A stretch of 64,000 bases of DNA from Sipunculus nudus (Eukaryota > Annelida > Sipuncula > Golfingiida > Sipunculidae), in NCBI GenBank assembly GCA_026874595.1, contig CM049307.1, forward strand, positions 91,203,830-91,267,829, written 5' to 3'. Each line of letters opens with the position of its first letter. Position 1 is the stretch's first letter. Below are positions 1 through 64,000 of this stretch, piece after piece. A program made the position numbers and the translations under genes. Below the pieces are notes generated by a model. That model made no database searches and had not been told where the DNA came from. It was given only the letters and a program-made list of their open reading frames with translations.

Positions 1-3000
1 CACATGGTCTTCGCAAGAACATTAACTGAATTATAGATTATTCTATGTTTGTAAACAGGAATGAGTAATTGATTAGTGATTGAACAGTGTTTCTACATAT
101 AAAATCATATAAAATCCTAGCGCCCAATTTTGAGGTTCTTACTTTTGGTTATTACATGGAATTATTTAACATTAATAATTTACAGTAATACCTTTGGTAC
201 CTTATTATACATATATATGTATCTGAGTGCATGTATGTTTAAATTTGTGTGTATGTACATAATCACTTTCGCATTCCTTTTATCTTATCAAATATTTACT
301 TATATATAACACGAACATACTCCCTTTGAAGTCCAGCACAGAAATCATACGGGTTGGACACGCAGTACCCTGACATTAAATACTTATCGCGAACCTGTTA
401 ATAAACTATTTTTTTTTCTCTCTGTCTCATTCTCACACACGCGCGCACACACATATTCATTTCTTCTTTTCCGGTGTACACATTTTTTTCAGTTCCAAAT
501 AATCCTGACATGGAATACCTGATGTCGGTTACTTTTTTATTGTTTCTCGTGACTTAAAGAGACATTATAGAAAACGTATATATGTTTACAACACTGAAAT
601 GTTATTTCTTATTTTTTTCTGAATATACTTTATAAGTTGAATGCTACATGGCACCAATATTAATTTGAGTCGCGTTAATAGTCGGACACGCGTTTGGAAA
701 TTGTGCGCCCATTGTGTGCAACACTGCTTCCTCGGTCTACCTAGATGCAAGAATATGATTTTTTTTTACTGTTGACGTCAAAGATTAATTTTAATCCCCT
801 CCTCTTCCGATGTATTACAAACATTACGTAGGCCGCTACAGGCGAAATGTACGTCGCATGATGTATTTTTTACGCCGTTAAGGGATTAACAGACGCGCAC
901 ATACACACACCATACGCACACCGACACACACGTAGATACTGTCCTTTCTCTAAATTTTATTCATGTGTATACGTCTACATTCTTTCTGTCTGTTATACAT
1001 ATATGCATATTCACATGTTAAATAGTAATTTCCTCTACGCTACTGTTCCGTACAAATCATTATATAATTGTTTCATTATTGGTATGTTAATATAAAATGG
1101 CCCCGACGTGTTAGTCCTGAGGGAGTCCTGTAACAGTTTAAATTGCCCAGTAGGATAGCCACTGCAATCATCATTTACTCTTATATTGTTTGACGCGCCC
1201 ACAAAATCATAATACAGTCGGAGTGTTCCACTGAGTAACAAATTATTTCGTAAAAATTCCAATGAGGCGAGACTATTTAAACCCAGACGCAAACACAATC
1301 ATTCCCCAAATATACATTTTACGGCATTTCGTAAAACATCGGTCCTTTGAAACTCTCTAAGGCTGATGTCAATAGCCTAATACCAAATATGCTTTTATTT
1401 TGGTGCAGTTATATACATGTTCCTTTGATGAACGCGGACAGAGAACGTGGAGAAATTTCTTCTGAATCAATTAACTGAAAATATTAAACATATAAATGGT
1501 TTGTCTGATAGCAAGTTGGTTTGTCTAATGGTTAGTTTAATTAAAAACAAGTAAATGTTGAGGTTATCTGGGTCAGTTTAATCTGATTTAATGATATTTT
1601 GTAGACAAAAATCAAGTTGACAAACGGTTAATTCCGATTTCAAATTAGACACAGGAGGGCGGTAACAATTGAACAAGATATAAATACATGTAATGGGTCT
1701 CTAGTTCTATCTGGGAGAATATTTCATCTTCTAAATAAGCTCTATTGGCGCCATGAATACTTGTAACGTTATATTAAATATCCCATGGTGCACTTGCCGC
1801 CAGATCAATCGTTTTCTTAAACGTTCGTTCCGGTACTTAGATTTTAACAGCGGCTCACATAGTTCACAGTTTATAGAGCAGACGCCATCTTTATTTCTCC
1901 CTTCGGTTTTAATATTAACTTCAGTACATTAGGAAATGCCAGGCTTAAAGATAAGCGGGACTGGAATTCAATAAAACGAAGAAAATAAATCCAAGCACTA
2001 AAAAAACAAGTGGTAGCCTCTTTTTACCCGAGTTTAAACTTCCTTACATGCACGTTTGTTCTTACTAGCTTATGATAAATTAGAAGTTTTAATCTAAGAA
2101 CGGTTTCGTAGGTTATCGTAATATGAAGATTTAATAAAAAAATATAATAATGTAATGTTTCCTAAAAATAAAATTCCAACTGGCTCAGATTGATCACATA
2201 TATGCTCATACTGTCGTCATATATCAAATTGTCGTTTTTTTTGTTGGTACACATACAATTTTCAGGGATATCCATTAATTTTAGTTTTTTTTTGTCATTT
2301 TACAATACACTCTGGTTTTCCTTAATGATATTTTTTATTTCTCTTCGGTTAGATGAAGGTATAACCACTTTTAAATTTCGTACTTTCTTAACACTGTGTT
2401 TTTTTGCAGATTAACGAAAGCCAAACGTGCACTGATAACTCGGTCGGTAAAATTAAAAGAATGAGTCATTAGTAGTGAAACGATAAGTACATTTTAAAGA
2501 ACGGGTTCAGTTGAATGATTAAAATCGGCATTATGACAATGATATATGCTGTTATGTGGAGCATGATTTCAATTTGATAATTTAAAATAAACTTTTATTC
2601 AATGAATTTAAACGGTAAAAAAAGATAAATTTCGTGGCATATAGGTCAACTTGTAATATTTTTTCACTTTAATGTTAAGTTTAGATTTTACAGACGATAC
2701 AACTTACAAATGCCATCTAAATAGGTCGGAACTGCTATTATCAACTGCGCTGACAAATACACACACACTCTCTTATTCATTTAGGATTCTAATATTTAAG
2801 CAAGCTCTTGATTGACATGTAACTACCAGTCAAGTATTTATTATTTCCATAAAAGCGTTAACGTAACTGACGTCGTCCTAACAGCATAGTTATATCGCAT
2901 AAATAATTTGAATCCATATTATGCAAATTATCCCTTAATTATGTGAACCGTATGATATATGAAGTTTTTAAATATTTTGCTTAAATATGTGGTTATTGGA

Positions 3001-4076
3001 TATCATTGGGTAAGAAAAACTGGGTATAGTTTTATTTGAAAACGTGTACTGGGTTCCATCAGTTTCAGATACTTTTCAAACTTTATAGATGTCAATTTAA
3101 TGTTAATATTATACTCAATACCATGTAAATTTGCGGCGATATTCTAAGAAAATTCATAAACAGGTATCGAATGATAAAGGGAAACAATATTACTTATTAT
3201 TTTGAAGATAGGATGAAATACTAATATACTAAGATACTTCCGATAACTAATAGCATTTTTGAATGATTGATTTTAATGTGGGCGATCATCTGCTAAAACA
3301 AGAAGTTTTTCATTAAAACGTCTTGGCTATATTTACACAAATTTAATTAAGCTGATCTTACATTCAGAATAAATGAATTTTAGAATAATAAAGGTTAACT
3401 TTAGATCGTAAACAAATCCATCGTGGTGAAGACAAAACAAAGGGTTTCGATAAACAATTCTTGTTATTTGTGTAGCACTAGTATTAAACTATATATCACA
3501 CTACAGTTGATCTAATTATATTTAATTAATATGACATCGACTCAAATAGGTCCAGGTACTTGAGGAACAAACAAAGCTGTTGAATGTGTTTGTGCTTTTC
3601 TTATGAAACCAGTTATCTCTCGGCAGCATCTAATTACAATTTATAATTAACTTTTATAAAATACATCTGTTTACTTTTTGTAATCTATATATGTACTTTA
3701 GGACCAACAAATCAGGTCATTTGCACAATTTAGTTCACAATATTTTAATCCTACCTATTAAGCACACAGTGCATGAAATCGTAAATAATAATTAATGATG
3801 GACATTGGACATAGAAGTTAACTTTACTGAGTGTAACGAATCAACATATTATTTCTTGTGTTGTTTGAACATTTTGTTCATTCTTTTTAGTGTTCTTGGT
3901 CTTTCATATTGTATATCTGATTAAAATAAATATTCATGGATAACTGTATGTACCATCATATAACTGGTTATGAAAAAAATATACCAATACTATACTTGTC
4001 AAGTATTAGAAAAAAAGACTTCATGATATGAATGATCGAAGAAAAACAAGATATTTTAGGGACTAACATTACCCTT
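1..4076. other. Intergenic, no gene recognised
   Basis: AT-rich non-coding DNA. Only short open frames without recognisable protein character are present on either strand. There are small CA/GT-rich patches near 430-450, 898-930 and 2760-2775. I see no RNA gene, splice-consistent exon series or transposon terminus. Confidence 0.6.
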
Positions 4077-4095
4077 TCAGAGAATATACGAAATA
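4077..4095. repeat. Left target-site duplication of LINE insertion
   Basis: The 19-bp word TCAGAGAATATACGAAATA is repeated exactly at 5048-5066. The two copies bracket the reverse-transcriptase fragment, as expected for target-primed insertion of a non-LTR retrotransposon. Confidence 0.8.
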
Positions 4096-5047
4096 TTATT
4101 CATGGCTTAGCTTCGCGAACGAAGATCATGAATTGGTCGTCCATGTCGGCTGGAGGCACACTGGTGACCGATTTGGCGGAATCTGCAGGTACGATCGCAG
4201 TGGCGTCAATTTGCACGGTTTATCCTCCTCTCTCGTTTTACCCCGAGGGTGACCTTGTTGTTGTTTTCAGAGGAAACCGGCCTGTTGATGGTGTGCCGCT
4301 ACGTGTCACGGTTTGCACCAAATGTAGACCACAGGCGGTGGTCGATGTGACAGGCACCGAGGTACTTGTTGGGACATTCCTTGAAGCATTTCTTTGGTGC
4401 CCCTCTGTCGCGGTGGCCGGTGGAAAGTTCACAACAAGTGATAATCTTTGGCAGGCGATGATCTTCTAACCTAGAAACGTGCCTTGCCAAGCGTAGTAGT
4501 GATTTCAACAGCCTGGATTCAATGCTGATGACTTGTGTCTGTTCGAGGACCTGGGCGTTTGTAATGAAGTCACTCCAGTCGAAGCTCAAGATGATGCGGC
4601 GGCAGCGCTGATGGAAACTCAAAAAGTCGTAGGTGGCTGCAGCTGCGAATGTAGAAGGGTTGTGAGTATGACAGCCCTGTAGACGCTGATCTCCGTGATC
4701 TTCTTGAGGTGCTTGTTGTTCCATACACATTCTACCAAATGCACTGTACGCCTCCCCCAATGTGTTTTCCCATTTCCTTGTCAACCCGGGCATCAAATTA
4801 GATGATGCATCCAAGGTACGTGAATTACACTACTGATTTGAACTCTGTTTCGCCAATGGTAATAAGGGGAGCGCGGTATTTTTCCCCGAGGTGCAGGTTG
4901 ATGGATGACCTCTGTCTTTTTCAGACTGATTTCTACTCCGAAGAGCTGGACAGCCTCTGAAAAGAAGGATGTGATGCACTGCAAGGCTCATTCAGTGTGG
5001 GCCACAAAGACAGCATCATCAGCGAAGAGGAGAATAACGATTTCCTC
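4096..5047 (-). mobile_element. 5'-truncated non-LTR retrotransposon (LINE), dead
   Basis: On the minus strand, near 5032-4995, a reverse-transcriptase motif FADDAVFVAHTE is visible (the F/YADD box holds catalytic aspartates). An in-frame TGA follows directly. Downstream come LQCITSFFSEAVQLFG, then VEISLKKTEVIHQPAPRG, and then the 3' domain with FHQRCRRIILSFDWSDFI, RLARHVSRLEDHRLPK and GHRDRGAPKKC. These segments are typical of the endonuclease/reverse-transcriptase LINEs often annotated as craniofacial development protein 2-like. Only the region from the RT active site to near the 3' end remains, in several frames, so it is a pseudogene. The fragment is 952 bp, 5'-truncated at the right end, and flanked by 19-bp direct repeats. 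Confidence 0.85.
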
Positions 5048-5066
5048 TCAGAGAATATACGAAATA
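5048..5066. repeat. Right target-site duplication of LINE insertion
   Basis: Exact second copy of the 19-bp word at 4077-4095, at the 5'-truncated side of the LINE fragment. Confidence 0.8.
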
Positions 5067-5590
5067 CTTTTAATTTAATATCGTATACTGTTTACATTAC
5101 ATTGACAGGTATTCGAACAGGCGTTTGCTATTGTTTGTCGATTTTATGCGATTTAAAACTGGTGTTCTCACATACAAGTAAATTACAGGTATCCATAGTA
5201 ATAAGGAATTGGCATCGCTAGTAGATTTCAGATAGTGCTGTATCCTTGCGTGTACTAAAACGTGTGATCTTTCGTACGTGTAAATATTATATTTTATATG
5301 AAAAGTTATACAAAAATAGCTTTTTCTATACAGGCCCTTCAGTCTGGAACTCCTTCTTTATCGAATTCAGGTCTTTCAAATGATTACCATTTTTAATAGA
5401 GGGTCAAAGCTTCCTTACGTTGTCTTAATTTATTGTTAAAACAACTAAAACTAATATTGTTTGCGGTTTTTTCTAAATTTAAGCTTCTGCCTAATTTTCA
5501 TATATACTTTTGCAAATATCCTTTGTTCATCACATTGGATCATATAATAAAACTAAAAAATTAATGATTGCTTTTTCGGCCATATTATAA

Positions 5591-6110
5591 TCAGGGTTAT
5601 ATATTACTCGAAAACCGCCATATTAGAGAAGGGTCACCCAAGAACAGTTTGATAATAGAAAACTTTTCTTAGTTGAATCTGAGGAAATGTTCCCCTGTTG
5701 AATCGATTTCTGCTACAAAAACATGTTTTATTGTATACATTTAATGAGATAATATGCATACATTTGCATATTTGAAGGCATAAGTGAAATTGATCAAATA
5801 TAATAAATTTATTGATTATTTGGCTTTTTTATAGCAAGAGAGTATTTCGCGGACATATTATTCAAATTTTCTAAGATATAACATATTTCTGTATAAGATC
5901 TTATATATTCTAAATAATAAAATGTAGATAAATCAGCAAATTTGACAAATGACTGAGATTAAAGTTAGAAGTCTTTACATAGGTACATCATAATAGGAAA
6001 AAAATGCTCAATAATTCACTTTTTAGCCGCAACGGTAATATATTTTTTATCATTTTTAAAGCTTATGTACATATTTGCATCATTAACTAACTAATGTCCA
6101 TATATATATA
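5591..6110. repeat. Tandem duplication, copy 1 (520 bp)
   Basis: Starts at TCAGGGTTATATATTACTCG and is repeated head-to-tail, almost identically, at 6111-6630, so the period is 520 bp. Only a few single-base differences are visible, which implies a recent duplication. The unit ends in a short TA run. No coding potential is seen. Confidence 0.9.
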
Positions 6111-6625
6111 TCAGGGTTATATATTACTCGAAAACCGCCATATTAGAGAAGGGTCACCCAAGAACAGTTTGATAATAGAACACTTTTCTTAGTTGAATCT
6201 GAGGAAATGTACCCCTGTTGAATCGATTTCTGCTACAAAAACATGTTTTATTGTATACATTTAATGAGATAATATGCATACATTTGCATATCTGAAGGCA
6301 TAAGTGAAATTGATCAAATATAATAAATTTATTGATTATTTGGCTTTTTTATAGCAAGAGAGTATTTCGCGGACATATTATTCAAATTTTCTAAGATATA
6401 ACATATTTCTATATAAGATCTTATATATTCTAAATAATAAAATGAGGATAAATCAGCAAATTTGACAAATGACTGAGATTAAAGGTAGAAGTCTTTACAT
6501 AGGTACATCATAATAGGAAAAAAATGCTCAATAATTCACTTTTTAGCCGCAACAGTAATATATTTTTTATCATTTTTAAAGCTTAAGTACATATTTGCAT
6601 CATTAATTAACTAATGTCCATATAT

Positions 6626-6630
<5 letters not shown>
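6111..6630. repeat. Tandem duplication, copy 2 (520 bp)
   Basis: Second head-to-tail copy of 5591-6110. At its right end the short TA tract has expanded into a longer TA microsatellite. This suggests slippage or unequal exchange at the TA tract created or bounded the duplication. Confidence 0.9.

Positions 6631-6676
<46 letters not shown>
6620..6676. repeat. (TA)n microsatellite
   Basis: Almost pure TA dinucleotide tract with one ATAAATA interruption, at the end of the 520-bp tandem duplicate. Confidence 0.95.
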
Positions 6677-6680
<4 letters not shown>

Positions 6681-7700
6681 GCATGTATATTTCCAATGTG
6701 AATAGCGTGACTGATTGGATTAAAAAATCATTAAAAATGTAAATTAGAAACATTTATTAAAGGTGATTAAATGGTTTTTCTGCTTCCTTTGGTAACTGTT
6801 ATCGCCCTCTATAGTTGCCCTGTGAATATACAATACTCTGTTCTTATACCGAGCAACGGGTCAAACAATGATCATCATGTGTTTATGCGAAATAAGCGCG
6901 CAGTATATACATCCTTGGATCTCTGATGTTAAGAAACTCACTTTCGCATAATATAAGTAACGATAAAATTTTACTACTTCAGTGATTCTTTTGCAGCATT
7001 TTAAGAAAATATTTAGTTTATGCTTTAATAGTTTATTATTGATGAGCGGTTAGGTGGTGTAGAGGGTGCCAAAACTCATTTTCTTGTGATGTCTTTCTGA
7101 AAGGGAATGAATATTATATGCCTTTCAGGTTTAGGATTATTTGTAGCATATTCCTTTCGTGTTTTGTGTTCTTATTATTGCGATTCTTAAAAAAAGATAA
7201 CCATAGTAAATATCAATAGTTGTACTGATTCTTGTCAAAGCTATGGCTTATCATTTGCGTCCTCATTCATCGATTGATATATCTAGGCTGTGTTTCACGC
7301 CAGCTCTTATATTCCATCCATGTGTAGGAATCACATGTGGTGTACAATGTAATTAACCATGTCAAAATTATGACATTTCCACTTGTCAGAGTGTCATTTT
7401 TAAATAATTTGAGAAAATGGCATATTAATTCTATTATAAAAGTATACTGTAGAGATATTATGTTGTTAAAATATGTGTTAAAAATGCACATACTATTAAA
7501 ATTGATATGCGGATAAATCCCTTTTTAGTTTTTTTCCCATGATTTTTACCCCATTTCAAATCCTTATCTTTATCTATTATGCTGTGCTATAGAGTATGAG
7601 TTGTGTTCATCCTTAATTTATCTGTGGAAAATGAACTATTCTTGATAAATGGTCAAGTTCATGTTAAATATATCCACGTTTACAGCTTTCTATTTTTCAT
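6677..7700. other. Intergenic, nothing recognised
   Basis: AT-rich sequence with no exon-like frame, RNA gene or transposon end that I can recognise. Confidence 0.5.
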
Positions 7701-7711
7701 AAAGTACAAAA

Positions 7712-7990
7712 ATGTATTTTTTTCTTTGTTACGAAGAATTGTTCAGGGGAAAATACTGGGCCGATCTGAGATTTGACCCGATGTTGGTGGCGCACAAGTC
7801 CGGCTTACCAACCACTTCCTTAGAAAAGCAAGCTTCACTAGCGAGACAGTTCGGTCCGCTTTTATGTCACCCCGTAACACACCCCCTCTTAAGAACGTTC
7901 TGCTTTCCGAACAAGACTTTCCCAGAGGTCATACCTTCGGTGAACCATTCCCTTGGCTACAAAGTTTACCGTCACGTTTGACGAGCCCCC
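7712..7990 (-). repeat. tRNA-derived repeat unit 1 (degenerate)
   Basis: First of three tandem units sharing 'gttcaggggaaaa...tgggcc' and 'cgagacagttcggtccgctttta'. The minus-strand tRNA-like core is about 7756-7826. Its B box reads GGTCAAATCTC and is the most decayed of the three. Units are about 270-280 bp apart. No protein coding is credible here. Confidence 0.7.
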
Positions 7991-8262
7991 ATTTTGTTAC
8001 GAAGACATATTGTTCAGGGGAAAACAATGGGCCGATCCGGGAGTCGAACCCATGTCGGTGGCGCACAAGTCCGGCGTGCCAACCGCTTCGCTAAAAAAGC
8101 AAGCTTCTTTTGCAAGACAGTTCGGTCCGCTTTTATGTCACCCCGTAACACACCCCCTCTTAAGAGCGTTCTGCTATCAGAACTAGACTAATTATCCCAG
8201 GAGTCACCATTTTGTGAGCTTATTCCCTGGGCCACAAAGTTAACCGTCATCCCGGGTGAGCC
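7991..8262 (-). repeat. tRNA-derived repeat unit 2
   Basis: The minus strand carries an A-box-like TAGCGAAGCGG (8083-8093) and a perfect B box GGTTCGACTCC (8040-8050), 30-40 nt apart as in tRNA genes. The acceptor-like end reads GGATCGGCCCA. The anticodon stem does not pair well, so this is a tRNA-derived (SINE-like) repeat rather than a functional tRNA gene. Confidence 0.75.
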
Positions 8263-8440
8263 CCCATTTTGTTACGAAGACAAAATTATTCAGGGGTAAA
8301 TACTGGGCCCATCCGGGATTCGAACCAATGTCGGTGGCGCACATGACCGGCGTTTCAACCGCTTTGCTAGAAAAAACAAGCTTCACCAGCGAGACAGTTC
8401 GGTCCGCTTTGACGTCAACCCGTAACATCTATTCATAAGA
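8263..8440 (-). repeat. tRNA-derived repeat unit 3
   Basis: The minus strand carries an A-box-like TAGCAAAGCGG (8359-8369) and a perfect B box GGTTCGAATCC (8316-8326). The tail 'gcaagcttcaccagcgagacagttcggtccgc' is shared with the other units. It is truncated relative to unit 2. It could be a pol III-competent SINE head. Confidence 0.75.
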
Positions 8441-9300
8441 TATATTAATTTTTATATATGTATACTCTGTTTGTTCACTGTGTCACAAATATGCATATTG
8501 GATGTTTCATAATAAAAGATGTCAGATCATATTTTATTTCATGTGACCCAATGACAGAACAGTTATATCACAAGGAAGGCTACCCTGAATAAATATTTAA
8601 AAAAAAAAGAAATAGATAAATAAATTTTTCCTCCAGTCTACAATACAGAAATTAAAAAGATTTTTTTGTAAGCCATATATTTAATAAACATTATTGTGTC
8701 ATTATTGTTAATAGTTATACATACTTAATGTAAGCCATGACAGATATTCTACCAACGTAACTGTATATATTATAAATACTTATTTCAAGCTTATAATCAC
8801 GTCATAAACTATATTTAGAAACGCTACCCCCCTATGAGACTTGTTCTATAGTTTTAAATGTTCGCTTTTCTTATACATATCAAAGGCCTCCATTATAAAC
8901 ATAATATTTGAGACAAAAATGGTAAATATATTGTTGCACTGATACAATCTGACGACTAAAAATCATATATTATTCTGGACTGTAATTATTGCATTACGCT
9001 GTATATTATTGCATTACATTGCACCATTCTTTTGTACTTTTAATTGACTGTAGTGATATGGTATTGCTGTAAATGTTATTGCATTGCTTTGTGAAATATA
9101 ATAAATATTCTTTTGTTATGCCGTATAATACATTGAATTGTTCTAATTTGTATTGTATCTTATTGTTATATTTCGTATGGTACTAATGAACAAAAATATT
9201 ATAAAAAACATTCAAATTCTTTTCAATGAAGCTATCGGCTGTTGTGGACTCACAGAATTCATAATCAATTAATGAAATATTAACATTCATAACGGAAAAC
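8441..9300. other. Intergenic, degenerate short repeats
   Basis: AT-rich DNA with a loose repetition of the word TATTATTGCATTAC between about 8985 and 9085. No gene is seen. Confidence 0.5.
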
Positions 9301-9319
9301 ATTGCAGAATGCTGTTGAA

Positions 9320-9620
9320 AGAAAATTGTACACTCATCGGGACCTTCCGGCCAAGGACTAAAATAGAGGTAGTGAGTTCAAATCTCAGCGTAGGAGCACC
9401 AAGCTTTTCCTGGTGGGCCCGCACCCAGGGTAATTGCTCTGAAGGCTTACTGGGAAAGATATGCCCAATAGCCGTGTATCGCTCACAAACGAGTGCGTCT
9501 ATGTGGAGTTCCTCGGTGTAATGACATAGGAATGGGGATGGTTACACACTCCGGACCCGCAGGTGCGGTAGACAACCGGCCTGGATAACGCTACGATCCA
9601 AAATCAAAACTGATAGGAAG
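9320..9620 (+). repeat. Possible tRNA-derived SINE
   Basis: A GC-richer island in AT-rich DNA. It has a B-box-like AGTTCAAATCT at 9375-9385 in the context of a tRNA T arm, followed by a conserved-looking body ('cctggtgggcccgcaccc', 'gacaaccggcctggataacg'). The A box is not clear. I infer a SINE head plus body; family unknown. Confidence 0.4.
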
Positions 9621-12000
9621 CGAGTGCCAGCTCTGCATATGTACTAAAACATGGATTAAGAATTAGATTAGTCAGCATAAAAAATGGATGCGTTAATTTT
9701 CACTAAAATTAGTATAGAGATCGATTTTATATTCACTAGGTAGGCCTGATTCATCTGACTGTGGCATGATATGATTCGGAGCGTCCTCGACGCTTTAACA
9801 AACCAAAAGGATGCATTCGGACAAGTCCAGGTGCTCAACAGTAGGAAACCACCTGAGGCACATCGATGTCAGTCTCGATGACAGCTTATTGGATAATTTG
9901 AGTGGCAGACACTTGGGAATATTGGAAAGGTTACCGCCCAGACAAGTAGCTAGTGTTTACTGATGCACAGAACATACGTAATATATCCAGGGTATATATA
10001 CTCCTGGCTTGGGCCGCTGGATTTTGTCTGGAAGTTTTTCGGTAAAATTGAGTACTGACGTTCCCCTACTGGCGAGAATAAATTAAGCAAAAGAACCGTT
10101 CAGGGGAATAACTTTTATGATACCCACACAGAATGTACGTATGATGTGGATAGAAATTAGAAAAGATCAAGTTTTAAAACTGAAACGGTTTCCAGTTCGT
10201 ACACGCAAATAACTTTCTAGTCGGCAAGAGTAATTTTTTTGCAACCATTTAACCAAATTCTTCCCGCAAAACTTTACTTTTTGCAACACATTAATTCAGG
10301 GTAACAACCAACTCGACGTTTATTGAATAATCCGATTAAGGCTTCTATTAAGCGTAATAATAATTAATTAACCGTTTTAAAATAATCCGATTTAAATGCA
10401 AATCACGTGCAGATACGGCCAAAGAGTGATATAAAAATGAGGAAGAAGAAAAAGACAAAAAACGACATAAAAAAAAGATAAGAATAAAAAATTCATATAC
10501 AGAAAAGAAAAAAAGACAGAAACACTAAGTGGAAAATTTGACCAAGTATAGAACAGGAGAAGACTGAAAGAAAGGTCGATAGATATCTGGAAATAATTCT
10601 TAAAAGATTAGACGGGGCAAAATAAGGAAAAAATGCAGGTAAAATAAATGAAAGGGAAAAAATGACAAAACAAGAAAACACTGAGATAACGAGAAGAAGA
10701 ATAGGAAAAGGATATTACTGAGAAGACCACCGGAAGAAGTGGAAGCATAATTTTACATGATATAATAGACAAAATGGGACCGTTGGGCAAAGTTCGATAG
10801 ATTTTTCAGTATAGATGCTAGACAGATTGCAACGTGAGGCATATTACAGATGGAACAAGACCTCGTTGATTCAAAGTTGTGACCAGAGCGGTAAACCATT
10901 CCACTGCCACAAGGAAGATTATATGCCAGCATGAAAACAAAAAATAAATGTTACACATAAAAATGTACACTATCAGAGGTATCCGTATGCATGCACTTGT
11001 AGTCACGATTAAAAAAAACTTTGGCGGACGTATTATGGAATATTTCTTTTGATACCTGTTCTAATTATTACGAGCAAAACTTGGTAGTATCATCGATGCG
11101 GTGTTATTATTCAATATGCGTCAACCAGTGATATACTGTTACCATATTTACAAATCACAAATACTTAATACCATTCCTAATTATTTTCTCCAATATTCCC
11201 TGGATGTAAATGAAAGTTAGTAAGGTAAATTTTCTGATGTTTTTTAACATTGATAAATGGAAACAAATCGATATTATGTATTAACGCATACGTTGGACAT
11301 TGCGAAGTGTTTATATATGCGACAACGGCCTTTGATGGCCTAAAGTGCCCATTAACACCACGGGGTGCGACAGGATGCAAAAAGTTACGACATGTTAACA
11401 CTGGAGGTCACGCAAATTTGTCGAAATGTCGCACAATAGGTCACTAGTGATCGCTGGTGGTCAGGGATATCGGCAGTAAGATAATTGGCCCCATAAAGGT
11501 TGTCTATCCTGTATAAAATCCTAGGTACAGCTGGTCTTGTTCGGGGTAGTTATTTTAATTCTTAAATTGACTCTACTTATTGGTGAATTTTGCCTCTGTA
11601 CGCCTCTATTACTACCTGTATGTCGAATAGGTTATAGTCTTTTACATTCTTAACACATTACTACCCGTTTGGGTAGCATTACATTGGTCGTATTTCAGTT
11701 TGCATCAAATCGTTTAAATGGGTCCATTTACTTATCTGACCTTTATAAACTAAAGGTAAACTTTTATAAACTAAAGGCCGAGATATTATGATGATGTTTG
11801 TGCAATCGCAATCACAGATCCACTTTAATCCCAATTGATCCCAATGTCAATTATAACGCCTCTAACAGAATTTTACTCCCTCAAAAGGCAGTATTGAATT
11901 TTCTTAATTCAAGCCCTATACAAAGCCTGTAAAAAGGCATTCAAAAGGAAGCTCTACAATTTAAAAGCAATCATAGGTGTGTATGTGTGTGTGTATAGAT
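9621..12000. other. Intergenic; includes purine-rich tract
   Basis: No gene is recognised. From about 10,436 to 10,760 the plus strand is strongly purine-rich (A and G, few pyrimidines), which gives long low-complexity frames on the opposite strand that are not genes. Confidence 0.5.
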
Positions 12001-12029
12001 GGGGGGGGGTTAACTAGAACCTTCTTTTT

Positions 12030-12884
12030 ATAATTCAAGGGAGGTCCTTGGCAGGTCTCCTTTGAATCCTAAAATTTAGTCACTGTAACCTATATTCTAT
12101 GAGCGATACGGGGTAAAGCATGATTTTAGTACTGTAGAAGTTAGACGGGCACAAATCAAAACGGTTGGACCTAGAACCTTCTGCTTAAAAATTCAATGAG
12201 GTCTTGGGAAAGTGTTCAGCACCGTGGGACTAGTTCATGATGGCCTATATTCTGCGATCTGTTGCATCCAGAAACGACTTACTTAATGTGTATAGAGGTC
12301 AATGTAATGTCTCCTTGGACAACCAAAAAAGGCCACTGTGGCCTGTTTCTGCAAGATATGTGAAAGAACATGAGTTGAGCACCCTGCATAACAGATTTCT
12401 ACTAATTTGGTTATGATTCAGGTCCCCGTAAAAGTCCTTGGAAACCTGAAATAAGGTCACTGTGAGTGTATTCTGTAAAGTAAAGAAAAATTAGTCAGAC
12501 TGACACAAACCATAGCAGTTGCCCTTAAAAACATCTAATTTAATCAAGATCAAGGAAGGGCCCGACAAAATCGTTTTGAAACCCTGAATAAGGTCACTGA
12601 GACCCTATAGCACCCTGTAAGTTAAATGGACACAGATCATAGCAGATGGACATAGAAACTATGAATCTAAGGGGTTCCTCTTTTTGTAAACCCTCAATAA
12701 GATCGCTGTATCCTATTTTTAAAGGCCTATAGACAAAGGCCTATGGAGCACTCTATGGAGTCATTCTATCCATTGTTGAAGAGTCCTTAACAAATAATTT
12801 TCACCATATTAAAACATTAATAATTAACACATGCAACGCCTGTATGTCAAATTCGGCTGAGCGTCATTGCCCATGGGCCATATG
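12030..12884 (+). repeat. Dispersed molluscan-type repeat, divergent copy
   Basis: Repeated modules of about 100-120 bp: 'aggtcactgtga..cctatattctg', 'gggcacaaat..', 'cttggaaacctgaaataaggtcac'. It ends with GCTGAGCGTCATTGCCCATGGGC, the 3' end shared with blocks at 38.56, 41.25, 50.09 and 63.78 kb. It is non-autonomous and non-coding. The nuclear-receptor-like palindrome is decayed here (AGGTCACTGTGAGTG). Confidence 0.7.
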
Positions 12885-14850
12885 TTAGGATCCGCAATCT
12901 CCAGGGACGTTAAAACATGAACACATACCACCGGTACATTTTTACACTGACAATGATGCAGTGAACAACCTATATTCTGTAGTCGGAGCCTACAAACCAC
13001 CACAACAATTTCCTTATCAGCATATGTTCATGTGTACACGTTTCATGTAAACATTATCACGCGTTAGTAACAAAGGTTCACCTTGTGAGTGACAGGTGAC
13101 ATAATGGTATATTATGGTATATATGTTAATAAATATGTTATTGTGATTCCAATTACCTCCAAAATTTAACGGATTGTTCTCACATCTTCGACCGAACACT
13201 ACATATTTTCAGAAAAATCCGTACACAAATTGTTGTGTTAATAATTTTAGATACAAACCAAAGAACCGTTTTTTTTTTTTAAATATTTTTACCAATAACT
13301 TGCAACTAAAGTTGTTTTCCTGCTTTTAATCTAGGAGCGTTGTCAGTTTTCGACCATACCTGCTGATTCCAGCTCAATCAACAAAGCTCAGGATAAATAT
13401 CCAGTACAGTTGGAATCAATTCACCTTGACCTGTATGTTCATTATATGTGGCATTTGTACGTGCAAGAGCTTACACCGACAGACATGCGTCTGTTTCCAT
13501 GTCTAAAACTACCCTCAACTGACAACCAAAACATCGTTTCATGTCCGTGCACTTAGCTTCAATTCATACAAAGGAACTTTCTTAAACTTTCACTTTCTTC
13601 TAGTCATATAATTTCTTCAAATTAAATTTCACAGTCGATGGCTCCAATATATAATAGACTCCCGCTCAAATATCGTTGACCCTTTATATGCCTTAGGTCT
13701 CTTTCCGAAACTTTATCTTTGTGTGATTTGCAATTCTTTGCTGATTATTTAGGGGAGGGTGTTTCCTGGAGAATTTAGCAAAAGTTATCTTTATATCATG
13801 TAAGTGAACCGCACATGTAAAACCAGACCTTGCCGAAAGCCCAGGATTAAAATATGCGACATTCAAGGTCCCTACAGCTTATTGGAAATTATTTATCTGA
13901 TAGAGCAGTGGATTTTCCACAGGTACATCTAGTAATACTTTCATTATTACCCACCCTTGAGTTGGGACATCGCCCCGGTCCATCCGGAATCCAGCTGGCC
14001 AAGTACAAACCGCTGGGTCCAATGGTGTAATTCCTGACAGACTGCGTTGTGATTGACCTTAAGCGAAATTTCCCAAAATTATTAACTATGGGGAAATACA
14101 CATTTTGACCCCCTGAAGACACACTTGGCATATATCCCGACATTTCAATCACAAAAACGGCCATTTCCGTGTCGTGGCACAAGAGGAGTTCCGTGACAAA
14201 GATTTAGCGCCACCGTCATTTTTTTTTCAAGATTGACCATAAAGATAAGTTTATATTACACTTAAATTATGTGTATTAATAAAAGAATACAAATTAACTA
14301 CACAATTGCCAAACATTCATGTCAACGATATTTACATGCATTTAAAATATTTCTGAGGTTATTTCAAAATCGGTCAGATTCCCTTTTAACACAATACTGA
14401 TTTTTGCTCACCAAGCCTGCTCCGATGATCAGCATCCGGTGTGACGTCACAATTAAGGTCCAAGATGCTGAATCATCTTGATTGTGATGCCTGAAGGCAT
14501 ACACCCTTCATTTAACTATTAATGCCCAGTAGTTTATTAACATTAAAATACGTACAGCAACCAGTTTACACCGGGCCCTGTTGACGGGAAACAACGCTGC
14601 AATTTATTTATTAAAGCTAAATTTGCAGCAATTGTTTACGTTCGCTGAGTGAAAAGTCACATGCCAGGTGCAGGTATTTCAACCCAGGATCTTAAACTGA
14701 TTAATTCGGTACTGTCATATTTCTACCAATGGTCACCTCTGATCAGGAGCAGACACACATACCAATGTTTTTAATGGGTAAATGCTTATGATCTGGTTAG
14801 ATTGTGGACCTTAGTTCCTTGCCATGTCATGACAAGCGGAATTCAAAATA
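12885..14850. other. Intergenic, no gene recognised
   Basis: No exon series or RNA gene is supported. A minus-strand 97-codon frame at 13,889-14,182 lacks recognisable protein features and lies in repeat-like DNA. Confidence 0.5.
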
Positions 14851-15040
14851 CTTGGTTTGCATCATTTCCACCAGATGTCGCACGGTATCGCCTCCCATCT
14901 GAAACACGCAAAAATGTAAAAAATCTGGTTTGCACGTTTCTCACTAGATGTCGCCTGGTATCGAGTCGTATCTAAACAGCAAAGATAAACCTGTAATATT
15001 TGGTTTGTGTTTTTGTGAGAAGATGTCGCCTGGTTTTGAC
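14851..15040. repeat. ~75-bp tandem repeat, three copies
   Basis: Three head-to-tail units begin at about 14,851, 14,925 and 15,000 with TTGGTTTG or CTGGTTTG. Each carries a CCAnnAGATGTCGC-like core (CCACCAGATGTCGC, TCACTAGATGTCGCC, GAGAAGATGTCGCC). The period is 74-75 bp. The core resembles CTCF-type CCACTAGATGGCG words, but with T in place of G, so binding is speculative. Confidence 0.7.
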
Positions 15041-15872
15041 TTCTTTTCTAATTTTATTTGAAAAAGGATAATGTGTTTGTAATAGTTCAATACATTTAAA
15101 CTAGATAGGTGAACTAAATATACACCCCCAAATAGGTGTATATTCAAAAGACTGGTTTTCTCCGTTGACAGTAAATTAAATACAGGTGATGCCACGAGCA
15201 CGTCTCTGAATTATCAGACTCAATCAGTACACCCTAATACATGTATCACTTGGATGAGCATAGATTTTCTCACCAGTCACCATATATGGCTGTCGAAATT
15301 TAAAAAAAGGATGCGTATCAGACTATCAGATAGGTCTGTACGTATTCATATATTCAGTAGTTGGTTGGCACCATCTGGTGTCGATTATATAAACTAACTA
15401 GGATTTATCAAAAATTGACTTTAAACATGATAATGCTTCCACGATATGTTTAAATAAACTTGTCGAAACAAATTACATAACATTTTGTTCAAGAAGGATA
15501 TAAAAACTGTGTAGCAGTTCTAGAGTTCAAGTATCCCATTATCATTCATGGCATTATCAATGTAATATTTGCATTATGAAAATAATTAAGAGAAGGGCAC
15601 CATTCAACAACATAAAAGTAGAGAACTTGGTGTTTTTAAAAATATTCCTTATAAATAGCAGCAATGGTTACATTAAAAAAATTATTTATTCGGTGTTGCC
15701 TTATCATCAATACATCAGTTATTTGGCTCATTATCATGTCATTGAAAATCTGTTTAGCTGTGAACTTCAAGGAAATGGTAAAGATAATAAATCCATTATT
15801 TCACGTTTGAACCATCGAAAGGTCATTAGTGCAATGCTGTCATTTTGGAAGTCAAGTTATGACGACCTCATG
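15041..15872. other. Intergenic up to the hAT-like insertion
   Basis: AT-rich DNA without a recognised gene. The frame that runs from 15,576 into the transposon and the TA tract is fortuitous. Confidence 0.5.
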
Positions 15873-15880
15873 ATATATAC
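15873..15880. repeat. hAT target-site duplication, left
   Basis: ATATATAC, repeated exactly at 19,238-19,245. An 8-bp duplication is the hallmark of hAT insertion. Confidence 0.75.
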
Positions 15881-16012
15881 TAGGGCTGGTTATCGGTCCG
15901 CCTCATCCGGTACAATACGTATTGCGATACAGTTAATTCGATACCGATACGTATTGACGATACGCTTCATTTCTCTTTGTATATCATTTCTTAATAAAAA
16001 GCTCTGTTTCTT

Positions 16013-16015
<3 letters not shown>

Positions 16016-16073
<58 letters not shown>
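16016..16073. repeat. (TA)n microsatellite left of palindrome
   Basis: Pure TA tract. A similar tract at 16,300-16,366 lies on the other side of the palindrome. Confidence 0.95.
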
Positions 16074-16078
<5 letters not shown>

Positions 16079-16136
16079 GTGTTACCCTCCGATGTAAAGT
16101 GCTCTATGGCCTACAAGCTAGGCCAGAGCGGTATAG
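16074..16136. repeat. Unpaired element segment with two small hairpins
   Basis: Sequence between the left TA tract and the left palindrome arm. It contains GGCCTA-CAAGC-TAGGCC and AGAGC-GGTATA-GCTCT hairpins and has no mirror copy on the right. It may be the longer end of one of two head-to-head element copies. Confidence 0.6.
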
Positions 16137-16160
16137 CTCTGAAGAAAAACAACACTGTTA

Positions 16161-16208
16161 ATTCACAACAGACTGTTTCACGGGATGCGACCCGATCATC
16201 AGGTGAAT
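16161..16208 (-). ncRNA. Hammerhead-ribozyme-like motif, minus strand mirror copy
   Basis: Exact mirror of the plus-strand motif because of the palindrome: CTGATGA at 16,202-16,196 and GAAA at 16,179-16,176 when read on the minus strand. Stem I is ATTCAC/GTGAAT. Confidence 0.5.
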
Positions 16209-16227
16209 GTGGTTAGAATCTAACCAC

Positions 16228-16275
16228 ATTCACCTGATGATCGGGTCGCATCCCGTGAAACAGTCTGTTGTGAAT
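16228..16275 (+). ncRNA. Hammerhead-ribozyme-like motif (type I), plus strand
   Basis: Stem I 5' strand ATTCAC (16,228-16,233); core CTGATGA (16,234-16,240); stem II hairpin CGGG-TCGCAT-CCCG with a U-U mismatch at its base (16,241-16,256); GAAA (16,257-16,260) with its last A starting a short stem III (ACA/TGT, loop GTC); then U17; stem I 3' strand GTGAAT (16,270-16,275), which pairs all six bases with ATTCAC. The order and core match type I hammerheads of Penelope-like elements and metazoan retrozymes. The closing mismatch of stem II and the tiny stem III make activity uncertain. Predicted cleavage follows 16,269. Confidence 0.55.
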
Positions 16276-16299
16276 TAACAGTGTTGTTTTTCTTCAGAG

Positions 16300-16366
<67 letters not shown>
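16300..16366. repeat. (TA)n microsatellite right of palindrome
   Basis: Pure TA tract immediately after the right palindrome arm. Confidence 0.95.
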
Positions 16367-16368
<2 letters not shown>

Positions 16369-16619
16369 ATTAATATACCACATATTCCGTATGGTATGCA
16401 CCCAAGCTGAGCAGCTTAAGCTTGATATTAAATACATACCAAGACCAGTTGATTTTAATTATCAAAATCTATCTAATTAAAACTACCGAAATCTCGATCT
16501 TCTCGACCCCCCCCCCCCCCGCACAAACAGTTTAATTGCATTTGATGAGAAAGATCATAGGCTGTTTTTTTTGTGTCATATAATTACACAGTTTTTTTTT
16601 CTGTGAATATGAGTCCATT

Positions 16620-16620
<1 letters not shown>

Positions 16621-16671
<51 letters not shown>
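16621..16671. repeat. (GA)n microsatellite
   Basis: About 25 GA units inside the hAT-like element. Confidence 0.95.
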
Positions 16672-16672
<1 letters not shown>

Positions 16673-17536
16673 TTTTATTCGACATAAAAGTAAAGCATCG
16701 ATACAAAATATATTGAGTATGTCAATATTTTTGTTTTTATTATGTCTGGAGACTGTTGTTAAGGATTTTAATCCACTGAAACAACAGCCCCCTATGCATG
16801 AAACATGGAGAGAGAGAAATTGTACATAAATATGGAGGTTAAATGATTATACATTCTTAATATTTGATACTATATGATTTAATGAGGAAATTTGCAACAA
16901 AAAAAAAACTTGGAACATTTACAACTTGAATTAGGGAAATTATAGTTTGTTATTGATTAAAACATTTTTTTATGGCTTAGACTAATTTTTGTTTTAGATT
17001 TAGCAGTTTATCTGAAGGCATTTGTCTTTATTATAATTTATAAAATGTTGTTTGATGAAGCAAATCAAATCTTGAAGACTCTGAGTGAAGATTTTGTCAA
17101 CAATGATTTAGTCGGTTTCATTTATGACTTTTTTAGTGTTATGTTTCTCAGTCATCTGTCTGCTATCTTAGGTCTGGTTTTATTTGTAACAAGGGTATCT
17201 TTATGTCTTGTGTCATGTTCGTGTGTCACGGTCCTTGTTGAAAAATTAAATGTTTGTAAATATTTTGGACGTGCTTCATGGCAGTGATTATAGTAAAATT
17301 TTAACATACTTAGTCTGAAGATGTAATTAATTTTAATTGTTTAAAAATTGGTTCAGTGTGGGTATTGTATTCGCTATTTGTGAAAATTCTTATGGCTTTT
17401 TTTGGAGTTAGTCAATCTCCTGTGTGAACATAATTTGTTCCCAGGCTTTAACCATTTATTTTACGTCTGATCTGAAACGTGGGAGTTTCTAGTTACCTGG
17501 CTGCGTAAATAAAAAAAATAGAGATAAAATGATATA

Positions 17537-18775
17537 CAGTGAAATCCCTCTTGGGCGGACAGTCATGGGACTAGACAATTTGTCCGTTGTAGCGGGGTGT
17601 AGCGAGGTGTCCTTAAATTTATGTTACATGTGAATAAAATTTAATGCTACCGGTTGTTGTGTTTTTAATTAATTAATTTTTTTTTATTTTTGAATGAGTC
17701 TTTTTATATTAACTGGAACATTATCGTCATTACCTATTATTAAAATAATATTCTTACATTGATTGACATCAACAGGACTTACTCGTATCGACATATACAT
17801 TTCTGCACTGGGTCTGTAAACTTCTCAATTACTCAATCCTTCCGTGATAATAAAAGAATCGCTTATGACATAAATTAATTTCAGACATCAAGTTTTGTAA
17901 AAATCTTTTGGGAGCGTAAGCAAATATAATAAATCAATGCATGATACCATATACGCCTTATAATTGGTAGTTGGGACTGATTTCCGTAATGCACATGTTA
18001 TAGGATCGGGGGCTGGTTGATATCGCTGAGCCCTCAACCCAGGCGATAGGTCATGACTCGTGACTGTTATCGTCAGAGTGTGTAAAAGATACGTCATTAT
18101 CCTCGCTTCTGGGCCTATGATAGAATAATGTGGCCCAATTTCAGAATAAATAAGTTGCTTCACTGAAAACTCGGCACAATAGAAACTTCGTTATTTCCGT
18201 CTTTTATTGGGGGGACTGCTATTGATAAAATGATACATAAATGAATGTTCCAGCTGTAAAAATAAGGTAACTTGAGTAAAACTAGCTCCGGTCTTATAGT
18301 CATGGCAGTATGCCTAAATCTTGAGAACATTTAAGTGATATAAGGCGTACCAGAAGCAGACCATATTTGCAATTTCAAAGTATTTCCGCCGACTTCGATC
18401 GGGCGGACGCTTGGGTATCCGTTAGCCGGGTTGATTTTTGCCATCGGGCGGACAAAAAAGTGTCCGTTGTCCTGAATAGCGTGGTTTGTCCGCCCTAAAG
18501 GCCCTGCCACACCGACACCGCACTGCGCTGTGCTGTGCAGTCCGGCAAAACAAAGCTGAAAAAAAATTCAACTTTCTCCGCTTTGCTGCGCCGCAAAAAT
18601 GCTCAGCCGTTTTTTTGCAGCGCTTTGCAGCGCAGCGCAGCTTTCGGTATGGCCGGGCCTTAATGGGGTTCTTAAAGTAGTAAAAACGCTCCGTCGGCCC
18701 AAAAAGTGTCCGTTAGGGGGGGTGTCCGGCTATCCGACCCAGAGGGGTGCCCGCCTGCAGCCCGGGGTTTCACTG
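17537..18775. mobile_element. Non-autonomous pogo/Tc1-like element nested in hAT
   Basis: Terminal inverted repeats CAGTGAAATCCC (17,537) and GGGGTTTCACTG (ending 18,775) are flanked by TA on both sides (17,535-17,536 and 18,776-18,777). That fits the TA target duplication and CAGTnnAAnCC termini of pogo/Tigger-like elements. Inside, GGGCGGACA/TGTCCGTT words recur in both orientations. No DDE transposase frame is visible. The 1,239 bp include a smaller MITE at 18,499-18,660. Confidence 0.7.
18499..18660. mobile_element. Harbinger-like MITE nested in pogo-like element
   Basis: The 162-bp element has ends AGGCCCTGCCACACCG and CGGTATGGCCGGGCCT, an imperfect inverted repeat, and is bracketed by TAA on both sides (18,496-18,498 and 18,661-18,663). 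Trinucleotide TWA duplication is the PIF/Harbinger habit. The interior is GC-rich (GCGCTGCGC words) and partly self-complementary. The apparent coding frames across it are by-products. Confidence 0.65.
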
Positions 18776-18797
18776 TATCATAAAGCGAACAAGTATG

Positions 18798-18869
<72 letters not shown>
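18798..18869. repeat. (CA)n(TA)n compound microsatellite
   Basis: CA tract 18,798-18,824 followed by TA tract to 18,869, inside the hAT-like element just right of the pogo-like end. Confidence 0.95.
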
Positions 18870-18872
<3 letters not shown>

Positions 18873-19237
18873 ATAGACGTGAATGTACCTTGTTCCTAGT
18901 AGCAATATGTGATATGAATATCGATTTCATTAATAAAGAGGAAAGTCATTATCATTTTCCTATTATGGCTTACATGCACCTGCTTGTCATGGAAGTACTG
19001 ACGTGCATGCGTATAAACATTTCTTATCAAGTCTTAAAAGCCACAGCAACAAATAAACAGTGAATTTAGCTTGATAAATCTTCAAGGTTATATTTAAACT
19101 TCTAGTCATATCCCTATTCGTGAGCAATCAATGTTTTACATCGATACGACCGATACAGCATAAAAACGCATTTCGGTTATCGTATCGACGTCATGTATCG
19201 ATACGTATCGATATATCGATATATTGATGCAGCCCTA

Positions 19238-19245
19238 ATATATAC
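19238..19245. repeat. hAT target-site duplication, right
   Basis: ATATATAC, identical to 15,873-15,880. Confidence 0.75.
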
Positions 19246-20000
19246 AATAGTTACACGCCGAATTCATTCTTTAATCCTTAAAACGACATTGTAACCATGG
19301 GCACAAGATCCCTCACTATCTCGGGATAGTCTATGTAGTTGCCACTAGGTGGCGATAGTACATGACTGTTTATAGTCCCCGATCATGGTCAATTATTAAA
19401 AAGTGTGTAAGCGCTCTAAATCGTGTATGGCGTTAATGTTTATTTAAAACAAAAGGTTATGCAGATCATGTCACATTGTAGCTGCAGCCCTCCCGTCTCT
19501 CCAGGAAGTTAGGTCGCTGGAGTTTTATTCGACATGGAAAATAACGGAAGATGATATTGATGTCTTTTGATTGGCCAAAGTGGAATGATATAAATCTATA
19601 TAACTTTTCTGAGGGGTTTTAAATTAGGACAAAAAAATAAAATAAAATATAATATAGAATGTCCGTCATTAGGTAATATTTGAAGCCCAGTATTCACATT
19701 GATTCACATATAGCACGTTATGGCCAGTTAGAGAAGTGTAGGACTTGTTTTGTTTAGCAAATCAATATGATTGGTAAATTTTATTTCGTAAAATAAAATT
19801 TGAAATATAAATAAAATTAATATAAAGTTTGGTTATGGTATACGGAAAATACAGCAAAAGAAAGTCGAAGTCCAGTATAAGTATTGGATAGATCGGGTTC
19901 AATGAAATCCAGTTCAATCTCAACCCATGAGCAACATGGTGGCGACATCTATCGGTGCACTCTCTCACTACCGCTCTATTAATCTTATCAGCTGTATCTC

Positions 20001-20140
20001 TCTTAGACTGGTACCCTGCTCTATTAAGGCCCTCAAGCCAAGCATAGAGACAGGCGTACAACGCCATCTTCAGTACTCCCAGTTGCAACTCCTGACCTAC
20101 CTGTAGACTGGTTCCAACTCCAGTCTGTACGCTCACACCG
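20001..20140. repeat. Inverted repeat, left arm
   Basis: Reverse complement of about 20,440-20,553 with about 85-90% identity by eye. Both contain GGCGTACAACGCCATCTTCA (or its complement) and AGACTGGTACCC. This arm has about 24 extra bases (GTTGCAACTCC and following). The spacer is about 300 bp. It may be two opposed copies of one repeat or the termini of a foldback element. Confidence 0.75.
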
Positions 20141-20439
20141 ATTGTCATGGACGTTCTCGCAATCCTGGCTGGTTATCCGTGAAGATTACTTATAAAATTA
20201 CTTTCTTTAGTTTTTTAAAGTTTCCAAATATTGAAAAATTAGTTTTTGCACAAAAATTGACTGATGGATGTATAGATGATACGAATCATACGATATACTG
20301 AATACTTGATATTCCACTGTACGTGGCATTGGTTTATTATCAATATCTATTAACCTAATCATAAATGTCACACGAAATGTACAGCCAACTTTTAACAACT
20401 TCTCTGAGCAAACGAAATGCTTATTTTTATCATATATGA

Positions 20440-20553
20440 TTCAGACTTGAGTTGGAACCAGTCTGCCGGGAGTCCTGAAGATGGCGTTGTACGCCCGTCT
20501 CTATGATTGGCCTAGAGCAGCGGTGCCATAATAGAGCGGGGTACCAGTCTATA
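20440..20553. repeat. Inverted repeat, right arm
   Basis: Opposite-strand partner of 20,001-20,140. It carries TGAAGATGGCGTTGTACGCC and GGGGTACCAGTCT. Confidence 0.75.
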
Positions 20554-21653
20554 TCTCTCTGTTCTCTTGATTACTCTTTTATGTTTCAATAAACCGTGTC
20601 ATAAATTTACACGGGTCCCCTGTATTATGTACCGGAGTTCACTTTCTTTATAATCAATACAGCAAATTTAATGTTTAGTCCAGAGACTGGGACTTATAAA
20701 ATTAGCTAAACTGAATCCGTGTTTTGACTGAAATCTTTCGTTTTTATAGGTTACATCCTTCCCTCTTTGCAGCCGACTTAATACTACGCATCGCATTCCT
20801 TCTAGATAGGAGTTTTTCAGCGTACAGAGTGTTTTGCCCAATTTACGTTTCCCACAATTCCAGGATGAAGAGAGCATATAACGTAGTGGGTAAGACCTTG
20901 GTCTTGGGTCTCATCACAGAAGGAAATGTTTCATCCTTAACTATGGGATATCCCTACCCCGCACCACGTGATAGCTAAGATAACACCTAACAGATAGATC
21001 ATCTCTATCTGATGCATAAATGTCAAACATCTACACTGCTAGGGCACAATTTATGACATCTGAAATTAGATCGACAAATCAGATAAGCACAGTGCCGTCA
21101 TCGTTTATGACCATGTTTGCAGGCAGCGTCAACGGAAAAATCCACGGCGTTCGGTCTTTACACCCTGCGTTAAAATTGCCTTGTTTCTGAGGGGAAAAAA
21201 ATCAAATTTAACTAATTATAAATTACGTTTCCGTCTGTGGCTGCTTTAAAGGAACATGACAGAAGGAAAACAAGACTCGGAAAGGTGAGTAGGGGAGGGA
21301 CATAGCCTTGTTAAAAAAGTGTTGGAATTTAACAACTTATAGGTTTAGTGGCACTATGGGGAGTCGAGTTTGGCCCGGTTTTGATCAACGCCGTTGCATT
21401 AATGGGGAAAGGCGAAATTGCGATAAGCCTCAAGGATTTGCGTTGATGTCTCAACGACAGGTTCCTGGTTTAAAATTTAAAATCCAGGAGGCTTCACAAT
21501 AAAAAACTATCACGGTATTACTACCTGGTTGAATTATTTTATTTCGAATAGGTAGAAACATCGATTATTAGTGACACAAAAACAAAGATACATATATTAA
21601 ATACTTCAAAGAAATATATTTATATATATTATATAACCCATATGTATATAAAC

Positions 21654-21708
<55 letters not shown>

Positions 21709-22659
21709 CATAAATGAACGACACCTGTTTACAAATGTAAGTAATAATACTCGTTAGACATTAAATGTGCATTTCTTTTTACAAATTAATTTGGTCTCGT
21801 TATAAACAATACTCGGTATCTTCGGGTTTTCAATTGAACCCCGAACTAGCGGATCAGAAGAATCACATTATTCAGTATGGATCTGAAGTGGTCATTATAT
21901 ATATATATATATTTTTCTGAATCCTGGATCCGCCCCTGGTGAAGAATAACACGTGGCCCGGTCAGTGCGTCTAATTAACTAGGTGTTCTTGAGGGTTACA
22001 GCCGCTGAACCGTCACGGTGCATGCATTCATCTGATCACCTGTAAATGTACGGACGTAACACTGCCCCTTGATTTTGATTGTCCCCTCACAGTTTGTTAG
22101 AGTTCAAATCAAAGATACACATCTCCGGTATTAAGGTAGCCTAAGATATTCACATGCGTTTTGTTTACTATAACGCTTTCATGCAATGACTTCACACAAG
22201 TGCATCATACAAAAATCCATGTAAAATCAATAACATTATTTCCCATAAATGGAAGCAATAGTTAGCTTATAACAAGAGTGCCGTGTGCAAAAATTCATTA
22301 TGACGGATTTGTTAAAATAACTGCCATACCATTGAATATCAACGCTACCCTTCCAAGCTGTATGTATATAAAGACAATTGCTAACTTTCTTTAAACATAG
22401 ATTACAAATATAGGTAATGGTTAGCTGTTTTTATATGAAATATAAGATTTTGAAAATGTGTGATAAGATAACGTAACTGATATAAGCGTGTGTTTTAATG
22501 AAAACTTGATACACTCACGTTTACCTGAAGTAATAGTAAACATATTGAAAATAATTGTGAACCTGGCAAAATTGTAATCTCGTATATCCAAACAAATTTT
22601 TTGTCCCCAATATCATTCGGATATACTAGGGTCTACTGTAATTATATATATATATATAA

Positions 22660-22691
<32 letters not shown>

Positions 22692-24220
22692 AGTGTGTGT
22701 GAGTGTGTGTTGTAAAACAGAAAATGGAATCGTTAAGCTTACCACGGCGGCCTATTATATCTTGCATTCAAGGGCAATTAAACTCTAGATGATAGTTTAA
22801 CATCACTAAACGTTTATGACAGTAAATGTGATAAAGTACATAGTATATAAAACACCCTGTATAAAGCACCAATAAGGGTTCTTTGAATATCAATGTTCCT
22901 TTGAATGAAAAGGGTACGGTAACGTTCTCCAGTATAACGCGGCCTTTTAAGTGGCAATTTAACCACTTTAAAGTTGAATTTTCAGTTATGAAAAGTTGTG
23001 TGCAAATATCATATGTGTCACAACTGGGGGATTAGCGTATTGCTGCTTTCCTCAAAATTGTTTAATAATTTGAGTAGCATTTCAAATATAATTAATGAAA
23101 GAATTATAATATGAATCTTGAACATACTTGAATCAAAGCTTAAACTAATGAACCAACATCTGGCATACGAGCAAAATACCTTTGTGAACAAGCTTTGGAA
23201 ACCAATATTTACTGCCTTAATACTGGGCCAATGTGGGTTTGCTATCTGGGTAGTTATGCTCCTTAACCTGGATACGGCTATTATGTATTGTTTTATTATT
23301 TTATGATATGCGTCCCAACGCCAGTGCGTCAATACACAGGTAATGCTGAAACTTTATGAGGTAGCGACTGTTACAGAAGTATTTATATAAAATCCTTTTT
23401 CTGGTGGCATTTGTACTGGTGTTGTTACTTTGGCACAGAGATTCGTCATATAATTTTGAATATGATTAATACAACATGCCCATTTTTTAAGATAACTTAA
23501 ATAATCAGATGTATATCAATTTTTATTTCAAAATTACCACAGTGCCCTGTGACAAATTTTAGCGAAAAGTACAACCATTTGCAATTTAAACGTGACAGCT
23601 TTACAAACCGGTCCAACTTAATGATAAAAGAACTGCGACCATAGGAGACACTGATGGAATAGTTCAAAATAAATTAAAAGAGTGATTAATGATAAACTTA
23701 ATGTCAGTTCATAATGTGGTACAAAATGGCTGAATTTTAATAACAAAAACCGAGAATAAATTATGACTGGTGCTATAAACCCTCCATGTATACACACGGA
23801 AAGGTACCTCCACTGATTAATAGCGACGTTTATTTACAATTACTGATAAAATTTAATTCCTGCTTGATCCATTTTGTTTTACACTCGCCATGGCTCAATG
23901 TCACACAACCGGGAGGAGGATTGGGTGCAGGGAGCCACTCACCAAAAAGTAAGCTTAAGTAGGCTAAAATATTATGTATTACATCTCTTAAATCCACAAG
24001 CACTATGCACATCTTCATGCACGCATTACTTTGGTTAACGCATGAAATGGTAATAGATTTAAAAATAATCTTTAGCTCAAAAATGACAAGTGGCCAATGG
24101 GCCATGACGCTAAGCCAAGTTTGGCTGGGTGCTCAATTATTTGATTACTGTTATATATCGTCTGTGAGCTTATGGCTAATAATACTATGTTGTAAAACGG
24201 ACGGGAAATAAAAAAAATAT
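20554..24220. other. Intergenic, transposon ends and microsatellites only
   Basis: No gene is recognised. TA tracts lie at 21,655-21,704 and 22,641-22,692. Near 21,916-21,938 is a solo transposon-like end (GGATCCGCCCCTG). Near 22,616-22,638 is a Tigger-like end (complement reads TACAGTAGACCCTAGTATATCCGA). Short open frames here show no protein features. Confidence 0.5.
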
Positions 24221-24221
24221 C

Positions 24222-25830
24222 AGGATTCATAGGAGACTTGCTAAGGACATCCCTGGATTTTGCAATAGAAGGTTCTAAGGAAACTGGATAATATTTGTAC
24301 CTTGTTTGTCTGGGTGCTCAAAATCATGTTCTGGTCCATCACTTGCAGAATATAGGTCACCATGACCTAATATCAGGCTTCAACGGAGATTTGCTAAGGA
24401 CCTCCCTGAATTTTATGTTAGAGGAGTCGTGGGCTTATAGATACAATTTGTGTCCCGTCTGACTGCTCCAAATCGTGCTTTTTGGCCAGTTACTTGCAGA
24501 ATATAGGTCATCATGACCTAGTTTAAAATTTCAAAGGAGATGCCCAGGCCCTAGGCCTGTTGCATTCAATTTGTACCCGTATGACGTTAAAGGTGCTCAG
24601 ATCATGTTTTTGGCCTGTAAAGGGCAGGATTCCAGTGGGATTTGCCAAGATCTCCCTGGGTATTGTGTGAGAAGCTTTTAGGGCTTAAGGATATAATTTG
24701 TGCACTATCTGACTATATATATTTTACATGTATTATTAGAATTAAGTTACCTAACTTCAGGATTCAAAGGAGACTTGCCAACAAACTCCCTGGATTCTAT
24801 GATAAAAGGTTCCAAGGAAAATAGAAACAAATTGTACCTTGTCTAATGGGGTGCTCAAATCCATAATTTTGGCTCACAGAATATAGCCTATTATGTCACC
24901 ATGACTTAATTTTAGGGTTTCCAAACAGATTTACCTTGAACCTCCCTGGATGTTGCGTTAGAAGATCCTAGGCCTTATGCATACAATTTGTGACTATCTG
25001 ACATTAAGGGTGCTCATATGACATCTTTTATCCTTTAGGATACAGAATATAGGTCACAGTGACCTAATTTCACGTTTCCAAAGATATTTACCTGGAAACT
25101 CCCTGAATTTGATTTTAGAAGATTCTTGGCCTGAGAAATACAATTTGTGAACCGTTAGTGTGGCTGCTTAAAATCAAGGTTTTAGCTCATAGCCCAGGTT
25201 GCAAAATATAGGTCACCATGACCTAATTTCAGGTTTCAGGAGACTTGGCTTTACATATACGGCCCATCTGACATTCACGGTGGTCATATGACATCTTTTC
25301 ATATAGGTTGCAAGATAAAGTTCACGGTGATCTTATTTCAGTTTTCTAAGGACATTTACCTAGGACCTCCCTGAATATTACGTTAGAGGATTCTAGGCCC
25401 AATGGATACAATATGGGCTCCGTCTGACTGTCTGGGTGCTCAAACCCATATTTCAGCCCATATATTGCAAAATATGGTTCATCATGACCTAATTTCAGGT
25501 TTAAAAGGACATCTGCCAAGGACCCTTTTGAATGTTATGTTAGAAGATTCTGGGCCTCATGGATACAACTATTACCCTGTCTGACTGTCTGGTTGCTCAT
25601 CTGACATCTTTTCCTATAGGTCGCAAAATATAGGTCCCGGTAACCTTTTTTTTATGTTTCAAAGACAATGTGCTCAGGACGTCCCGGAATCTTACACCAG
25701 AAGATTCTAGGCCTAATAGGTACAATGTTTGTCCTATCTGACTTTCTGGGTGCTCAAAATCATATTTTCGGCCCGTAGGTCGCAAAATATAGGCCACCAA
25801 ATGCCTAATTTCAGGTTTTCCAAGGATTGA
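24222..25830 (+). repeat. Repeat array carrying AGGTCAnnnTGACCT palindromes
   Basis: About eight imperfect modules of 150-250 bp share 'gcaaaatatAGGTCAnnnTGACCTaatttcaggtt', 'ggagacttgc..aggacctccctg' and 'tagaagattctaggcc'. Perfect palindromes lie at 24,354-24,368, 24,505-24,519, 25,051-25,065 and 25,210-25,224, with decayed ones near 24,891, 25,320 and 25,476. It is related to the blocks at 12.0, 36.5, 40.4, 49.0 and 62.4 kb. Non-coding. Confidence 0.85.
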
Positions 25831-27300
25831 AATAAATTTGTCAATATGGAGGTGACAATTCCCAGAAACATCAAATATTTTCAGCTGCGTCTTTATCTGC
25901 CATTTCGAATTTTATAATGTCCCCTTTTTTATTATATTTTTCTTATACAGCTATATATAAGTAATCGAGTAGGTTATAAATGGTAGCAACATATCCATGT
26001 TTGTGATTTCAATAAACCCATATCTCCGTCCTTTAACAAAAACTGAGTTGATCCGCCATATTGAAGTTAAAAATAGCCGCCATTTTAAATACGTTTGTTA
26101 TTTTATGGACTTGTGAGTAACAAAGCATTATAACTAGAAGCTTATACAACGGTTATAGATCCACGAAATTAAAAATGGCGGCCGATGACGCGGCTGAAAA
26201 AATATTTCATCTAAAAGACTAAAACAAAGCATGATTAAATATCAATCCGTACTATTCCCGATAAATATAAATGTAACGATGACGGTGGCTCATTCAATCG
26301 CTCCAGTTTGATTCAGTGATGTAGGTCCGGTTAAAAAATGTCTTTGTCTTGAAGGTTTTTAACCTGGTCTCGCAGTCGTGGTCGCGGTGGCCGAAGCTTA
26401 ATCGTTTCAGTATCTATTCGATCGCTACTTTGAGACCAAGCAGAAATTCAGGTTTTGTAAACTATGCCCTAAACCAGGCGTTCTTGCGTCTGCTCTCTGT
26501 TTAACGTTTGTACCCTCAAAAACATGTGAAACGTTCCCATAGCTGTAGCAATAGAACATGAACTACCTTAATTTTCTACTCAAGCGTGAATGACAACTGG
26601 TTAAAAGTTTGGTCCGTTTGGTGTTTATATATTTTTTCTGTTCATCTGTTTGTTTGTTTATTTGTTTACATATTTTCTATTTTATTCAATTTTTTATATA
26701 TACTGGTAAATGTTAAATATTTTCAGACAGATACTATGTGTAGAACTTACATGTGCACACAGTTTATTTAAAGAAAATATATGCATATATCATTGTCAGC
26801 ATTTATTTTGATAATTGTCATTTTGTTTGCATTCACTGTCTATTCTGCTTTGAGATTTCTCCTGATTTAGTTCTCTGTGTTTATATTAAGTTTGTTCATT
26901 TAACTGACTGTATTCAGATCATTTTCATTCAGTTGTTAAATAAGAACTTGAATTATGTCAATCATGTTGGGAACTGTATAGGCCCTGTGGCCATTATTCC
27001 TGAATTAAGTTCTGTTCTGTTCTGTTCTGTTTGGTCCGAGGACTTGGTCTCGGTTATCTGTTCTTTATCTTTGTATATACTCTTGGACTGGCCGGTCTCG
27101 ACTACATTTATATTTAGTTTTATTATCACCAAAGTTAGGTGAGAGCAAATCTGATCAAAAGCGCGTTGTTTCCTTGCTGCATTCGCATCCGTTGTTATCA
27201 GGAAGGATTTCTCAAACACTTTTTAATGTGATTTTTGGAAGAACATTCACATGTGAAGAAATTCATTTCTTGAAATTACCACTAGATGGCGTTCCTTACC
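25831..27300. other. Intergenic; YY1-like words at 26.05-26.18 kb
   Basis: No gene is recognised. Three CCGCCAT(A/T)TT or AAAATGGCGG words occur within about 130 bp (26,052, 26,086 and the complement at 26,172), resembling YY1 sites. At 27,279-27,291 the word CCACTAGATGGCG matches the CTCF core consensus. Function is unproven. Confidence 0.45.
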
Positions 27301-27600
27301 ACAGGCACTCTTTTCAGCACTAAAATAGCTTAGAAACCGTAAGCACGTTGAGTATGCGCGATATACCAGTTAGAAAAGAACAAGGTAATGAACTCCACCG
27401 CTACGCGGGCAAGACAACTTTTTTTCACAAGTCCGAATTCCGGAGAATTATCCGCTTCACAAGCATGATCGCGCGCCTTTTTGTTGAAAACTAATTTATT
27501 CACAAGATTAAACTTAAAAAATAAACGTTCTTCACATTGACACGGTATTTTGTCATGTATACATTTACTAGTTGCGGAAGCTGACGTCACCCCGGGCTGA
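27301..27600. repeat. Large inverted repeat (foldback), left arm
   Basis: Near-identical reverse complement of 27,806-28,140, separated by a spacer of about 205 bp. Both arms contain the same open frame with segments ARDHACEADNSPEFGLVKKS and VAVEFITLFFSNWYIAHTQR: minus strand here, plus strand in the other arm. I do not recognise the peptide. The sequence is most simply two head-to-head copies of a repeat or a MITE-like foldback. Confidence 0.85.
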
Positions 27601-27805
27601 ATGGATTTCCCCCTGAACTGGCCGCTGTGATTGGCTGCATGGTACCAGTCGTTTTCTACATCTCTTTGAGGCGCACTATTCAAACAGCTGTCAAATGGTC
27701 AATGAAGTTGAAAATCAGTGGGCATGGCATGCAAACACAACCAGGACCATTATGTCACTTGTTTTGTATACATTAACGTCTGTTCTATAACCATAACATA
27801 CATTA

Positions 27806-28140
27806 AGCCCGGGATGACGCAACTTCCGCAACTAGTAAATGTATACATGACAAATGACCGTGTCAAAGCTGGAATAAACGTGCTGGAATTCGCGGTTAGT
27901 GTGAAGAACTTTTATTTTTGGAAGTTTAATCTTGTGTATAATTTAGTTTTCAACAAAAAGGCGCGCGATCATGCTTGTGAAGCGGATAATTCTCCGGAAT
28001 TCGGACTTGTGAAAAAAAGTTGTCTTGCCCGCGTAGCGGTGGAGTTCATTACCTTGTTCTTTTCTAACTGGTATATCGCGCATACTCAACGTGCTTTCGG
28101 TTTCAAAGCCATTTTAGTGCTGGAAATGAGTGCCTGTGTT
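27806..28140. repeat. Large inverted repeat (foldback), right arm
   Basis: Partner of 27,301-27,600. It has an insertion of about 45 bases near 27,863-27,900 that the left arm lacks; elsewhere the arms differ at few positions. The conserved frame continues through it on the plus strand (27,718-28,176), but with no start or splice context that supports a gene. Confidence 0.85.
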
Positions 28141-28180
28141 CCTTACCAGGTAGTGGAGGATACTTTTGTCGGTTAGACAT

Positions 28181-28956
28181 TGTTTTCATAGAGCTGTTGG
28201 TTCGCATTCGGATCATTCCAGGCGCATTGACATCTCATCAGGGTTTTCAACTTTTTACCTGAACTGATTGCCTTCTTATTGTCCTTGAGATGTTAATTAG
28301 AATTGAGGTTAACTTCTTCTCTACATAGACACTATGCTACGTTATCATATTTATAACTGAGCTAGAAAAATGAAGCTATACTATGAACTCCCAAGTTTTC
28401 TTTATCTTTAATGTCTCCAAAGTACCAAAGCGTGTTCCTCCGCTATTAAGAATATATCAGTGACAAAACAATTTGTTTAAAATCTTATTTCGCGTTACTT
28501 TAATGGTTCATGTGTAAAAGGCATAGAATAAAGATAACATATATAGTGTTAACAGGTCTCAAAACACCCAGGGATCGCAAAGGTAACATTTCCCGGTCAC
28601 GCCCTGAAAATTAGGCAAAAGTAAAAAATATATGTGAATATTCAAATCTATTACATATAAGCATAATACTTTAACATGACTGAAACCTGTAACTATTGCT
28701 TTGATCAAAAGTTTTGGAAAATGAGACGTATTGATCTGGTACAAGCAAGAGAAGACGACTCATCAATCCCTACAAATCTCCCCTCTCTCTGAGAGGAAGC
28801 TTAATTTAATGCTTTTTTATTCCTCTTTAATATTCTAAGATATTCATATATTTTAAGATGGGGCTGCATATATAATCAAGCCAATATTGTGGTACCTTTG
28901 GTATCTGGCATTTATCTTATATGCTAGCTGGCAAATATTTGAGTTCATTCCTAAAA

Positions 28957-29038
<82 letters not shown>

Positions 29039-29119
29039 TTAGAGATATTTGTGTATGGGTCTGTTTGGATGGGTGTCTGTGGTGTTCGAGTAATCAACCG
29101 TTAATATTTATTAATATTA
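28181..29119. other. Upstream of OATP; TA/GA microsatellites
   Basis: A (TA)n tract (28,961-28,994) runs into (GA)n (28,996-29,034). The missing first exon of the transporter may lie here or further upstream, but I could not identify it. Confidence 0.5.
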
Positions 29120-29175
29120 ATGAGAAGGGCCAATCGTGCTCTTACAGTAATTCATTACCCTTGGTCTATTTGTAG

Positions 29176-29846
29176 ATCTCCTTGTAAGGCCGCGGAGACA
29201 GATGGGTGCCTAAATGTACAGGATGATGGTGACATAACCAGGGCAACGCCTCCACGGAAAAGTCTACGGGAACGGATCTTCACTCTCAATTTTTTTGTGG
29301 CTATCTCTGCCATCGTCAGTGTGATCATTACGGCCGAGGTGTCCGTGCGTTACTCTGTCCTTACAACGTTAGAAAGGAGATTCACGTTCAGCACCACTCA
29401 AAATGGCACCCTGATATCCGCTTACGACCTCGGGCATATCGCCCTTTTGATTGTCATAGCCATATATGGGCATAAGATGCATAAACCTCTTGGGTGTCTC
29501 TTAGGCGGCTTTCTCCAGATTATCTCCTGTGTTCTTTGGGCTATGCCGCATTTTATGTATGGCCCGGGAACCACCGCTCATCTCCAAGAGCGCGGAGTAA
29601 ACCAGACTTTGGAAGAGTCTCTTGGAATGTGTATCATAACGCCCCCAGATGCCAGCGGTTACGGTGGAAACATCACAATTGAACACGAGACTACAATACA
29701 GGTCACCGAGTACCAGAAAGCCGTTACTTTCTGGATTATGTTAATTTCGCAATGTTTCGGTGGGGCAGCAATGGCTCCTTTCCTTACACTAACTCTGACA
29801 TACATTGACGAAAACACGGACCCGCAAACTTCAGCCGTTTTAGTAG
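29176..29846 (+). CDS. OATP exon 1 of those identified (TM1-TM4)
   Basis: 671 bp, acceptor TTTGTAG and donor G|GTGAGA. It encodes a cytoplasmic N-terminus with a basic patch ([10 protein letters not shown]), TM1 ([19 protein letters not shown]), the classic [12 protein letters not shown] loop, TM2 ([16 protein letters not shown]), [11 protein letters not shown]3 ([19 protein letters not shown]), the first large extracellular loop with NQT and NIT N-glycosylation sequons, and TM4 ([20 protein letters not shown]). The frame is open back to 29,105 and includes an ATG at 29,120, so that start cannot be excluded. The good acceptor and OATP homology beginning only after it favour an upstream exon. 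Confidence 0.95.
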
Positions 29847-30022
29847 GTGAGACTTGTTTAAATCTAAAAGATATAACATATGTTCACCAAGCTTCAGATA
29901 TTTGTCAATGCGAAAGAACAAACGTACCAAACTTGCTTCAGGGTCTAACCATTTAATATGCAGATTGCCTGAATGTAATAATTATAATGAAAAATAACTT
30001 TTTTTATAATATATATGATTTA

Positions 30023-30080
<58 letters not shown>

Positions 30081-33000
30081 AATAATCGAGATAGTGTAAG
30101 CCTAGATTTCGGAAAGTCGATTTGAATTAAAAAATTGAAATTTTTCAATAAGACTGAATATTTTGAATTTTTTAGGTGTGTCTCTAGCTCTTGGCGTCTT
30201 TGGGTTCTTGATTGGCTTTCTTACCGGTGCTTGGTCGACATCGATGTTTGTTGATCTGTCGTGTGAGTCGAATCTTGTTCCTATCAAATGTTTCACCATG
30301 TATATTGAGCAAAACAAAATAGAGAATGAGTAACAAAAATACAATTAATTAAATGATCAAATTTTCGTAGAAGTTAACCCCTTAAAAGTCATATCCTTGC
30401 CCGAGGTTCGACTTAACGGATTTCCGGCTTGAAGACCACTGTTCTTACAATAACAAAGAAAAAATCATGTTTGGTCTTTATATAAAACAATTTATTTTTA
30501 TGTGTTTTCTGGAGAGTCACACATGCTTAATTTTATGTTTTAATTTGGCATTGAAAAACTTTGACCAATGGCTGATATTTTTGTAATTTCAGTGGATGCT
30601 GACACTTTTTTTGCGGATCAGAATTGATATTAACGGTCCAAGTTTTTAACAGAGGCCCTTCGTAGACATATATGTGTTATGCATATTCTTTGGGATCATA
30701 TTTATACCTTGAAGTATAAACTAAAAGAGCATGACTATTAGTAAAGATGAAATTTATATTTTAGCAACTGATAAATGCATTTCATCAAGACAATAGGCAG
30801 TGTCATCTGAAAGAACATTTATCTATGTATAGAGTTCGTTATTGATATCAATAACTTCTGTCAATAACCTGAAGCCTTGAGAATGTTTAGGTAACTAGGT
30901 AAATACAAGTACACAGATGTTAAACTACAAACGTATTTTTTGTATTTTTTTCAATCCTAAAAGTAATGATATGCTGACGATTTTAGGATAGTAAAACTTG
31001 AATAAATTTTTAAATAATTTTATATAATAAAAAAATATATTAAAATTAAAGCAATTTTCAGTCATTGAATTTTTTGTTAGAGTCAACTGTTTATCCGACA
31101 TTTCTTTTCGTTATTATACATTAATGGTTGTTACTGATATTATTTTTCTTTTTTTAGCTGTTACTTTGACACAGAAGGATCCTGGTTGGGTTGGGGCCTG
31201 GTGGTTCGGATCCTTGATCCTGGCCGCCATTTTGATCCCTTTAAGTATCCCGATCATGTTCTTTCCGAGAAGGATCAGAAAAACACCAACCAGACTGACG
31301 CAGAGTAACGGTACAGTTGACGACGGTAAGGACACCATCTCTGCTGCTCAACTTCCGGAGAAGGAAGAAGATGATAAAAACACGACCAAAGGTGAGAGAG
31401 ATTATGCTGAAAACCGGAAGCAAATGTTAGACTTAATCACATTAACGCGGACTCGAGTACAGTCGTCGAAAAACCAGGACGACATTTTATGAGAATATTT
31501 ATATTAAAAAATCCCAAAACGTTGATTTTACATTTTGATCCATGATTCATAGTTAAAAAGATCTACTCAAATGTCTTATTTGCATGATTTATGGGATTTC
31601 TTGCTTTCTCTGGGTAAATAATAATGAATTGTAAAGGGAATTCCTGTTAAATAGGGTATTTAATTCGCCACTGTGACAGTGGTATGACTTTTTTATCTAC
31701 ATGAATCTGCTGTCATTTGCAAAACTCTGATTTACTCCAAGATGTCCTTTTTGGCCGTGTCTGGGTTACGACCGGTGGCTATTTCGTCGCCTTCCACCGC
31801 CCCCCTTCCACCAAATGTTGTTAACACGTTGATACACACAAAACGGACAGACTGCAGTGTGGAACCACCGCGTTTGGCCTTATAGAAGGTCGGAGGAATT
31901 ATCTTTACTATATAGCCGTCATTTTTCAGAATATGCCCCTGACATACATGGGGCGATTTGTCGCTCGACACGTTGCAGCAGAAGGAATGAATCACCGTTC
32001 CTTCAGAGGTCTTTTTTACTCGAAAAGAATCTCTTCTGTTTTGGCAAACTACTTTTTTTCAAATGTCAAATTTTAAAATTAAAATTTGTCACATTTCAAG
32101 GAAAGAAACTTCTGTTAACATTCCCCGTGTGCTTACCTAGAAAATATATTATTTCTTATTCCGTAAAGTCCTTACTACAAAACTCCAATGTGTATGTAAT
32201 TTGCCTTGAAATATTTCTTATTCAACACACACGAACGGACTACATAGTCATCTTCACTATGCATGGTGTATTTAGGAGCCCCGGTACATTGGGCGGAGGG
32301 GAGGGGGGTTCAGATTTGGGGTACTCTTGTTAGTTCGAGTCTGTGCCGTGTGGGATTAGGTTTTTTTTCTGTGACTTGTCCCCCGACATCAGGTTCAGGC
32401 CCGGGGTAGAAAAATGCTTATAGTGACCGATCATGTTATCATGTTGTGGAATAATTTCGCAAAAACCATGCATGTTTTTATTATATAACTTTATTATTAG
32501 AAGGAAGGGATACAGTATAAATGCTATGCAGGATACTTTCATCCTCACACACATATTTGTGATATATAAAGTTAAAAAGGCAGAAAAATGTTTAATTCTT
32601 AGGATTATGTTGGTAGCTTGTTGTTTTTATCATATTTTTGCAGAAAAGGTTGCACAAGATGTGTCTGTATGTGGACTGTTCACAATGACAGAATATTATA
32701 TATGCACACGTATGAACTATTTGCCAAGAAGGTTTTTCCTTCAGCACCCCCTCCCCCATCTCATCGGTAAATCCTGGCTGTGCCAAGGATTAATAGTGAT
32801 TATATCCAATACAGAGGAGTGATATTTGGTGCAGATTAAGACGCATGATGAAATGCGCATTGCGCATTCCTTTTAGAAAGCTGTATGTATCTGTATGAAG
32901 CACGTGTTATTTTATTTTATCATAGACTCCTCTAAAGCAGAACCGACCGGTATGATAGCCCTGATGAGGAACTTGGTTTTCTGGGCCATCACTATAGCCA

Positions 33001-33967
33001 TGGCGCTGGTGTTCTTCGTCCCGGCTGGCCTCGTCACTTTTCTGCCCAAGTTCTTAGAAGTCCATTTCCTGCTCACACCATTGATGGCCAACATCATAAC
33101 AGGTGAGAAAATCATTACTAATTAGAATTCTTGTATTGTTTTTTTTTTGGCCAGGAGGGTATGCAGTCATCTCCGTTCGTGTGTGTGTTTGTGTTTGCAC
33201 AAAACAAACTGACGCAATCATCTCAAGCAATTTTCAAGACATTTTGTGAAACGGCCAGTGAAGACTCGATTAGATTTTAATTGTGGATCCAAAACATATT
33301 CAGGATTTAGGAACGTCATCAAACACGGGTTGGGGGAGTATTTCACAATAAGGAACCCCTACAAGGCGGAGGCTTCCATTCCTTAGATTACAGATTTCCA
33401 GTAAAAAAATTGGTATTATTTATATATTAGAACTATAAAACACTAATGTTGATAGTTTGTTTAATATAATATAATAAATATTTGATACAATGTAAGTAAA
33501 TTATCTAATACAAATATTTAGTTTCTGAGAGAAACGTATTTCACAGTTGACAGGTTTAAACATGTATTTCAGATGTAGGCGTCTATATTCGCATAGCGAT
33601 TTCAAGAAACCTGCCATGCTGTCGAACTTGAAATATGTTTGTTAGTTTGACTAAAAGTCAGTCACAAAATAAGCAGAGAACAAACGGAAACACAGAAAAA
33701 AATAACAGAAAAAGGATGCTTTGCACCACGGAGACTTTAGAAAGCTCCTCTCCTAAAAATCTTGACCCAACTATCAATATAGAAGTAACATTATCAATCC
33801 CTATAAGACTTCCCTCCTTTCCGACAGTGGGAGTAGGGGGTGGGGGGGGGGATTATCTAAAAATTGTCTCTTTTTAAAAATATATATATATTATATATTT
33901 ATGTCAGAGCCATTGATAATCGTACACCGACATTATTGATCTCTCCCTCTCTCTCTCACTCTCTCTC

Positions 33968-34035
<68 letters not shown>

Positions 34036-37000
34036 TATTTAGAAACCGCATCATTCCTAATAAAAAATTGGATTTTTCCAGCGTTTACCGGGGCACTGAC
34101 CATGGCTATCGGTACGTTCATAGGCGGTTATCTCACTTCCCGATATAATCTGGGCATGCGCGGAATGATACAGCTGTGTATGGTGGTATGGATTGTCGGC
34201 GTCTCCCTAATGTGTATTCTGGTCTTCATCGAGTGTCCACATCCGACCTTCAATGTAAATGTCGACGCCAACAAGTAGGTAGCTAATTCATCTTCTGGTA
34301 GCATTCCTTGCCTAAAAGAGAAACGTTACATTTAAACGAATCCAAAAGTGTGGGCCAACAAAGTGATCTGAAATATGAAATACTGAGGATTCATATGTTA
34401 TTAATCCTGAATAACTGCTAACTATCAAACCCATTGCTTGTCCAGGAGCAAAACATACAGTAAAATTGTTTGTAAAATTCAGCACTTTGTTATGTTTCGA
34501 TAAAATTGTCAAATGATAATGGAAACCTAGATAAATACAAATTTATTTAGATAAACAAGTAAAATCACTACATAACAAAGGAAATTGTTTGATTTTATCT
34601 TCTTGAAAGAAATGTCTAGGCGGCTGCAGCTCAAAATTGGTAAATTTCTATTGAAAATCAAAATAAAAATGTTTGATGCAGGGGTTTAAAATTGATGCGG
34701 GCGGTGCCTGAGAACTATACCTTTTATTTTTTGGCCTCAAAAATAATAAAAAAGAATAAAAACTTAATGTTGCAGAATCGTGAATTCTACAGCGAAATGT
34801 AACAAGGGCTGCTCGTGCGGTCAGGACTTCCTGCCCGTGTGTGGTGAGGATATGAGGATGTATTACTCCGCGTGTCAAGCCGGTTGTAGGGTCGCTATTA
34901 ATGAATCGGTAAGTGAACGACACGCAGGGTTTATACGAACGTACAGGTTGCCCCTTCTTTTGTATTTGTAAATATGAAACGTGCATTTATAAATCTGGAT
35001 TGGTAAAGTATTGAAAGTTAAAAATTGTTATTTGGGGAAGTAGATTATTAAATATCTGACTGACTCTGTTTACATATTAATGAACTGCAGGCAGTTTATA
35101 TAAAAAAAGCTTTTGAAGGGCCTCTGGGCTTGTTTGTCTACAATATTAACTAAAGAAAAAAAATAGGTGGTTGGTAGCATATTTACGATGAAACTTGAAA
35201 GTTGGCAGCATACGGAAGATGAAAGGTCACTAGTTTCACAACGCCCTTGCTGAATATGTTTGGATTATTTTTGCGTGCTCCCAAATTGTTATAAACACGT
35301 ATATATAAAAAAATACGAAGAACCAGTCTGTGTGCGGTAGGATCGACGTTTTCTGGTCTATTTTTTTATAAAAGTTTTAAGGTATTATCTCCACATATCG
35401 TCAGATATCGGAATAGGCCCCTTTATGGTATTTTATGATGATAAGGGTTTTTCTCGCATGATTTTCACCAATCTAGCGATAGAGATCAACAAAATACACG
35501 AGTTGGACGCCGGAAGTCGATTTTTAAGATCACTGGGTCGAAGAATTAAGTATTAGGACAATCTGGGCGTCAGACCAGCTCAGCCGCCTCATGTAAACCT
35601 GCTTGTAATTAACTATTTTTATTATTGTTAATATTTTATTTTTAAGTTTATTATTATTATTATAAATATAATTATTATTTGTATATGTTTTTGTTTTTTT
35701 ACATTTATTATCATTACTGTTATTATTATAACTATTATTATTATAAATATAATAATAATAATAATAATAATTATTATTATTATTATTAATATCATTATTA
35801 CTTTGTTTATTCTTTTTATTAATATTTTTGTTTTGTTTTTACTTTGTTTATTATTATTATTATGATAAAGATATCAGAAAGAGGTTCCTTTATTAAATTT
35901 GATAAATGTCTATATTTCTATAGCACTACAGTAACTGTACGTGTATACCTGGCCTTGACGGGGGACACGGCCGGGCTGTGGAGGGCTGGTGTGGAGAGGG
36001 CTGCACCGCAAACCTCGTCTGGTACAATGTCATCATGTTACCGACCATTATCATCCTGTACATGAGCGCCTCGCCCATGATGAGTATTATATTAAGGTCA
36101 GTACATCTGTATATGTAAAAGGAAATTTTAGAACTGCATAAACTTACAATGAAGCGTCCCCTTTGGTCATAAAATGTGAAGTATAGGTCCCACCTATACA
36201 GCTACTGTTGAACCTCTCCTAGTGGACACCTCCATAAAGTGGGCACCTATATATAGTGGACATTTATTTGACAGTCCCTATTGTATAACACTTGAAGGCC
36301 AAAGGACCAGGGTCATTAGATATAGAGGCCTTTTACTTATTATATTTAACTCTATTCCCAGATGATCTTGACTATGTACACACAGATAATTTTTATATTT
36401 ATGTATATTATGAATGATTTATGAATGAAAACATGATATTTACTTAATAAATGAATATGCTAGAATATTTTTTCGAACTTATCATATTGTGTAGATAAAC
36501 TTGATGAACCTGGGTGACTGATGAAATCAATCATTGACTAAACAGTGTTTTTAGCTCAGCTGACTGAAAGTCATTTTAACGATCACCCTTTGTCCTGCGT
36601 CCGTCTGTCCGTCTGTCCGTTAACCAGGCACAAATCGTAACCACAAGCCCTAGAATCTTTTTACTTGACATCCTGGGAAATCCATAAAAATCTTCTTAGA
36701 AATCTGAAATTAGGTCTCTGATACCCATATTCTTTGAGCTATGGGGCTCCGAAGTACCCCCCCCCCCCGAATAATCAAAATTTGATGCAGAAATTCTGAA
36801 GAACTAATGCATTGATCACCATGATTATTTGCATGAATATTGATAATGGAGTGTTTAATCAGTTTCTGCAGACTGGTGGCGCCACCTGTATTTTTTCGAT
36901 TTTTTACGATTTTTTTTCTCTTTTTTTGAGACTTTAAAAGATGCGGTCATCTGCTAACAGGGCACAAATCGTTACGACTGGACTTAGAATCTTCTATCTT

Positions 37001-39171
37001 GACATGCAGGGAGGCCAATGAAAAGTCTCTTTGGAAACTGAAATTAGGTCTCTGTTACCCATAACCTCTGATCTATGGGGCCCCGAATTGCCACCCATGA
37101 ATTATGGAAATTTTGTTACAAAAGCTCAAGTATCTGAACAACGATTGCATTGATCATCATGATTCCTTGCATGGTTATTAATCATGGAATGTTTCATCAG
37201 TTCCTGCAGTGTGGTGGCGCCACCTTTTCGATATTTACAATTTTTTTTCTCCATTTTTGGACTTCTTATGATGCGGTCATCTGTTAACAGGGCACAAATT
37301 GTAACAACTTAACCTAGGATTTTTTCTCTTGGCAGGCAGGGAGGCCCATGGAAAGTATCTTTTGAAACCTGAAATTAGGTCTCTGTTACCTATATTCTTT
37401 GAGCTATGTGGCTTCGAAGTACGCCCCAGTATCATGGAAAATTTGATACAAAAGCTCAGGTATCTGAACAACTGTTGCATTGATCACCATGATTCTTTTC
37501 AAAGATATTGATCATGGAATATTTAATCAGTTTCTGCAGCAGGTGGTACGATTTTTTTTCTCTATTTTTGAGACCTCTTAAGATGCACTCATCTGTTAAC
37601 ATGGCACAAATCGTTACAACTGGACCTACAGTCTTGTCTCTTGACATGCAGGGAGGCCCATGAAAAGTCTCCTTGGAAACCTGAAATTAGGTCTCTGTTA
37701 TCCATAACCTCTGAGGTAAGGGGCTCCGAAGAACCCCCCCCCCCCCATCCCAGAATAATTAAAAAACTTTTTACCAAAGCTCAAGTATCTGAACAACTTT
37801 TGCATTGATCACCATGAATTTTTTCATGCATATTCATAAAGAACTATTTCATCAGTTCCTGAAGACTGCAGGTGCAACCTGTTTTTTTTAGAATTTTTAT
37901 GCATTTTTTCTCAATTTTGTAGTTCAGCTGACTCTAATTTATCTGAGCTATAGTGGTCACTCTTTCTCGGTCGTCCGTCCGGCCATCTGGCTGTCCGGCC
38001 GTCTGTACGTTAACAGGGCACAAATCGTAACCACTGTACCTGGAATTTTCTTACTTGACATCAAGAGAGGTCCATGAAAAATCTCCTTGGAAACCTGAAA
38101 CAAGGTCTCTGTTACCCATATCCTTTGAGCTTTGGGGCTCCGAAGTACCCCTAAAAATAATACAAAATTTGATACAAAAGCTCAAATGTCTGAATAACTA
38201 CTGCATTTATCACCATGAATATGCGCATGAGCATTGATCATGGGGTGTTCTATCACTTCCTGCAGACTGGTGGTGTCAACTGTATTTTTTTTTCATTTTT
38301 TATGCTTTTTTTTAGACCTGCAATGAAACTATCAACTGTTAACATGGCACAAATCCTGTCCGTTGGACCTGGAATTTTCTAACTTGACATCAAAGGAGGT
38401 TCATGAATATATCTCTGTGGAAACCTGAAATTAGGTTTTTGTTACCCATATTCTCCGAGCTATGGGGCTCAGAAGTACCCCTCAGAATAATTAAAAATTT
38501 GACGTTAATAATATTTCAAATACATCTTAAACTACACTCTTTGTATTTCAAGTTCAGCTGAGCGTCATGGCCCATGGGCGACTTGTTTAAGTTTGTGACG
38601 GGAACAAAAGTGGGAATTTTTGAACTGCACATATCAAGAAATACAACTACATTTACACATTTTCAATTTGAATTGCACACATAGAGGTCAACTGCACACT
38701 AAAAGTATAACTAGAAGTGCAGTACCTAGAAGTATACTTACATGAAAACACGACTAATCAGGCCACACAAGGTTGTTTTTCAGGCATATGAATGTTTATG
38801 ACATCTCATATTTTTTTATTTGAAATGTACAGATAGTTGCCTTGCATTAAAACGCTTGTTTTAACATTCTTTTACAGGTGTATTCCTGATCTGAAATACA
38901 GGTCCATCGGCTTGGGGATAAGTAACGTATGTACAAGTTTATTCGGTGAGTGTATACATACAAATACGTTTTATGTCAGTCGTATGCCATTGTTACATTT
39001 CACAATGGATTTCAGAATAAGGACGGATTGATACAACTAGACTCGGTTACTTTGGTTATCATCAAATAATAACTCTTTAGTATTAACCTTATAATTATTT
39101 TATTTTCTATAATAAGTTCATGGTAAATGAAGTGGAAGAATGTAAAGATATTACAGAGCGGATTTTTATTT

Positions 39172-39206
<35 letters not shown>

Positions 39207-39232
39207 AATATATATATATATATGTATAAATA

Positions 39233-39298
<66 letters not shown>

Positions 39299-41364
39299 TA
39301 TATGCGCGTAAAATAAAGCGTGATTCCAGGTACCGATAGACCTAGCTCAGTGACAGCTCTTAGCACCAAATGAAATTAGTCAGTTTCGAGAGCTATAAAT
39401 CAGTAAATTAATTATATAATTTGCGCGAGGTGGCAGTACTTGTTCTTTGCGACACAGTGAGTGCAAGTTTAATGGCTCTGTCAGTAGGAGGAATTAAGTC
39501 TTAACCACTGCATCGACTGGGCCAGTCTAACGATAATCTAACTTTTTACAGCTTTCAACCATTACCTGATCTTCTTTTATTGTCCAACTTGTACTCTAAG
39601 ATCTTTTATGATAATTTTTCAGTAAATATTTCAATAAAAAAATAAATATTGTTATGGTACATGCAACAAAGCTTTATTGAGACTCCGGTTGAGAAAATAA
39701 AAAAACAATCCTGCCTTGAATTAAAAGGAATGTTGTTTTTCAAATGTTACATTACCCCCTTTAATCATAAATTAATGTAAAATGTACGACCAGATGGAAT
39801 ACCCTTAACAAACCTTGAAATATTCATAATTTTTCTTCACAGCTTCAAATAAAGCAGAATATATTATAATATTATAAGTAAATTGCCTGTCCAATTATAA
39901 TTTGATGATTTGGGCGTGGTCCAAAAAAGGGTTACTCCGCTTTAAACTTTGCCGATACGCATTCCTTGCCTCAAAACTCGTTCCCCCTAATAGGCCGTCG
40001 TCTGAACGCTGTCCTCGTTGATTGTTCCTTTTCGCATCCAAATTCCATATCGAAGCCTATTGAGTTTATTGCTCCCAGTTTCTCGAACCTGCTCATGGGG
40101 GCTGCCGCTTTGCGTAAAAACCGAGTGTTTCAAGTCGCATGTCGGAATATGGGTGTACCGCTGTTTATCTGAATTGTAGAAAAACTTGCTTTGTTTTGAA
40201 GCATTAGATAACATCAATAAAGCCCTTAAGCATTTTTAAAATTTAACCTATCAGTTATGTAAGACTTTTTTATGTTGTCGGTGGCGTCAATTTATTTTCA
40301 TGGATGGCCGAGATGATTAGCCGGGGGGTGGGGGGGGGCGGGGGGTTTGGGGGGGGGTGGGGGTGGTGGGCGTTGGGGGGGTGGGAGGTGTTAGCTCAGC
40401 TGACTTAAAGGCATCTCAGCTTAAGCGATCACTCTTTGTCCGTCATCCATTAAAAATCTCCGTGGAAATATGAAATTAGATCTCTGCCACCGATATCCTC
40501 TGAACTATGGGGCACAGAAATACCCAAGAATAAGAAAAAAAAAAAATGATTCTAAATCTCTAGTATCTAAACAACTAGTGCATTGATCACCATGATTTTT
40601 TGCATGCATATTCATCATTGATTGTTTCATCAGTTCCTGCAGAATGGTGGTGCCACCTTGATTTTTTTCTAAAAATTGTTTGCGCATTTTTTCTCTATTT
40701 TTTTAGACCTTCTAAGATGCTGTCGTCCGTGAACAGGTCATAATCGTTACCATTAAACCTAGAATCTCCTAACTCTACATCCAGGGGGGTCCGTGAAAAA
40801 TGTCTTTCGAAACTTGAAATAAGGTCTCTATAACCCAAATCTTCTGAGCTAAGGCCACAGAAGTACCCCCAGAATAATAAAAATGGATACAAACACTTCA
40901 GCATATGAATAACTAATGCAATGATCGTCCGTCCGGCCGGCCGTTTACAGGGCACAAATCGTAACCCGAAAGTGTAAAATCATAATCCTCTTTGACCTGG
41001 AAGATCCTAAAAATTTCTCATCAGGAACATGAAATTAGGTCACTGTGACCTATATTCTCCGAGTTACGGGGCATGTTTGAGCACTTTGGAAATACAAAAT
41101 ACACACATATTGCTAGATGGCTTGTTATAAAATTTGGTGTTCTTTTGATTCTTGATGAACTTAAGCTAATATACATGAATGATGATATCACCCACATTAT
41201 CTTCAGAAGTTGCCCGTGCAAGGACATATTGTCAGCATGTCATCGGCTGAGCGTCATGACCCATGGGTCACTTGTAATAAACTTCAATATTTCAAATATA
41301 GGTTTAAGGTTTTAGATTTAAGGTATTATGTTTACAGTATGGATTAATTCTAAACCCATTTTTA

Positions 41365-41422
<58 letters not shown>

Positions 41423-41839
41423 CTCTGAAAAGCAGGGAGATGACTACACTCACCATCCCCCCACCCCCTTGATAAAAGTATGGGGATATATACCGAACCC
41501 CACCCTTGTAGTGACGTCACTATTGATTATTTCATTATGTTGATTATCTCAGGTACGGTTCCAGCTCCTATTGTCTTTGGTTGGCTCATCGATCAAACCT
41601 GTCTTGCCATGACTCCACCTCGTGGGACATCACCGGCCCGATGTATAAGATACAACCAAGATATGTTCCGACTTGTCTTCCACGCTACCTGTATCAGCGT
41701 CATCGTGTTCGGGCTCGTCTTTTATGCGGTCCCTTGGGCGAAACTTGTACGAGAAGACAGCATTGAAAATAAAAGGCGCAAGGAACAAAAAGCATCGATG
41801 CCGGAAGAAGTGGCAATGGTGGATAACCCACGTACCTAG
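29176..41839 (+). CDS. Organic anion transporter (OATP/SLCO family), nine coding exons
   Basis: Plasma-membrane uptake carrier for amphipathic organic anions such as steroid conjugates, eicosanoids, bile-salt-like compounds and xenobiotics; substrates of this copy are unknown. The joined coding exons are 29176-29846, 30176-30262, 31158-31391, 32926-33102, 34082-34274, 34776-34908, 35924-36096, 38878-38945 and 41553-41839. All junctions are GT-AG and phases match, giving about 674 residues (family about 650-720). Seen in the product: TM1-TM4 in exon 1; signature [15 protein letters not shown] before TM6; a long TM7 segment; a Cys-rich Kazal-type extracellular loop ([18 protein letters not shown]); and [19 protein letters not shown] before TM12. 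The consensus Arg of the signature (DxRW) is Gly. The N-terminus is incomplete: exon 1 begins after a TTTGTAG acceptor in phase 2, or translation starts at the in-frame ATG at 29,120. Its 3' end is partly duplicated at 53,974. Confidence 0.95.
30176..30262 (+). CDS. OATP exon 2 (TM5)
   Basis: 87 bp between acceptor TTTTTTAG and donor T|GTGAGT. It encodes [19 protein letters not shown] and STSMFVDLS, the Gly-rich TM5. Phase is 1 at both ends, which fits exon 1 and exon 3. Confidence 0.92.
31158..31391 (+). CDS. OATP exon 3 (signature and TM6, cytoplasmic loop)
   Basis: 234 bp, acceptor CTTTTTTTAG and donor G|GTGAGA. It encodes [17 protein letters not shown]6 ([18 protein letters not shown]), RRIRKTP and a hydrophilic, acidic and Lys-rich loop ([10 protein letters not shown]). 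The family signature D-x-R-W-(I/V)-G-A-W-W-x-G is present except that Arg is Gly. Confidence 0.95.
31732..31995 (-). other. GC-richer open frame antisense in OATP intron 3, unrecognised
   Basis: An 87-codon minus-strand frame with balanced, protein-like composition (for example [20 protein letters not shown]) in a GC-richer patch of the intron. I do not recognise it. It may be a retrocopy or repeat fragment; nothing else supports a gene. Confidence 0.2.
32926..33102 (+). CDS. OATP exon 4 (TM7)
   Basis: 177 bp, acceptor TTTATCATAG and donor G|GTGAGA. It encodes [19 protein letters not shown], then the hydrophobic TM7 ([20 protein letters not shown]), PKFLEVHF and [11 protein letters not shown]. 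The segment 'PKFLE.HF' is the family's loop after TM7. Confidence 0.93.
34082..34274 (+). CDS. OATP exon 5 (TM8-TM9)
   Basis: 193 bp, acceptor GGATTTTTCCAG and donor AA|GTAGGT. It encodes [19 protein letters not shown] (TM8 with the Gly-rich motif), [10 protein letters not shown]9 ([19 protein letters not shown]) and the start of the large fifth extracellular loop. It lies just after a (CT)n(TA)n microsatellite. Confidence 0.92.
34776..34908 (+). CDS. OATP exon 6 (Kazal-type loop)
   Basis: 133 bp, acceptor TTGCAG and donor TCG|GTAAGT. Visible cysteines: [20 protein letters not shown], then [10 protein letters not shown]. This is the conserved OATP extracellular loop 5, whose Cys residues form disulfides needed for surface expression in characterised family members. 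Confidence 0.94.
35630..35880. repeat. (TTA/TAA)n-rich low-complexity tract in OATP intron 6
   Basis: Imperfect ATT/AAT trinucleotide repeats in long runs just upstream of exon 7. Confidence 0.85.
35924..36096 (+). CDS. OATP exon 7 (end of loop 5, TM10)
   Basis: 173 bp, acceptor TTTCTATAG and donor AG|GTCAGT. It encodes [30 protein letters not shown] and TM10 ([20 protein letters not shown]), ending ILR. It completes the Cys pattern of the Kazal-like loop. Confidence 0.93.
36202..36290. mobile_element. Possible pogo/Tigger-like terminal fragment
   Basis: The word ACTGTTGAACCTCTCCTAGTGGACACCT resembles CAGTTGAACCTC-type termini (split here: ACTGTTGAACC / TCTCCTAGTGG / ACACCT). Only one end is seen. 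Confidence 0.3.
36551..38590 (+). repeat. Dispersed repeat array in OATP intron 7
   Basis: Starts TTAGCTCAGCTGACTGAAAG followed by a CGTCCGTCTGTCCG stretch. About five tandem modules of 310-410 bp follow, each with GGCACAAATCGTAAC, 'cttggaaacctgaaattaggtctctgttacccata', 'gcattgatcaccatga' and 'tcagttcctgcagactggtggcgcc'. The end is CAGCTGAGCGTCATGGCCCATGGGC then GACTTGT. In this subfamily the palindrome position reads AGGTCTCTGTTACC, so the receptor-like site is lost. A non-autonomous Helitron-like element with a central tandem core is one possible identity (inference). Confidence 0.85.
38878..38945 (+). CDS. OATP exon 8 (TM11 start)
   Basis: 68 bp, acceptor CTTTTACAG and donor G|GTGAGT. It encodes [20 protein letters not shown] and LF, matching the family's 'LRCV....RS.ALG' segment leading into TM11. 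Phases fit exons 7 and 9. Confidence 0.92.
39173..39303. repeat. (TA)n microsatellite in OATP intron 8
   Basis: Long TA tract with TAAATA and TGTA interruptions. Confidence 0.95.
39304..39545 (+). repeat. Dispersed repeat adjacent to TA tract
   Basis: Shares AAAATAAAGCGTGATTCCA, CCAGCTCTTA-like words and 'gcatcgactgggccagtcta' with sequences near 56,560-56,755 and 61,138-61,230 plus 62,120-62,175. It has tRNA-like fragments (CTAGCTCAGTGAC) but no clear B box. Family not recognised. Confidence 0.55.
40321..40390 (+). repeat. G-rich tract with many G-runs (quadruplex-prone)
   Basis: About 70 bp of almost pure G interrupted by T and C, with at least six runs of four or more G. It lies in OATP intron 8 on the coding strand. 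Confidence 0.9.
40391..41275 (+). repeat. Dispersed repeat block in OATP intron 8
   Basis: Same family as 36,551-38,590: TTAGCTCAGCTGACTTAAAG at the start, GGCACAAATCGTAACC inside, GCTGAGCGTCATGACCCATG then GGTCACTTGT at the end. A perfect AGGTCACTGTGACCT palindrome is at 41,037-41,051. Confidence 0.85.
41368..41419. repeat. (TA)n microsatellite before last OATP exon
   Basis: Pure TA tract in OATP intron 8. Confidence 0.95.
41553..41839 (+). CDS. OATP exon 9, last coding exon (TM11 end, TM12, C-terminus)
   Basis: 287 bp including the TAG stop at 41,837-41,839; acceptor TTATCTCAG. It encodes [19 protein letters not shown] (the family's 'G.IPAPI.FG..ID..C' box), CIRYN, TM12 ([20 protein letters not shown]) and a charged cytoplasmic tail ([15 protein letters not shown]) ending DNPRT. 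The tail is not a strong class I PDZ motif. From about 41,612 on, the exon is also present as a broken copy at 53,974. Confidence 0.95.
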
Positions 41840-42121
41840 AAAATAGTAACGCTTCAACGGATTACGATTTAATGTGTAAATATATGTGTCATCCGTTTTA
41901 GGTATTCTTAAGAAAAGCTATGTTTGACTATATATTACTTTTTATCTGCATTTTATATCATAACTCTCATTATTGTACAAGCGTTTTTTATAAAACGTTT
42001 ATATTTCAATTATTCTGTTTAAATTATAAAAAAAAAATGATAACAGCTAGGTATAAGGGAGACACAGCATGTTCAAACAAGAGAGAGTTTGAATTTAATG
42101 GTTGGTATAATAGGAAATTAA

Positions 42122-42123
<2 letters not shown>

Positions 42124-42170
<47 letters not shown>

Positions 42171-42192
42171 TATTTACACATATATATATATA
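42124..42192. repeat. (TA)n microsatellite downstream of OATP
   Basis: TA tract with small interruptions about 290 bp after the OATP stop. It is not present at the same place in copy 2. Confidence 0.9.
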
Positions 42193-42316
42193 TTTATATA
42201 TAATTAATATAATGTATAAATGGACGATTGTTAGATTCATATTCGCGATAGTTTTCGCGACCGCACCATAAACTAAAATCTTAGTATAGCAGTATTTTCA
42301 TTGATTATAAAATAAG

Positions 42317-42322
42317 AATAAA
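42317..42322 (+). promoter_or_regulatory. Candidate OATP polyadenylation signal
   Basis: AATAAA about 480 nt after the stop codon. The surrounding word AAGAATAAATTCC is kept in copy 2 (about 54,432). An A-rich run at about 42,017-42,027 is an alternative region without a canonical hexamer. Confidence 0.3.
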
Positions 42323-42690
42323 TTCCAAAGTACCTAACGCATTTTCGTTACATTCAATATACCATTATCTGTGTCGCGTCTTTGCATGGGCAGATTAGTG
42401 TGCTATAATTCACAAAGCTAGGTTCTAGAGGTGTTGTAGTTAATGTGCACTGTGAAAGTACAAACGAGCTTCTTACAAACGTCTTTCTATTACGGACTTG
42501 TGGGTTAAGATCCCCTCTAGAACGGCACGTCTTAAGAAGATCAAAGGACAAATCAACACAAACGGAGGCCCTCACCTCCAGTCAAAACATCTTTCTGTTA
42601 TGAACAAAAACCCCTGATCCCGCCAGTGTCCGTAACTGGGTTAATATTTTAGTTTAATATTTGATTGCACAGGCTTCGGACCCGTGTGTG

Positions 42691-42693
42691 TGT

Positions 42694-42725
<32 letters not shown>

Positions 42726-42726
42726 C
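42691..42726 (+). repeat. Poly(G) tract
   Basis: A run of more than 30 consecutive G, quadruplex-prone and prone to assembly length error. Copy 2 lacks it at the homologous position. Confidence 0.9.
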
Positions 42727-45068
42727 TTTTTGGCCCAGTTGAGAAACCTGGGGAGAAAGTGTACTAGTTGATTATATGCGTGAATCTGAATATAACCTTA
42801 TGAATCAAGAAGCTTGGTTTCGACCTATTAATCGTACCAAGAATTGTAACATAATTTAATTCACTACAGTGCATTTCAGTAAGGTCCCCAAACACCATAC
42901 TTGAAGACCTAAACAATCCTACCATATAAATCAGCTAAGAATGGTAGGGCGACCAGCCTACAAGGCATTCCTCCTCACCCATGTGAAATGTTGCTTCAAC
43001 CTCCACGATTGTATAGATTGACTGATTGATAGCAGAACCGAACACGGAGGCGCATCGGGATTGCCATGGGCTTTGCTTCAAGGGGACATGTTCCTCTCAC
43101 CTTTATAGGGATTTGGAATAAAGTATCTTTTGTCCCCTTCTAGTTTTAGTGGGTTAAAACACATAATATTTTAATTTCGATATAATTCTGTTAAACAGTT
43201 TATAGTTTCGTCATATTTTACTCAATAATATTTCCGTTATTGCATCCCATCTTGAGAAAAATTAGAAGTATACATGTGTTCGCTACCTCAGTGAATTATC
43301 ATAAGGATTGGCCTGGTTTTAACTATTTATATCAGAAGTAAAATAGTAATATTAAAGTGCTGTAAACTGAAAAAAATGATTTTAGTATGATGAAATTTTA
43401 TTCTTTTTTTTTGAAGGTGTGAAAAATATTAAGAATGTCCTGAAGTTGTTTTTCCAGTGGTTTGTCCTTCGGACATTTTCTTAACATATAAGGTTGCAAC
43501 CACCTTACACATTATACAATATACGTGCTCAATTTTTGTCTCTAATCCAGCTGGTGAAATATATTCATTTCAGTTACCCTGAAGACTTTAAGCAAATAAC
43601 TTTTTTATGACATGTAATACACAATTTTCTCTATGAAGTATATTTTATTGATCTTTTTACAGATCATTCTCTTGCTTTTATATCCGAAAATAAATCCTAG
43701 ATCCGGCCCTTGGTTGATCGGGCCGATACGGAAGTTTCCCTCCGAGTGACGTGTATCTAGTCACTGAGTAATGCATTGAGTTTTAGAAGTGTTGATGGCA
43801 AATATCATTACTAACGGCCTGTTAGGTCCCTGGTTCAATAGTATGCCTGCAAGAGATTCGATGTCTGATCAGGTTTATGCCATTATGTTCAATATTAAGT
43901 TTAATAGACCATAAGTATCGTGTAATTGGTTTGGTGAAGTAAAGTGCAAAAAGAAACGAAAGACCGGGAGGAATCCTCACGGTAATTTAAATTTTCCCAT
44001 ATAGCCACCCGATGACTTAGTGTTCGTCCACGCGGCTAGGTGTCGTTATTGATGCCGGATACATTCCTTTTTCTGAAATTACTCAGCGTGTTCCTCTGAG
44101 AGAGGAGAAAGCAAGTGAAGGAAGCTAAATGTGAGAGTTACAAGCTAGATATGTTAATTTTTAAAATGATCAATTAACACTTCCCAACTATCGATACGAT
44201 AACGCTGATGAGGCATAATAGAAATGGTATTGGGTGGTTTGTTTTAAATACCCTTCAGGCCTAAAAGGAAGCCACATGATACAATAGTTTACGGGTGAGG
44301 GAGCGGTCATCCTCCGGCGTATTTACTTGAAAAAAAAAGGTCTATCAGACACCAAAGTCTCTCGTAGATAGATGCCTACCTAGATAGGCTGTTTAGGAGT
44401 ACTTTACATTGATATTTTCGTACCCTAATCAAACCCTTAACTCGAAAAAATTCAAAACTTCTCATTCGGGCTTTTTTTTGGCACTGTCATTTTGTGCAGA
44501 CTAAAACCCGGATAATGCAAGTCGCATGTGGGAATTAAGGGTATACCGCTAGAAAAAATAATGAATCAATAGGTCATTTGATCAATGTTTTTCTACCATT
44601 GTCTTTAATATCTACCATTCTATACCGACACAATAGCACATCGATTCATTTACACAAAGACCTCCACACAAATGTTGTCCTTTCATTTGTTTTATATTAT
44701 AACATCTATTAGAAATACAACCATTCATATACAGTGTTACTTAATTAATTTAGACAATTCATTTGTTTTCCAAGGCAAACCAACTTCGTGAAACATGCTG
44801 AAAAAGACCAGGTTTGACTTCCTAGCTTAGCTCTCTCTCTGCGTGTTTGGTTCAACTTTATGTTTTTACTATGTCGCTTTCAAACAACCCACAAACGTAC
44901 ACGCATTGGCTGGTTATAAGATTAACCATTCGAATTACGTGTAAAACTGTTTACTCCCAATTACCGTTTATGCTTATTCTCCTTTAACTGTCACGGTATG
45001 GTCGCAATGTATTCATACAAAAGCTCTTGATTGTGCAATTAGAATCATAATACAAAAAAAATCATGGT

Positions 45069-45076
45069 TATATAAA
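45069..45076 (+). promoter_or_regulatory. Candidate TATA box of membrane-protein gene, copy 1
   Basis: TATATAAA is conserved with copy 2 (57,114-57,121), followed in both by GTCAGYTGGGTGAATACTCATCC about 30 nt downstream, where transcription could start. Confidence 0.4.
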
Positions 45077-45099
45077 TTAGAGAATAGCCTGTCAGTTGG

Positions 45100-45172
45100 G
45101 TGAATACTCATCCGTTTGTCTCGGTTTTATAAGGACGTCTTCCTCGAAAGACTGCATATAGACGACAATTCG
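45100..45172 (+). other. Candidate 5' UTR exon, membrane-protein gene copy 1
   Basis: Begins about 25-30 nt after the TATA box and ends at a conserved donor CG|GTAAGA. Copy 2 has the same donor at 57,218/57,219. It has no coding content. The start is approximate. Confidence 0.35.
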
Positions 45173-46307
45173 GTAAGATTATACTATTTTCATGATCAGT
45201 TTGTTTAAAAGGGAATAGCGCAAATCCATATAGCGCGTTCTATAATCTACAAAGTACGTGTTGTACATATACAGATAACGTACAGAACAGTTTTAACGTG
45301 ACAGTCTAATACTTTAACCATGTTATAAATTTATTAAATTGGCAAGTGGGTTACGGTTAGGACTTATACAACCTTTACTTTAAAACTGTATAATTAAAAA
45401 CGCTATAAATAGTGACGGCTGTGCCAATTCAAATGACATATCTGGAGACCTAAAGAAATGCTGTTACCTGCTTGTTTCTTATTAAATATATTAACAATAT
45501 TCGATTTAGTTATTTTTAAAGTAACGTCCCTTGGGAAAGTATTTAATTGAACTGGCTTGGAATACATAGTTAAAAAAGATATGTTATGCCGTTCAAAACA
45601 ATCATTTGACCCGACCGTCTCGCGTTTTACTTTCACTTTTATAATTATTACACTGTATAGTGCATCGATACCTTCTGTGAGACTACGTCACAGTTGATTT
45701 ATGCGTTTATATATTAGTTGACTTAGTATTTCATCAATGTTTACGCTCAAAAGAGAAATTTGATAAGCTATCATACACATTTTTTTTCTGACGCGCACTT
45801 TGCTGTTTCTCTGAAGGTTAATCTGGTATTGTTCTGATAAAGCAGTGCAATTAACTCGAGAAGTAACAATTCTAAAGCGCCTGTTAACGTACATTCGGTT
45901 TTTAGTTGGAAAACCTGTGTGGTTTTATGGAAATATGTAAAACAAAGTGAATAGGTGATTTTCATAACTATATGAGTAAAACTGATTTTTCCATTTCAAA
46001 ATGATATATGGTTGGTATTGGATGAGATTAACAAACTTTTGTCCTGGATTTTCTATTAACCAGGGCTGGAAGATAATGTGTTTTGTCTGTTTTGGTGAGT
46101 CTTTGGCTGCAAATGAGGTAATAATACAAGTATCTGTCGTTAAGGGGTGCTTTTGTTTTCAGAAGCTAAACGGTCTCTGCAAAGGATCGTTGGTTTATAT
46201 TTTACACACGTTTATTTCATGATGTGGCTCCATTATTGGACTTATAATAAAATTTACAAAGAGATAAAATGTATTGTCAGCTAATTTTTTGTTTGTTTAC
46301 GAGCTAG

Positions 46308-53749
<7,442 letters not shown>

Positions 53750-53771
53750 CAACGGTAGTTTGACATGATAA

Positions 53772-53777
53772 AATAAA
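53772..53777 (+). promoter_or_regulatory. Candidate polyadenylation signal
   Basis: AATAAA 23 nt after the stop of the membrane-protein gene copy 1. Confidence 0.4.
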
Positions 53778-53782
53778 ACAAT

Positions 53783-53973
53783 CAGAAGCGGCTCCAGGGG
53801 GAGGGTACAAGCCCCCCCCCCCCTATTTTTCAACAGCCGTAAGCTTTTTTTAAGTGTTACAGACTAATTTTTGTCCGTCCTGAATGCTCCCTTTTCCGGA
53901 CATTTTTTAAGGCCCTGTCATTAGTCCTCCTGGGTTGGACCTCTCCTTTTCCTAAATCCTTGATCCGCCCCTG
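53783..53973. mobile_element. hAT-type MITE at the duplication junction
   Basis: Ends CAGAAGCGGCTCCAG and (complement) CAGGGGCGGATCAAGG form an imperfect terminal inverted repeat around 191 bp with a poly(C) run. The flanks (AAAACAAT and TACTCCAC) show no target duplication, which fits a breakpoint at the element end. Related solo ends occur near 21,916, 43,684, 48,955 and 62,334. Confidence 0.6.
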
Positions 53974-54220
53974 TACTCCACCTCACGGGAAGTCACCGGC
54001 CCGATGTATTTGATACTACCAAGATATGTTTCGACTTCTCTTCCACGCCACCTGTATCAGCTTCATCGTGTTTAGGCTCGTGTTTTATGCTGTGCCTTGG
54101 GTGAATCTTGCACGAGAAAAGAGCATTGAAATTCAAAGGCGCACAGAAAAAAGCATCGAGGCCTGAAGAGGTCCCAATGGTGAATTACCCACGTACCGGA
54201 AATCCTGATTCAAGGGATTA
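53974..54220 (+). pseudogene. Broken duplicate of OATP last exon
   Basis: Clearly homologous to 41,612-41,850 at the DNA level. The reading frame has a TGA where the active gene has AGA (CIRYN region) and a small deletion in the Lys-rich tail that shifts the frame. It lacks the acceptor, the PAPI box and TM11, because the duplication begins inside the exon. It therefore cannot act as an OATP exon. Confidence 0.9.
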
Positions 54221-56544
54221 CGAATTACTGTCATCTGTTTTAGGTATACTTAAGAAAAGGTGTGTTTAAATATATATCTTTATCCTATATCATAACTGTC
54301 ATTATTGTACAAACTTGTTGTATAAAATGTTTATATTTTCAATTATGCTGGTTAAATTATGAAAAAAATGATGCGACCGCACCATAACCTTAAAAGTCCA
54401 AGTATAGCAGTATTGACATTTATTGTGAAGTAAGAATAAATTCCGGAAAACCTTGGGCATTTCCTTCCAATCTATATGCCATTACCTGTGTCGCAGTCGA
54501 AATACTCCCGTATATTACTGCATGCTTTGATGCGTCTTTGCATGGGTCGATTCCGATATACCATCAACAGATTAATGGCCTTTTGTCCCAGTTGGTTAAA
54601 ATGGGGAGAAGTGAACTTGTTGATTATATGCGTGAATGGTAATATATCGTTATGAAGCAAGAAGCTGGGTGTAGATTTGATCGAACGAATGCCGAGATGA
54701 ATAGTAGACCATTAAATTTGCACAATCATCCGCCACTAATTGTAACTGAATTTATTTCAATACAATGCATTTTAGCAAAGTCCTGAAACATCATACTCAA
54801 AATTATAAAAAAATTCTTACTATATAAATCAGCTAAGGAGCTGGTAGGGCAACAGGCCTACAAGACATACCTCCTTACCATTGTAAAAAATTGTGCTAAA
54901 ACCTTCACTATTGTATAGATTGACTGATTGTATAGATTTCATTTTCATATGATAGAATTATATGCATTATAATATTATGAGGTTGTGAAAAATATTATGA
55001 AAGTCTGAAAGAGGGATTTGTCTTGATGTTTCCGGGGGGGGGGTGCTTTTGTTTGGATTTCTTTCATTCAAAGAGGAGGGGACTTTTATTGGTACTCCAT
55101 TGGCTCGTCCTTCTGACATTTTCTCAACATATAAGGTTCATGGGGTTGCAACCGCCTTACATATAATGCAATATACATGCTCAATTTTCGTCTCTAAACC
55201 AGTTGGTGAAATACATGTATATTCATTTCAGTTACCCCGAAAACTATAAGCAAATAACTGGATACTGGTTATTTTATTACGTGTAATAAAGTTTTTCTTT
55301 ATAATGCATATGTTTTTGATCTTTTCATAGATCATTCTCTTGCTTGATCGGGCCGATACGGAAGTTTCCCTCTTACTGGCGTGTCTCTAGTCACTGAGTT
55401 ATGCTATGAATTGTTTTAGAAGTGTTGATGGCAAATATCATTATTAACAGCCTGTTAGGTCCCTGGTTCAATAGTATGCCTGCAAGAGATTCGATGTCTG
55501 ATCAGGTCAATGCCATTATGCAATTTTTGAGAATCAAGATGCAAGATCAATAGACCATTGGTACGAGCACGCGCACGTCGTTAAGTATCGTGTAATTTGT
55601 CTGGTGAAAGAGAGTACAGAGAGAAACGAAAGACCCGGAATAACCTCACGGTAGTGTAAATTATCCCATTTAGCCACCCGATGACTTAGTATCCGTCGAC
55701 GCGGCCAGTTCTCGTTATTGTTGCCTTCTTTTCCTGGAAATACTCTGAAGGAGGAGAAAGCAAGCATAGAAACCTAAATGTGAGAGTTAGAAGCTAGATA
55801 TGTTAATACTTCACAACTAGCTATACGATAACGGTGATGGGGGAATAATAGAAATATTAATCGGTAGATGAATTCAATGCCCTTTAGGTCTAAAAGGAAA
55901 CTAAATGACACAATAGTTTTTGGGGCAGGGAGCGGTCATCTTCCGGCTTATATACTAGGAAAATAAGGATGTATCGGCCAACATACTCTCTCCGTAGAGA
56001 GATGTTTACCTATAGGCTATATATTACAGGAGTACTTTACGTTCATATTTCCGTTCCCTTATCTAACCCTACCTCGATAAATTTCAAAATTGCTTATTGG
56101 GACATTTGGGGCACTGCCATTTTGTGCAGACTAAAACCCGGATGACGCAAGTCGCATGTGGAAATTAAGGGTATGCTGCTACTTTATCAAAAACTAGAAA
56201 GAAAAAATGAATTAATAGGTCATTTTATCAATGTTCTTCTATTATTGTCTTTTATTCTCTACCATTCTTCGCCGCCACAAAAGCACATACAACCATTTAC
56301 ACACACAGACTTACACACAAATGTTATCCTTTCATTTGTTTTATATTACAACATAAATTAGATATACAATATTTCATATATAGTGTAATGTAATTAGTTT
56401 AGACAATTCATTGGCAAGCTAATGGTTAAGATGCGATTGCATTCTATTCTCTCACTGATGAAACTCCATTGTTTATAGTCTTTTATGTTGTTTACCAAGG
56501 CAAACGTACTTTTATAAACAATGCCTAATTAGACCTGGCTTGAC

Positions 56545-56754
56545 ATACAAGCCGACGTCTGTCTTGGCGTTAGTATTTGCGTTTCCTGCTAAAATGAGAA
56601 AAAATAAAGTTTGTTTCCTCGTACAAATAAACGTAACTCCTTGCCAGCTCTTATCACTGAAATCGGCACCTGTCCTAAACGGTCAGACACAGCGAGAGCA
56701 AATTTGATGGCTCTGTTTTAACCTTTGCATCGACTTGACAGTCTTATGATATAG

Positions 56755-56811
<57 letters not shown>

Positions 56812-56815
56812 GGTT
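56545..56815 (+). repeat. Repeat insertion with (TA)n and CT tract, copy 2 only
   Basis: Related to 39,304-39,545 and 61,138-61,230 (CCAGCTCTTATCACTGAAA, GCATCGACTTGACAGTCTTA), and like the first of these adjacent to a TA microsatellite (56,756-56,808). Copy 1 lacks it at about 44,820. Confidence 0.6.
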
Positions 56816-57113
56816 CGCTTTCTCCCTCTCTTTCTCTCTCTCTCTTTCTCTGTTTTTTTTTCAACTATGTCTTTTTTACTTTGTCGCTTTCAAAAACCCA
56901 CAGACATACACGCGTTGGTTGGTTATAAGATTAACCATTTGAGTAACAAGTAAAACTGACTGAAGATATTAATTAATTCACCATAAACCTAATTAATGAC
57001 TCCCAATTACCGTTTATACTTATTCCCCTATAACTGTCACGGTATGGTTGCAATGTATTCATACGAAAACTCTTAATTGTGCAATTAGAATCAAATTACA
57101 TAGAACTCATGGT

Positions 57114-57121
57114 TATATAAA
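57114..57121 (+). promoter_or_regulatory. Candidate TATA box of membrane-protein gene, copy 2
   Basis: TATATAAA conserved with 45,069-45,076. The candidate 5' UTR exon ends at the conserved donor CG|GTAAGA (57,218). Confidence 0.4.
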
Positions 57122-57504
57122 TTAGACAATAATCTGTCAGCTGGGTGAATACTCATCCCTTTTTCTCGGTTTTGACAAGGACATCTTCCTGGTAGGACTC
57201 CATATAGACGATAATTCGGTAAGATAAGACTATTTTTGCTACCTGTTTGTTTATAAAAGGAATGGCATAAATGTATATATCGCGTCTCATAATCTACAAA
57301 TCGCGTGTTGTAAATTTACAGACAACGTACAGAACAATTAACTTGACAGTCCAACACTGTAAACACGTAATAGATTTATTAAATTTGCTTGTGGGTTACG
57401 GTTGGGACTTATACAACCTTTATTTGCAAACTGTATCATACAAGCGCTATAAATAGCGACAGATGTGCCAGTTCAAATGACATATCTTGAGACCTAAAGA
57501 AATG

Positions 57505-58340
57505 TTTATATTATTACAAAAAGGATTTACGAATTGAATATAGGCCTGTTTTTATTGTGTGACTAGAAGACACAACAATAATAAGGTGTTGGGCTCGTTT
57601 TGTCAGCTGATAGGCATACCCCTGCGTAAGATGGACTTGCCAACTTAGGCAGGCAAATTAGTCCAGTTGTAGCTGACCGAAGGAGCTGGATCATCATTGA
57701 CCGACTCATTTGTGAGGCTATCTGCCTGGGTCAGTTATTTCATTAGGGGAGGCAAGGTAATAACTTAATAATGATAAAATTAATTTTATTATACAATATC
57801 ATCATGTAATTTATTGTGTTATTGGTGTCATCGCAATGACGTGAAAGAGACCCTGTTAGTGATATAGGTTTAGATCATATTGTTCGAACTGAACGTTAAG
57901 ATTACGAATTTCGTGGCCAGCCCTACGAATAAAAAGGCTGATCCGCAGTCAAGTATAGCTAAAGTTTCAGTGACCTTTTTGTGGGTGCCTCACGGGACAA
58001 AGGCTTGTATATAAAGGTGTGTTTCAGGGCCGGACATAAATAATGAGTTTTGTTGTTCAGTTCTCAGTTGGGTGGGGGGGGGGGGGGGAGGGGGCGGCCT
58101 GGCATGGGTGTGACCCCTCCACTATTCAGAATAATGTGACAAGTGAAATCACTATCGGCTTTCGACGCTTGTTACCAGTCAAATAGCCGGAAATATGAAC
58201 CAGGAAAGCGACCGGTAATAATATCTATTATCTGCATAAGACTATCAATAAAATACCGATATCTCTTGTTTCATATAAAATGTATTACCAAGATTCGATT
58301 TAACCATTTCATTAAAATTCTTGTTCCCTTTGAATGTAAT
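57505..58340. mobile_element. Insertion of about 0.8 kb, copy 2 only, unrecognised
   Basis: Absent from copy 1 between about 45,455 and 45,535. It includes a G-run (58,073-58,089). No transposase or clear termini were seen, so it may be more than one event. Confidence 0.4.
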
Positions 58341-59087
58341 AACTTTAATTGGCTTGGAATACATATAGTTAAAAAAAAAATTTTTGCCGTAACAAATAAG
58401 CAATTGACCCGAGTGTCTCGCGTTTCACTTTCTCTTTAATAATTATTACACTATATAGTGCAGCGATACCTTTGTGAGACTTCGTTATAATTGATTCATG
58501 CATTTCGGATATAAGTTGTCTCAGTAATATATCAATGTTTACGCTCAAAAGTGAAATTTGATAAGCTATCGTGCACATTTTTTTTCTGACGCGCACTTCG
58601 CTGTTTTTCTTAATGTAAATCTGCTATTGTTCAGATCAAGCAGTGCAATTAACTACAGGAGTAACAATTCTAAAGCGCGTAATAACATACCCTCAGTTTT
58701 AGTTGGATAACTCGTGTGGTTTTATGGAAATACAAATAGCAAACAAAAGGAGCAGGTGCTCTTTCATAACCATATTGGAAAACTGCTTTAATATGCTGAA
58801 AAGCAATATTATCATTTTTCCCTTTCAAAATGATATGTGGTTGGTATCGTTGAGACTAACAAATAGAGAGATAATGTGTATTGTCTGGTTGTCGTCTGTG
58901 TTTGGGTGCGAGGTAATTATACAAGTTTCTGTCGTCAGGGGGTGCTGTTGTCCAGAAGCTAAACAGTCTCTGCGCAAAGGATCGATGGTTTATATTTTAT
59001 CACATGTTTATTTCATGATGCGGCCCCATCATCGGGCTTAAAATTAAATTGTACAAGGAGTTTTAATAAGTTGTAAGTACGATCCAG

Positions 59088-59187
59088 GCAAAATGGCGGA
59101 CCCACAACTGTCGGTCTTGATATTGCTATACTTCATTACTGCTGACGCTTCAACAACAGGTAAGTTTGTAGGATGTTCCATCTACCC

Positions 59188-59252
<65 letters not shown>

Positions 59253-61097
59253 CCCGGCGTCCACTATAAATAGAGTACCTATATACCTATACGAAAACGT
59301 AGGCTGTACTGTATGTCGAAGCGGTGGAGCGAGTTCCCTTTTCCCATTGTTAAGCCTAGGGCGAGAATACTCTGCCGGATCCACTCTATGGCACTCAACA
59401 AATCATTTAGTTTGGCTAATATGGCTTTGGTTAAGCAGCAGAGGTCTTGCCTCAGGTGGATGATTTCAGCAAAGAAGATAAGATAGCGTCTTTAGGCGTT
59501 GAGGCCATGTTCTGTAGTGTAACTTGGTTATAAATACAGGGTTTAGCTCAAGAACTGGAAGTATAGTCGGCTTCAGCATACCATTCATTCAATATTCGGA
59601 CGGATCTATAATCCATCTTGCTGATTGTCTCACAGGATGCTCCATCCTGTATTTTACATCTCGGCAAAATATTGCAAACTGGTAATGATCATGCATCACA
59701 TTATATTCAGGTGACGTATATCAAAGATCAAATGACCAAGGCTGGTTATCCTGAGACCTTATGAAATGTGGATATCTATTATCGGCCTAAGAGTTTAAAT
59801 AAAAATCCAATATACGTTTTTTCCAATTAAATTTATTTGAATAATCCAATCTGAAAACATGGTAACCGCGGGAAAGCAGTATTGTTACAATTAATTGGCG
59901 GTGTTGGCACTTCTATGGCCAAGCCTCTCCTTTTTGGGGAGTTTTAAAATGGGTTATTTTCGACATATTCCCATGAACCCTAAAATATTTGACATTATTT
60001 GGTTATCGCAACACCATCTATCTGAAAGTACGAGATTAAAACGGCAGGATGGTTTTTATATTGGAGGCCGTGAAATAATTTGGGGGATGATCTCAAATTT
60101 TTTCCCCTCAATGTCAATGCTATACAAACAAATAAAACTTCTTTTGAAGATGAACTTTGAAGATTGCATTCTTCCTATATCGATTCCTGTAAGAGGCGTC
60201 GAGGATGATATTGATTTAAAAAAAAAGAAAAAAAAAGAGCTTGGTTGCCATGACTTTAGGTACGGGTTGTTAATATATGTGATGAGAAACCTAAACGATC
60301 GTTGCTCAGATAAGTTAAATAAGGAATTTCAGATTAAATGACAAATCCATCCGAAGTACTGAAGTTGCTGCATTTGTTACCACTTAGATTTGTGGTGATC
60401 ACCAGCAGTCAATTGGTGCAAAGGAATTGCAAGATATCAGTACACGATTAATAGAATGAAAGGCCCACTGCAGCATATGTCTTGTCCAGATAACGGCTGG
60501 TTATTTTAACTATTAAAGTCATGGACTTTACATTTGAGATAAATGACGGAAATCATGACCTGAGTAAAAATAAATTTCGTTAATTAATAAATAAAATCAT
60601 TCATTAATAAATCTTTTATTCAAGCTTTAGTTAATTAATAAAATCATTTATTATTAAATCATATTAATTAATTGTCAAATCATTCATTTATTTATTCGTT
60701 ATTTTTCTCAGTATCAATTCGACCAACAGTTCCGGGGATACTGGAAACTCAGCAACAGGGATTGCTATTCTCACGTATACTACAGTTACGTACGTTACCT
60801 CAGATGACGACATAATAACAACACAGCCGGAACAAGTAACCTCACAGAGCCAATCCTCCTCCTACGGAAACATTCGAGAAACACATAGCCAGGTAACAGA
60901 CTCAATCAAGTCATCAATTCGTAACAGAGCAGACTTCAAATCAAGCAATGTGACGTCAGTAATAACAACAGGTTCCTCTGTCTTCACCACTGACGTCATC
61001 ACAGAGCAGATGAGCGCCAGAACATCTCAGTCACCGAAATCAAGAACTAATACGTTCGCATCCAATAATATGACGTCACCGGGCACGCTGATTGAAG
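59088..61097 (+). CDS. Ser/Thr-rich type I membrane protein, copy 2, partial (3' exons outside window)
   Basis: Paralogue of the 46.3-53.75 kb gene. Exons seen: 59088-59159 (ATG at 59,093; signal peptide MADPQLSVLILLYFITADAS, donor G|GTAAGT) and 60804-61097 (294 bp, acceptor TTACCTCAG, donor G|GTCTGT). The second exon encodes DDDIITTQPEQVTSQSQSSS and goes on Ser/Thr-rich to TSPGTLIE; it is 54 bp longer than in copy 1, with the additional coding stretch around TTGSSVFTTDVITEQMS. Frames stay open although the sequence has diverged, which hints at selection. Membrane and tail exons would lie beyond 64,000. Confidence 0.5.
59191..59250. repeat. (CA)n(TA)n compound microsatellite
   Basis: CA tract followed by TA tract just after the copy-2 signal-peptide exon. 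Confidence 0.95.
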
Positions 61098-61229
61098 GTC
61101 TGTATATAAGATAGTCAGTTATATCCGGTTGATAGCCCTGCCTTGGCTTTAGTATTTGTGTTTACTAATACAATGCTTAAAATAAAACGTGATTCCATGT
61201 ACCGATAATCTTCACTCCGTGCCAGCTCT

Positions 61230-62110
61230 TATCACTAAAGCCCTGTAAAGTCCGTATGGTGAATCCCTGATATTTGCATATTTAGGCGTCACAAGGCTCT
61301 TTGAGGACCTGACGATTCCCCTGTATTTGCATATCAGGCCGTCACGCCTCAAGTAAATGGCATCGTTGCTATGAGAACGCCAACAGCGGTCCTACAGCTC
61401 GACCCGCTTGGTAACATTCGCACTGAAATCTTGTATTCACATATTCCACACTTGTACCTTCGTATCCTATGATATATCTCTGCTGAACGAATATTACGGT
61501 CCATGGGCAAAATGTAAGTGCATATTGTAGACACTATCGTAAATATTTTGTACCGACAGGTCCAGTAAAATTCCCTCTGCCGAGATGACATGAGCAGCTG
61601 GCAGCATTTGCCTGAACCCGTGTATTCACTGTCAAATTGCGACCCGCGAATCGTGACGGGTTCAGTCAGCCGGTACATTTGGACTGCGCTCGTTGCGTGT
61701 GAACCTGAATATCTCGCGCTCATTGGCTCAGACAGAGTTAGTTAGGCCTACCTTCAAGAGTGGTGGTCCGATAAACGTGAACAATGAGGGTTATAGTGTT
61801 TTAAAGTCTCGCCGAAACTCAGCATAAGCGATATAAATATGAATATTAGTAGCCAATTGAAAGCCCGGGATAAGCGATGACTGAATGAACCATGTTGGTT
61901 TTGAAAGAGATTTTGGGAAAAACCACTGCTGACTTCACTGGAAAAGACCTTAGTTCAGCGAGGCGGTGATGTGTGGCGCTGACCGTCCGGGAACCGGCCA
62001 GGATAACCAGTCCATGAAATAATAGGGTCAGATAATGATAAATTAGCTATATGAGTTGCCGCAAGATCGCGGTACCGATACTAAGTGCGATACAACACGG
62101 GAACGTTTGA
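61230..62110. other. Copy-2-specific sequence with paired ATTTGCAT words
   Basis: It interrupts the dispersed repeat shared with 39.3 and 56.6 kb. It begins with two similar modules (GAATCCCTGATATTTGCATA near 61,261; GATTCCCCTGTATTTGCATA near 61,312), each with an octamer-like ATTTGCAT and GGCGTCAC/GCCGTCAC. No gene is recognised. Confidence 0.45.
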
Positions 62111-62164
62111 TTTCTCTGTCAGAAGCAACAATTAAGTCATAACTGTTTCATAGTTTTATCCAGT

Positions 62165-62336
62165 CTAGATTATTGACATAACCCAAAGAAAAGGTCCAAA
62201 AGTCCGAAAAAGGGGAAGAGGGGGTCCTAGGCTGCAAATATTGGTCAGAACCCTCAGAGAAAGGTTGCGGAGGCTGCAAAGGGCGGAGGTCCGTACCCCC
62301 TCAACCCCTTCCCTGCATGGATCCGCTTCTGCTGTT
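62165..62336. mobile_element. hAT-type MITE-like fragment
   Basis: Homologous to 48,832-48,965 in copy 1. The right end, read as complement (CAGAAGCGGATCCATG), resembles the terminus of the junction MITE at 53,783. Confidence 0.45.
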
Positions 62337-62419
62337 GCATTGGATCACGTGACATGTATACATTTTGAAAGCTAATTATATTCTATACAAAGTGTGATTT
62401 TCTTAAACCGGTTGAGAGG

Positions 62420-63812
62420 TTTTTTAGCTCAGCTGACTGAAGTCAACTGAGCTATAGCGATCACTCTTTGTCTTTTCGTCCGTCTGTTTCTCCATTTGTC
62501 CGTACGTCCGTTATCGGGGACGTAAGTTCCCCTATAATAATTAAAAATTTGATACAAATGCGTCAGAATCTGAATAACTGATGCATTGATTATCTTTATT
62601 CTTTCCATGCAAAATAATAATAAGTGTTTTATCAGTTCCTGAGGTATGTAGGTGCCACCTGCATTTTGATTCCTAATTTTTATGCATTTTTTCTCTACTT
62701 TTGAGACCTTCAAATGAAGCAGTCCAGCATTTAACAGGGAAGGGACCGTTACTGTTAGACCTAGAAATTTGGTCATGGAGATCTATATTCTGTAAACTAC
62801 CAGCCGGAAGCATGATTTCGAGCACCCAGTGAGTCAGACGGGGCACGGATTTTATCTGCTTACCCTAAATTCATCTAAGGTAATATCCAGGGAAACATTA
62901 TAAAAATCTCCAAGGATATTTGAAATTTGTGACCTTTATTCTGGGAACTTCTGGATAAAATCATATTTTATGCACCTGGACAGTCAGACAGGCACAAAAC
63001 TTTACTGTTGCGCCTAGAATCATCTTACTTGACATACAGCTAGGTTCTTGACAAATATCCGTGGACACCTGAAATAAGGACCTGAAGTATGGCCTATATT
63101 CTCTGAATTATGGGACCTGTTATTTCACCCAAGAATAATTAAAAATTTTGTACAAAAGCTTCAGGATCTGAATAACTATAACACATTGATTGTTATTATT
63201 CTTTCCATGGATATTGATCATTGAGAGTTTCATTTTTATTTTTTATGCATTTTGTCTCTGTTTTTTTAAATGTTCAGATGAAGCATTTCGGGTGTTGACA
63301 CAGCACAAATTGTAACCTTTACACGTAGAAACTTCTAACTGTACATCCAGGGAGGTCTTAAGCAAATCTCCTAGAAAAGCTGAAATGAGGTCATGGTCAT
63401 CTATATCCTGCGAACTACGGGCCGAAAACATGATTTTGAATACCTAGTGAGTCACAAGGGTACAAATTGTATCCATTAGACCTACAATATTCTAACGCAC
63501 ATTTAGCATGTTTGTCAGATAGGCACAAATTATACCAGTTGGACGAGGAAACTTCTTTCTTACAATCTAGGGAGTGTTTGGTTAATCTTCTCGAAAAGCC
63601 TAAATATGGTCACTGTAACGTATTTTTTCAGGGCTATGGGCCCAAAGCTTGACTTTGAGCACTTTGGAAGTCATTCGTTCCATTGTTCAAGGTTCCATAT
63701 CAAATATTTTTCACCAGATCATAATGTTTATTATAATGTTTTAATAATTAATGTTTGCGTCACCTGTATGTCAAATTCAGCTGACCGTCATGGCTCATTG
63801 ACCACTTGTTTT
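62420..63812 (+). repeat. Dispersed repeat block, copy 2
   Basis: Starts TTTTAGCTCAGCTGACTGAAG with CGTCCGTCTG and ends CAGCTGACCGTCATGGCTCA then CCACTTGTTTT. From 62,820 on it parallels 48,965-50,115. The receptor-like palindromes are decayed here (GAGGTCATGGTCATCT). Confidence 0.85.
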
Positions 63813-64000
63813 GGTTGAAGGTTGTGTCTTTTTAATGTAATCACGCTAGTTCATTAAATTTATATAATTTGTTAATTGTGTCAAGTGATAATCCATTTAG
63901 ATTTATTTGAACATGCACATAATGATACCCATCAACCGACCGAGAATGGTTGGTGATGACACCATTGTGCGACTAATAAGGGGTGGTTGTAAGATAGGAC

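Follow-up and report, generated by a model that had tools for sequence, protein, structure and literature searches.

The insertion mechanism of Penelope-like elements (PLEs) is a standing question in the field, as is the reason why so many of them have inverted ends of which only one bears a tail. In LINE-1 twin priming, a side path of that element, both target strands prime on the element RNA and two cDNAs covering different parts of it are joined to give an inversion. For the purified PLE PAc (Poseidon, from Anolis carolinensis), both strands are cut and extended, reverse transcription (RT) starts at two internal sites and AT-rich targets are preferred (PMC11167929, 2024). Its RT start lies at an AC-rich stem-loop 111-118 bp into the open reading frame (ORF), with a cut at 26, and in vitro there was neither a strand difference in RT start nor homology between start site and target (PMC11167929). 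In the bdelloid Adineta vaga, a 2013 report proposes self-priming for the Penelope elements Pen2a, Pen2 and Pen3a (PMC3846280).

Here we describe a locus of Sipunculus nudus that shares with the A. vaga elements inverted head-to-head pseudo-LTRs, junction palindromes, a tail on one inverted copy and short target duplications. It lies in the window, our term for the whole stretch of 64,000 nucleotides analysed, and is likely a short non-coding PLE insertion in which two cDNAs of the 5′ part of the transcript, primed from both ends of the target, were joined head to head. As claimed in an earlier note on this DNA, an 81-bp arm at 16137-16217 is the exact reverse complement of a second one at 16219-16299, with a single A (16218) separating them and a TA tract on either side. 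The arm pairing extends to 86 bp with a single mismatch at the 82nd pair, where G16136 on the plus strand (C on the minus strand) faces T16300. The features of the locus are as follows, with cuts and RT start sites as predicted.

16016-16073, no strand: left target flank, a (TA)29 tract
16074-16217, minus strand: left arm with tail, 5′ part of a PLE pseudo-LTR, beginning at RT start site 1 and stopping close to the RNA 5′ end; 16075-16217 matches L078:1184-1326 at 142/143
16075-16136, minus strand: tail of 62 nt between RT start sites 2 and 1, in one arm only
16075-16086, minus strand: hairpin GGUA-ACAC-UACC with an A/C-only loop at the outer end of the tail, noticed after the fact
16136, minus strand: the one position among the first 86 pairs at which the arms disagree; the left arm, read in the RNA sense, has C opposite T16300
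16161-16208, minus strand: hammerhead-like motif of the left arm, predicted cut 16167/16166, mirror of the plus-strand motif
16218-16220, no strand: head-to-head junction; TC at 16219-16220 is assignable to either arm (2-nt microhomology)
16219-16300, plus strand: right arm without tail, beginning at RT start site 2 (CAGAGT) and stopping close to the RNA 5′ end
16228-16275, plus strand: hammerhead-like motif of the right arm, predicted cut 16269/16270
16301-16365, no strand: right target flank, a TA tract

The C at 16136 on the RNA-sense strand is probably a private change of this copy, as the PLE copy L078 has T at the corresponding position; an untemplated base was considered for this mismatch and discarded, since PLE copies carry T at the site. 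The long hairpin anticipated for a transcript of the palindrome was recovered by computation, RNA spanning both arms folding into a single hairpin of -157.7 kcal/mol. Rfam matches at the locus to MIR1861, mir-4818 and others lie below gathering scores and are caused by the perfect hairpin, and we do not take them as evidence of a microRNA. Among the 17 window ORFs of at least 120 aa, Pfam placed an OATP transporter alone above its curated cut-offs and recognised no PLE ORF. Elsewhere the window holds the exons of an OATP/SLCO transporter gene (29105-41836; Pfam PF03137), a large fold-back (27311-28126) with arms of 211 bp that are 96% complementary around a 394-bp spacer, a tandem repeat of 3.4 copies of a 330-bp unit (36619-37739), and about 920 bp between two long TA tracts (52265-53366) that are possibly another TA-tract insertion.

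The CTGATGA, stem II hairpin, GAAA and 6-bp stem I that had been noted in each arm hold on reading the sequence. On the plus strand, stem I pairs ATTCAC (16228-16233) with GTGAAT (16270-16275) and is followed by the core CTGATGA (16234-16240), a 4-bp stem II (CGGG/CCCG) with the loop TCGCAT, GAA, and a 3-bp stem III (ACA-GTC-TGT) absent from the earlier note. U17 stands at 16269 with the predicted cut at 16269/16270, and the minus-strand copy is the mirror. A type I descriptor, composed after the match had been seen, picks out these two motifs and nothing else in the window, and has no match in 400 windows of 64 kb simulated by a Markov model; relaxed to omit stem III, it has 49 matches in 200 simulated windows, so the looser motif alone proves little. 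The stem II pair next to the hammerhead core, usually G-C, is U-U here; the same U-U motif occurs in the longer PLE copies compared, and was thus not acquired by the window copy alone. Recognition by the Rfam hammerhead covariance models did not follow, with no hammerhead match at gathering scores in the whole window and no hammerhead family at E ≤ 10 over 15901-16500 and 16205-16310, and the unconstrained fold favours other pairings. What each arm carries is a predicted, minimal type I hammerhead-like layout that Rfam does not recognise.

The context of the arms became apparent from longer copies, found with a query from locus L040 as the best 40 of 2401 first-look candidates, from which 30 loci were taken (L048-L077). 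These have a further stretch in common upstream of the arm, with a C-rich run, and some reach the end of an ORF. In one of them, L071, the C-rich pseudo-LTR part next to the arm is internally duplicated (about 1420-1520 of the copy). The element in L078 is arranged in tandem: the end of one ORF copy (3-593) precedes two pseudo-LTR copies (1184-1326 and 4116-4258) that stand around further ORF pieces (1444-2547 and 2508-3515), and the tail-bearing arm of the window is identical to each of these pseudo-LTRs at 142 of 143 positions (99.3%). The first ORF piece contains a YRDDG motif, which we take to be that of a Penelope reverse transcriptase, and the second contains KHYIGCTEGDFKTRYNNHKQSF (a KHYIGCTEG... 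/ HYIGCTEG segment) and Cys motifs, presumably of a Penelope-type endonuclease. Pfam found neither a reverse transcriptase nor an endonuclease domain in these pieces; the reverse transcriptase-like ORF has an NCBIfam retron reverse transcriptase match at E = 0.0046, far below cut-off, and a PHROG polymerase match at E = 0.014, and a solved-structure search with it gave nothing useful, while GIY-YIG had no match in Pfam, PHROGs or NCBIfam. Judged by the near-identity to L078, each arm derives from the 5′ part of a pseudo-LTR belonging to a tandem PLE, whose putative reverse transcriptase and endonuclease are assigned from these motifs.

Other traits of PLEs accompany the tandem pseudo-LTRs. Inverted head-to-head pseudo-LTRs occur as 45 palindromes and in 11 of the 30 longer loci, the optional tail at one end is present as the 62-nt extension of one arm of the window copy and as one tail end in each of the 45 palindromes, and the pseudo-LTR contains the predicted type I layout. 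The earlier note had read the locus as hammerhead-bearing PLE ends, fused head to head within (TA)n as a retroelement end product, and had looked to genomic copies next to a Penelope reverse transcriptase; this reading stands, and the longer arm copies do adjoin an ORF of Penelope type by the motifs named above. Pattern scans of IMG/VR and prokaryote genomes and a search of phage records gave nothing, as expected for an animal element.

The locus further resembles metazoan retrozymes in having a type I hammerhead in a short non-coding retroelement (PMC7229834). A retrozyme, meaning a small circular RNA that carries a type I hammerhead and is integrated by the machinery of a PLE, would suit the type I layout, the weak but present stem III, the stop codons in all three frames of the arm and its G+C of 47%, and retrozymes coexist with PLEs (PMC7229834). 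Set against this are the 99.3% identity of the arm to the pseudo-LTR of a tandem, ORF-bearing PLE and the position of the template 5′ end, which in 40/40 palindromes coincides with the putative (G)ATTC start or is at most 9 nt away from it, and does not fall at the hammerhead cut. Moreover, retrozymes are tandem monomers with circular RNA intermediates (PMC7229834), and no tandem monomer of 170-400 nt was seen in an unsystematic look at the fetched loci. The retrozyme alternative raised in the earlier note is accordingly highly improbable, the same arm lying in a tandem PLE.

To place the palindrome in its family, the window's own genome (1.43 Gb, 153 contigs) was searched. The first query returned 40 palindromes, including the window copy, as the best 40 of 1465 first-look candidates, with most or all of the structure matched at 93-100% identity; the other 39 are loci L009-L047. 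A second query with the tail left out again gave 40 palindromes, the best 40 of 1031 candidates, 35 of them known and five new (L099-L103, in which the end types, the L102 duplication and the mirrored variant were read by eye). A one-off fusion could no longer be upheld once the genome search had yielded the first 40 palindromes. All these copies are the best-scoring ones, such that single-ended and older forms are under-sampled and the counts are not genome totals.

The outer ends of these palindromes follow one pattern. In 40/40 copies of the first set (window and L009-L047), one side ends at site 1 with the tail, reading (mostly GAA)GGTAGTG..., and the other at CAGAGT(T), reading ...TCAGAGT; the five new palindromes likewise have one tail end and one tail-less end. 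Every palindrome sampled thus has one end at RT start site 1, with the 62-nt tail, and the other at site 2 (45/45). Among the 30 longer-element loci, the inverted arm lies upstream in 11, and the end types can be told in ten of these (L055, L058, L060, L063, L064, L068, L069, L071, L072 and L076), where they differ in 10/10, the tail end of L063 being itself damaged; in L048, one arm stops before site 2. No inverted arm was found within the 1.5 kb upstream covered in the remaining 19 loci, which may have their 5′ ends further out or be single-ended. L019 holds a longer one-armed copy with no partner arm seen. In the copies seen, the palindromes and longer loci together argue strongly for a rule of one start site per strand. 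In L019 and L024, two insertions of the palindrome family lie side by side.

A target duplication can be read where the flanks are not pure TA. Nine copies have an exact 14-bp duplication (L022, L038, L039, L040, L044, L045, L046, L047 and L102, the last by eye), that of L047 being 14 or 13 bp depending on whether one T is counted as element. Other copies with impure flanks deviate from 14 bp (L015, 8; L021, 6; L034, 13; L035, 15), and L011 has a TA match only, offset by 5 nt; by eye, L011, L015 and L021 are compatible with 14 bp given one substitution. No duplication was found in L027, owing to its repeated left end. In the rest of the first 40 copies, including the window copy with its pure TA flank, the two flanks agree for longer than 14 bp in TA-type sequence, which masks the length of the duplication. 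The corresponding duplications in A. vaga measure 8-10 bp and are absent in some copies (PMC3846280).

The family also bears on whether the locus was made by the assembly. Assemblers can err at short perfect palindromes between microsatellites, which is the form of this locus, and a fold-back read or chimera is a rival explanation. Beyond the TA tracts, just two matches connect the flanks, 12 and 14 bp long and at chance level (E 0.047 and 0.16), and the same form recurs at 44 further loci, with 19 different centres in the first 40 copies and exact 14-bp duplications in nine, making an artefact exceedingly unlikely.

The palindrome centres are informative in their own right. The 40 copies have 19 centre forms, two of which are mirror images of each other. 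Assuming a template RNA that starts at (G)ATTCTAACC, a microhomology of exactly 2 nt fits 24/40 junctions and one of 0-1 nt fits 5/40, while 11/40 contain 1-3 nt of filler. Away from the centre, four of the 40 copies have mirrored substitutions (L010 and L042, both 46T>A, L019 and L046), and 46A also occurs in both arms of L099, L100 and L102 by eye; four others have one-sided private changes (L012, L020, L033 and L041), none of them common to two copies. The scarcity of mirrored variants reflects how alike the copies are.

A palindrome made once and then moving as a unit, be it as a fold-back or MITE-like element or as a reverse-transcribed long-hairpin RNA, would account for the many copies of near-identical size and ends. 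It would not lead us to expect the number of centre forms or arm variants that are mirrored, and the same arm with the same two end types is also found in the longer copies; we regard it as very doubtful. Varying centres together with mirrored variants imply that the arms of a copy share one kind of template and that the palindrome was not copied as a unit, and the best reading of these sequences is that each palindrome was made anew.

Self-priming, in which the 3′ end of one cDNA or antisense RNA turns back on the strand and primes a copy of it, would also yield identical arms with varying centres. It is how the head-to-head palindromes at inverted pseudo-LTR junctions of bdelloid Penelope are read in PMC3846280, and a hairpin turn could make the 9/40 centres that have at least 3 unpaired bases. 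The other 31/40 have fewer than 3, too few for a simple hairpin turn, and fold-back does not predict the fixed site-2 end of the second arm in 45/45 palindromes. In addition, the short arm of L058 ends within the hammerhead and is fused to a long arm that has different sequence upstream. We therefore consider self-priming unlikely here. Two-ended priming is favoured over fold-back by outer ends that are fixed yet unlike each other, by the variation among centres and by the mirrored variants.

In a numbering that begins at the A of ATTCTAACC, the hammerhead has its C3 at 18 and its predicted cut after 53, and the motifs of site 2 and site 1 end at 88 and 150, respectively. In L048-L082, ATTCTAACC is preceded by C (GCTTC) in 40/41 occurrences, the sole exception being the palindrome centre of the L040 locus; these 5′-end counts hold a few repeats, as L048 overlaps L040 and L078-L082 overlap L062, L077, L066, L075 and L050. 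An extra G is present at 9/14 palindrome ends taken as unambiguous and absent at 5/14. This hints at a transcript starting at the A of ATTCTAACC within CTTCATTCT, which resembles the initiator motif of promoters, with the cap copied as one base. At the other end, the sequence of L078 continues past the tail (...CTACCTTCTACTCC...), such that a transcript would extend beyond both RT start sites. The left end of L027 has a repeated start (GAAGGTAGTGTTA/GAAGGTAG), and L011, L030 and L038 have GAATAGAA in place of the usual GAA, as if initiation had been repeated or had slipped.

Cleavage by the ribozyme is not needed for these insertions, as the palindromes extend through the hammerhead. In L040, one arm begins exactly at the predicted cut (L040:1118, GTGAATT) and is joined to a longer inverted arm; this one case is a single hint of a possible ribozyme-cleaved template.

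We propose the following course of events. The PLE would be transcribed from a start inside the pseudo-LTR (CTTC/ATTCTAACC) into a capped RNA with the hammerhead-like core at about +18 to +53, and the element's enzyme would make a staggered cut in an AT-rich target, the stagger later becoming the 14-bp duplication. Both target 3′ ends would then prime reverse transcription, one at RNA site 1 (...CUACCUUC/UA, about +150) and the other at site 2 (CAGAGU/UAUA, about +88), with TA/TATA pairing likely helping. Both cDNAs would read through the hammerhead, still uncleaved, as far as the capped 5′ end or close to it, with the cap itself in some cases copied as a single additional base, and the ends of the cDNAs would be joined, mostly via 2-nt microhomology and sometimes with 1-3 nt of filler, before gap filling gives the palindrome. 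While the identity of the arms, their fixed and differing ends, the varying centres, the 14-bp duplications of informative copies and some mirrored variants are read from the copies themselves, we infer the enzymes, the order of steps and the capping, and either one RNA or two may have served as template.

The two-ended course resembles LINE-1 twin priming in that both target strands prime and two cDNAs are joined. Unlike in LINE-1, the start sites are fixed, the RNA part copied in the shorter arm is contained entirely in that of the longer, and each arm reaches the RNA 5′ end or its vicinity. With PAc, the family has in common a hammerhead near the RNA 5′ part, two internal RT starts that define an optional tail, an AT-rich target, the cutting and extension of both target strands (as proposed here) and an A/C-rich hairpin at a start site. 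This hairpin, GGUA-ACAC-UACC, spans 81-92 nt past the predicted hammerhead cut, and 12-mer hairpins of the kind start at 59 of 127,976 window positions on both strands. The outer end of the tail, and thus site 1, is 92 nt past the predicted cut, or 95 nt in copies with the common GAA start, versus 85-92 nt in PAc (111-118 minus 26). The tail itself measures 62 nt here, versus 30-40 nt in PAc (PMC11167929) and 31 nt in PMC3846280. In contrast to PAc, the start sites here can pair with the target through UA/UAUA, the hammerhead is located upstream of the ORF pieces instead of spanning an ORF start, the two sites are on opposite strands in the copies and insertions of the 5′ piece only are numerous. 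The palindromes reported at pseudo-LTR 5′ ends of A. vaga are 18 and 38 bp long, whereas here the palindrome makes up most of the insertion, and the many copies allow junctions to be compared (PMC3846280). Among the open-licence PMC papers listed in our literature searches, we found none describing pseudo-LTR pairs that stand alone, head to head, and have junctions of this kind.

Many palindromes with differing centres turn one odd locus into evidence on how the element inserts, and make this PLE family a natural record of many separate insertions. We further suggest, as a somewhat probable generalization, that PLEs integrate symmetrically, unlike LINE-type target-primed reverse transcription: with a 14-bp stagger, usually one fixed site per strand, cDNAs running to the capped 5′ end, annealing over about 2 nt and fill-in, and no separate priming of the second strand. 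Solo pairs would then arise when both sites lie on the 5′ pseudo-LTR, and full elements whose 5′ pseudo-LTR is inverted when one of the sites is on a downstream pseudo-LTR. The 14-bp stagger, one start site per strand, the cap-derived base and the 2-nt joining are testable predictions.

Two of the longer copies, L053 and L061 (G000:C6, about 59,964,100-59,967,300), stand head to head about 3 kb apart by coordinates; one has a site-2 end and the other a tail end, and they are possibly a further discordant pair.
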